From: a virus
Reading direction: 5' to 3' (one strand)
Virus record (IMG/VR): IMGVR_UViG_3300045973_000496
Location: 1 to 39,580 of that record
Length of the DNA stretch: 39,580 nucleotides
The notes below the pieces were generated by a model, which saw nothing but the letters and a program-made list of their open reading frames with translations, ran no database searches and was not told the origin of the DNA. A program made the position numbers and the translations under genes. Below are positions 1-39,580 of this stretch, in pieces; within the stretch, counting starts at the first letter, position 1, and every line of letters begins with the position of its first letter.

Positions 1-127
1 GTCGCTCTGCTTTTCTTTTTCTGTAAGGCCAGCATACGGAGTTTCAATTTGTTTTTGCCAATGGTCAAACATATACTTACCAAAGGCCATAAAATCGCCA
101 CCAAGAGTTTCATACTCAATTTTAGTA
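1..127. repeat. Terminal direct repeat, left copy
   Basis: These bases are identical to the last 127 bases of the window. An exact 127-base overlap is what a de Bruijn assembler with k=127 leaves at the ends of a circular contig, so it most likely marks circular closure rather than a biological end. Joined, the genome is 39,453 bp. A true short terminal repeat cannot be excluded from sequence alone. Confidence 0.95.
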
Positions 128-456
128 GGTATGCACAATCCGTGTACATACTTCTGCCAATCACTCCAGCGTTGATGTTCTATGTCGGCCAACTTTTCTA
201 TAATCTCTCTATCCCCCACATTCGCTTGGGGTTTAGGGGAGTGGCACTCGCATTTTGGATTTAGACAATGCCCTAGGTGTTCACAGCGGAAACAACACTT
301 TTCTCCCCCTTTATCCGCATCTCTTTGGGAGATTTTATTGAGCCACCAGTTTGCTATATCACTTGGAGTCGCTTCACCCATAAATCCACTTGATTTGGTA
401 TACAGAAACTCTTTATAAAACTCTCTTTTTATTTCTTCGTATGATTGGGGCTTCAT
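1..456 (-). CDS. RyR-like phage protein (5' part; gene continues across the junction)
   Basis: The gene starts at the ATG at 456 and reads leftward off the window edge. It resumes at the right end and stops at 39304, giving 201 residues once the circle is closed. A cysteine/histidine cluster (CCFRCEHLGHC then CECH, about residues 53-71) looks zinc-binding. A Trp-rich segment follows (IEHQRWSDWQKYVH) and then a SDRREVMRYWP motif. This pattern matches the short RyR-like (ryanodine-receptor domain) proteins common in phages, whose role is unknown. The start overlaps the stop of the upstream ribbon-helix-helix gene as ATGA, so translation is probably coupled. The family assignment rests on remembered motifs only. 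Confidence 0.75.
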   Translation of the reverse strand, partial: MKPQSYEEIKREFYKEFLYTKSSGFMGEATPSDIANWWLNKISQRDADKGGEKCCFRCEHLGHCLNPKCECHSPKPQANVGDREIIEKLADIEHQRWSDWQKYVHGLCIPTKIEYETLGGDFMAFGKYMFDHWQKQIETPYAGLTEKEKQSD

Positions 457-584
457 TTTATAATAGTTAGGTTAATAATCTCACGGATTACCGCACTCTC
501 GGTTACCTTACTCTTCTTGGCACGCTTGCGGACGGCTTTGTCCTGCTCTACGCTTATGCGATATGATTTGATTTTTAGGGGCAT
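453..584 (-). CDS. Ribbon-helix-helix DNA-binding protein, 43 aa
   Basis: A short basic protein with the ribbon-helix-helix pattern: a beta strand (SYRISV, residues 7-12) followed by a charged helix and a second helix (VTESAVIREIINLTI). Such proteins bind DNA as dimers and usually repress promoters. Its TGA overlaps the ATG of the RyR-like gene downstream. There is no Shine-Dalgarno. A TATAAG box lies 9 bases before the ATG on the minus strand, but its -35 is poor. It is the second such regulator in this operon, the other being at 5172-5333. Its target is unknown. Confidence 0.75.
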   Translation of the reverse strand: MPLKIKSYRISVEQDKAVRKRAKKSKVTESAVIREIINLTIIK

Positions 585-587
585 AGG

Positions 588-869
588 TTATTTCTTATAA
601 AATACGTCTATCCAATAAATGAAATTAAATTTTGCAATTCTAACTGTTCTAACCATTAGAGTAAGCCGATAAAGTGGCACGGTCCAATCAATTATAAAAC
701 CTTTATAGTTGTCTTTAGTAAAACACTCACCTTCTGGGGGTCTTGTGTAGAACTTTGCAAAATGAATAATAATATGGGGTGCAAAACCAAACATCCACGG
801 TGGGCATTTTTCCAAAATAAATCTAAATTGCCATTTATTTAATTCTAGTTTTTTTGCTCCTATTTTCAT
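588..869 (-). CDS. Hypothetical protein, 93 aa
   Basis: No family recognised. The protein is rich in aromatic and basic residues and opens MKIGAKKLELNKW, similar to the start of the 65-residue protein at 37601-37798 (MKIGNIRIEW). That suggests the two are distant relatives or share an N-terminal motif. The start codon overlaps the stop of the upstream gene as ATGA, which supports translational coupling and makes it more likely to be real. Confidence 0.55.
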   Translation of the reverse strand: MKIGAKKLELNKWQFRFILEKCPPWMFGFAPHIIIHFAKFYTRPPEGECFTKDNYKGFIIDWTVPLYRLTLMVRTVRIAKFNFIYWIDVFYKK

Positions 870-1030
870 TTGATTTCAATTACACCTACACATTCGCTAA
901 TAATCTTTTTATACAACCACTCTGGTAGCCACTTCGGCTTTGGTTTTACTACGAGGTTAAAACCTTTATCTATTTTAGCCGCCAACTTAAACCCCTGCTC
1001 TTCACAATATTTTTCTATAATGTTATTCAT
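866..1030 (-). CDS. Hypothetical small protein, 54 aa
   Basis: A short basic protein with a central KPKPKWLPEWLYKKII segment. Function unknown. It ends in an ATGA overlap with the next gene. The ATG lies seven bases after a TACAAT box (1043-1038) paired with TTGTAA at 1066-1061. A transcript from that promoter would therefore begin at or next to the start codon, giving a leaderless message. This is the first gene of a possible secondary transcription unit inside the leftward operon. Confidence 0.65.
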   Translation of the reverse strand: MNNIIEKYCEEQGFKLAAKIDKGFNLVVKPKPKWLPEWLYKKIISECVGVIEIK

Positions 1031-1037
1031 ACTCTAT

Positions 1038-1066
1038 ATTGTATTACCTTTTAAGATGTATTACAA
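1038..1066 (-). promoter_or_regulatory. Candidate internal promoter, leaderless
   Basis: On the minus strand TTGTAA (1066-1061) and TACAAT (1043-1038) are separated by 17 bases. The predicted transcription start falls at the ATG at 1030. The promoter lies inside the end of the upstream nuclease gene. The same TTGTAA -35 variant occurs at 5411-5416. Confidence 0.5.
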
Positions 1067-1421
1067 GCTCACTTATCCCCACCGCCTCGACTGAGGTCAA
1101 CGACTTGCGGGTAGAGGAGGAGCGGGCGTTATTCCATACATCTATATCGATCAAATAGGCGGTGTCACAACCCCGTTGCCAGAATACACAGACGATGTAG
1201 GCCGGAGTATTATGTAAAATAACAATATCGCAAGGGTTCTGATAACCGACATCGGGTATCTTGTATCGCAACGTGCCGTGCTTCGCTATCATCAATGCCC
1301 TATTCTGGTGATCGGCCAAACGAGAAAAGGGGATACTACCAGTCTTTGTTATCTTCACTTCATAAGCACCTGTGGCTGATAAAGACTTTATTAACTTTGA
1401 TGTGAATTGAGCCTCAGTCAT
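1044..1421 (-). CDS. Holliday-junction-resolvase-like PD-(D/E)XK nuclease
   Basis: A 125-residue protein. The visible pattern is E3 in the first helix, E21-V-K23 after a predicted strand, then PFSRLADHQ (residues 31-40), KIPDVG and NPCDIVIL. The FS..x..HQ signature followed by the strand with D65 and the closing YLIDIDVW resembles RecU/Hjc-like resolvases of the PD-(D/E)XK superfamily. These cut branched DNA during recombination or before packaging. Its start overlaps the end of the helicase gene by 8 bases, so the two are probably co-translated and may act in the same recombination or branch-processing step. The exact subfamily is uncertain. Confidence 0.6.
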   Translation of the reverse strand: MTEAQFTSKLIKSLSATGAYEVKITKTGSIPFSRLADHQNRALMIAKHGTLRYKIPDVGYQNPCDIVILHNTPAYIVCVFWQRGCDTAYLIDIDVWNNARSSSTRKSLTSVEAVGISELVIHLKR

Positions 1422-2547
1422 TTTTCATAATTTCACTAGTAAAATCATGTTTGTCTTTTAGACAATCCCAAACGTCCTCATCTACTCCTTTCTTTGTCAG
1501 TAGAACATAGGTCGTCGTAGGCTTTAATTGTTTTGGGCCTTTGTTGCGGGCGAACATCTGGATGTACTTGATATATGACCAATCAAGAGAGGCATAGACC
1601 ATAACAGGAAAACTAGGGAGTCCGTAACCCTCGGCAACAGTCGCTTGGACAAGCAGAACACAGTTGAACGCCATATCAGCTCCGTCAATGACCACTTTCT
1701 TATCTTTAGTCTCGCCATTAAGGACAAGACTGTGCGGTAGAATGGCCTTTAATCGCTCAATTTGGCTCGTGTAGCGACAGATAACGATAACCTTAGGCTC
1801 TTTCTCACATAGGTCTATGAGCCAATCGTCTTTCTCACTCTTTGAAGCCTCAATCTGGTGCAAGGCTGTGAAACGAGCGAGAGGGTGAATATCCTCATTT
1901 AACAACTTTGCTTTCGTCTGCTCCTTGGTTTCAGCGAAATGAACGACCTCTGTGGTGTGTTGCGGTAGGTCAAAGACTTCTTCGGTTGTTAGGGTTTCAC
2001 CAAAACTCTTGATTAACTTAGACAAAGTTTCACGAGTAACCTTATCCTCTTTGTTTTGCCATATTGCTCGTGGCCCAAAATGGACGAGATTAAAGAATTT
2101 GTTACGGAAATTGATATAGGTGTCTTTATTCCAACGGCCCAAATATCGACCATACTGCCACACGCACCAGTTGGAGGAAGTATAAGGTGTTCCGGTAAGT
2201 AGTAAGACGTTAGGAATATCTCGAATGAAGAACGCCAGAGCTTTTGAAAGTTGTGAAGTGGGATTGCCGAATAGGTGGCACTCATCGCAGATTATTGAAT
2301 CGTACTTGCCTAACTCTTTGTGGTGAATACGAAACTGCTCTTTACTGTAAACATCGCACCATAGGTCATACTTCTTACACTCCTCGATCCATTGAGCCGT
2401 CAAAAACTTCGGACAGATTATTAGACACTTACCTCGCTTTTTGGCCCACAAAATAGCGGCCAAAGTTTTCCCGAGTCGCATCTCCCACGCTAACATATAT
2501 TTGTTAGGTGATTTATCTATAAATAATTGTTGGTGTTGATACAACAT
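1414..2547 (-). CDS. SNF2-like superfamily 2 DNA helicase/translocase
   Basis: A 377-residue SF2 ATPase. An N-terminal YQHQ motif stands in the Q-motif position. Walker A is MRLGKT (residues 23-28), motif II is DECH (88-91) and motif III is LLLTGTP (115-121). The C-terminal RecA-like half begins near residue 230, and its motif VI (QMFARNKGPKQ) is degenerate compared with the usual Q.xGRxxR. Compact SNF2-like helicases of this kind are common in phage replication and recombination modules. It sits between a 270-residue unknown protein and a resolvase-like nuclease. A stable hairpin lies five bases before its ATG. Confidence 0.85.
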   Translation of the reverse strand: MLYQHQQLFIDKSPNKYMLAWEMRLGKTLAAILWAKKRGKCLIICPKFLTAQWIEECKKYDLWCDVYSKEQFRIHHKELGKYDSIICDECHLFGNPTSQLSKALAFFIRDIPNVLLLTGTPYTSSNWCVWQYGRYLGRWNKDTYINFRNKFFNLVHFGPRAIWQNKEDKVTRETLSKLIKSFGETLTTEEVFDLPQHTTEVVHFAETKEQTKAKLLNEDIHPLARFTALHQIEASKSEKDDWLIDLCEKEPKVIVICRYTSQIERLKAILPHSLVLNGETKDKKVVIDGADMAFNCVLLVQATVAEGYGLPSFPVMVYASLDWSYIKYIQMFARNKGPKQLKPTTTYVLLTKKGVDEDVWDCLKDKHDFTSEIMKND

Positions 2548-2552
2548 CTATC

Positions 2553-2578
2553 GCTTGCCCCAACTTTGTGAGGCAAGC
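2553..2578 (-). promoter_or_regulatory. Leader hairpin before the helicase gene
   Basis: GCTTGCC and GGCAAGC form a perfect 7-bp stem with a 12-base loop, ending five bases before the helicase ATG on the minus strand. No U-run follows, so it is not an ordinary intrinsic terminator. It may stabilise the mRNA 5' end or modulate initiation. Confidence 0.5.
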
Positions 2579-2586
2579 TAAGAGGG

Positions 2587-3399
2587 TTACATCTTACCGT
2601 CGTCTAGGGCTTTGAAGTCTTTTTCTCCTTGAGCCTCTGGGGCTTCGATATAACGTGTCTGGTCAAACGATACCTCTTCTTTGAGGGATGTTTGACTACC
2701 GTTAACAATATCGAACTCTTCAGCGTTGATCATACGCTTGTTAGTAAAGGTCATCTTGCGATAAGTGTTCTTACCGAAAGTTTCCTCAACTGAACCTAAC
2801 GTAGTAACGACTGTTGAAGGGTTGATACTTTTCTTATACGTCTTAAACTCCCACTTACTTGATTGACTGATGTTGCACTGGTACAACTCGTCTTTGTACA
2901 CCACATAGAGGATGGTCTCTTCCTTAAGGTCGCTGGTAGGCTTGCCTTTTTGTGTTAGAGCTGGATAGCACGATTGCAACTGGGCTTGATTACCTCGCTT
3001 GATAACCTGCTTGTCCAAGTAAAGAGGTACTACCTGTTCAGCGTTATCGAAGATCGGGGTTGAAATAAACTTCTCAAGGCTAGAATCATATTTTCGGAGT
3101 TGTCGGCGGTGGAAAGCGATTATTACATCGACTTCCTCACCCTCGATAAAAGTCTTGGTCCAAACTTTCTTGCCTGTGTCTACGTTCACTTCACCATTGT
3201 CACGCTCTGTGAAGAATGTACCGCTTGGCTGGATGACGTTGATTTTCTTATTCTTACCTGTTCCAACTTCTTCGGTGATGTCTTTTGCCAACATTCCAAA
3301 CCTTGGAAGTAAAAGGCGACTCTCATCGTCATTGATTGGATAGGACTCGTTGAGAATTGCCAACTGTTCCTCCGACAATTTTGCTATTTCTTTTTTCAT
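2587..3399 (-). CDS. Unknown early protein, 270 aa; possible single-strand DNA-binding role
   Basis: No family recognised with confidence. The predicted structure is mostly beta strand, with a conserved-looking AFHRRQLRKYD segment near residue 95. The C-terminus is acidic and polar (GEKDFKALDDGKM). Its position between a RecB-like exonuclease and a helicase is where phages often keep a single-strand DNA-binding or annealing protein. That role is only an inference from context. The upstream leader is very AT-rich with no Shine-Dalgarno. Confidence 0.7.
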   Translation of the reverse strand: MKKEIAKLSEEQLAILNESYPINDDESRLLLPRFGMLAKDITEEVGTGKNKKINVIQPSGTFFTERDNGEVNVDTGKKVWTKTFIEGEEVDVIIAFHRRQLRKYDSSLEKFISTPIFDNAEQVVPLYLDKQVIKRGNQAQLQSCYPALTQKGKPTSDLKEETILYVVYKDELYQCNISQSSKWEFKTYKKSINPSTVVTTLGSVEETFGKNTYRKMTFTNKRMINAEEFDIVNGSQTSLKEEVSFDQTRYIEAPEAQGEKDFKALDDGKM

Positions 3400-3422
3400 A
3401 TATTTATTTAATTTATTATTGG

Positions 3423-4064
3423 TTAATTATCTGTCGACCGCCTTTTATAGTCTTGCCGGACTACATATTCTTGCATTTCTCGGACTGCGACATTTATTCT
3501 TGCTCCCATTTGCAAAATATCTGCCATTGTACGCTTGGTCTTAAATATCTTCATGGACTTATCAATCGGCTCAACAAACTCTATCTTGACCTCAAAGTTA
3601 CCGTTCTCGATGCGTTTTGTAGGTAGCCAGACTAGCTCAATATCCATGTCTTCGGGCTTAATTTTCTTAGAAATATAATTCAGCAAACAATATAATGTAA
3701 GTTGGCCGTGCTCATCCACTCTTTTTTGATTCCACTCCCTGACGCCTGTTTTGAACTCCTTTAATTTTGAGTGAGTAAGGACACAGAAAGTATCAGCAAA
3801 ACCAATTAGTGGAATTTTATTGTATACAACCTTAAATGGATGCTCATATTTACCTAAACGAGGGACTTGTGGTAAATATGTTCCATTCGCCGCTAACAAT
3901 TCACCCACTTTTTTTCCAAATTCCATTTCAGGATTACTCTTGCGTGGCTTGCCGACAACATAATTTTGATACCACTCTTCTGGGTCGTACTCGAAGCTCG
4001 AAATTGCCGACCAACTCAACGGCCTCGTCTTCAAAAACTCATAGATGTTGAAGGGTTTATTCAT
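3423..4064 (-). CDS. RecB/Cas4-like PD-(D/E)XK exonuclease
   Basis: A 213-residue protein with the full motif set of the RecB-like exonuclease family: LSWSAISSFEYDP near the start, a GKKVGELLA helix, catalytic D91 in IGFADTF, E103-F-K105 in LKEFKTG, and the downstream Q121xxxY125 (QLTLY). In phages these enzymes process DNA ends for recombination and replication, usually beside a single-strand DNA-binding or annealing protein. The 3' neighbour at 2587-3399 fits that place. The start overlaps the upstream 49-residue frame by 8 bases. Iron-sulphur cysteines, present in some Cas4 proteins, are not evident. Confidence 0.85.
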   Translation of the reverse strand: MNKPFNIYEFLKTRPLSWSAISSFEYDPEEWYQNYVVGKPRKSNPEMEFGKKVGELLAANGTYLPQVPRLGKYEHPFKVVYNKIPLIGFADTFCVLTHSKLKEFKTGVREWNQKRVDEHGQLTLYCLLNYISKKIKPEDMDIELVWLPTKRIENGNFEVKIEFVEPIDKSMKIFKTKRTMADILQMGARINVAVREMQEYVVRQDYKRRSTDN

Positions 4065-4206
4065 CGGTGTGTATTCGTCCGTTCCAATCGCTGTCTCGTT
4101 CTTGTTCGTCTAAATCTTCTAGCTTCTGCTCCATGTCGGTGGTATCCTCTTGGATTTCGTCTTGTAGCTCCTGCTCTTCTGCTCGAATATCGTTGGGTAG
4201 TTTCAT
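4057..4206 (-). CDS. Small acidic protein, 49 aa
   Basis: Highly charged and acidic (many D, E and Q), probably helical or disordered. I chose the ATG at 4206 because the upstream gene stops at 4208, giving the spacing TAA-T-ATG seen elsewhere here. The frame stays open further upstream, but that would overlap the zinc-protein gene. Function unknown. It overlaps the exonuclease start by 8 bases, so it may be coupled to it. Confidence 0.6.
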   Translation of the reverse strand: MKLPNDIRAEEQELQDEIQEDTTDMEQKLEDLDEQERDSDWNGRIHTDE

Positions 4207-4207
4207 A

Positions 4208-4381
4208 TTATTGAGTGTTAAATTCTTCCTGACTATTTTTCTCCTCCTCAACACCTGCTTTTCGACCTTCTTCATAAGCTTCTCTTTTTATATCATCTAA
4301 ACATTTAGAACATAAACATTTTTCAACGTCTGCGCTCGTTTTATTACAATCATCACAATAGTGATTTATATCTGCGGCCAT
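4208..4381 (-). CDS. Small zinc-ribbon-like protein, 57 aa
   Basis: Two cysteine pairs are visible: C9-x2-C12 and C22-x-C24-x2-C27. A highly charged helix follows (EAYEEGRKAGVEEEKN). This resembles a minimal treble-clef or zinc-ribbon module with a helical tail. Such proteins are common small phage accessory genes and may bind nucleic acid or a host protein. It sits between two other short genes of the leftward operon with one to eight bases between frames. No specific family is recognised. Confidence 0.7.
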   Translation of the reverse strand: MAADINHYCDDCNKTSADVEKCLCSKCLDDIKREAYEEGRKAGVEEEKNSQEEFNTQ

Positions 4382-4388
4382 ATATTTA

Positions 4389-4550
4389 TTAGTTATTGAT
4401 TAACTCTAACTCCATATCGTGTAATTCTTGTTTGGCTTTGGCGAGTTTCTCACGGGCTAGTTTCTTGCGAAGGATGGCTTCCGTCTCTGCATGTGAGGCT
4501 TCAATACTTTCTTTGACCGCTAATGCGTAGTCTTTAATTGCGTTGTCCAT
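4389..4550 (-). CDS. Small charged helical protein, 53 aa
   Basis: The sequence alternates Lys/Arg and Glu with Ala and Leu (for example ILRKKLAREKLAKAKQELH) and is almost surely a single long helix or coiled coil. It begins one base after the stop of the larger coiled-coil gene (TAA-C-ATG), so it is probably a translationally coupled partner of that protein. Function unknown. Confidence 0.65.
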   Translation of the reverse strand: MDNAIKDYALAVKESIEASHAETEAILRKKLAREKLAKAKQELHDMELELINN

Positions 4551-4551
4551 G

Positions 4552-5148
4552 TTATCTAAAATTTGCCGGTACTAATTTGACTTCAATCTCCGCACCGGAT
4601 ACCGACACTCCGGCTTTCAATGCGTCAAGAACACGCTTTTCGTTGAGGTCAAAATACTCGTGGGGAATTAGGTTAACATCTGTTAACTTGAGGACTTTTT
4701 GCTCCCTAAATTGTACCAATCCTTTGTCGGTTGAAATTTCCTTATCTGGCGTAACTACGTCTGCTAACTTTGCAACACCTGTTTCTATCTTAATGTAACC
4801 GGATGAAACTTTGGCTGCGATTTTTGCTTCTTGCTCTTTTTGGAGACGGACTTGTTCAGTTTGAAATTCACTCATACGGTCCCTCAAACTTTCTATAGCC
4901 GTACCATAAAAAGTTTCAAGTGGTTTAGTCTCAGCACGAATATCCTTCAAAAGTTTATTAAGAGGGACGGTTTTCTTTTCCTTCCATTCAATAACTTTAT
5001 CTTGATACTTGTTAAGTTCTGATAATAATTCAACTGCCACTTTCATATCATCAGAATTAGTGATGACAAGAGTTTCAGCTTTCTCTACTATTGGAACTAA
5101 ACTATTTTTGTAAATTACTAATTGGTTATCTTCATTTTTATTTGTCAT
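4552..5148 (-). CDS. Conserved phage coiled-coil protein, 198 aa
   Basis: A helical segment with a KEKKTVPLN motif leads into a coiled coil (residues 60-115, with ETKPLETFYGTAIESLRDRM). A beta-rich C-terminal part follows (VTPDKEISTDKGLVQF, then LIPHEYFDLNEKRVLDALKAG and a closing GAEIEVKLVP). I recognise this architecture as a widespread phage protein of early operons, usually annotated hypothetical and often next to recombination or exonuclease genes. Its biochemical role is not known to me. It is the second gene after the operon's ribbon-helix-helix regulator. Confidence 0.75.
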   Translation of the reverse strand: MTNKNEDNQLVIYKNSLVPIVEKAETLVITNSDDMKVAVELLSELNKYQDKVIEWKEKKTVPLNKLLKDIRAETKPLETFYGTAIESLRDRMSEFQTEQVRLQKEQEAKIAAKVSSGYIKIETGVAKLADVVTPDKEISTDKGLVQFREQKVLKLTDVNLIPHEYFDLNEKRVLDALKAGVSVSGAEIEVKLVPANFR

Positions 5149-5171
5149 TTGTCTTTTGGTTATCTGATAAA

Positions 5172-5333
5172 TTACTTTTGATCTTTAATCCATGCGTCGA
5201 CTATCGCTCGAAGTACCTCACTGATAGAGACTCCTTCAGTTATTGCTTTTGCCCTAATAATATTAAACGACTCAGTTGTGAGGCGAACGCCGCAGTTTTG
5301 AGCCTTCCTTTTCCTGACTTGTATTTCATTCAT
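5172..5333 (-). CDS. Ribbon-helix-helix regulator, first gene of the leftward operon, 53 aa
   Basis: A basic N-terminus (VRKRKAQ) leads into the strand CGVRLTTE. Helix A (SFNIIRAKAITEG) and helix B (SISEVLRAIVDAWIKD) follow, the classic MetJ/Arc/CopG-type fold that inserts the strand into the DNA major groove. It is the promoter-proximal gene of the operon. The ATG is six bases after a TAACAT -10 box, predicting a leaderless message. An 8-bp inverted repeat flanks the -35 box, so autoregulation is a reasonable inference. The start at 5333 was chosen over the internal Met because of this promoter spacing. Confidence 0.8.
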   Translation of the reverse strand: MNEIQVRKRKAQNCGVRLTTESFNIIRAKAITEGVSISEVLRAIVDAWIKDQK

Positions 5334-5339
5334 AAAGCT

Positions 5340-5382
5340 ATGTTAGCAGATTGTTATACAAAGTCAACAACCTGATAACAAT
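5340..5382 (-). promoter_or_regulatory. Leftward early promoter with putative operator
   Basis: On the minus strand TTGACT (5367-5362), a 16-base spacer and TAACAT (5345-5340) precede the ATG at 5333 by six bases. ATTGTTAT (5350-5357) and ATAACAAT (5375-5382) form a perfect 8-bp inverted repeat around the -35 box. The repeat is a candidate operator for the ribbon-helix-helix protein encoded immediately downstream. Confidence 0.65.
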
Positions 5383-5410
5383 ACAAAATAACATCATTAA
5401 CGTGTCAATA

Positions 5411-5438
5411 TTGTAATGCTTTTTAGATATAATATAAT
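5411..5438 (+). promoter_or_regulatory. Rightward early promoter
   Basis: TTGTAA (5411-5416), a 16-base spacer and TATAAT (5433-5438) form a good sigma-70-type promoter. A second overlapping TATAAT begins at 5428. Transcription would start near 5445, about 95 bases before the primase ATG, and would meet the hairpin at 5469-5519 first. Confidence 0.6.
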
Positions 5439-5468
5439 TGTATTTGTGGACCTCATTCTTACACATTT

Positions 5469-5519
5469 AAAAAACCGTATGATACCTGTAACCGGGGTTC
5501 ACTATCGTACGGTTTTTTT
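5469..5519. terminator. Bidirectional intrinsic terminator or attenuator in the primase leader
   Basis: CCGTATGAT (5475-5483) pairs with ATCGTACGG (5504-5512), nine pairs with one G-U. It is flanked by six A on the left and seven T on the right, so it can act on both strands. The 20-base loop is GC-rich. On the plus strand it lies between the promoter at 5411-5438 and the primase gene, so it would release an RNA of about 75 bases or attenuate expression. A separate TATAAC box (5523-5528) after it could serve the primase directly. Confidence 0.75.
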
Positions 5520-5539
5520 AGTGTATAACTTTTATTAGC

Positions 5540-7696
5540 ATGAAAAATCCTCTTGTAGAAAAATATGGTGGGAAAAAGCGCTGGGTCTCGTGGAAATTAG
5601 AGACGGTCGATGGAAAATTAACTAAAGTCCCATATCAAATGAATGGGAATAAAGCTTCATCAACCGATCCAAGTACACACGCTTTTTATTTTGAAATAAA
5701 AACCGATAAAAAAGGAATTGTTTTGTTGCCAGACAAACAACTCATATGCATTGATATAGATCACTGCTTGAAAGACGGTAAAATTGACCATACGCAAAAA
5801 GAAACTATCGCTGATTTAATTCTTGAAGCTGATTCATATACTGAAATCTCAAACAGTGGCGAGGGTTTGCATATTTTTATAGAAATAACTGAAGCATTAG
5901 ATCTGGTTAAAAAGAAACATGAACCTTTTGAAGTCTATACCGACAAACGCTACATTGCTGTGACTGAAAATTGCTACGGTGAACCTAAAGAAGTTCGGAC
6001 AATGACACCGGATGAAGTACTTTCTCTTCTTAAAATCATTGGGTATCCGTGGGATTATATCGCACCATCAAAAGAACCGATTAAACCATCCGAACTATCA
6101 TTGGATGATGAAACAATCCTCGCTAAAATGTTCAAGAGTAAACTTGGCAAAAAAGCTAAAGCATTATATGAAGGTGATATTTCAGAATATAAAAATGATG
6201 CCTCCAAGGCGGATAATGGATTGTGTTCTTTACTAGCCTTCTGGACTGGCAAGAACGCTGAGCAAATGAAACGTATCTTTCTGGCGTCACCGTTGGGGCA
6301 ACGAGAAAAGACACAGGGGCGCGCAGACTATGTAGACATGACAATCACTTATGCTGTTACGCATTGTACCAAAGTATATGAAACGCCGGTGATGAAAATC
6401 GTCAAAGAAAATCCAGACCTTGATTTGCTATTCACTATCAATAAAGAAAAAGATAAAGTTTTTACACAGAATACAGAGAACATGTGCCGTGTTTTGCGCA
6501 AGCACATACAATTTCAAGGAAGGTTTCGTTATGACTCTTTTAAAAATATTTTAGAGATACTGCCAAACATCACGAACGTATGGCGAACCGTTGAGGATAA
6601 CGATTCGGTTAATATTCAGACAGCTATTTCAATTCTATTCCCTGTTTTCGGCAAAGTAGGAAAAGATATGGTTTTTGACGCTATCATTAAAGTGGCTAAA
6701 GAGAATACAATGGATTCGGCTTCAGATTACATCCGATCACTACGATGGGACGGTACGGCTCGCCTTGATACATGGATTTGTAAGGTGTATGGCGCACCCG
6801 AAGATAAGTACCACATTGCTGTGGGGTCAAATTGGCTCAAGGGTCTGGTTAAAAGAATTGTAGAGCCCGGTTGTAAGTTCGACTACGTTCTTGTACTTGA
6901 GGGCGAGCAAGGGAGCCGTAAATCCACATCCTTATACGTCCTAGGAGGCTCTTGGCATGTTGAAACGGCTATGAGCACAGACAGCAAGGACTTCTTCATG
7001 CAATTCTCCGGCAAAGCGATTATAGAATTTTCAGAGGGTGAGACCCTTAATCGTACCGAAGTAAAGCGTATGAAAGCTATCATCACAATGCAAAGCGATA
7101 AGTACCGTCCACCATACGAGCGCACCTCACAAGAGTTCCCTAGACGTTGTGTCTTTGCCATGACCACAAATCAGAGCGAATACCTCAAAGATGAAACAGG
7201 AAACCGCCGCTGGCTACCTGTGAAACTTGAACTACCCGAAGCGAATGTTGATTGGCTTGCAGCGAATCGCGAACAGTTATTTGCAGAGGCTTATCACCGC
7301 GTGTTTAATTTGAAAGAAAAGATATACGAATTTCCAAAAGAGGAAACCTTGGCGGCGCAAGCGGCTAGACGAATACATGATGAAAACGAAGACGTTATCG
7401 CCGATTGGTATTTCAATAAACTTACGGAAGTACAGCGGCTAGATGGAATAACCACACATCAAGTATACCGAGATGCTATTTGTGGCGGATATGTGAATAA
7501 ACCTATTGATCGCTGGCAAGAGATGAAAATATCTGATGTCTTAAAAACACATTTACAGTTAAAAGTTGAACGAGTTATGCGTAATGGTTTACGAGCTAAT
7601 CGGTGGTTTGATAAAGATTTGAACGTACTTAGTCGTGAAGCGACACGAGAAATAAGTGCAGAGGAAATATTCGATAAAATGAAAACACATGATTGA
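5540..7696 (+). CDS. Primase-polymerase fused to VirE/D5-like helicase, 718 aa
   Basis: The N-terminal archaeo-eukaryotic primase-like domain shows the metal-binding D-I-D at residues 72-74 (ICIDIDHC) and the SGEGLHIF motif (106-113). Residues about 190-275 (NGLCSLLAFWTGKNAEQM) match the helicase-binding region seen in NrS-1-type phage polymerases. The C-terminal helicase, VirE/VapE-like, has WDGTARLD (403-410), Walker A GEQGSRKS (455-462), a TTN sensor (542-544) and the DETGNRRW motif (551-558). Such enzymes prime, may polymerise, and unwind DNA at the fork. No other DNA polymerase is visible in the genome, so this is the likely core replication enzyme. No Shine-Dalgarno precedes the ATG. 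Confidence 0.9.
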   Translation: MKNPLVEKYGGKKRWVSWKLETVDGKLTKVPYQMNGNKASSTDPSTHAFYFEIKTDKKGIVLLPDKQLICIDIDHCLKDGKIDHTQKETIADLILEADSYTEISNSGEGLHIFIEITEALDLVKKKHEPFEVYTDKRYIAVTENCYGEPKEVRTMTPDEVLSLLKIIGYPWDYIAPSKEPIKPSELSLDDETILAKMFKSKLGKKAKALYEGDISEYKNDASKADNGLCSLLAFWTGKNAEQMKRIFLASPLGQREKTQGRADYVDMTITYAVTHCTKVYETPVMKIVKENPDLDLLFTINKEKDKVFTQNTENMCRVLRKHIQFQGRFRYDSFKNILEILPNITNVWRTVEDNDSVNIQTAISILFPVFGKVGKDMVFDAIIKVAKENTMDSASDYIRSLRWDGTARLDTWICKVYGAPEDKYHIAVGSNWLKGLVKRIVEPGCKFDYVLVLEGEQGSRKSTSLYVLGGSWHVETAMSTDSKDFFMQFSGKAIIEFSEGETLNRTEVKRMKAIITMQSDKYRPPYERTSQEFPRRCVFAMTTNQSEYLKDETGNRRWLPVKLELPEANVDWLAANREQLFAEAYHRVFNLKEKIYEFPKEETLAAQAARRIHDENEDVIADWYFNKLTEVQRLDGITTHQVYRDAICGGYVNKPIDRWQEMKISDVLKTHLQLKVERVMRNGLRANRWFDKDLNVLSREATREISAEEIFDKMKTHD

Positions 7697-8111
7697 AAAA
7701 ATTGAACGTAGATTTAAAGGTCCGACAGTTAATCTTATACTTTCTCCAATTAGAGAAGGTATAACCGATATTCCTTTGATTAAAGAAAAAGTCAAAGGAT
7801 ATTGTATTGAAAATATTAAAAGACTTGAACATTATGGTAACGAAGTGCCAGATTATTGGTATTTTATTAGAGATAATATCCACACGGCTGATGCAGATAT
7901 ACAGAAATATATTGATTACGAGAAACTGTCTTACGAAGAAAAGCAGAAACTGAAACAGGGTAAAGGACAGTTTTTTGCTAAAGAGTCCATGAAAGATAAG
8001 CCTGTTACGGACTCACAGAAGAAATACTTGATCGGCTTGGGATATAAGGGCAAGTTTGATGATATGAGCAGATATGATGCTTCAGTTTTCATTGAGAAAC
8101 TAAAAAACTAG
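7689..8111 (+). CDS. Hypothetical replication-unit protein, 140 aa
   Basis: It overlaps the end of the primase-helicase gene by 8 bases, so it is probably co-translated with it. The N-terminal part is basic. The C-terminal 40 residues (VTDSQKKYLIGLGYKG, then a helix) resemble the short T-x-x-Q-x-x-x-L-x-x-LG-Y motif found at the ends of various phage replication and recombination proteins. No catalytic motif is visible. A role as an accessory factor of the replicative enzyme is inferred from position only. Confidence 0.75.
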   Translation: MIEKIERRFKGPTVNLILSPIREGITDIPLIKEKVKGYCIENIKRLEHYGNEVPDYWYFIRDNIHTADADIQKYIDYEKLSYEEKQKLKQGKGQFFAKESMKDKPVTDSQKKYLIGLGYKGKFDDMSRYDASVFIEKLKN

Positions 8112-8126
8112 GGTTTAACTTTTGAG

Positions 8127-8151
8127 TTTCTAACTTTTGCAAAGTTAGAAA
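8127..8151. other. Perfect 11-bp hairpin after the replication genes
   Basis: TTTCTAACTTT and AAAGTTAGAAA are exact complements around a three-base loop. No U-run follows, and the stem is AT-rich, so it is a weak terminator at best. It could be an operator or an origin element, because it opens the 289-bp non-coding gap after the replication genes. Confidence 0.5.
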
Positions 8152-8177
8152 TGTAAAATATTTTGGTCAAAATTATG

Positions 8178-8281
8178 GATGAATTGAATCGGGCGTGAAA
8201 TGATTCATCGGCGTCCCGAAAAAAATTAGATTAAAAAAGCTGGGGAGGGGAAAGTTTTTTGGTTGGGGGTATCTCTGTGGG
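8178..8281. other. Non-coding stretch with inverted repeat and G-rich runs
   Basis: GATGAAT (8178-8184) and ATTCATC (8203-8209) are inverted repeats. They are followed by a strand-asymmetric G-rich tract with runs of 4, 4, 5 and 3 G (8242-8281). No coding frame is supported here. The gap between convergent operons, next to the primase gene, is one candidate for a replication origin, but no iterons or DnaA boxes were recognised. Confidence 0.35.
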
Positions 8282-8331
8282 TTTTGCGTGATGTATCCCG
8301 GCGCTAGTTGGTTGATCGATTGCGTGGACGC

Positions 8332-8359
8332 AAAAAAACCGGTGCTATCACGCCGGTTT
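8332..8359. terminator. Bidirectional intrinsic terminator between convergent units
   Basis: AAACCGGTG (8336-8344) pairs with CGCCGGTTT (8351-8359) with a six-base loop. On the minus strand the stem runs into a seven-base U-tract, a strong terminator for the leftward genes at 8401-9660. It would protect the primase genes from antisense transcription. On the plus strand the T-run is interrupted and weaker. Confidence 0.75.
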
Positions 8360-8400
8360 ATTGCTTTTTGCCTATGCTTAGGCTGTTTGCTGTTTACCTT

Positions 8401-8637
8401 TTATATCTTTAATTTTGTATCCGTTCCCGTTCCATAATCGTGTAATTCCGCCTGTAGCTCGTTGTTGTTACCAACATTGAGAGATAAGCGGTAGATGCAT
8501 GATAGTGTTGGAATACCTTGCAAGCCTTGCGCGGTTATCTCTATTGCTAGGCTTTGGTTTGATCCTTGGCCTTTTTCAACATAGGTTAGTTTACCGTTGA
8601 GGTCTTTGAGTCCGATAACTTTGGCGTATAGTTTCAT
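8401..8637 (-). CDS. Hypothetical protein, 78 aa
   Basis: A small, probably all-beta protein (MKLYAKVIGLKDLNGK, then alternating hydrophobic strands) with a polar tail. It is the last gene of the short leftward unit, one base after the 107-residue gene, and is followed by a strong terminator. No family recognised. The predicted beta structure would fit a nucleic-acid-binding OB-like fold, but nothing in the sequence proves this. Confidence 0.65.
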   Translation of the reverse strand: MKLYAKVIGLKDLNGKLTYVEKGQGSNQSLAIEITAQGLQGIPTLSCIYRLSLNVGNNNELQAELHDYGTGTDTKLKI

Positions 8638-8638
8638 G

Positions 8639-8962
8639 TTAGTATATCGCTAGCGCGTTAGTGTAGTTTGCTTGCGATAGTTCCATTTCAGCGATGTATA
8701 AACTTGCGCCGCGTGGATCGCTTTGATGATAAAAATATAGGCCGTCCGGTGCTAGCAAGTCTTTCAATGATGCGATGATGCTGTTTACTGTTTTATCCCA
8801 TTGCATATCGGTTTTTGTACCATTGCAATAGTGTACATCAATCGTTGATAATCGGCGTGCTAGTTTTAATAACTTCATATAGCTATCTGCTTTTGTATAA
8901 ACATTGCCGTGCTTGGCAATGCCTGCATAGTGAATAGCCTGCATTATGTTTTGTCTGTTCAT
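8639..8962 (-). CDS. Conserved small phage protein, 107 aa
   Basis: The C-terminal half carries a LYFYHQSDPRGASLYIAE segment followed by a Tyr near the end. I associate this motif with a widespread small protein of phages and plasmids that is annotated hypothetical. The N-terminal half is basic and helical. Its ATG overlaps the stop of a short upstream frame as ATGA. Function unknown. Confidence 0.75.
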   Translation of the reverse strand: MNRQNIMQAIHYAGIAKHGNVYTKADSYMKLLKLARRLSTIDVHYCNGTKTDMQWDKTVNSIIASLKDLLAPDGLYFYHQSDPRGASLYIAEMELSQANYTNALAIY

Positions 8963-9069
8963 TTTATTAAGTTGTCAAAAAACTGATAGCTTGTTTTTAC
9001 GCTTGGCCTGATTGCTTCGCGCATATCGTGTCTATTGCTTGCGCAATAGGCGCGATAGCGGGCTACAAT
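8959..9069 (-). CDS. Possible short protein with a non-standard start, 36 aa
   Basis: Between two clear genes a frame reads VARYRAYCASNRHDM, then REAIRPSVKTSYQFFDN, and ends in an ATGA overlap with the next gene. The composition and the coupling look gene-like. No ATG, GTG or TTG opens the full frame. An ATT overlapping the previous stop (9069-9067) could serve, or the internal ATG at 9024 would give only 21 residues. It may be a real small gene read by coupling, or the decayed remnant of one. Confidence 0.35.
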   Translation of the reverse strand: MVARYRAYCASNRHDMREAIRPSVKTSYQFFDNLIK

Positions 9070-9533
9070 TATTTATCGCTGTACTGTACAGGCACGCCGG
9101 CATAATCGGCATCCGTAAAGCCTAGCGCTGTTAGGATATCTTTTAGTTCGTCAACCTGTTCGTCCTCTATTTCCTTGATATCCTTTTCATCGTCTTTATA
9201 GCCCTGCTTTATACCCCACAAGCCGGCTGATGATACGCGGTTGATATTCCATATATTGCCCTGCTCTGATGTTTGTATTTCGGCCTCTGCTTTCACGCCT
9301 ATACAGTAAAGATCGCCGCGTTCGTATTTCATCATTGTTTCGTAGTCTTTTCGTGCTTGCTTCATATCCTCGCATGCGCCTTTTTGTGGATTGAAATACT
9401 TATATTGTCCGCGCTCTGTTTGTTCATGCTCTATAGCAAATTCGCCGGCTGTATCCGAAAATGTACCTATATATGATAGATCGGCATCATAATCGGGAAT
9501 ATGTTTGATTGTAATTTTGGTTATTTTCTTCAT
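9069..9533 (-). CDS. Conserved phage/plasmid protein, 154 aa
   Basis: The visible pattern is an EHEQTERGQYKYFNP segment, a helix with KDYETMMKYERGD, the strand YCIGVKAEAEI, then VSSAGLWGIK and an acidic C-terminal helix. I recognise this arrangement (Y-x-R-G-D-x-x-x-I-G-x-x-A and S-x-G-L-W-G) from a common uncharacterised protein of phages and mobile elements. No enzymatic function is known to me. It is the second gene of the short leftward unit. Confidence 0.75.
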   Translation of the reverse strand: MKKITKITIKHIPDYDADLSYIGTFSDTAGEFAIEHEQTERGQYKYFNPQKGACEDMKQARKDYETMMKYERGDLYCIGVKAEAEIQTSEQGNIWNINRVSSAGLWGIKQGYKDDEKDIKEIEDEQVDELKDILTALGFTDADYAGVPVQYSDK

Positions 9534-9537
9534 ATTA

Positions 9538-9660
9538 TTATTTTGTTAGTATTGCTAGCATTATATTGCCATATATTGCTAGTGTTAGTAATGAGCCGAT
9601 GATGGCGCCGATGACTAGGCCGCCGATAAATACCTTGATTGTGCTTTTTTGAGTGTTCAT
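9538..9660 (-). CDS. Small membrane protein, 40 aa
   Basis: After a short polar N-terminus (MNTQKSTIK) the rest is one hydrophobic segment rich in Gly, Ile, Leu and Ala (VFIGGLVIGAIIGSLLTLAI), a clear single transmembrane helix with GxxxG-type spacing. It is the promoter-proximal gene of the short leftward unit. A role at the host membrane early in infection is possible but not shown. Confidence 0.65.
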   Translation of the reverse strand: MNTQKSTIKVFIGGLVIGAIIGSLLTLAIYGNIMLAILTK

Positions 9661-9717
9661 AGTTTGGTTTTTTATTAATTAATTGTAATTGTTTACCGTT
9701 TACGACTATATGTATAG

Positions 9718-9744
9718 CTTATATGAGTGTTATCAATTTGTCAA
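9718..9744 (-). promoter_or_regulatory. Promoter for the short leftward unit
   Basis: On the minus strand a perfect TTGACA (9744-9739) is followed after 15 bases by TATAAG (9723-9718). The leader to the ATG at 9660 would be about 50 bases. The -35 is convincing. The spacing is short, so the exact -10 is uncertain. Confidence 0.5.
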
Positions 9745-9780
9745 CAGCAAATTGAGGGTATAACATAAAACCAGACGTAA

Positions 9781-9996
9781 TGTCAATGGTATGACAGTGT
9801 TTGGTGGCTCTATTGAGCCGATTGTCATACCTGCCATAGTGCCATACCAAAGTCTACATAATCCCTCAGTGGGTATTCTATATCTATCCCTTATAAGAAT
9901 ATAAGTATGGTAAGTATGGTAGATATGCCAACAGGCTTGTGTAAAGCCGTGAAAAAGTGTCATACCGTGATTGTATAGGTGTGGCAGGGTATGGCA
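9781..9996. repeat. Cluster of TGYCATACC repeats in the intergenic region
   Basis: The 455-bp gap between the leftward unit and the terminase genes contains five exact copies of TGYCATACC in either orientation: 9788-9796 (reverse), 9823-9831, 9840-9848, 9958-9966 and 9988-9996 (reverse). It also holds a partial copy at 9832-9838 and the tandem 9-mer AAGTATGGT at 9903-9920. The first two copies face each other around a GGCTC-TATT-GAGCC hairpin (9806-9819). A sixth copy, GGTATGACA, lies at 17279-17287 before the scaffold gene. The spacing fits a protein-binding array: origin iterons, a terminase recognition site, or operator/activator sites. Confidence 0.75.
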
Positions 9997-10099
9997 ATAG
10001 GATATTGCGATAAAATAGCGAAAAGTTGACAATAGATTGATAAAGTGTTGTTGTTTATAATTACAGCAAAAATACAAAAATGGCTTTTTTACACACTTA

Positions 10100-10108
10100 T
10101 GGTATAAT
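10100..10108 (+). promoter_or_regulatory. Extended -10 late promoter, leaderless
   Basis: TGG-TATAAT is a perfect extended -10 element whose end is seven bases before the small terminase ATG at 10116. No good -35 and no Shine-Dalgarno are present. The transcript should begin at or next to the start codon. The same TGGTATAAT occurs at 36111-36119. Confidence 0.65.
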
Positions 10109-10115
10109 TCTGGCA

Positions 10116-10655
10116 ATGAGTGAAAGACTAACAGCAAAACAAGCCGTGTTTGTGAAAGAATATGCAAAGTCCGGAGACACTACTGGCGCCGCGCTTATTG
10201 CGTTTGATACTGTTCCAAAAAATGCGCATGTTATGGCCGCTCAAGCAATGCGGCAGCCGCTTGTAGCAAAAAAAATACAATCCATTGCCGATCGCTTACC
10301 GTCCGATCTACTTGTGCGCAAACATAAAAAACTCTTAGAGCAAAAAATGCTTAACTATTTTTCGTTCAAACGTACAATGACCGATGACGATATAAAAGAG
10401 CATTTTAAAATAAACGGCTGGGAGTTGATAAACATAATTGATACAGAAAAGTCACGCATGGCCTACTATGCTATTGATGACGCGCAAGCGATCGCCAAAG
10501 GCCTTGAGATGGCTTACAAGCTGAAAGGGTTGTACCAAGCTGATGAAGTGAAGCATAGCGGCAGCGTGAACATTACAGCGTTTCGAGTTGATGAACCGGC
10601 AGCGTTGCCGGCGCCGGCAGTAGATGTAACAGTAGATAAGACAGTAACAAAATGA
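10116..10655 (+). CDS. terS: Terminase small subunit
   Basis: A 179-residue DNA-binding subunit of the packaging motor. The N-terminal segment (LTAKQAVFVKEYAKSG, then GAALIAFDT) is the helix-turn-helix typical of small terminases. A central helical oligomerisation region and an Ala/Pro/Val-rich tail (ALPAPAVDVTVDK) follow. I chose the ATG at 10116 rather than the one 36 bases upstream because the promoter's TATAAT lies between them. It would recognise the packaging start site, possibly in the repeat array just upstream. The large subunit follows after 86 bases that carry a separate promoter. Confidence 0.85.
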   Translation: MSERLTAKQAVFVKEYAKSGDTTGAALIAFDTVPKNAHVMAAQAMRQPLVAKKIQSIADRLPSDLLVRKHKKLLEQKMLNYFSFKRTMTDDDIKEHFKINGWELINIIDTEKSRMAYYAIDDAQAIAKGLEMAYKLKGLYQADEVKHSGSVNITAFRVDEPAALPAPAVDVTVDKTVTK

Positions 10656-10695
10656 AATGGCTCAACCTAGCCCTATTATACATCATATCGTGTCC

Positions 10696-10735
10696 CACAA
10701 TGTATATTGTGCGACATTAGTATTGACACTATAAC
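10696..10735 (+). promoter_or_regulatory. Promoter and palindromic operator for the large terminase
   Basis: TTGTGC (10707-10712), a 17-base spacer and TATAAC (10730-10735) precede the ATG at 10742 by six bases, again predicting a leaderless transcript. CACAAT and ATTGTG (10696-10711) form a 6-bp palindrome with a four-base loop overlapping the -35 box, a likely regulatory site. Confidence 0.6.
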
Positions 10736-10741
10736 TATTCT

Positions 10742-12091
10742 ATGGCGTACCGAAAAAAAATCAATAACGAACCTGTTGCAATTCACGTCAACATACCTGT
10801 AGCAGAGTACATGTCCAGTTTGAAACCGTACCAGACCGAGTACTTGACAGCTCGTGCAAAGTATCGTGTGCTAATGTGGCACCGAGGCTCGCACAAAACT
10901 ACAGACATCCTCAACTTCCAACTCACAGAATGCTATCGAAAGAAAGGACTTTACTGGTTTATTTCTCCATATCTTAACCAAGGTGTTTCTACTGTTTGGA
11001 CCGACCCTAACACTTCTATTTTTAGGTGGATTCCAGATGAAGCAAAAAAAACTTTGAAAATAAATAATTCAGAACACTCTATTACTTTTCCTAATGGCTC
11101 TGTTTGGCAACTTAAAGGTGCTGATAAACCGGACTCCCTTCGAGGACCTAAACCTATTGGAATTGCTGTCGACGAATATGGTGAGATTGCCAAGCGTTGG
11201 GGTTCAGAGCTTCGCGAAGCTGTGCTCGAGCCGACTATCCGCAGCTCAAAAGGTTGGATAGATTATGCAGGGACTCCGAAAGGAAACAATGACTTTGAGT
11301 TCATAAGACAACTAGGACAGAAACACGACAACTTCTTGTGGTGGTCTTCAAAGAAAACGGTGGAGGATACTGGAATGTTCACCGTCCAAGAAATGAGAGA
11401 CATCCGAAAGAACGCCACCCGCGAGGAGATTGTGGATCAAGAGTACTATTGTAAGGTGGTGGATGGTGCCCTCACTGTGTTTAAAGGGCATTACAAATGT
11501 ATCAACGGAAAGCTAGAGGAACCTGTTGCGCAGCACAAATATGTTTTTGGAATAGACCTCGCAAAGTCCTTTGACCGGACGGCGATTGTGGGTTTTGACA
11601 CGCATACCAATCATATGGTGTACTACCAATTAATACAGAATGAAAGCTGGGAGTTGCAGAAGCGGCAGATAACAGCCATCCTAAATAAATACAATAATGC
11701 TACTGCCACGGTTGATGCGACTGGTGTTGGGGACCCGTTTGTGGAGCAGCTCTCAAATGCGGGGCTTAATATCTATGCGTTTAAGATTACTGGTAATCAA
11801 ATCAAGCGGGCGCTCATTGAGAAGATGGCTATGTTCTTGGAGAATAAGTACATATCATATCCGGACATTGAGGCGATTAAGGACGAGTTAAATAACTTTG
11901 AGTTTGAGGTCACTGCCTCTAACAACATTACCTACTCCGCTCCGTCTGGTAAACATGACGACATCGTGCTCGCGATTGCCTTAGCCATCCAGCAACTCTC
12001 CATGACCCCGGAGCCGTTTAAGGAGTATACTTATATGGACCAAGTCAGGGGAGAGATGCATATAAATCCTAGAACAGGTTACATCGAATGA
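10742..12091 (+). CDS. terL: Terminase large subunit
   Basis: A 449-residue ATPase and nuclease that drives DNA into the prohead. The Walker A equivalent is HRGSHKT (residues 47-53), with His where Gly is usual. Walker B is IAVDE (141-145) and the coupling motif is GTPKGN (177-182). The RNase H-like nuclease has D272 in FGIDLAKS, D325 and D331 in VDATGVGD, and HDD (405-407). All key acidic residues are present. It follows the small subunit and precedes a chain of overlapping small genes leading to the portal. Confidence 0.95.
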   Translation: MAYRKKINNEPVAIHVNIPVAEYMSSLKPYQTEYLTARAKYRVLMWHRGSHKTTDILNFQLTECYRKKGLYWFISPYLNQGVSTVWTDPNTSIFRWIPDEAKKTLKINNSEHSITFPNGSVWQLKGADKPDSLRGPKPIGIAVDEYGEIAKRWGSELREAVLEPTIRSSKGWIDYAGTPKGNNDFEFIRQLGQKHDNFLWWSSKKTVEDTGMFTVQEMRDIRKNATREEIVDQEYYCKVVDGALTVFKGHYKCINGKLEEPVAQHKYVFGIDLAKSFDRTAIVGFDTHTNHMVYYQLIQNESWELQKRQITAILNKYNNATATVDATGVGDPFVEQLSNAGLNIYAFKITGNQIKRALIEKMAMFLENKYISYPDIEAIKDELNNFEFEVTASNNITYSAPSGKHDDIVLAIALAIQQLSMTPEPFKEYTYMDQVRGEMHINPRTGYIE

Positions 12092-12092
12092 C

Positions 12093-12473
12093 ATGAAAAT
12101 CGTTATTAAAACAATTCCGCATAACACTCAACATTATCCAACAATCGGGGACTGGATTTTTATGCCCGACGGGAATCTTATCATTAAGGTTTCTGATATG
12201 AATAACTGGAAATACGAGGCACTTGTCGGCGTGCATGAACTCATAGAATCATTGCTTTGCAAAGACAAAGGAATCAAAGACCAAGATGTTACAGCCTTCG
12301 ACATCGCCTTTGAAAAGAACCGGATTGAAGGTAATCTTGAAGAGCCAGGGGATCAATTAAATGCTCCATACCATCAACAACACCAATTTGCCACATCCAT
12401 CGAAAAAGAATTTGCCCGCGCCTTGGGTGTTGACTGGGATATTTATGATAAACATGTCGATAAATTTAACTAA
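12093..12473 (+). CDS. Conserved phage protein with HELIE motif, 126 aa
   Basis: It starts one base after the large terminase stop. Visible motifs are YPTIGDW near the N-terminus, VGVHELIESLLC in the middle, and an APYHQQHQFATSIEKEFA segment near the C-terminus followed by LGVDWDIYD. I recognise this as a common uncharacterised phage protein that often sits beside terminase genes. The HELIE-type helix recalls metallopeptidase helices, but a catalytic role is not supported. The downstream gene starts inside its last 20 bases. Confidence 0.8.
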   Translation: MKIVIKTIPHNTQHYPTIGDWIFMPDGNLIIKVSDMNNWKYEALVGVHELIESLLCKDKGIKDQDVTAFDIAFEKNRIEGNLEEPGDQLNAPYHQQHQFATSIEKEFARALGVDWDIYDKHVDKFN

Positions 12474-12612
12474 AAACGAACAGACAATCATTGATTTCCT
12501 AAGGGACGCCCGCCCCTATGAGGAAATTCGTATCATTAAGGACCAGCAGGGGAAGCCGGATACCTATATTATTCAACGCAGCCAAAAGGTTGTATTAACA
12601 ATAAAAACATGA
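12454..12612 (+). CDS. Conserved small phage protein, 52 aa
   Basis: The frame stays open further upstream, but the ATG at 12454 (MSINLTKNEQ) gives the natural length and a modest overlap with the previous gene. The central PYEEIRIIKDQQGKPDTYII and closing RSQKVVL match a small conserved phage protein that I cannot tie to a function. Its TGA overlaps the next ATG (ATGA), so the chain of genes here is translationally coupled. Confidence 0.7.
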   Translation: MSINLTKNEQTIIDFLRDARPYEEIRIIKDQQGKPDTYIIQRSQKVVLTIKT

Positions 12613-12698
12613 TGGAAGAATCAAAAAGAGAATTTAAAGTTTGGGCTATGGTGTTTGTGGTTTTGATTATTGGATTTATTTATTTAATGACACGATAA
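12609..12698 (+). CDS. Single-pass membrane peptide, 29 aa
   Basis: A charged N-terminus (MMEESKREFK) is followed by one hydrophobic helix (VWAMVFVVLIIGFIYLM). It overlaps the preceding gene by ATGA and the following gene by TAATG, so the reading frames are tightly linked, which supports it being translated. Function unknown. Confidence 0.55.
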   Translation: MMEESKREFKVWAMVFVVLIIGFIYLMTR

Positions 12699-13597
12699 TG
12701 CTCCCTCGAGAAACATATATAGAGGATGATAGTAGCGAACAGATAACACGCGAGAATAGCGACGTTCCGGAGATGTCGATTATGTGTGTGCAACATAAGG
12801 ATAAGGTTGTTGTCATAAAAGACGGTGTACCGCAATGGGTGGTTGATCCTCGTTTCCCGCCGATTGAGGATGAGGGTATTATTTGTCCGGTTAAGGAAAC
12901 CTCATTTCCTTTTAGGTCAGCTGTTGACCCATATAATATGTTCGCCATGAATATGGTGAAAGCGATTATTTCGGAGGCGGTAAAGCTCCTAGATTATACC
13001 TTTATAATTCCTCTTCTATTTATAATATTCTCTAAAAGACGATTACAGGACATAATAAATAAATTTAATCGTATCGCATGGAAAATATTGTCCCCCTATA
13101 TTCTCAAGAAAGAATACACTAGTTCGTTCGCTCAGGAATTAGATTTTTTTATTTCTTTTTTCTTGAAGTGTCTTAATATAGGTGATACTACAGCAGAAAG
13201 GACCGCAATAATTTTTGCCTATATTTTTGAAAATGATAATGCCTATCAGCTTTATCTAAAGGACATTTTCGGAGAAATTAATGAATCTAATCTTATAAAT
13301 AATCCACGTCAAGAAATCCAGCGTGTTTTAATTTTAGTAAAGGACAGACACCAAGTGGCAAGACAAAAGATAACTCGTGTATTAAAACTGTTACGTTTGC
13401 TCTTGCTTATCCCTAAATATAAAAAAGCATTCATAAAGACATGCCAGTTCACAGATTTTTATCATCTTGTCCCAGATGATAATGACCGATATTGGATGTC
13501 CTTTAGGATAGATTACAATTATGGCGGTTTAACTAAACCGGAAAGAATGAAAAAAGGGGTAGAAAAAGGTTGGATTTATCAGGATCATCTTAAATAA
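12698..13597 (+). CDS. Unknown protein between terminase and portal, 299 aa
   Basis: I chose the ATG at 12698 because it overlaps the upstream TAA as TAATG. The first 90 residues are acidic and polar (EDDSSEQIT, then VVIKDGVPQWVVDPRFPP). A hydrophobic stretch (TFIIPLLFIIF) and a basic helical C-terminal half follow, with a DRYWMSFRIDYNYGG segment near the end. No family recognised. Its position suggests a packaging or head-assembly accessory role, but this is context only. The base composition is slightly more AT-rich than its neighbours. Confidence 0.7.
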   Translation: MLPRETYIEDDSSEQITRENSDVPEMSIMCVQHKDKVVVIKDGVPQWVVDPRFPPIEDEGIICPVKETSFPFRSAVDPYNMFAMNMVKAIISEAVKLLDYTFIIPLLFIIFSKRRLQDIINKFNRIAWKILSPYILKKEYTSSFAQELDFFISFFLKCLNIGDTTAERTAIIFAYIFENDNAYQLYLKDIFGEINESNLINNPRQEIQRVLILVKDRHQVARQKITRVLKLLRLLLLIPKYKKAFIKTCQFTDFYHLVPDDNDRYWMSFRIDYNYGGLTKPERMKKGVEKGWIYQDHLK

Positions 13598-13598
13598 A

Positions 13599-13688
13599 AT
13601 GTCTAAGCATGAAATCATTGTCCAATATATAAAAATTATCCTTATGGTCTGTGGATTAGTCCTATTTGCCATGTACTTATTAAAGTAG
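13599..13688 (+). CDS. Single-pass membrane peptide, 29 aa
   Basis: A short frame (MSKHEIIVQYIKIIL, then VCGLVLFAMYLLK) that is nearly all hydrophobic and predicts one transmembrane helix. It starts one base after the previous stop, and its end contains the -35 box of the portal promoter. It resembles the membrane peptide at 12609-12698 in size and design. Function unknown. Confidence 0.5.
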   Translation: MSKHEIIVQYIKIILMVCGLVLFAMYLLK

Positions 13689-13694
13689 TATAAT
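13666..13694 (+). promoter_or_regulatory. Late promoter before the portal gene
   Basis: TTGCCA (13666-13671) and TATAAT (13689-13694) are separated by exactly 17 bases, close to consensus. Transcription should start near 13701, giving a leader of about 49 bases with two hairpins. Confidence 0.7.
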
Positions 13695-13706
13695 TATATC
13701 AAAATA

Positions 13707-13745
13707 AGTCTCACAGAAAGACTGGGGATTAAGTAACAACTTAAT
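13707..13745 (+). promoter_or_regulatory. Twin hairpins in the portal leader
   Basis: AGTCT (13707-13711) pairs with AGACT (13719-13723), and ATTAAGT (13728-13734) pairs with ACTTAAT (13739-13745) around AACA. The second stem ends four bases before the portal ATG. No Shine-Dalgarno is present. These may stabilise the message or control initiation. Confidence 0.5.
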
Positions 13746-13749
13746 TTTC

Positions 13750-15498
13750 ATGTCCAAAGAAATTTTCAAAAACACAATCGAAAATAAAAAAGATGTTATT
13801 ATCCAATATCAAAGAGAGAAGGATTACGCTATAAAAGTTAGGCAGACAAAAATAGGTAACTGGCTAAAAAATGAGGAGTCATACAATGGTGTTACCCAAA
13901 AGACATTACTCACTCGTTCAAATCTTCATGTACCTGTTGTTTTCGAAGGTGTGCAGAATATGTCTTCAAAACTCGGGGCAAATCCTGATGTAAGATTCGA
14001 TACTATCCCTGAGGGTGATGAAAATGCAGCCGAAATAATGAAGCATGTGGTTAAAGAAGACCTTGATGCCTCTGATTGGGAATTACTCTACGATCAGTCA
14101 AAAACTGAGGCTGGTATTTATGGTCGGGCGATTTATAAAGTTATCCCTGGAAATGATAAGCAGTCTGTAGAACTGGTGGATACTCTGGCTTATCTTATCT
14201 CTCCTATCGCCAAGAACACCAAGGATGCTCTGTACCAAGGGCAGCAATTTATATACAAGACGATTGAACAAATTGAGGAAGAGGCAGATAAGATGGAATA
14301 TGATGAGGAAGAAGTTAAGAAATTGAAGGAACAGAAAGTGCCAAATGAGACAGAAGTCTCCTCTTCGACCGAAATGTCGGCCAAGAATTTGCGAATGGCA
14401 CAGATGGGGCTAAATAATTCTACACAATATGGTTCGAAGGTGGCAGAGATTACGGAATGGTGGACGTACCTATCTGATAAAAAGGAAGAGAAATCGGAAT
14501 TGTATCGTCTCACGGTAGCAAATGATTTATACCTCCTTGCCTGTGTTAAAGCATCAAAATCAGGACTAAAGCGACCACCTTTTATTTCATGGGGAACATA
14601 TACGAGAGGAATTACTTTCTGGTGTCCGTCAGTTGCGGATGTATATCGTGATCCAAACCTTGCGATTGATGTGAATATTAATCAAGCGATAGACAATAAT
14701 ACCTATCGAAACTTCGGTATGATGTTTGTGGCGTCTTCATCTGGTCTTAAACAATCTTCAATAGTTCCTAGACCACTTGGTGTTACATCCGTGCAGTGTG
14801 CTCCTAACGAAACAGTACAAAGTAAAGTGTGGCAGTTCACTCCACCGGAGATTACCTCGGCTCTTACTACAATGCAGACGGTTAAAGGGTTTGCCGATAG
14901 TGCCTCTGGTATGTCACCAAACATTCAACCAAAAGCTGGTAAGATTTCTGTGACAATGCAGTCGAAACTTAATGCTGAAGTGGAGGCAAAGGTGATTGTA
15001 ATGAAACGAAACGCTACGCTTGCCTGTCAGGAAATGTATCAACTGATGGCTGATATTACAAAAGATAAACTAACAAAACCTCGCAAAGTAAAGATATTTG
15101 GATATAAGAATTTAACTTTGAATGATGTTACGAAAAAGAATTTTGAAAATGTAATTTTAGTCGCTAAGGCTTCTCCTGCTGAAGATTCACAGCAGAATAA
15201 GGCTATCAAACAGAAAGCAGCGCTTGATATGTACACTGTATTCAAGGATGACCCTAAAATCCCTGGTCAGTTGGCACTCCGAAGGGGTCTTGCTAAGACA
15301 TTTGACGTAGATCCAGACCAAATTGAGGCTATTTTCACTCAAGAACAAGCTCCTAAACCAGAACAGGGTACGACTGTAGCTCCTACTCCTGATACGACTG
15401 CTCCAGGAGCAGCACCATCAACTGACGCTTCCCCATTATTAGGTGCAATGCAGAAAGGTGCGCAAGCGGAAGTGCCTAACGGTATAAAAAGAATATGA
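13750..15498 (+). CDS. Portal protein, P22-like
   Basis: A 582-residue protein of the size and layout of podovirus portals. A helical N-terminal region is followed by a core with an acidic wing insert (EEEADKMEYDEEEVKK, about residues 178-195). The conserved segment DPNLAIDVNINQAIDNN is near residue 300. A helical clip and stem region follows (VEAKVIVMKRNATLAC), and the tail is Pro/Thr/Ala-rich and disordered. The dodecameric portal forms the DNA entry vertex and docks the terminase and tail adaptor. Its gene has its own strong promoter and structured leader. The stop overlaps the next gene by ATGA. Confidence 0.85.
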   Translation: MSKEIFKNTIENKKDVIIQYQREKDYAIKVRQTKIGNWLKNEESYNGVTQKTLLTRSNLHVPVVFEGVQNMSSKLGANPDVRFDTIPEGDENAAEIMKHVVKEDLDASDWELLYDQSKTEAGIYGRAIYKVIPGNDKQSVELVDTLAYLISPIAKNTKDALYQGQQFIYKTIEQIEEEADKMEYDEEEVKKLKEQKVPNETEVSSSTEMSAKNLRMAQMGLNNSTQYGSKVAEITEWWTYLSDKKEEKSELYRLTVANDLYLLACVKASKSGLKRPPFISWGTYTRGITFWCPSVADVYRDPNLAIDVNINQAIDNNTYRNFGMMFVASSSGLKQSSIVPRPLGVTSVQCAPNETVQSKVWQFTPPEITSALTTMQTVKGFADSASGMSPNIQPKAGKISVTMQSKLNAEVEAKVIVMKRNATLACQEMYQLMADITKDKLTKPRKVKIFGYKNLTLNDVTKKNFENVILVAKASPAEDSQQNKAIKQKAALDMYTVFKDDPKIPGQLALRRGLAKTFDVDPDQIEAIFTQEQAPKPEQGTTVAPTPDTTAPGAAPSTDASPLLGAMQKGAQAEVPNGIKRI

Positions 15499-16967
15499 CC
15501 TATGTACTGACAAACCAGGATGGCATGAATATCTTAAATGGGACAACTAGCCTTTCCTATTTAGATGCTCTTAATGCTGTAGCTGGAACTACTGCTCAAG
15601 ATGAACAGACTGCTTGGAATGCTTATCTCGCAACAGCCACTCAAAGTCAAATAGTTACAACTGGTGGTTATGAAGTGGGAAAGAGCAATATAAAAAAACA
15701 AGGTCAACAATTCACCGCAGTCAGAACAAACTTTGATGGTGTGACTATTCAAAGAGCGGCAAACACAGGAACTTTTGCTGGTGATATAACGGTTTCTTTA
15801 CAGTCAGAGACAGCAGGACTCCCTAGTGGGACGGTTATCGCTTCGGTAGCAATTGCAAATGCAGTTTGGAATGCCATAACCACAAACACTGATTACACGG
15901 TAGTATTCAATCAAGCAATTACTCCAGGGACTAATTATTGGATTGTTATAGATTCTTCAACTTATGACGCTTCAAATTACACAAGAGTAAATGGTAACTC
16001 TAATGCGGGATTACCTAATCACAGAAGTCAATACAACACCTCATGGGCTGCCGCACAAACTACAAGTCTTTACTACAAAATATTAAGTAGTGGATTACTT
16101 TCAATTCTTGATGCCGCAAACGCAAAAGCTGGACTTACAGGGCAAAACTTAAATACCTGTATTGCAAGAATTGTTAGAGATGTTTCGACTTTTTATTGGA
16201 AAGGATATACATGGACAAAGAGAGACGGTGGTACGGGTGCTCCTGGCATGGCTGGGTGGTCAAAGAGCAATATTGATATAAGTAATATTCTCAATGACGG
16301 TTCTATAAAGTTTGCCATTACAAACGCTGGTACTTCACCTGTTGGTTGTGAATTACAATCAGTTAAAACTGGCTGGGGTTATGGAACATATACGATTGTA
16401 GTATCTGCTGATTTATACAATATGCACAAGTCCGTTGTATTTGGCGGGTTATTCCCTTACGACAATGCTGTTGCAGTTTATTTTAACGAGATTGATATTC
16501 ACGAGACTTCCGCTTGGGGTAATAACGTCGTTCCAACAATCAATCACGCTCACTGGTATAATAGTGGTGGCGTAGATACTTCAATCTCAGTTATAAACGA
16601 TGTTCCTACTGATTTAGTCCAAACTCACGTTCTAATTTGGGCGGCAGACTCACTTACTTTCCGTTCCTACATAGGACAGGGAACTAATGGCCCTCTTATT
16701 TTTGAAACAATTCAAACGACTCATTTACCAACACCTGCGGCAGAACAATTATTGTTGAACCTTTGGGTGTATAATGCAGGTGATCCGACACACGCAACAC
16801 CTATTACGGTCACAGTAAAAGATTTTGTTTTTCCGTATGCATATGTAAATCAGGTTGGGGGTATTTTAGGTGGTAATCAAAATCGTTTAAGTTTTGGGGC
16901 TAGAGCGTGGGCTGCTAAAGCTGCTTATGATTATGAAGAAGAACGTAAAAGAAAAAATAAAAAATAA
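15495..16967 (+). CDS. Virion-associated protein with GH16-like glycanase domain
   Basis: A 490-residue protein. Residues 80-165 form an anchor-type beta domain (ITVSLQSETAGLPSGTV and PGTNYWIVI). Residues about 235-450 resemble glycoside hydrolase family 16: TGWGYGTYTI, a VVFGGLFPYD segment, the catalytic-type signature EIDIHE (332-337) and Trp341 nearby. GH16 enzymes cut beta-glucans, carrageenans and related glycans, so it could act as a depolymerase for the host surface. The C-terminus is basic (EERKRKNKK). It sits between portal and scaffold genes, an unusual place for a depolymerase. Confidence 0.65.
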   Translation: MTYVLTNQDGMNILNGTTSLSYLDALNAVAGTTAQDEQTAWNAYLATATQSQIVTTGGYEVGKSNIKKQGQQFTAVRTNFDGVTIQRAANTGTFAGDITVSLQSETAGLPSGTVIASVAIANAVWNAITTNTDYTVVFNQAITPGTNYWIVIDSSTYDASNYTRVNGNSNAGLPNHRSQYNTSWAAAQTTSLYYKILSSGLLSILDAANAKAGLTGQNLNTCIARIVRDVSTFYWKGYTWTKRDGGTGAPGMAGWSKSNIDISNILNDGSIKFAITNAGTSPVGCELQSVKTGWGYGTYTIVVSADLYNMHKSVVFGGLFPYDNAVAVYFNEIDIHETSAWGNNVVPTINHAHWYNSGGVDTSISVINDVPTDLVQTHVLIWAADSLTFRSYIGQGTNGPLIFETIQTTHLPTPAAEQLLLNLWVYNAGDPTHATPITVTVKDFVFPYAYVNQVGGILGGNQNRLSFGARAWAAKAAYDYEEERKRKNKK

Positions 16968-16970
16968 AAA

Positions 16971-17267
16971 ATGAAAAATTTAGAAACATTAGACGCACAA
17001 AGGAATGAATATGATCCAGAGTCACAAGCTTTTATTGATTCGTTGAAATTTGCCCAGAGTGAAATTGGTTCTATAAACGCAATGCGCGCAACGGAAGGCT
17101 GGAAACTTATTGAAAAGAAAATTCGTGAGGAATTGGAACAGAGAATAATGTTTTTGGTAAAAGATGATTTGAAAATTACAACACTTCTTGCTCTTTTGAC
17201 AGTAGCAGATACAAAGACACTGGCAAAAGCTCTTCAAGAAGAAATTAACAAAATTATTCCTGAGTAA
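16971..17267 (+). CDS. Hypothetical protein, 98 aa
   Basis: A charged, mainly helical protein with a KKIREELEQRIMFLVKDD segment and an LLALLTVADTKTLAKAL helix. No family recognised. It follows the GH16-like gene by three bases and ends just before the leader of the scaffold gene, so it belongs to the head-assembly cluster. A structural or assembly role is inferred from position. Confidence 0.7.
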   Translation: MKNLETLDAQRNEYDPESQAFIDSLKFAQSEIGSINAMRATEGWKLIEKKIREELEQRIMFLVKDDLKITTLLALLTVADTKTLAKALQEEINKIIPE

Positions 17268-17331
17268 CTATAACAATAGGTATGACAGAATTAAGGTAGA
17301 TTATAAATAACGAGGGTATACCAATACACTC
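17265..17331 (+). promoter_or_regulatory. Scaffold-gene leader: repeat, activator-like box, -10 and 5' hairpin
   Basis: From left to right this holds the 18-mer TAACTATAACAATAGGTA (17265-17282, repeated at 25161-25178), GGTATGACA (17279-17287, the intergenic repeat) in the -35 position, and TATAAA (17302-17307). A hairpin follows, with GAG/CTC and GTAT/ATAC pairs around ACCA (17312-17331). The predicted start lies at the hairpin's 5' edge. The same -10 plus AACGAGG hairpin design recurs at 19685-19713. Confidence 0.6.
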
Positions 17332-17345
17332 AAAGAAATAATAAT

Positions 17346-18041
17346 ATGGCCGAAGAAAAAGACGTAGATTTATATGCGGAACTCCGAAAAACATTGGAGG
17401 CCCCAGAAGAATCAGAGGTAAAGAAAACCCCGGGTGCGTCCCCCGAAAAACCTAAGGAGGAAGTTGTCACTCCAAAAGTAGAGACAAAGGAAAACGAGAA
17501 CGCAGAACTAACGGATGAGGATATCTCAAAACTTAGTCCTCGTGCTCAAAAACGTATTAGAGAACAGGCAGCGGAAATCAAACGACTTGCGGATGAGGCA
17601 GTGAAAACTCCTGAGTCCCCAAAGAAAGAAGATAAACCCGACTCCCCGAAATTTAATAACGTCAAGGAATTTCTTAGTGCAGTTGAAGACGAACCGTCTC
17701 GTAATTTGTTGGAAAAGTTCTATCAGGTAATAAAGAGTGAAACCTCGACAGTTCTTGCTCCGATAGAAAAACAAAACAATGAAGCTAAGTTCAATGAGGA
17801 ATTTGGCAAATATGAGAAGATTGAAGGTGTCGCCGATTATAAAGATGATTTGCGAAAGACTTTTATGCGAAATCCCAATCAGTCCCTTAAGGCACTCGTT
17901 GGTGAAGTCGTAACGGATCTACAACTCAATAAGATTAAACCTATTGAAAAAACTCCATCTACCCCAAGTCGAGAAGGGAAGATAGATTTGGAAGGTAAAT
18001 CAAAAGATGAACTTTATGATTTATTGGAATCCACTCGATAA
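17346..18041 (+). CDS. Probable scaffolding protein
   Basis: A 231-residue, very hydrophilic protein rich in Glu, Lys and Pro, with a disordered N-terminal third (PEESEVKKTPGASPEKPKEE). A coiled coil (SPRAQKRIREQAAEIKRLAD, about residues 65-85) and a second helical region follow. The ending is a short helix, KSKDELYDLLESTR. This composition and its place upstream of the capsid gene fit a scaffolding protein, which shapes the prohead and is then lost. No sequence signature proves it. It has its own promoter and hairpin leader. Confidence 0.7.
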   Translation: MAEEKDVDLYAELRKTLEAPEESEVKKTPGASPEKPKEEVVTPKVETKENENAELTDEDISKLSPRAQKRIREQAAEIKRLADEAVKTPESPKKEDKPDSPKFNNVKEFLSAVEDEPSRNLLEKFYQVIKSETSTVLAPIEKQNNEAKFNEEFGKYEKIEGVADYKDDLRKTFMRNPNQSLKALVGEVVTDLQLNKIKPIEKTPSTPSREGKIDLEGKSKDELYDLLESTR

Positions 18042-18070
18042 TAAAAATTATTAGTTAAATATTATAAACA

Positions 18071-18580
18071 ATGTACGATCAATTCGCAGGAAATGTTTGC
18101 CTCGCAACACCAGGGCTTATCTTAACGACAGCTTCAAGTGCTACCGTGACATACGCAAACACTTTTCGATTTAAGGCTAATGGCCGCATCTCACCGTCAA
18201 TTACAACGGCAGCTGCTCCAGGTCTTTTGACAGCAGTTATGGTTGGACCGTTTGTAAACGGCTCAACAACCCAAGTCCCAACAACCACCGCTTTGTCCGC
18301 AGGTTACGGACGAACATATACTTTGGTGGGTACCCTTTCAAGCAACGGGACTGCAACAGTAACTCCAACATACTCATGGTTGGTAAGTAATGACACCGTT
18401 AATAATGATATTCCTTCTCTTAACAATGCTCCACAACCTAATCAGGCAAATCAGACGGCTATTGGTTACGTTATCGTTCAGAATGTATCGAATACCAGCT
18501 TTACACCAGGTACAACAGCTTTGGACCTAAGTGGCATTAAGACAACTTATGTAGATAATTTCGGTATTGTTAGCGTTTAG
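18071..18580 (+). CDS. Probable capsid-associated (decoration) protein
   Basis: A 169-residue protein rich in Thr, Ala, Val and Asn with alternating beta-strand patterns (YGRTYTLVGTLSSNG) and no charged clusters. Its position between scaffold and major capsid genes, and its beta-rich composition, suggest a decoration or stabilising protein on the head. No specific family is recognised. The ATG is preceded by an AT-rich leader (TATAAAC-A-ATG) without a Shine-Dalgarno. Confidence 0.6.
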   Translation: MYDQFAGNVCLATPGLILTTASSATVTYANTFRFKANGRISPSITTAAAPGLLTAVMVGPFVNGSTTQVPTTTALSAGYGRTYTLVGTLSSNGTATVTPTYSWLVSNDTVNNDIPSLNNAPQPNQANQTAIGYVIVQNVSNTSFTPGTTALDLSGIKTTYVDNFGIVSV

Positions 18581-18621
18581 TGGATTATTAGAAGAAACTT
18601 ATCAATTAAATTACAAAATAA

Positions 18622-19599
18622 ATGACGATATTTAATGCCATAGATGTAGGACAAAAAATCGTGGCAAAAGAGCTGATTGACATCCTCAAGCAAAAACTTT
18701 TCTGGTACAAGACCGCAAAAGTTACCCCAGTTACAAAAGGTTCTAACTCAAAGACTGTTGTCTTTCGAGGTTTCAATCGTTTGGCATTGGCTCTTGCACC
18801 TATATCAGAAGGAGTAACCCCAGCTGGTTCAAACTTAACAATGAACAGCGTAACGGCAGTTCTTAGCGAATACGGTGACTTCACAGTCATTTCAGATGTC
18901 GCAGAATTCCTCTATGACCGTTCTTTGATTAAGGACGCCTCAGATGTTCTTGGTGTTCAGGCAACTGAAACCATTGACACTACGATTATGAACATCGTAG
19001 CTGCTGGTACAAACGTAATCTACGGTGATGGTACAGTTACTACTCGTGCAACAATTCAAAGCACGATGATTCTAACTTCGAAACTCATCACTCGAGATGT
19101 TCGATGGTTGGAACGCAACAACGTACAGAAGTTCGATGCAGTACCTATAATTGGTTCAGCATACGCTTTTGTTGCTCATCCAGATGCAATCTGTGATTTG
19201 AGAAATGATACTAACTGGGTATCCGCTGTAAACTATTCATCACCTACTCCTTCAAATGAGTACCGTGGTGACCTCTTTACTGGCGAGTTAGGTTATTGGC
19301 AAGGTGTTCGAGTTATCTCGACCACAATGTCACCGGTATATGCAGCCGCAGGAGCTTCTTCGCAAGCTATCTATGGTTGTGTATGTTACGGAAAGGGTGC
19401 TTATGCAGTCTCTGAATTCAGTCAAGGTCTAAGGACTTTCATCCACACAGGTGGAGTACAAGATACTTCAGACCCATTGGAACAGAGGTCAACTGTAGGT
19501 TGGAAATGGGAAGGTACAGCAGCAATTTTGGACAACAACCGAATTGTGCGAAACGAAGTTTCAGCTACCTACTCTCTTGCAACAGCAGTTGGAGTCTAG
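18622..19599 (+). CDS. Major capsid protein, N4-gp56 family
   Basis: A 325-residue HK97-fold capsid subunit. Family-typical features are the N-terminal arm with a helix, the VVFRGFNRLALALAPISEG segment, the spine-type helix DVLGVQATETIDTTIMNIV near residue 110, and the conserved AFVAHPDAICDLRNDTNW around residue 185. The gene is flanked by a probable decoration gene and a structured intergenic RNA. As the most expressed late protein, it may share regulation with the downstream genes through that element. The assignment is from remembered family motifs. Confidence 0.85.
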   Translation: MTIFNAIDVGQKIVAKELIDILKQKLFWYKTAKVTPVTKGSNSKTVVFRGFNRLALALAPISEGVTPAGSNLTMNSVTAVLSEYGDFTVISDVAEFLYDRSLIKDASDVLGVQATETIDTTIMNIVAAGTNVIYGDGTVTTRATIQSTMILTSKLITRDVRWLERNNVQKFDAVPIIGSAYAFVAHPDAICDLRNDTNWVSAVNYSSPTPSNEYRGDLFTGELGYWQGVRVISTTMSPVYAAAGASSQAIYGCVCYGKGAYAVSEFSQGLRTFIHTGGVQDTSDPLEQRSTVGWKWEGTAAILDNNRIVRNEVSATYSLATAVGV

Positions 19600-19623
19600 T
19601 AGTTTGACAATTAAATAGTTTTG

Positions 19624-19679
19624 ACTTGTCGCGGCACAGACCTTAAGTGGATCCGTGCCGCATACAGGTCGAAACAAGT
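19624..19679 (+). ncRNA. Structured RNA with potential pseudoknot after the capsid gene
   Basis: Three helices can form: ACTTGT (19624-19629) with ACAAGT (19674-19679), GCGGCAC (19631-19637) with GTGCCGC (19655-19661), and loop bases GACCT (19639-19643) with AGGTC (19666-19670). The last crosses the second, making an H-type pseudoknot closed by the first. All three are perfect Watson-Crick stems. There is no U-run, so it is not a simple terminator. It could be an mRNA-stability element, a processing site or a regulatory RNA. No known ribozyme or riboswitch core was recognised. Confidence 0.55.
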
Positions 19680-19684
19680 ATTAT

Positions 19685-19713
19685 TAAAATAACGAGGCTA
19701 TTCACATAGGCTC
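19685..19713 (+). promoter_or_regulatory. Late -10 and 5' hairpin, second copy of the AACGAGG leader
   Basis: TAAAAT (19685-19690) is followed by AAC and the hairpin GAG-G-CTAT-TCAC-ATAG-G-CTC, then an A-rich stretch to the ATG at 19725. The scaffold leader has the same design with GTAT/ATAC. The changed pair (C-G here, G-C there) preserves the stem. Confidence 0.55.
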
Positions 19714-19724
19714 AAAAAAATAAA

Positions 19725-20060
19725 ATGGAAAAAAAAAATGAGTTCAAGTTTTCGGTTTTAAGGCAGTTTGGTTCAGAAAATATTAGTTTTACAGCGACAA
19801 TCCAGTCGGATAAGACAATGTTGTCTGAAGCAGAGATTGACCAACAGGTCTTTCAAACGGATATGTTAATTCGTAAAGCGTTTATTGGAGTTCAAGAGCG
19901 AGAAATTAGTGAGAAAGCTCTTCTTGCAGAAGCCTCTGAAAGGAGACGAGCAGAAGTTGCAAAACTTGATGAAGCTCTAAAGGCCGAAATGAAAGCTAAA
20001 GAAAGCGCTCAAAAGACGATGAAAGATGCAGAGCGAGCATCTAAAAAACTAACGAAATAA
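19725..20060 (+). CDS. Head-cluster coiled-coil protein, 111 aa
   Basis: The N-terminal half looks like a small beta domain (SVLRQFGSENISFTATIQSD). The C-terminal half is a strongly charged coiled coil (residues 60-111, rich in Glu, Ala and Lys) ending in KKLTK. No family recognised. It has its own promoter-hairpin leader and begins a set of small head-cluster genes. Confidence 0.7.
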   Translation: MEKKNEFKFSVLRQFGSENISFTATIQSDKTMLSEAEIDQQVFQTDMLIRKAFIGVQEREISEKALLAEASERRRAEVAKLDEALKAEMKAKESAQKTMKDAERASKKLTK

Positions 20061-20063
20061 TAT

Positions 20064-20477
20064 ATGCCTGAACCAATAGTTGAAAAAGTAGATATTTCGC
20101 CAAAAGTTAAACTTGAAAAGGAGAAAATGGTTACAATTTTCATTGACCCAGAAATGGTAACGATGCAAGGCATTCGTATCAATGGCAAAAAGTACATCAA
20201 TGAAGTAACTGTACCAGAGGGGATGGCGAAAGATTTGATGCGTATTCAGGCAGAATTCTGGGAGACACGAAAAAAACTTACCGATAAAAATGTTTCAGTA
20301 CGAATGAAGAATGATTTTCAAAAAGAAGCCCTGTTCCTCGCAGATCCAAAGGAAAATGCCGGGAAGAAAAGTTGGTCGAGAGATTATGGATTACTAGGTG
20401 AGAGGGAATGGAATTTGTGCAGTGATAGTTACAAAGAGTATTTATTAGCGCAGCGTAAACAACACTTCGGATATTAA
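20064..20477 (+). CDS. Hypothetical structural-cluster protein, 137 aa
   Basis: It has a beta-type N-terminus (VTIFIDPEMVTMQGIRINGK, about residues 23-42), a helical middle and a basic, aromatic C-terminus (YKEYLLAQRKQHFGY). It begins three bases after the preceding stop and ends one base before the next gene. No family recognised. A head or connector role is inferred from the neighbourhood. Confidence 0.7.
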   Translation: MPEPIVEKVDISPKVKLEKEKMVTIFIDPEMVTMQGIRINGKKYINEVTVPEGMAKDLMRIQAEFWETRKKLTDKNVSVRMKNDFQKEALFLADPKENAGKKSWSRDYGLLGEREWNLCSDSYKEYLLAQRKQHFGY

Positions 20478-20478
20478 T

Positions 20479-20763
20479 ATGGGGTCATCACAACAACAAC
20501 AGCAAACAAATTTGAAACCCATCGCTCCTAAAAAGTTTGATGGTCAGCCAACTGCTAGCATGCTTAAGGGTCTGTATGGTTCTAAAGGGCCAAAGACGTT
20601 TGGGTTAATTAAAGGAGCTAAAGGTATAATGAAGGGAGCAAAAATAGGCGCAAAAGTAGGTAGCGCATTCGGTAAAATGCCGATGAAGACTAAAATGAAG
20701 ACAACAACGCCTTCACGGGCAATGGTCGAAAAAAGTATTCGTAAAACAATGGGTAAATATTAA
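20479..20763 (+). CDS. Basic protein, 94 aa, paralogous to the next gene
   Basis: A glutamine run near the N-terminus (SSQQQQQTN) is followed by a Lys/Gly/Met-rich stretch. The C-terminal motif PSRAMVEKSIRKTMGKY is shared, with changes, by the next gene. The protein is strongly basic with few acidic residues, as expected of a DNA-binding or capsid-interior protein. No family recognised. Confidence 0.7.
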   Translation: MGSSQQQQQTNLKPIAPKKFDGQPTASMLKGLYGSKGPKTFGLIKGAKGIMKGAKIGAKVGSAFGKMPMKTKMKTTTPSRAMVEKSIRKTMGKY

Positions 20764-20764
20764 T

Positions 20765-20881
20765 ATGTTTAAAAAAACAAAGAAAGTTATGCCGATGATG
20801 AAAGGGAAGAAAAAAAGTATGAAGAAAATGCCTTCAAAGGAAATGATTGAGAAGAGCCTTAATAAATCAAAGGGTTATTAG
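20765..20881 (+). CDS. Very basic small protein, 38 aa
   Basis: Over a third of the residues are Lys. The C-terminus, PSKEMIEKSLNKSKGY, aligns with PSRAMVEKSIRKTMGKY of the preceding protein, so the two are probably a tandem duplication. It could neutralise packaged DNA or bind RNA. The spacing TAA-T-ATG to the upstream gene suggests an operon. Function unknown. Confidence 0.6.
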   Translation: MFKKTKKVMPMMKGKKKSMKKMPSKEMIEKSLNKSKGY

Positions 20882-20918
20882 TCAGTCAGAGGGGCTTCGG
20901 CCTCTCAATAGTGGCTGA
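20882..20918 (+). promoter_or_regulatory. UUCG-capped hairpin between small head genes
   Basis: GAGGGGC-TTCG-GCCTCTC forms a 7-bp stem with a stable UUCG loop. It is extended by TCAGTCA (20882-20888) pairing with TGGCTGA (20912-20918) across a five-base bulge. No U-run follows, so it is more likely a stabilising or processing element than a terminator. Confidence 0.55.
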
Positions 20919-20946
20919 TAATCATTATTAAATAACTAAAATAAAA

Positions 20947-21357
20947 ATGGCAGTAGCATATAATAAATTTAACTGTTTCGTAGCTGATGAGGCTAATAAA
21001 ATACATAATTTAGGCTCAGATCAACTTACTGTCGCTTTGACTGACGTTGCTCCTGTAGCAACAAATACTGTTCAAGGTAATATCGTAGAAATTTCCTATA
21101 CAAATCTTTCTACTAGAAATATAACAGTAACTTCGTCTATTCAAGTCTCTGGTACATATAGTCTTATTGCTAATCAACTTACTTTAACTGCCTCTGGTAC
21201 CGTTCCCCAATTTAGATATGTTGTTTTATATAACAGTACAGCAGCAGGAAAAAATCTGATAGCTTGGTACGATAATGGAAGCGAAGTTAATCTTATAAAT
21301 ACTGATTTGTTTGTAGTTGGTTTTGATTTAAGCAACGGTATCCTTCAAGTAGCATAA
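20947..21357 (+). CDS. Conserved phage structural protein, 136 aa
   Basis: The sequence opens MAVAYNKFNCFVADEANKIH and continues with LTVALTDVAPVATNTV. A beta-rich middle and FRYVVLYNSTAAGKNLIAWY follow, ending VGFDLSNGILQVA. I recognise this as a widespread small virion protein of phages, annotated as a hypothetical or structural protein. It lies among head and fibre genes and is probably part of the particle. Its precise location is unknown. Confidence 0.75.
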   Translation: MAVAYNKFNCFVADEANKIHNLGSDQLTVALTDVAPVATNTVQGNIVEISYTNLSTRNITVTSSIQVSGTYSLIANQLTLTASGTVPQFRYVVLYNSTAAGKNLIAWYDNGSEVNLINTDLFVVGFDLSNGILQVA

Positions 21358-21363
21358 AATATC

Positions 21364-22410
21364 ATGTCAGTTACCGCTAAAATCTTAATAATAGCAGGAG
21401 GCGGTGGAGGTGGAGCAGATGCAAATGCTGGCTCGGCTGGTTCTAATTCAACTTTTGATACTATAACTGCACTAGGTGGTGGCGCTGGAGGAAAAGACAG
21501 CACTAATGGTGCAAATGGAGGGTCTGGTTCAGGATCAGGAGGTTCTGCAACAGCAAAAACTGGTGGGGGTGCCACTCAGGGTAATTCAGGAGGTGGAATA
21601 GGTTACGGTTTTGCAGGTGGAAACACCGCGTCTGGTTCAACAGGACCATTTCCTAGTGCGGGAGGTGGAGGTGCAGTATCAGTGGGGGGAAGCCCATCAG
21701 CAAACGCTTCAACATCAGGAGCTGGAGGTACTGGAATTTCAGATGCAACTGTCGGTGGTCTTTTAACTTTAGGAAGTGTTGGTGTAGGAGGTTTTATTTC
21801 AGGAGGAGGTGGAGGCGGAATTTCAAGTACCGGTTCCGCCGGTGGTGCCGGTGGTGCTGGTGGTGGAGGTGCTGGCCACATAGCAAATGATACTGCTGGA
21901 GCAGGAACTGCAAATACAGGCTCAGGTGGAGGTGGAGCTGGTAATGCCGGAGCTGGCGGTGGCGGTGGAGCTGGCGGAGTTGTATATGATGCTGCTCACG
22001 TTGTCATAAAACAAGCCTATACTGTTACCTTAGGTAATGGTGGCGCGGGTGGTATTGGGAGTAGTTCTAATGTTGGTGGTGCTGGCGGTAAAGGTGTTGC
22101 AGTTATTTCGTATCTTACCGGCACTCTTGTAGCAACTGGTGGGACAATAACTACATCAGGTGGAAATACTACTCACGTTTTTACTTCTAGTGGAACATGG
22201 ACCGTTACGGTTATTCCTATATTTTTGAGTGTAACGACTGGATATTATATTTTAACGGGGAGGACATTAAGTTCTATGTATAAAAAAATAAAACTTATTG
22301 TGACTACTGGATATTATACCTTAACTGGGTTTTCATTAAAAATAACTACTGTTTGGAAAAAGTATACACCAACACTTACGAGCTGGATTATAAAGAATTT
22401 TGGACAATAA
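21364..22410 (+). CDS. Glycine-rich adhesin-like protein, 348 aa
   Basis: Residues 10 to about 245 are mostly glycine-rich runs (GGGGGG, GGAGGAGGGGAG) separated by short Ala/Ser/Thr segments, as in polyglycine-II sandwich domains of phage tip adhesins. The C-terminal part has two copies of the motif TTGYYxLTG. A receptor-binding or fibre role is likely, but the exact target is unknown. The base composition is unusually G-rich on the coding strand. The opposite strand has a long proline-rich shadow frame that is not a gene. Confidence 0.65.
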   Translation: MSVTAKILIIAGGGGGGADANAGSAGSNSTFDTITALGGGAGGKDSTNGANGGSGSGSGGSATAKTGGGATQGNSGGGIGYGFAGGNTASGSTGPFPSAGGGGAVSVGGSPSANASTSGAGGTGISDATVGGLLTLGSVGVGGFISGGGGGGISSTGSAGGAGGAGGGGAGHIANDTAGAGTANTGSGGGGAGNAGAGGGGGAGGVVYDAAHVVIKQAYTVTLGNGGAGGIGSSSNVGGAGGKGVAVISYLTGTLVATGGTITTSGGNTTHVFTSSGTWTVTVIPIFLSVTTGYYILTGRTLSSMYKKIKLIVTTGYYTLTGFSLKITTVWKKYTPTLTSWIIKNFGQ

Positions 22411-22411
22411 C

Positions 22412-22873
22412 ATGAACCCAGAGGATATACAACAACAATTTGATGATGTACAGACACAGTTTGACGACTTATCTCAGTCTCAACAGGACTATGCCGATAG
22501 CATGGATAGTTCGTTGACGGATATTCAATCAACTTTAGACGATCAGTCTAGTACAATTTCAGATTTGAGCAATGTTTCAGGGCAACTCCAATTTCCTTTA
22601 ACCCAAGATACGATTGATTTGATTACAGAAGTTATAAATAATAATACGACAAAACAGATTTCTGGTTTGGTATCAACGGATAATTCTGGAAATGCCACCA
22701 TAACCAATCCTCTAATTTCGGCAAGTTCTGTGATTATAATTACTCCAACAGTCATTACTTCCCCTGCAAGTCCTCACGAATACGGTGCTTCATGTGCAGC
22801 GGGCAGTGCTTCAATTTTTTCAAATGGTGTAGAATACGCATCATCAACATTTAATTACATAATAATTTTCTAA
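22412..22873 (+). CDS. Short coiled-coil fibre-like protein, 153 aa
   Basis: I chose the ATG at 22412 over the TTG at 22400, which overlaps the previous gene. The first 60 residues form a Gln/Asp/Ser-rich coiled coil (DIQQQFDDVQTQFDD). The C-terminal third is beta-rich and ends FNYIIIF, like many phage fibre tips. A trimeric short fibre or needle is a plausible guess from this design. No family is recognised. Confidence 0.6.
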   Translation: MNPEDIQQQFDDVQTQFDDLSQSQQDYADSMDSSLTDIQSTLDDQSSTISDLSNVSGQLQFPLTQDTIDLITEVINNNTTKQISGLVSTDNSGNATITNPLISASSVIIITPTVITSPASPHEYGASCAAGSASIFSNGVEYASSTFNYIIIF

Positions 22874-22874
22874 A

Positions 22875-23645
22875 ATGACACAATATACTGGTTTACAATA
22901 TAATGATACGACGGTAACACTAGGAGGTATACTCCAAGATATTTATTTTAATGGAAAATGTAATGTTAATTCACTCCCTGCTGGAGATTTTCTGCGTATA
23001 GTTAATAAATATTATGCCCAGTGTCAAGAGGTTATTCGTTCAGTGAATGAGAATTTTTATATGGTTCAAGCGACAACCGATTTGGCAATCGGAGATGGTT
23101 CGTATACATACCCTGATGGTACCGGAACGGCTCCTGCTTACGAGAAATTAAAAAGTATTTGGGTATCATTTTTACCCCTTAATAAAATTACTCCACTTTC
23201 GACAGAGTACACTCGTGTTGATATTATCGATCCGGACTCTATTGAAGACCCATCGTATGAGTTTTCAGGAGATGCTCCAAAAGCTATGATGTTTGGAACA
23301 TATTTTGTATTACTACCACTTGTAACAGATGTTACTAAATATCCAGTAAAAGATGGAATAAAAATTTATTACATTGCTACCCAAGATAAACTTGTAAATA
23401 ATGTAGATGTCCCTAAAATATTCCCTAGTTTTCACGATGCTATTGTTCACGGCTCACTCATTGATGTGGCAACTCGCCTTGGAAATGATAAGTTAAAGAC
23501 AGACAGTATTGCATTGTTTGCAAAACGCCTTGCAGAAATAAAGAGTTATGCTTCGGCGCATATTCCAGACCAGATGGGGATGGTAGAAGGACAGGATAAC
23601 CTTGGAGGTTGGGAATTTCCTTTCGGTAATAATTCAATGTCATGA
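22875..23645 (+). CDS. Probable head-tail adaptor
   Basis: A 256-residue protein, mainly helical in the N-terminal third and beta in the centre, with the C-terminal segment FPSFHDAIVHGSLIDVATRLG. That pattern is typical of phage adaptor proteins that dock below the portal (P22 gp4-like role). Its position just before the probable tail nozzle gene supports this. The stop overlaps the next ATG by four bases. Confidence 0.7.
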   Translation: MTQYTGLQYNDTTVTLGGILQDIYFNGKCNVNSLPAGDFLRIVNKYYAQCQEVIRSVNENFYMVQATTDLAIGDGSYTYPDGTGTAPAYEKLKSIWVSFLPLNKITPLSTEYTRVDIIDPDSIEDPSYEFSGDAPKAMMFGTYFVLLPLVTDVTKYPVKDGIKIYYIATQDKLVNNVDVPKIFPSFHDAIVHGSLIDVATRLGNDKLKTDSIALFAKRLAEIKSYASAHIPDQMGMVEGQDNLGGWEFPFGNNSMS

Positions 23646-25135
23646 GTAACAAAATAACTTTACCAAATTTTTTAAAAATGTCGCCAGACGCTCCGCAATT
23701 TACGCAGGCTAATCAGCACTATCTACTTTCAGGAGTTAATCCAACATATTACAATGACGTTGGTGGTATTCAAGAGGAGCAAATCGCTCCACTTATTGCT
23801 TCAAATATTTGGACTAGAAAATTTGAGAATATAATTTCAGGAAATAAAATCGCTGACGTTACTTCAAACACAACAACTATTGGAGCAGCACTTGTTGCTT
23901 ATTCTATAGATACAAATTCTAGGGTACAAGGTTTCAATTTTACACCAGGACTTACCCCCGCATTTAGTTATCCTAGTGGAGGAGTAGAGGTTTCTACCAT
24001 GGCAAAAGTTTGTTGTTTTAATTCTTACCTTCTTGCGGTTACGAATGGTTCTACGTCGTCGGTAATATATAAAATGGCGTTGCCTGGTGTTACTAATACT
24101 GGACCATGGACTACCTGCACTGGTTCAATTGCTCCAGTTGATGAAGACCATTTTCTGGAACCATTTTTGGAGTATTGCATGATTTCTAATTCGTATTCTA
24201 AAATAACACCGATTGATTCTTCATTTACACTCCTCACCGCTAGTGGAATCGACCTTGGTTCCGGTTGGGTTATCAAAGGAATGAGAAACTATAATGATAA
24301 ATATCTAGCGATCGCTGGTGCTCAAGGTGTTTTTGACAATAATTACCTATTTCTTTGGGATGGACGAAGTTCAAGATATAATTATTCTGTAAAAATGTCA
24401 GGGAAGTTTATAGATATGAAGGTTATCGATGGGACTTTGTATGTTGCTATTCAAGAATTAGGAACAGGTAGTGCAACTTCAAGTAAAACAACTATTTATT
24501 ATTTGAAAGGATATCAGCTTGTACCTCTTTTTACTCCACAAATTTCACCTATAATTATTCAAACCCCGAATAATGCAGCACAATCTTCTTTTAAGATGTC
24601 TTTGTTTAATTTGAATAATCGTTTAGGAGTGATGTTAAATTCTACGGACTTGCTTTTATATGGCAATTCTCCAGTAGGGAAAGAAGAATTCGTTATTTCA
24701 ACAGGTTTTAACTTTTATAAATTTGTTGAAACCTCTAATGGTATGTTAATCGCCATCGCTCCTGATGCACCTCCCAACGCGATTGTTCAAATTGGTTATT
24801 TTTATAACTATTCTTCAACTACTTTCAACAACATTTCCTATAAATCCCACTGGATACCTGTCAAAAATCTCTCAGGAATTGACGTTTATTACGATACTCC
24901 ACCTCAGTCTGGGACAGACGCAATCAATGTAACTCTTTATGGTCATGGTGAGGATATAGTTACAGGAAATTCTACTCAAGTATTACAATCGATTACGCCA
25001 ATAACGATATTGAATACTTCAAGAACTCGATTAGATGTTGCAGGTTTCACTGGTGATTTAGCAAAAATAGAATTAAGTACAGTAAATAGCACATGGCGAC
25101 CGAATATACGAAAGATAGAATTGATAACAGAGTAA
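23642..25135 (+). CDS. Probable tail nozzle/hub protein
   Basis: A 497-residue, beta-rich protein with recurrent blade-like segments of WDG and YLAIAG type (NYLFLWDGRSSRYNY, and KFIDMKVIDGTLYVAIQE), suggesting a propeller. Propeller-containing nozzle proteins close the short tail below the adaptor in podoviruses (P22 gp10 and T7 gp12 roles). The order adaptor then nozzle is the usual one. The identification is by structure-like pattern and context, not by a clear family signature. Confidence 0.6.
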   Translation: MSNKITLPNFLKMSPDAPQFTQANQHYLLSGVNPTYYNDVGGIQEEQIAPLIASNIWTRKFENIISGNKIADVTSNTTTIGAALVAYSIDTNSRVQGFNFTPGLTPAFSYPSGGVEVSTMAKVCCFNSYLLAVTNGSTSSVIYKMALPGVTNTGPWTTCTGSIAPVDEDHFLEPFLEYCMISNSYSKITPIDSSFTLLTASGIDLGSGWVIKGMRNYNDKYLAIAGAQGVFDNNYLFLWDGRSSRYNYSVKMSGKFIDMKVIDGTLYVAIQELGTGSATSSKTTIYYLKGYQLVPLFTPQISPIIIQTPNNAAQSSFKMSLFNLNNRLGVMLNSTDLLLYGNSPVGKEEFVISTGFNFYKFVETSNGMLIAIAPDAPPNAIVQIGYFYNYSSTTFNNISYKSHWIPVKNLSGIDVYYDTPPQSGTDAINVTLYGHGEDIVTGNSTQVLQSITPITILNTSRTRLDVAGFTGDLAKIELSTVNSTWRPNIRKIELITE

Positions 25136-25149
25136 AAATAAGGTATAAT
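25121..25149 (+). promoter_or_regulatory. Late promoter before the ejection-protein block
   Basis: TTGATA (25121-25126), a 17-base spacer and TATAAT (25144-25149) match the sigma-70 consensus well. It overlaps the end of the nozzle gene. Transcription should start near 25156. Confidence 0.65.
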
Positions 25150-25160
25150 ATGTATATTAT

Positions 25161-25178
25161 TAACTATAACAATAGGTA
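25161..25178 (+). repeat. 18-bp repeat in leader, second copy
   Basis: TAACTATAACAATAGGTA is identical to 17265-17282. Here it lies just downstream of the predicted transcription start. There it lies upstream of the scaffold promoter. A shared regulator site or a shared RNA motif is possible. Confidence 0.5.
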
Positions 25179-25183
25179 ACAAT

Positions 25184-25399
25184 ATGAAAAAGAAAAATAT
25201 GTTTAAGGGTTTTGGCAAGTTGCCTCTATATACAGATGAGGTGGGTATAAATATAATTGGCCAAATGATGAAGAGTGGCAAAATCCCTAGAATTTTTATA
25301 ACGGTTAAAAGAGGTAAAAAAGTATTTCAAACGGAAATAACCTATGATTTTTTGTCAGAAGGAGAATTTTTGAAGGAAATCGTCGATAAAAGTAAATAA
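25184..25399 (+). CDS. Hypothetical basic protein, 71 aa
   Basis: A small protein rich in Lys, Phe and Gly with predicted strands IPRIFITVKRG and VFQTEITYDF and a short acidic C-terminal helix. No family recognised. First gene after the promoter at 25121-25149. Confidence 0.65.
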   Translation: MKKKNMFKGFGKLPLYTDEVGINIIGQMMKSGKIPRIFITVKRGKKVFQTEITYDFLSEGEFLKEIVDKSK

Positions 25400-25400
25400 A

Positions 25401-25595
25401 ATGAATGAAATATATCCATGGAAAATAGAAAATAATTTATTTTATACTTTCATTGGAAATGAATGGTTATTAGATGGAATGGGGAAATGTTGTATATCTT
25501 GTAACATCGAACCAGTTGGATTAGATACTGAAGTTTGTATTGATTGTTTACCTTGGTATAAGTTATGGTTAAAACGTAATAAAAAATATAATTAA
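25401..25595 (+). CDS. Small cysteine-rich (zinc-finger-like) protein, 64 aa
   Basis: The segments KCCISCN and VCIDC provide a Cys pair and a second Cys pair separated by about 12 residues, a typical four-Cys zinc site. The tail is basic (LKRNKKYN). It begins one base after the previous stop. Function unknown. Such small zinc proteins often bind host enzymes or nucleic acid. Confidence 0.65.
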   Translation: MNEIYPWKIENNLFYTFIGNEWLLDGMGKCCISCNIEPVGLDTEVCIDCLPWYKLWLKRNKKYN

Positions 25596-25596
25596 A

Positions 25597-27543
25597 ATGG
25601 CATACACTAGTAACCAAACAAGCGATTTAATCCAAAATGCACTCGGCAGACCACCGACTGATTATGAATTGACGAAATTTGCCAACGCTTCTCCGCAGAC
25701 GATGGCAACGCTCAAGGATACATATGGAAAATTGAATACTCAAAGTTCAATTTCAGACTATCTCACTTCAGTTGGACAGGACAACTCTCTTGAAGCTCGT
25801 ACCGCACTTGGTCAAAAGTACGGCATAACAGGTATCGGTACAGCAGAGGGCAATACTAATCTGTTAAATGCCTTAAAGTCTGGAACAAATCCTGCTACTA
25901 TACCAGTTGCAGGTACAATCGCAGGTGCGACGCCACCTGTTGTTACTCCAGCCAACCCTATCGACACTTCACAACCGTATAATGATGGTACAGGTATTGT
26001 TAATCCTGTCGGTGGTTCTGTCGCAGGTGCAGCAGGTACTCAAGCACCAGCAACACCTGTAAATGATGGTACGGTTAACACTGATCCGAATGTAGTTAAT
26101 GCTAGAAATAATTACGAAGCATCATATCAGCAACAGCAAAGTGCTCAAAAGGCTGTAGCTGAAATTGACGCCACACTTGCTTCAATTAAGAAAAGTAAGA
26201 TGGACGAAATCGCGCGCTCCGGAGGTGTGGTCAATCAGGCCTCACTTCAATCAGAAATCCTACGAGAAAATGAGCCATTGCTTGCTCAACGTAAAGTTCT
26301 TGCTTCTGAATATTCTGCGGCAAATAGTAATTACCAAAAGGCTCAAAAAGATAAGATTGACGCTGAATCAAACTTTGTTAAACAATCACAACTTGATTTG
26401 GCACAGAATAAGCAATCAGAAGTTGAAGCACAGAATAAGATAAAGAATGACCAAGCGCAGGTAAAACTTGAGCAAGCCGGTTACAAGCCTCAGAAAGTTA
26501 ATATCACCGACTCGGCCGGTAACGTCTTGGGTCAATCAATTCAGACTTGGGTTAATCCTGCTAATAAAAACCTAGGTGTTACTTCAGATGGTACGAATGT
26601 TATTTTGGGCACATCAAAGGGAGGTAGCGCGACAGCTACACCTATCGGCAACAATTCATTGCCGACAGTTGGTAGTAAAGATACACCACCAAAAGGTGTT
26701 ACTATCGCCGCAGGTTTTACTCCTACGCAGGTATATCAAGCGCTTATCTCAGGACCGAATAAACCTGTTAAAGGAATCGTGGGAGGTGTCGATCAAGAAA
26801 CACTCTACAATGCCGCTATTGATTTAATTATGGGTGTAGCTTCAACACAGGGTGCTCGTATACCTGCCGCTGCCGCTTTTTCTGTTCAACAAAAGAAGAC
26901 AGAAATAATGAACGCTTACGGACTTAATGAGGCTGACATAAATATTGCTAAGACTCAGTTTAAGAACTTGAGTTCTACTAATGCTGCACTTTTGCAACGA
27001 ACATCACTTCTCAATATTGCAGGTAATGCCGCTTTGGATAACCTTGACCTTGCGGTTAAAGCTAGTGCCAACGTGCCCCGTGGTGGTGCTAAAATTGTAA
27101 ATAGCTGGTCACAATGGCTATCGGGTAATTACACGCCTAATGGTCCACTTGCTGCTCTTGAAACAGCTATTTATACCTACGGTCGTGAATATGCAAGAGT
27201 CACATCGGGTGCTACGGGATCAGCTGGTTTGACCGACTCGGCACAAAGTGAGGTTGATAAACTCATCAATGCGGCACAATCTCCAGAGGTATTTTCTTCA
27301 ATTACAGATATGATGAAGTCTGATATGCAAAACGTAATTAAGAGAAATAATGAAGCGGTCAACGCTTTCCCTGCCGCAGTCACTAAACTTTACGGCTTTA
27401 CTGGAGGACAGGGAGGAGCACCTGGAGGGGGTGGAGCGACAACAGTTCAATCAAATGGTCAATCGTACAATGTTGGTCAGGTCTATAATGACGGAACAGG
27501 TAATTGGACGGTAGACGCACAAGGTAATTGGACTAAACAATAA
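25597..27543 (+). CDS. Probable internal virion (ejection) protein, 648 aa
   Basis: Its N-terminal motif is LIQNALGRPPTDYELTKFA, followed by a Pro/Thr/Gly linker. A long Gln/Lys/Ala coiled coil (about residues 170-300, KAVAEIDATLASIKKSK) leads into a helical C-terminal domain (residues 430-610). The C-terminus ends with VYNDGTGNWTVDAQGNW, and related YNDGTG motifs recur. Size, coiled-coil content and location after the tail nozzle fit an ejection protein that enters the host envelope with the DNA. No clear family signature. Confidence 0.6.
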   Translation: MAYTSNQTSDLIQNALGRPPTDYELTKFANASPQTMATLKDTYGKLNTQSSISDYLTSVGQDNSLEARTALGQKYGITGIGTAEGNTNLLNALKSGTNPATIPVAGTIAGATPPVVTPANPIDTSQPYNDGTGIVNPVGGSVAGAAGTQAPATPVNDGTVNTDPNVVNARNNYEASYQQQQSAQKAVAEIDATLASIKKSKMDEIARSGGVVNQASLQSEILRENEPLLAQRKVLASEYSAANSNYQKAQKDKIDAESNFVKQSQLDLAQNKQSEVEAQNKIKNDQAQVKLEQAGYKPQKVNITDSAGNVLGQSIQTWVNPANKNLGVTSDGTNVILGTSKGGSATATPIGNNSLPTVGSKDTPPKGVTIAAGFTPTQVYQALISGPNKPVKGIVGGVDQETLYNAAIDLIMGVASTQGARIPAAAAFSVQQKKTEIMNAYGLNEADINIAKTQFKNLSSTNAALLQRTSLLNIAGNAALDNLDLAVKASANVPRGGAKIVNSWSQWLSGNYTPNGPLAALETAIYTYGREYARVTSGATGSAGLTDSAQSEVDKLINAAQSPEVFSSITDMMKSDMQNVIKRNNEAVNAFPAAVTKLYGFTGGQGGAPGGGGATTVQSNGQSYNVGQVYNDGTGNWTVDAQGNWTKQ

Positions 27544-27544
27544 T

Positions 27545-29122
27545 ATGCAACCAAACTTCGCAAACTTAAAACCAGTGGGACCAGCACCAGCACCAGTAGC
27601 AACTCCTAAATTTCAACCAAACTTCGGTAATTTAAAGTTGGGGGCTTTACCTAATCCATCTATATCAACTGCTGCAACTAATCTAAAACAAAGAAATACT
27701 GAAGTTGGTGGAGATACTGCACTTATGCCAACCAATCCAGCCGGCACTGGTTCAGGAAAAACAAATAGTGGTTTTGCTGATGCTCTTAAAATGGTTCCTA
27801 ACGCAATTGGTGATGTTGGTACTTTAGCAAAACAAGCAACTTATGGAACACTTAAAAATGTTTTGTATGATATTCCTGCTAATGCCATCGGATTAGTTTC
27901 TGACAACAATGGCAATATTGGGAGATCAGTAGTAGATACTCTATCTGCTGTGCCTAAAGCAACAATGGACGTTCTTTGGAATTTGATACCAAACTCTGCT
28001 AAAGAAATTGCTAACACAAAGGCTTTGTCGCAAATACCTTCAGCTTTTCAAGATTTGGCAAAACTGAAAGGTGGATATGCAAATGCTTTCCTTGATATGG
28101 TTAAAAATATTCCAGGCTCTATAACTCCAGCAATTACACAATACGCAGATCAACTAGATAAAGCTCGTCAATCTTTTGAAAACCATCCTGTTAATGAAGC
28201 CCTTGGATATTTGGGTATGAAAGAATTATTGACTAATCCAAAGTCTTCTGTTGAAGCCTTAAAGTCTACAAAAGAGTTTATAAAAAACCCTATAAAAAGT
28301 ACTACTGAAGCCTTGGCGCCAACTGGTAAAGCTATTTATAGTAAAATAACTGGAGCTTCAGACTCTATTGCTAATAGTCTTGAAAGTAGTTCACTGAAAT
28401 TTACTCCGACTCAAAAGATAAACCTGGGTTCTAAACTTCAAGATGTTGTTGATTACAATACTAAGAACGGGATAAAGGGTACTCCTGAGGCTAGATACTC
28501 AAAAATTACGCAAAACTATAATGCTTTGGAAGATACTTTGCAGTCAACAATTAAAGAAAATCCTAATATAACTGTTCCAAAACAAACAGTACTTGACCAG
28601 CTTGAGGCAATAAAAAAGAATTATGCGAATGATAGAGATGTGACAGGAATAGAAAAACAAATAGATGACGCTATATCTGTTCTAAAGCGACAACCAGACA
28701 ATATCCCTCTTGACAATCTAAATCAACTGAAAAGAAGCACGTTCAAAGGTGCTTACAACAATACAGGACTAAAGGTATCCGACGTTGTTGAATTTGATAT
28801 AGGAGATGTGCTTAAAACTAATCTTGAAAACTCTCTTAGTCAGGCAGGTGTAAAAGTTGGTGGTAAAACTCTTGAAGAATTTAATAAAGAATACGGAACA
28901 GTTATCACTTCAAGGAAGTTATTGAAGATGGCACAAGGCAAACCACAATTGGGGTTCTATGGAAACCTAACATCAAGAGTTTTGGGCGGAATAATTGGTG
29001 GTGCAGTTGGTGGTGGAATACCCGGGGAGATTGCTGGTACTCTTATTGCACCAACTATTGCAACAGGATTAGCTGGAACAACAGCCAAAACGTATGCCGC
29101 TTCATTATTAAAACCGAAATGA
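27545..29122 (+). CDS. Probable ejection protein with C-terminal membrane segment, 525 aa
   Basis: The N-terminus carries two copies of a short motif (QPNFANLKPVG and QPNFGNLKLG). The centre is helical and amphipathic, with a segment (NIPLDNLNQLKRSTFKGAY) common in phage virion proteins. The C-terminus has a glycine-zipper hydrophobic stretch (LGGIIGGAVGGGIPG) suited to inserting into a membrane. This fits a protein that helps DNA cross the host envelope. It follows the other candidate ejection protein by one base. Confidence 0.6.
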   Translation: MQPNFANLKPVGPAPAPVATPKFQPNFGNLKLGALPNPSISTAATNLKQRNTEVGGDTALMPTNPAGTGSGKTNSGFADALKMVPNAIGDVGTLAKQATYGTLKNVLYDIPANAIGLVSDNNGNIGRSVVDTLSAVPKATMDVLWNLIPNSAKEIANTKALSQIPSAFQDLAKLKGGYANAFLDMVKNIPGSITPAITQYADQLDKARQSFENHPVNEALGYLGMKELLTNPKSSVEALKSTKEFIKNPIKSTTEALAPTGKAIYSKITGASDSIANSLESSSLKFTPTQKINLGSKLQDVVDYNTKNGIKGTPEARYSKITQNYNALEDTLQSTIKENPNITVPKQTVLDQLEAIKKNYANDRDVTGIEKQIDDAISVLKRQPDNIPLDNLNQLKRSTFKGAYNNTGLKVSDVVEFDIGDVLKTNLENSLSQAGVKVGGKTLEEFNKEYGTVITSRKLLKMAQGKPQLGFYGNLTSRVLGGIIGGAVGGGIPGEIAGTLIAPTIATGLAGTTAKTYAASLLKPK

Positions 29123-29174
29123 TTTAGGAGAACAAATAAATGCAACTATAACCGCAATAGAAATAATTTGTATC

Positions 29175-29309
29175 ATGCCACAAACACTACCACAAAATGA
29201 AATAAATGCAACAAAAGCGATTGAGAAATCGTTTAAAGAATTTCATCGTATTTATGGTAAAAAGAATAATAATTTACAACAAGTAATTGAATTTCTAAAC
29301 CATGTCTAA
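29175..29309 (+). CDS. Hypothetical small protein, 44 aa
   Basis: A polar, basic frame (NATKAIEKSFKEFHRIYGKK) that ends in an 8-base overlap with the ATP-grasp gene start, which argues that it is translated. No family recognised. The 52 bases before it contain no other supported frame. Confidence 0.55.
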   Translation: MPQTLPQNEINATKAIEKSFKEFHRIYGKKNNNLQQVIEFLNHV

Positions 29310-30789
29310 AGTTTTATTTATAACCAATGATTTGCTAGCACCTTCACTTGCATTGAAAATACAGCAAGAGGGGCATGATATTGTCATTGCACAAAAATCT
29401 ACGAATGATACAAAGAATATATTGAAAGGTACTTTAAGGCGTATACCTTATACCGATCGATATGAATATGCCAAACAATCAGACTTATGTATTTTTGATG
29501 ACAACACCTCTGGCGAGGCGGCACAGTGGAGAAAAGAAGGTATCAGTTGTATTGGTGGTGGGAAAGATGTAATAAAATTGGAGCTTGACCGAAAAATTGC
29601 TTCTGATACTGCAAGGCTTTGTGGATTAAAAATTCCGCAGGTGTTTGAAGTAAAGGATTTGGAAGATGCTAAAAGAATAATCAAAGAGAAAGGTGGAAAA
29701 TTTTGCCTGAAACAAATGGGCGCTCTAGACTCCATAAAGGGCTTAAACGCAATATCAAAAATGCCTAATTCTGAAGATTTAATTTCATATATAGATTTTC
29801 TGCAAGAACGCTGGGTTGAGGGGCTAGACCAAGAATTTATTCTACAGGAAAAAATTGAAGGTGCAGAGATGGCGATTTCTGCGTGGTGGAATGGTAATGA
29901 TTTTATGAGGGATAAGGATAAAAATGTTATTGTAGAAGAAAACTTTGAACATAAACCACTCACAAATTCTGGTGGGGAATCAACCGGAGAAATGTATACA
30001 ATCCAAAAACTACTTCCTGCAAAATATAGCAAGTTATATTCTGAAACTTTAGAGAAACTTATTCCGCTATTAAAGCAAACCACTTTTACTGGAGACTTTG
30101 ATGTGAACTGTATCGTTACATCTAAAGGTGCATATTTTTTGGAGTATACACCTAGAATGGGCTGTCCAAGCATTTCAGGACAAGTAGCAATGCACAAAAT
30201 GCCATGGTTTGAATTTTTGAAAGCTTGTGCGGACGGGAAACAAATAGATTTTGAATATGATCCACGATGGAATATTGTTTGTTGGCTCTATACGAAACCT
30301 TTTCCCTTTGTGAATTCAAATAAAATGACAAAACTTTATGAGGACTCTGTAGATAAAAACAATCACGAACAATTATCTCAACTGTTGTCTTTCAAACTTT
30401 CTAATAGCACTGGTGCCGAGGTTTTATTCAAAGAAAAGTTGACTAAAGAAGATTTGAAAAATGTTTGTTGGGATGGTGTAAGATGGGATAAAGAAAAAAT
30501 ACTAATCGCCAACGGAGATGGCTATGTCGCTTGCATAAATGGTCAAGGAGAGACAGTTGACGAAGCTGGAAAAGCCGTATCAACTCTAATGAGTAAGTTC
30601 TGCGTGGCTAAATCTTTCTGGCGTAACGATTTTAATGATACTAATTATCATAAAAGTAAGGATGACCTAACCAAATGGGGTTATCTCGATGCGGAGAAGA
30701 AAAAACAAGAGGCAGAGGCTAAAGCTGAGAAAGAAAATAAAGAGAAAGAGAAACAAGACATTAAAGCAATGCTTAAAAAACTAATTTAA
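29302..30789 (+). CDS. ATP-grasp ligase, PurD-like
   Basis: A 495-residue protein. The N-terminal Rossmann-like part (KVLFITNDLL) resembles the phosphoribosylamine-glycine ligase fold. The ATP-grasp domain follows with GGGKDVIKLELDR, an ILQEKIEGAEM segment and the metal-binding type E-Y-T-P-R-M-G near residue 295. A basic, Lys/Glu-rich coiled coil closes the protein (EKKKQEAEAKAEKENKEK). PurD makes a purine intermediate, but no other purine genes are here. The gene is embedded between ejection and tail-fibre genes and overlaps both neighbours. A ligase acting on a virion or host component is an alternative. All core ATP-grasp features look intact. Confidence 0.75.
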   Translation: MSKVLFITNDLLAPSLALKIQQEGHDIVIAQKSTNDTKNILKGTLRRIPYTDRYEYAKQSDLCIFDDNTSGEAAQWRKEGISCIGGGKDVIKLELDRKIASDTARLCGLKIPQVFEVKDLEDAKRIIKEKGGKFCLKQMGALDSIKGLNAISKMPNSEDLISYIDFLQERWVEGLDQEFILQEKIEGAEMAISAWWNGNDFMRDKDKNVIVEENFEHKPLTNSGGESTGEMYTIQKLLPAKYSKLYSETLEKLIPLLKQTTFTGDFDVNCIVTSKGAYFLEYTPRMGCPSISGQVAMHKMPWFEFLKACADGKQIDFEYDPRWNIVCWLYTKPFPFVNSNKMTKLYEDSVDKNNHEQLSQLLSFKLSNSTGAEVLFKEKLTKEDLKNVCWDGVRWDKEKILIANGDGYVACINGQGETVDEAGKAVSTLMSKFCVAKSFWRNDFNDTNYHKSKDDLTKWGYLDAEKKKQEAEAKAEKENKEKEKQDIKAMLKKLI

Positions 30790-33700
30790 TGGATGAACAA
30801 CGAAAAAAACTTTTACAGGTCTATGCAAAAACTTCATCACCTGAGGAATTATTCGTTGACACGATTGAGAAGATTGAAAAGGTAGAGCAGTTGGTAAAGG
30901 ACATCAAGATACCGGAAGCAATAAATGGTGTAACTCCGGTAAAAGGCAAGGATTATTTTGATGGTGAGCCGGGCAAAACACCTACAGATGAAGAAATAAT
31001 TGCTCTCATAAAGCCCTTTATCCCACCTGCTGTTCCTGGCAAAGATGGTTCTATTATTACACCTGAAGAGATAAGGGACAAGCTCAAGGAACTAAAGGGC
31101 AAGGAACGTCTTTCTGTCTTTGACCTAAAGGACATTGAATGGGTTAAAGGTAAAAATGGTGAACATATCCAATGGTCATCTGCTGGTTTTAAGATATTTA
31201 CAGATACAACCCTAACTGGTGACGGATCACAGAACAATCCTCTTCACGTTGCAAGCGCTGGAGGAGTAACGAAGATCATCGCAGGCACAAACGTCACTAT
31301 CTCTCCAGTCAGTGGACTAGGAGATGTGACAGTTAATGCAACTGGCGGAGGCTCTCAAACCCCTTGGACTTCTAATATAGACGGCGCACGTTATTCTCTT
31401 TCAAACGTCAATACAGTTTCAGCAAACTATAGTTTTAATATCACTCAACCTACTACCAGCCGAGGTACAGTCTCCACTTCCGGCTCTCATGTTGTAACCG
31501 GCACAAATACTTTCTTTCAAAATGATTTTAAGGTTGGAGACACAATCACCATCAACGGTGTCACTAAGACAATTACAATAATCTCTAGCAGTACCGCTCT
31601 CACTACTTCGAGTTCAAACTGGGGCACGAATACGAATGTTGGGTATACACAAGTCGGCGGTTTGAAGTTCGATGTAGACGCTGTGGGAAAAGTGGGCGGT
31701 ATCTCAACCATTTATGACACCGCGTCGACTCCTAAACTTTCAATAGACAATGCAAACAGAGTTCTGTATGCCTCAAATGGAACGTCGATAGGACTTGGAT
31801 ATGGTACAGCCAACTCTTTATATGGCGCCGGTGGTGCAAGTCCTGTCGCTAACAACATGTTGAATCTTGGTCAAGGAGCCGGAGCAAATGCTCAATCTAA
31901 TTGCACTAACGTAAATAACTTTGGTGCTAGTACGGGTAGTAGTTGTAACAACTCTTTTGATACAAACAATTTTCTAGGAGGTCGTTCTACCTCGAACTCA
32001 TACGAATCAAACAATATTGGCTTAGATGCAGGGTCATTGTCAAGTGGTTCATACGAAACTAACAGTATTGGAGGTGGTGGAGCTGGAGTAGCTACTGGGT
32101 ATAATACTTTGAGAAGTTTTTATTCAAACTTTATAGGGCGAAGCGCAGGTAATTCCGCAATAGACGCCGCATATTCAAACTTATTTGGATATTATACCGG
32201 AGCAGTAAGTAATGGACTTTCTTTTGCTAATATAATGGGTTACTTTGCCGCTTTTCAATCAACCATACCTCATCTGACAGCTTTTGGTGACTACGCTGCC
32301 TATCAAGATACAAATAGTAATACCACCGCCGGTGTCATCACCACAATGAAGTTTACGCCTTCTGGCACGGGCACAGTCTCAACGGGTGGTTCTCATATCG
32401 TAACAGGATCGGGTACTCATTTTCTAACGGATTTAGTGGTTAATGATCAGATAATAATTGCTGGTGTAACTAAGACTGTCACCGTTATTACGAGTGATGT
32501 TAGTCTCACGACAGGTGGCACAAACTGGCCGACAAACGTAGGTGTCGGATATGCTCTAAACAATGCTGGAGTGAATTATAAAACAGGCGATGTTGTGACT
32601 ATTGGCGGCGGCACAGGTGGAACGGCAACGGTGAGTTCTGCTACCACGATTGTTGTTTCTGCTGTACAGGTTTCTGATAACGGAGGAGGCACTGGCTCGG
32701 CTGGAGGCTCGGGTTACAACGTGGGTGATACTGTCTCAATAGACGGAGGAGATAATAACTCAGTACTACAAGTCACGAGTAATGACGGTGCGCCAGGAGA
32801 AGTTACAGGAATCAGTCTTGCTGACGGCGGTTCTGGTTATGAGGCCGGAAATCTATGCGGTATTACGGGGGGTGACGGTAACGCCGGACTTATTGTTCTA
32901 GATGTTGATCCAGGTACCGGAGCTGTTATTGATTGGACGTTCAGTCCAACTGGAGCTGGGTATTCAACTGGGACAAATGTCACAACGAGTTGTGAGGGTA
33001 CTGGAAGTGGATTTTTGATAAATATAGACAGTGTGGCCGCTGGTTTTGTTACAGGGGTTTCTATCAATGCAGGAGGTTCTGGCTATTCCAACGGAAACAA
33101 TCTCACGACTACAAATGTAAGTAGCTCGGGAACTGATTTACAGGTTGATATTACAAGCGTGACTGGCGGAGAAATTACTGGCATTTCTCTTACAACCGGT
33201 GGTACTGCCTATAACAAAGGTGCACAAAGTCTAGGTGGTGGTTCTGGTTCTGGTTCTGGAGCAGATGTAAATATAGACGCTGTTACAGCTTACCCCGATA
33301 CCTCAACTCTTTTTGGTAGATATTCTAAGACGGGAGGATATTCAAATAGCTGGGCGTTTGGGCACGGTGTAATGAACTCAGCGAATCTTGAGGCTAACCT
33401 TTGGAATATAGTAAAAATCACAGGCCTACAACCTAGTGACACAGCAACCCCTAGTTTTGTGACTGGAGCAACAATCAACGCTGGCTCAAATACCATTACA
33501 ACAACGGGTACTATCAATGCTGGAATAATAAAAAATACAGCAACTCAAACGACCGCTGGCGCCGCGAACTTCTCACAACCAGAACAGGGTTCATCGTATA
33601 AAAAAGTCGTGATATATCTCAACAACTTAACTGGTGCTCAATCGTATACCTATCCAACTGCTTTCAGTCATACACCGGCAGCTGTAACTACCAATGGCTT

Positions 33701-33791
33701 AGCGACAACCTTGATCACGGCTATTTCCACTACTGCTGTAACAGTCACAGGTGCCGCTTCAACAGGCTTCTTATTTTTAGAAGGATTTTAA
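30789..33791 (+). CDS. Tail fibre protein, 1000 aa
   Basis: The N-terminus is a coiled coil (VDTIEKIEKVEQLVKDIK) with short collagen-like GxP segments. Two copies of a domain with the motif TVSTxGSHxVTGxxTxF occur near residues 230 and 540. YadA-head-like repeats lie between residues 360 and 480, and a run of GGSGY..G-type repeats spans about residues 610-800. The last 60 residues resemble the fibre-tip domain of other phages and end STGFLFLEGF. The fibre recognises the host surface. The ATG overlaps the ATP-grasp stop (TAATG), so the two are translationally coupled. Confidence 0.85.
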   Translation: MDEQRKKLLQVYAKTSSPEELFVDTIEKIEKVEQLVKDIKIPEAINGVTPVKGKDYFDGEPGKTPTDEEIIALIKPFIPPAVPGKDGSIITPEEIRDKLKELKGKERLSVFDLKDIEWVKGKNGEHIQWSSAGFKIFTDTTLTGDGSQNNPLHVASAGGVTKIIAGTNVTISPVSGLGDVTVNATGGGSQTPWTSNIDGARYSLSNVNTVSANYSFNITQPTTSRGTVSTSGSHVVTGTNTFFQNDFKVGDTITINGVTKTITIISSSTALTTSSSNWGTNTNVGYTQVGGLKFDVDAVGKVGGISTIYDTASTPKLSIDNANRVLYASNGTSIGLGYGTANSLYGAGGASPVANNMLNLGQGAGANAQSNCTNVNNFGASTGSSCNNSFDTNNFLGGRSTSNSYESNNIGLDAGSLSSGSYETNSIGGGGAGVATGYNTLRSFYSNFIGRSAGNSAIDAAYSNLFGYYTGAVSNGLSFANIMGYFAAFQSTIPHLTAFGDYAAYQDTNSNTTAGVITTMKFTPSGTGTVSTGGSHIVTGSGTHFLTDLVVNDQIIIAGVTKTVTVITSDVSLTTGGTNWPTNVGVGYALNNAGVNYKTGDVVTIGGGTGGTATVSSATTIVVSAVQVSDNGGGTGSAGGSGYNVGDTVSIDGGDNNSVLQVTSNDGAPGEVTGISLADGGSGYEAGNLCGITGGDGNAGLIVLDVDPGTGAVIDWTFSPTGAGYSTGTNVTTSCEGTGSGFLINIDSVAAGFVTGVSINAGGSGYSNGNNLTTTNVSSSGTDLQVDITSVTGGEITGISLTTGGTAYNKGAQSLGGGSGSGSGADVNIDAVTAYPDTSTLFGRYSKTGGYSNSWAFGHGVMNSANLEANLWNIVKITGLQPSDTATPSFVTGATINAGSNTITTTGTINAGIIKNTATQTTAGAANFSQPEQGSSYKKVVIYLNNLTGAQSYTYPTAFSHTPAAVTTNGLATTLITAISTTAVTVTGAASTGFLFLEGF

Positions 33792-33802
33792 TAATAAAAA
33801 AT

Positions 33803-33892
33803 ATGTCTAAAAAAGGTCAAAACCAAAGGGAAAAAAGGTTGATGAGAGTACGGGTGTACTTGTGGATAGACCAATTATTAAGAAAGTGTTAA
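33803..33892 (+). CDS. Possible small basic protein, 29 aa
   Basis: A short frame (MSKKGQNQREKRLMRVRV) with a high Lys/Arg content. It follows the fibre gene by 11 bases. No family recognised, and it may be a chance frame in a leader. Confidence 0.3.
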   Translation: MSKKGQNQREKRLMRVRVYLWIDQLLRKC

Positions 33893-33901
33893 AATATAAT
33901 T

Positions 33902-34066
33902 ATGAAAAAATTATCTAAAGAAGTTTTGGAAAGTTGGGTTAGTGCATTTTTGAAGTCAAATTATCCATCAGTAATAATGCAGGAAGTTGTAGCGTTGTTA
34001 AGGACTGAGTTTGATAAATTACCAGCTAACGAGGTGCAAGAAGAAATCAAAAATGAATCCAAATAA
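33902..34066 (+). CDS. Hypothetical small protein, 54 aa
   Basis: A helical, mildly charged protein (LSKEVLESWVSAFLKSNYP and VVALLRTEFDKLPANEV). The end overlaps the next gene by 14 bases. A TATAAT at 33895-33900 ends one base before this ATG, too close to drive it, so that box more likely serves the following gene. No family recognised. Confidence 0.55.
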   Translation: MKKLSKEVLESWVSAFLKSNYPSVIMQEVVALLRTEFDKLPANEVQEEIKNESK

Positions 34067-34397
34067 AGAAGACCATGATTTACTAGTAGAACTCCGAACA
34101 GAAATGAGAGGGGTTAGAAGTGATATTAAAGATCTGAAGGAAGGAACGACTGCAAGGATTCAAACTCTTGAACGTGATAAAGCAGACAGAAAAGAAGTGG
34201 AAGAGTTACAGAAACATGTTAACGATAATATAGAAACTCGTGTGAGAAATCTTGAAGAGGCTAAAATAGAACCAATAGAACACAAAAACCTTTTGAAAAG
34301 TGACAACAACAATGGTATTTATTTGAAATGGGTTTTAATTGTAGTAGGTCTTATGTTTGCGGCAATTATTTTCCATTTAACTGGTTATCGTATATAA
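34053..34397 (+). CDS. Coiled-coil protein with C-terminal membrane helix (XhlA-like), 114 aa
   Basis: I chose the internal ATG (MNPNKEDHD) because the longer frame starts deep inside the previous gene. Residues 5-70 form a charged coiled coil, and a C-terminal transmembrane helix follows (YLKWVLIVVGLMFAAIIF, about residues 90-107). This layout matches XhlA-type and holin-associated lysis proteins, which anchor or time endolysin action. Its place at the head of the lysis genes agrees. Confidence 0.65.
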   Translation: MNPNKEDHDLLVELRTEMRGVRSDIKDLKEGTTARIQTLERDKADRKEVEELQKHVNDNIETRVRNLEEAKIEPIEHKNLLKSDNNNGIYLKWVLIVVGLMFAAIIFHLTGYRI

Positions 34398-34409
34398 AAA
34401 ATACTCATT

Positions 34410-35459
34410 ATGAAAAAGAAATTAGCAAAAGGTAGAGAAGATGGGGGATTGCCAGACCCAAGTCTGTTAAATACAGGCGTTGCACCTGACCCTCGTACGA
34501 TTTTAGAGAAGTCCCAAGACTATCAGCATACAGAATTGGCTTCTGCTTTTCCTGTTACATGGTGGGAGAAACCTCAAACAGAGTGGAAGAAATATTCTAT
34601 CCGTGACCAAGATGGTTCAAGTTCATGTGTTGCACAAAGTGGTGCTAAAGCCTATGAAGCGCTAATGAACACAATCGCTTCAGCTCATCCAACCTATCGT
34701 TCACGTGCAAATTTCCCAGCACAAGGGATGTGGCTCGCCAACCTCGGTGATATCATGCGAAAGCAAGGGACAACAGATGAGGCATTAGATGTTTCACAGA
34801 AATTGGATGAAAGTCAAATGAATCGTTCTATCACAGTCGATACTCCTCTTAAACTTCCTAACTACGTTAAAATAAATCCAAAAGATATAGAAGCTATCGC
34901 CCAAACGATTGAACAACATAAACAAGTTCCGATAATTTTCTATGGTTCAATTTCAGAATGGACAAACGTGCCTGTGTTCAATTCTTCAGCACCTCAAAAT
35001 CTAAACCACTGTGTTACGGCAATCGACTACTTTTTATACCAAGGCAAGAAGGCCTTACTCATTGATGACTCGTGGGGTAAAGCTACCTCTATTGGTAACG
35101 GTGGGCAAAGAGTTATTACCGAAGATTATCTCATCGCTCGTGCAGGAGATGCTATGTATTTCTTAAAAGATGATTCAATTCCACCAATTCCTGTTCATAC
35201 GTTTACCAAGAAACTTTATTACGGACTGAAACACGACAAAGAAGTAGAGGCTCTGCAAGGGATTCTTTCTTACGAAGGACTATTCCCTGCCGACCCGACA
35301 TATCATACAGGGAACATGTTACAAATGACTTGCCACGCATTAAAGAAATGGCAAGTGATTCATGGCCTCCTTGATTTTCAGAACGAGAATGATATGAGTA
35401 AGATTGTCTTTGGTCCAAAGAGCATAGTAGTAGCGAACAAGCTCTACTCCACACCTTAA
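34410..35459 (+). CDS. Papain-like cysteine peptidase with peptidoglycan-binding domain
   Basis: A 349-residue protein of two parts. The peptidase part has Q67 and the catalytic-type C73 in QDGSSSCVAQSG, His200 in LNHCVTAIDY, and D220-S-W where family members usually have Asn-Ser-Trp. Residues about 265-345 form a peptidoglycan-binding type 1 domain (VEALQGILSYEGLFP). No signal peptide is seen. It probably cuts envelope proteins or peptides during lysis or entry. This combination is something I associate with Patescibacteria phages. Confidence 0.8.
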   Translation: MKKKLAKGREDGGLPDPSLLNTGVAPDPRTILEKSQDYQHTELASAFPVTWWEKPQTEWKKYSIRDQDGSSSCVAQSGAKAYEALMNTIASAHPTYRSRANFPAQGMWLANLGDIMRKQGTTDEALDVSQKLDESQMNRSITVDTPLKLPNYVKINPKDIEAIAQTIEQHKQVPIIFYGSISEWTNVPVFNSSAPQNLNHCVTAIDYFLYQGKKALLIDDSWGKATSIGNGGQRVITEDYLIARAGDAMYFLKDDSIPPIPVHTFTKKLYYGLKHDKEVEALQGILSYEGLFPADPTYHTGNMLQMTCHALKKWQVIHGLLDFQNENDMSKIVFGPKSIVVANKLYSTP

Positions 35460-35464
35460 TCGGT

Positions 35465-35540
35465 GGGGCAGGGGTTACACTAGAGAACACATTTTTTATA
35501 AATCATCTATTGATGTAACTCCTGCTCCGCTTGTTAAGCG
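35465..35540 (+). promoter_or_regulatory. Structured leader of the GC-rich cassette
   Basis: GGGGCAGGGGTTAC (35465-35478) pairs along its whole length with GTAACTCCTGCTCC (35515-35528), 14 pairs with two G-U, around a 36-base loop. A second hairpin, CGCTT-GTT-AAGCG (35528-35540), follows. A TATAAA box (35497-35502) lies in the loop. A strong Shine-Dalgarno (AAGGAG) precedes the next gene. Confidence 0.6.
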
Positions 35541-35564
35541 AATAGTTCTTTTAAGGAGAAGGAC

Positions 35565-35840
35565 ATGCTCAAGTCAGAGATGTGGCTGGACCCATACAGG
35601 AGCGTTCCCGCATATGAGCTTGTGGCTGATATGTGCAGGATGTATGGTTTCAATCGGGAAAGCGAAGTGTTCTACCGAGCGGTGGTGAAGAATCCTAATC
35701 GACAAGGGAATATCAATATCTCTTGCCAATCTAGGACACTTCATTATGCATGGACTAGAACAGGTCAAGTTCCCCAGTGGATGCAAATGTGGATGGTTCG
35801 TCAATGCGTTCGGGCTACTCAGTATCTTGGTGTTGAATGA
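35565..35840 (+). CDS. Unknown cassette protein, 91 aa
   Basis: It carries a strong ribosome binding site (AAGGAG, 10 bases before the ATG), rare in this genome, and is visibly more GC-rich than its flanks. The sequence has an N-terminal helix (YELVADMCRMYGF) and a Trp-rich C-terminal half (YAWTRTGQVPQWMQMWMVRQ). The W-T-R-T-G-Q-V-P-x-W segment vaguely recalls the H-NS DNA-binding loop, but this is weak. It looks like a recently acquired gene. Confidence 0.65.
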   Translation: MLKSEMWLDPYRSVPAYELVADMCRMYGFNRESEVFYRAVVKNPNRQGNINISCQSRTLHYAWTRTGQVPQWMQMWMVRQCVRATQYLGVE

Positions 35841-35852
35841 AAGGAAACAGAA

Positions 35853-36044
35853 ATGACACCACTCCAACATACAGCGATGAACATGGGACTCACGGAACAC
35901 GAACTGCTGATGAAGTTGGCGAGGGAACTCAAGCTCCCCGATCCTTACGATGCGGTTATGGTGTGGCGTACACGGATTGCCCGTGGGGACATGCCCCAAG
36001 CTGTTCAACAGCTCGTGCACGATGTCTGCGCTACACCTTCGTGA
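35853..36044 (+). CDS. Unknown cassette protein, 63 aa
   Basis: Preceded by a purine-rich ribosome binding site (AAAGGAAACAG) and by the 91-residue gene. It is mostly helical with a TEHELLMKLARELKLPDPYD segment. No family recognised. It shares the higher GC of the upstream gene and ends just before a strong terminator, so the two form a self-contained unit. Confidence 0.6.
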   Translation: MTPLQHTAMNMGLTEHELLMKLARELKLPDPYDAVMVWRTRIARGDMPQAVQQLVHDVCATPS

Positions 36045-36068
36045 GTGAACTTCGGCTATTGCAGAGGG

Positions 36069-36107
36069 GGATTGGTAGACATTTGTTTAGTTTACCAATC
36101 CTTTTTT
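36069..36107 (+). terminator. Strong intrinsic terminator
   Basis: GGATTGGTA (36069-36077) and TACCAATCC (36093-36101) form a perfect 9-bp stem with a 15-base loop, followed by six T. It ends the GC-rich cassette and the upstream late transcription. Confidence 0.9.
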
Positions 36108-36110
36108 ATT

Positions 36111-36119
36111 TGGTATAAT
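36111..36119 (+). promoter_or_regulatory. Extended -10 promoter for the holin/lysin genes
   Basis: TGG-TATAAT, identical to the terminase promoter, lies four bases after the terminator's T-run. A weak -35 (TTTACC, 36091-36096) overlaps the terminator stem. The transcript would start near 36126 and lead into the holin-like gene. Confidence 0.65.
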
Positions 36120-36153
36120 TAAGTAAGATATTATCAGCTTAATAATTTAATTT

Positions 36154-36333
36154 ATGATAACAACAGTAATAAGTTTAATCATCGCATTGGCAATTCTAGG
36201 AGTGGTTTATATCCTAGCAAAGTGGATAATTGGAACGGTAAGTCTACCAGCACCTCTTATTCAGATAGTGAATATTGTCTTCGGTGTCATCGCAATTATT
36301 TTAGTGTTGAAGTTTTTATTGACTCTCTTATAG
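36154..36333 (+). CDS. Two-helix membrane protein, holin-like, 59 aa
   Basis: Nearly all hydrophobic, with two predicted membrane helices (VISLIIALAILGVVYILA, and IVFGVIAIILVLKFLLTLL) separated by a short loop (IIGTVSLPAP). Size, topology and place beside the lysin genes fit a holin, which makes the lesion that lets lysins reach the wall. It is the first gene after the terminator-promoter pair. Confidence 0.65.
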   Translation: MITTVISLIIALAILGVVYILAKWIIGTVSLPAPLIQIVNIVFGVIAIILVLKFLLTLL

Positions 36334-36399
36334 TGTTAGCCTTCATTGTCGTTCATTCGTTTGTTTTAGGTGTATTATTAGTAATTGGAAGTTTAATTT

Positions 36400-36651
36400 A
36401 TGCAATCAGGATTATTTCAATTAAATTGGTCCGACTTTGTAAAAGGTTTAGTAGTAGCAGTCATCTCAGCGATCATAATCGGTCTTGGTGGTATCGTGAT
36501 GACATCGGGTTTTGATGCGTTCAAAACAGATTGGTTAGTAGTAGGTCAAAATATGGTAAACTTCAGCATAGTTTCTTTGGTTTCATATTTGCTCAAAAAT
36601 TTGCTTACTACTTCAAGTGGTAATGTAGCCGGTTTAGTTCCTACGAAATAG
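36400..36651 (+). CDS. Holin-like membrane protein, 83 aa
   Basis: Two hydrophobic segments (FVKGLVVAVISAIIIGLGGIV, cut here by one residue on each side of its core, and FSIVSLVSYLLKNLL) with a polar link. The pattern FVKGLVVAVISA then YLLKN is typical of holins I associate with Patescibacteria phages. Sixty-six bases separate it from the other holin-like gene, and no frame is supported in that gap. Two holin-like genes may act as holin and antiholin. Confidence 0.65.
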   Translation: MQSGLFQLNWSDFVKGLVVAVISAIIIGLGGIVMTSGFDAFKTDWLVVGQNMVNFSIVSLVSYLLKNLLTTSSGNVAGLVPTK

Positions 36652-36695
36652 TAGTTCTTCTGATAAGGCAACCCAGCTCCAATCTTAGTCGGTTT

Positions 36696-37181
36696 GTGAG
36701 GTCTGGTGAGAATTTTCTGCTACTCCTTTATAAACTCTTGACCAAACAAAAAACTTGGATATTTCTCTTAATCATAATCGCAAGTCTAATCGTACTGTGC
36801 ATAGCAAAAAAGGTATTAAGCCCTCAGCAAGCATCAGCCGACCAAATACAGACGGTCGTAGCTACTTCTACACCAGTCGTTTTGGTGCAGTCCCCGAGTC
36901 CTGTATCTACATCCACAAGACTTCTAAACGCCTTTCCGAAGAGAATGCTCGCAGTTCTAAATTGCGAAAGCGGTCTTAAACAGTTTGAAAGTGACGGTAC
37001 TGTAGTTTTAAGTCCTACAATGGATGTAGGAATAGCTCAGATAAATCTAAAAAGCTGGCTCAAAAAGAGTCAGCTTATGGGTTTGGATATAATCAATTCA
37101 GAAGAAGATAATCTCACAATGGCAAAGTTTATCTATGACAATTATGGTATAGGTCAATGGGTTTGTAATTCACTTATTTAA
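36696..37181 (+). CDS. Lytic transglycosylase-like lysin with signal anchor
   Basis: A membrane helix (residues 21-36 from the GTG start) is followed by a Thr/Ser/Pro linker. The catalytic-type motif is NCESGLKQF, with Glu91, then DVGIAQINLKSW and a closing LTMAKFIYDNYGIGQWVCN. This is the compact SLT-like fold that cleaves peptidoglycan glycan strands. The start is uncertain: no ATG opens the frame. GTG at 36696 or TTG at 36738 are candidates. The frame is open further upstream to the preceding gene. Confidence 0.8.
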   Translation: MRSGENFLLLLYKLLTKQKTWIFLLIIIASLIVLCIAKKVLSPQQASADQIQTVVATSTPVVLVQSPSPVSTSTRLLNAFPKRMLAVLNCESGLKQFESDGTVVLSPTMDVGIAQINLKSWLKKSQLMGLDIINSEEDNLTMAKFIYDNYGIGQWVCNSLI

Positions 37182-37185
37182 TCTC

Positions 37186-37392
37186 TTAATTTGAGTTGAT
37201 AGGGTAGGTGAATAATCTCTCCCAAAGTGTTTTCTTTCTTGGATACCACTTTCTATCTCCGAGCGGAAAAACAATTTCGTAACATATTTTTATCAACGCT
37301 TCATTATCGCAAATTGATATTACTCTGCCTTTTTCGTATCCATAGGCATATTCAACATAAATTGCATCTCCTGCTTTTATCTTTTTGTTCAT
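37186..37392 (-). CDS. Hypothetical protein, 68 aa, end of the leftward operon
   Basis: The N-terminal part (KIKAGDAIYVEYAYGYEKGRV) predicts a small beta barrel like KOW/SH3 folds. The C-terminal half is basic and aromatic (RKWYPRKKTLWERLF). It is the last gene of the leftward unit and ends four bases from the convergent lysin gene. No terminator is evident between them. No family recognised. Confidence 0.65.
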   Translation of the reverse strand: MNKKIKAGDAIYVEYAYGYEKGRVISICDNEALIKICYEIVFPLGDRKWYPRKKTLWERLFTYPINSN

Positions 37393-37405
37393 TGAGTGTG
37401 GGGGA

Positions 37406-37543
37406 TTAAATTACTTCTAACCAAACGAGAAAATCTGCAAAGGTAGGCGGTCTAATTGACGAAGCTGCGCCATTGTACTGAGTTCTTTTGGCTTCGGTTT
37501 CTTTAACAAATTCTTTTAAAAGTTGTCTTATTTCTGGTGTCAT
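37406..37543 (-). CDS. Hypothetical small protein, 45 aa
   Basis: A charged N-terminal helix (EIRQLLKEFVKETEAK) and a Pro/Phe/Trp C-terminus (IRPPTFADFLVWLEVI). Too short for a family call. The clean frame between neighbours of the same strand supports it. Function unknown. Confidence 0.55.
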   Translation of the reverse strand: MTPEIRQLLKEFVKETEAKRTQYNGAASSIRPPTFADFLVWLEVI

Positions 37544-37588
37544 ACAAATTATCATTTAATTACTTTTTATAATGTTTCCCTTTGAACT

Positions 37589-37606
37589 GTTGGCTAGGGG
37601 TTACTT
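37589..37606. repeat. 18-bp repeat, copy 1
   Basis: GTTGGCTAGGGGTTACTT is repeated exactly at 37828-37845. Each copy overlaps the last codons and stop of a small leftward gene and the leader of the next. Confidence 0.7.
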
Positions 37607-37798
37607 GACTCGGTATGCCTCTGGTTTATTTTTGCACTCTATCCAAAGGACATTTTTATAACTACCAGCTTTACAGTTTGGTGCAACACATTGCTCAACG
37701 ACTTTCATTTCCCAACCATTCAGACCGATGTATTCAGAATCAATCTTCCATTCCCATTTGTGTTTGTGCCACTCAATTCTAATGTTTCCTATTTTCAT
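37601..37798 (-). CDS. Hypothetical protein, 65 aa
   Basis: It begins MKIGNIRIEWHKHKWEW and has two Cys (EQCVAPNCKAG) that could form half of a metal site or a disulfide. The N-terminal motif resembles the protein at 588-869. An AAGGAAAA stretch about seven bases before the ATG may be a weak ribosome binding site. Function unknown. Confidence 0.65.
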   Translation of the reverse strand: MKIGNIRIEWHKHKWEWKIDSEYIGLNGWEMKVVEQCVAPNCKAGSYKNVLWIECKNKPEAYRVK

Positions 37799-37832
37799 AT
37801 TTTCCTTAATTACATTTCTAATAATCGGTTGG
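37799..37832. repeat. 34-bp leader repeat, copy 1
   Basis: This stretch matches 38018-38051 with one mismatch. Both lie directly before or over the start codons of small leftward genes and contain AAGGAAAA, so they look like a duplicated leader including a ribosome binding site. Confidence 0.7.
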
Positions 37833-37845
37833 CTAGGGGTTACTT
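37828..37845. repeat. 18-bp repeat, copy 2
   Basis: Exact second copy of GTTGGCTAGGGGTTACTT (first at 37589-37606). It covers the stop codon of the 59-residue gene. Confidence 0.7.
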
Positions 37846-38019
37846 TAATTGAGATGGGTAACGGCGAGAAAAAACCAAATCCTGCACCTCTGGTTTATAA
37901 TACCAACCCGTTTTATCGTACCACTCAAACCATATCCAACTACCCCCGATTTTTGTTGGAAAAACGGCAAACGCTTTTCTCCATTCTCGACCTTCATTTG
38001 CTTTCCATCTCATACTCAT
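37840..38019 (-). CDS. Hypothetical Trp-rich small protein, 59 aa
   Basis: The sequence is strikingly rich in Trp, Arg and Phe (MRWKANEGREWRKAFAVFP, then GGSWIWFEWYD). The ATG at 38019 or the next at 38013 may be used. No family recognised. It carries the repeated leader and tail sequences shared with its neighbour, which suggests cassette-like duplication of its surroundings. Confidence 0.6.
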   Translation of the reverse strand: MSMRWKANEGREWRKAFAVFPTKIGGSWIWFEWYDKTGWYYKPEVQDLVFSRRYPSQLK

Positions 38020-38051
38020 TTTCCTTAATTACGTTTCTAATAATCGGTTGG
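38018..38051. repeat. 34-bp leader repeat, copy 2
   Basis: Second copy of the repeat at 37799-37832, with a single A/G change. It overlaps the first two bases of the start codon of the 59-residue gene. Confidence 0.7.
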
Positions 38052-38053
38052 GG

Positions 38054-38392
38054 TTATTTCTTATAAAATGTTTTAGTATCAATACCCGTCATATTGAACA
38101 CAACATTTGCAAGTGCCTTGCCAAATATCTCAGCATCTTTTTCAGAAGTAATTCGTCCGTTCTTAATACCGTAATTTGAGGCTACACAATTAAATATCTC
38201 TAGGGCATTCATAACGTCCGTAGCAGTGTATTTGCTGTAAAAAGATAATTTGTCAGCATCTCTTGATACAAGTGCCATTGATAGCTCGGCCAATATCTCC
38301 TGCGTTTTTTTTGTAATTTCTTCTTGTTCCATAGCATTTGCCTCAAATTGCTGTTGTCCTAATTCGTCTTGTGGTATTCCGTACATTGTCAT
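38054..38392 (-). CDS. Hypothetical protein, 112 aa
   Basis: The N-terminus is Gln/Glu-rich (ELGQQQFEANAMEQEEITKK). A helical domain follows with LSFYSKYTATDVMNALEIFN and a C-terminal helix (FGKALANVVFNMTGID). No family recognised. It is preceded by the first of two identical 46-bp leaders. Confidence 0.65.
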   Translation of the reverse strand: MTMYGIPQDELGQQQFEANAMEQEEITKKTQEILAELSMALVSRDADKLSFYSKYTATDVMNALEIFNCVASNYGIKNGRITSEKDAEIFGKALANVVFNMTGIDTKTFYKK

Positions 38393-38398
38393 ATATTA

Positions 38399-38444
38399 TT
38401 TATTTCTGCTTACGAATAATGTCTAAAACGGCGGTGAGGGCTAA
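38399..38444. repeat. 46-bp direct repeat, copy 1
   Basis: Identical over 46 bases to 38603-38648, 204 bp apart. On the minus strand each lies six or fewer bases before the start codon of a small gene, so it is a shared 5' leader. It overlaps the last bases of the 52-residue gene. Confidence 0.85.
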
Positions 38445-38599
38445 TTCCTAGATAATTTTTTAAGCCAATAAAGCAATCTTAACTTCCATTTTTTCAATCT
38501 CATTTCTTGCCAAAACTCTTTTTCAAACATCCTTGCTTCTTCGTAAGTATGAGCCTCTGTGTCAAACTCTGTCTGTGTAATTTGCGTGGTTATTTTCAT
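38441..38599 (-). CDS. Hypothetical small basic protein, 52 aa
   Basis: An N-terminal strand (MKITTQITQTEF) is followed by a strongly basic helix (EMRLKKWKLRLLYWLKKL), which is amphipathic and could bind membrane or nucleic acid. The gene lies between two copies of the 46-bp repeat, so it sits in a duplicated leader context. Function unknown. Confidence 0.6.
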   Translation of the reverse strand: MKITTQITQTEFDTEAHTYEEARMFEKEFWQEMRLKKWKLRLLYWLKKLSRN

Positions 38600-38602
38600 A
38601 TC

Positions 38603-38648
38603 TTTATTTCTGCTTACGAATAATGTCTAAAACGGCGGTGAGGGCTAA
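38603..38648. repeat. 46-bp direct repeat, copy 2
   Basis: Second copy of the repeat at 38399-38444. It lies three bases upstream of the ATG of the 52-residue gene. The repeat contains no recognised promoter or hairpin. Confidence 0.85.
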
Positions 38649-38665
38649 AGGGCGTATTTTTCAAT

Positions 38666-39001
38666 TTATTTTTGGAACTTCCATTCTCTTAATGCTTTGC
38701 AAGACATACATTGCTCGTTTACGTCTCCATTTCCCTCAACCTCTGTCCATTCGTGGCTACATTTTTCGGCAATCGTTGGCTTCTTAATTTCTTTGTATTC
38801 ATATTCTCCCATAAGAAACTGCATAAAGCCGTGGCTGTTTACCATTGAAAGGACACGGGCATAGTGTTCCTTGCGGTTATCCCAAAATACTTTGGCTAAA
38901 GCACCAGTCAAGTTTAATTCATCTCTTAACACAGTGTCTTGAAAATGGACACAATATTTATCCAATACATCTCTTATTTGTTTGTTTATTTCGCTTTCCA
39001 T
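38666..39001 (-). CDS. Hypothetical protein with C-terminal zinc site, 111 aa
   Basis: The N-terminal half is helical. The C-terminus has C-S-H-E-W and, after about 13 residues, QCMSCKALREW, a CxH...CxxC arrangement typical of a small zinc ribbon. It follows the zinc-ribbon gene at 39003-39302 by one base. Function unknown. Confidence 0.7.
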   Translation of the reverse strand: MESEINKQIRDVLDKYCVHFQDTVLRDELNLTGALAKVFWDNRKEHYARVLSMVNSHGFMQFLMGEYEYKEIKKPTIAEKCSHEWTEVEGNGDVNEQCMSCKALREWKFQK

Positions 39002-39002
39002 T

Positions 39003-39302
39003 TTAATTTATTATAGTTTTGATAATAATTTTATTATCTGTATCATAGATTGCTTCCACGATTACTCCATTCAATTTTTTGGCTTCTTTTATCCCCTCCT
39101 TTTCAGTATTAACCGACATTAAAATTGTACAATCGTCTAAATCCATTACTCTTGCTCTTTCATCATAGATGAAAAAGATTTTTTTTTCGGGCTCATTTAG
39201 GTATTTATCAAGACAGTCTATATTATTACAAAAGTAATAGTAATCGTAATTCTTACTTTTCCCTTTTATTTCTTTGTTACAATATTTACAGACTTTTTTC
39301 AT
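39003..39302 (-). CDS. Zinc-ribbon-like protein, 99 aa
   Basis: The N-terminus has C-K-Y-C-N and then FCNNIDCLDKYL, a four-Cys zinc site like those of short treble-clef proteins. The rest is an alpha/beta stretch (DDCTILMSVNTEKEGI). It lies one base after the stop of the RyR-like gene. Function unknown. Confidence 0.7.
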   Translation of the reverse strand: MKKVCKYCNKEIKGKSKNYDYYYFCNNIDCLDKYLNEPEKKIFFIYDERARVMDLDDCTILMSVNTEKEGIKEAKKLNGVIVEAIYDTDNKIIIKTIIN

Positions 39303-39303
39303 T

Positions 39304-39580
39304 TTAATCCTCTTTCCACTTCTTAATGTTTGCTATCGACCCGTCTGCATAACCTTTTTTGTACGCCTCCCCCTCCAAACCCTCCAGTTTTTGGGCAGAG
39401 GTGGTGGAGATAAAGTCTTGAATAATCGGCCAGTAACGCATTACTTCTCTACGGTCGCTCTGCTTTTCTTTTTCTGTAAGGCCAGCATACGGAGTTTCAA
39501 TTTGTTTTTGCCAATGGTCAAACATATACTTACCAAAGGCCATAAAATCGCCACCAAGAGTTTCATACTCAATTTTAGTA
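39304..39580 (-). CDS. RyR-like phage protein (3' part; gene continues across the junction)
   Basis: This is the C-terminal part of the gene that begins at 456. The frame is open to the window edge, so an apparent start at 39543 is only an internal Met. It contains HWQKQIETPYAGLTEKE and SDRREVMRYWPII, the distinctive segments of the RyR-like phage family, and a Lys/Glu-rich tail. The 127-base overlap repeats part of the coding sequence already counted at the left end. Confidence 0.75.
   Translation of the reverse strand, partial: TKIEYETLGGDFMAFGKYMFDHWQKQIETPYAGLTEKEKQSDRREVMRYWPIIQDFISTTSAQKLEGLEGEAYKKGYADGSIANIKKWKED
39454..39580. repeat. Terminal direct repeat, right copy
   Basis: Identical to bases 1-127. 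See the left copy. One of the two should be removed when the circle is closed. Confidence 0.95.

Follow-up and report, generated by a model that had tools for sequence, protein, structure and literature searches.

The Rep protein of SaPIs binds, through its C-terminal domain, iterons directly 3′ of rep, apparently as two hexamers (PMC7581432), and the origins of PICIs always contain two sets of iterons around an AT-rich region, an organization said to be absent from any other known bacterial replicon (PMC6092414). The pri–rep–ori segment of PICIs has been assayed for plasmid maintenance (PMC6092414). The alpha protein of phage P4 is a primase–helicase with a winged-helix domain that binds origin repeats, and Orf904 of pRN1 is a PrimPol–SF3–winged-helix protein with an origin downstream of its gene, for which a symmetric structure and a two-ring model have been described (PMC4234260). 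For the polymerase of phage NrS-1, TTTGGTTA is the published recognition sequence (PMC8718748).

We analysed a 39,580-nucleotide viral sequence (IMG/VR record IMGVR_UViG_3300045973_000496; the whole stretch is hereafter the window). Positions 1–127 recur as a direct repeat at 39454–39580. The genome is thus most likely circular and complete at 39,453 bp, which makes genome-wide counts of short motifs meaningful. Neither an Rfam search nor a near-identity DNA search in phages returned a match. The window carries an array of iterons at 9757–9996 (Table 1), which is very probably the replication origin of this phage, with its GGTATGRCA iterons the predicted sites for the PrimPol–SF3 helicase that the phage itself encodes.

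Table 1. Iteron array and related features of the window (> and <, iteron direction)
Feature	Position	Strand	Remarks
PrimPol (NrS-1 HBD) fused to SF3/VapE helicase, 718 aa	5540–7696	+	PF22763 (1.4e-15), PF05272 (7.8e-66), PHROGs and PDB matches
140-aa protein downstream of primase–helicase	7689–8111	+	33% match at same place in L015
Outer-left iteron GGTATGACA	9788–9796	+	>
Left spacer, 26 bp	9797–9822	.	contains GGCTCTATTGAGCC at 9806–9819; conserved GGC 10–12 nt from outer iteron
Inner-left iterons, three tandem	9823–9848	-	<; TGTCATACC, degenerate TGCCATAGT, TGCCATACC
Centre, 55 bp, 69% AT	9849–9903	.	proposed melting region
Inner-right iterons, three tandem, degenerate	9904–9930	+	>; AGTATGGTA, AGTATGGTA, GATATGCCA
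Right spacer, 27 bp	9931–9957	.	GGCTTGTGTAAAGCC (9934–9948), then GTGAAAAAG; mirrors left element
Outer-right iteron TGTCATACC	9958–9966	-	<
Flanking iterons, two	9978–9996	+	>; GGTGTGGCA and GGTATGGCA
Isolated sixth copy before scaffold gene	17279–17287	-	judged a chance match

A first-pass annotation had described five exact 9-mers, in both orientations, in non-coding DNA before the terminase genes, and these are confirmed at 9788–9996. Exact copies of TGYCATACC (GGTATGRCA) occur in the window at 9788(-), 9823(+), 9840(+), 9958(+), 9988(-) and 17279(-). Because only 0.44 copies are expected genome-wide from dinucleotide shuffles (maximum 2), or 0.56 from an order-3 Markov model, the five copies in 209 bp are far above chance and the lone sixth is not. 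No other 9-mer with a single degenerate position clusters as densely in this genome as GGTATGRCA, which has five copies within 220 bp. In 29 of 30 shuffles the densest such 9-mer had at most 3 copies per 220 bp, and in the remaining shuffle it had 4. The genome-wide count that the annotation had proposed as a check thus found no scatter of the 9-mer at similar density. A consensus derived solely from other phages, GGTATGGCA, had 11 matches with at most two mismatches in 9750–10000, compared with 0.6 per 250 bp elsewhere and 4 in the next densest stretch, and the array therefore has some 10–11 units rather than five. The units beyond the exact copies lie at 9832, 9904, 9913, 9922 and 9978, with a weak one at 9757. 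The region is non-coding except for an unsupported TTG open reading frame on the minus strand. The iterons of the window are more degenerate than those of most arrays (no more than three identical 8-mers), and the degeneracy of half of the units is all that speaks for a functionless chance or low-complexity cluster. Such a cluster has a negligible probability and we consider it refuted, given a density that is the genome-wide maximum for all 9-mers and unmatched in shuffles, and dozens of phages with the same layout.

That layout was mapped, using 9-mer units, in 32 arrays. Most share a common order of one or more outer units (>), a spacer, two or three units (<), a centre, two or three units (>), a spacer and an outer unit (<), and the outer-right unit is often followed by > >. 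The flank of the window array, < 9–12 bp >>, recurs in five loci (L049, L053, L083, L088 and L089) and in APSE-1, and mirror-image lobes were found in the window and in the arrays of L015–L036. The centre measures 45–102 bp in all 32 mapped arrays. It is AT-rich in many arrays, but not in all (49% in L020 and 57% in L022), a point against its proposed melting role. Spacers between converging units fall into two classes, 34 of them at 25–28 bp and 14 at 36–39 bp with few between. The classes differ by one helical turn, as would be expected if the proteins bound at the two iterons have to face one another. Both spacers of the window (26 and 27 bp) belong to the shorter class, and single origins can mix the two (38 and 27 bp in APSE-1, 37 and 28 bp in L022, 38 and 26 bp in L027). 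Among PrimPol-type spacers, 15 of 22 have a GGC 10–12 nt inside the outer unit (shuffle mean 0.7, maximum 4). We rejected a spacer stem–loop as a conserved structure, as stems of at least 5 bp occur in 22% of spacers versus 11% of shuffles; the GGC element alone is supported. In the open-licence literature searched, we found no published description of a GGC-bearing spacer or of a strict 25–28 or 36–39 bp rule.

The protein encoded upstream of the array combines PrimPol, NrS-1 HBD and SF3/VapE helicase domains in one chain, as NrS-1-type polymerases do. Its matches in the PDB include 7pds (‘Similar to D. nodosus vapE’, E 1e-48), the primase 7ola (E 5e-40) and the NrS-1 entries 6k9a and 6a9w. 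Clusters of five or more identical 8-mers, lying in both orientations and spanning no more than 300 bp, were present in 58 of the 116 loci with a relative of this primase–helicase, in none of 625 shuffles and in none of nine loci without the gene. The association is partly a product of selection, because loci were fetched by the primase–helicase gene; array position within each locus served as the control. Although the loci measure up to 14 kb, most arrays lie less than 400 bp from the primase–helicase relative and many less than 30 bp. In relatives L015–L023, a similar 9-bp unit forms dense arrays although the terminases are unrelated to that of the window, and in more distant families (L040–L126) the array follows the gene within a few bases and is built of quite different units (GACGTAGA, CTGTAACA, ATATGTCC and others). 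Overall, iteron sequence follows protein relatedness (Mantel r 0.48, p 0.0002, helicase, 29 loci); over these 29 loci the test did not single out the tail domain over the helicase as setting the iteron sequence. In loci L034 (4859–5100) and L035 (4956–5207), we also observed a second repeat family, AAAGTCACA, in 9–10 copies of mostly one orientation beside GGTTAGGCA iterons.

Against an origin, the array of the window is not adjacent to the gene: it lies 2.1 kb after the primase–helicase and 1.7 kb after the downstream partner gene. Displaced arrays also occur in L016, L018, L027 and G008. A search for an array found none in relatives L025, L029, L030, L031 and L095, some of which are incomplete. 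The cumulative GC-skew minimum, too, speaks against an origin at 9.8 kb, being near 5.0–5.4 kb, though gene direction confounds the skew. The nearest relative, G008 (L024/L136), has a helicase part that is 73% identical, and its record is circularly permuted with the primase split over the ends. Its array (seven copies of GGTAGAGCA) is 2.6 kb away from the start of the primase and is flanked, as in the window, by small leftward genes on one side and a rightward late operon on the other, and the spacer elements beside the outer unit are near-identical (AAGCCACGAAAAGG in G008/L136, AAGCCGTGAAAAAG in the window). L136 also has a GroEL-like chaperonin gene (4507–6186) and a terminase large subunit that by eye looks intein-containing (6851–9097).

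A role of the repeats in packaging was among the first-pass proposals, and a pac or cos site whose repeats are bound by the small terminase close to the gene that encodes it would suit an array that lies about 100 bp upstream of terS (10080); in NrS-1, too, terS comes after the array. The conservation does not follow the terminase genes, however. L001, L002 and L013, relatives in TerL (68–71% identical), portal, scaffold and capsid, have no array, and the whole L002 record contains neither a primase–helicase nor an array. Conversely, a search with A1 detected no terminase in array-bearing L015–L018, L020 and L022, and in most relatives the array is at the primase gene. We therefore regard a packaging site as highly improbable. 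It is the primase–helicase gene, not those for packaging, to which the array is tied, and the proposed comparison of related phages showed it to be conserved with the replication module rather than with the late genes. Two more distant TerL relatives, L003 (999–1248) and L004 (849–1098), contain a PrimPol-like stretch and, 67 bp on, four copies of AGTGTCCC in both orientations.

A third early proposal was that the 9-mer serves a late-gene activator, on the strength of the sixth copy before the scaffold gene. That copy is present at 17279, but it is at chance level (0.4–0.6 expected) and absent from this place in L001 and L002, which leaves the activator unsupported. The observation that the copy at 9988 lies 17 bases before TAAAAT is correct: GGTATG-N17-TAWAAW holds exactly at 9988 and 17279, slightly above expectation, and these two copies may conceivably have a promoter role. 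A wider version, in which the array is an operator for a ribbon-helix-helix (RHH) protein or late activator that controls divergent promoters at 9.5–10.1 kb and the scaffold promoter at 17.3 kb, gains from these two sites and from the position of the array between divergent genes. We consider it very unlikely. In relatives, the arrays follow the VapE gene directly or, as in NrS-1 and APSE-1, sit within co-directional genes, where a promoter array would be unexpected, and the mirror-ordered, three-plus-three tandem inner units misfit a simple operator. Moreover, the RHH gene at 5172–5333 had no match in any locus compared, and its product is thus not the common partner of the arrays. A further reading, compatible with an origin, is that the initiator also represses or switches the divergent promoters, as in iteron plasmids. 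Seven promoter-like sites overlap the array (3.4 expected), and in both the window and G008 the array separates divergent genes, but the promoter matches are weak consensus matches and the arrays of most relatives have no divergent genes; we think this dual role rather unlikely. A conserved dyad (GAGGGTAT..ATAC.CTC) lies between a 98-aa gene and the scaffold gene (window 17313–17332, L002 13737–13756). Two segments of the late region of the window have weak Pfam hits, 29302–30789 to an ATP-grasp enzyme (GARS_A) and 34410–35459 to a papain-like cysteine protease.

The proposal of an origin with its initiator, by contrast with those for packaging and late-gene activation, is strongly supported by the co-occurrence of array and primase–helicase across very diverse phages. 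We read the array as a PICI-type origin, on the basis of iteron binding by SaPI Rep, the two-set origins of PICIs and the homology of the window protein to 7pds, 7ola and NrS-1. The primase–helicase would bind the iterons, probably via its C-terminal domain as in SaPI Rep. One ring may assemble on each lobe, the 55-bp centre would melt, and the two rings would then depart in opposite directions for a bidirectional start, the PrimPol domain synthesizing its own primers as they leave.

Named phages carry arrays of the same class. In NrS-1, 11 units of GGTTACACTT at 17,061–17,378 start 10 bp after the polymerase gene and fit the lobe rule loosely, and the sole TTTGGTTA of the 37,159-bp genome sits inside this array, at the junction of two iterons. 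The database record leaves the array unmarked as an origin; the open reading frame NRS1_29 (L135 17055–17456), annotated as hypothetical, covers it and is probably spurious. The window has TTTGGTTA sites at 5155, 9516 and elsewhere and none in its array, as expected from an iteron that differs from that of NrS-1. APSE-1 and Pseudomonas phage U5 each have an array beside a VapE/primase gene, with a layout that fits well.

We tentatively suggest, as a possibility that falls somewhat short of an even chance, that the two-lobed layout, described for PICIs alone, is a general origin class in tailed phages with PrimPol/VapE proteins; that the need for two rings to face one another sets its spacers at whole helical turns; and that NrS-1-like iterons also carry the self-priming start, which could make host primase dispensable for initiation. 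PICI-type organization proved common in the ordinary tailed phages analysed here, which bears on the source of satellite replicons. For NrS-1, the primer-independent polymerase of which has been studied in detail in vitro, the arrays indicate where replication probably begins. They also supply an origin-finding rule for unannotated phages (mirror lobes with 25–28 or 36–39 bp spacers beside a VapE gene) that is useful for studying the paired loading of SF3 helicases.

Compared by their published descriptions (Ubeda 2007 as cited in PMC7581432; PMC6092414), SaPI and PICI origins are alike in having a cognate VapE/SF3 primase–helicase initiator. As in those elements, the window encodes its Pri-Rep in the same replicon and has two iteron sets around a putative AT-rich melting region. 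The SaPI and PICI origins normally lie immediately 3′ of rep, and the arrays of most relatives are directly adjacent to the gene, whereas that of the window is removed from it. Nor is the window a phage satellite, as its 39.5-kb, most likely circular genome encodes a terminase, portal, scaffold and capsid of its own: the array class described here occurs in complete tailed phages, and its iteron sequence varies by lineage. The NrS-1 polymerase (PMC8718748, PMC7102993) shares PrimPol, HBD, SF3 helicase and tail, a length of 718 aa and an iteron array in the genome; it differs in array layout, in its iteron and in having the array directly after the gene. SCCmec Cch2 (PMC7581432) is a self-loading helicase, the C-terminal domain of which likewise binds the iterons of a direct-repeat origin, but it has only three 5-nt iterons and a separate primase–polymerase. 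Phage P4 alpha, with its ori and crr repeats, resembles the window in the pairing of a primase–helicase with origin repeats. The P4 primase is of a different type, and the P4 origin is divided into two sites. The pRN1 origin is a 100-nt stem–loop without iterons, unlike the iteron array of the window. Mirror-image lobes would themselves resemble a large imperfect stem–loop, and the origin proposed for phage BIP-1 (PMC4234260) therefore merits re-reading.
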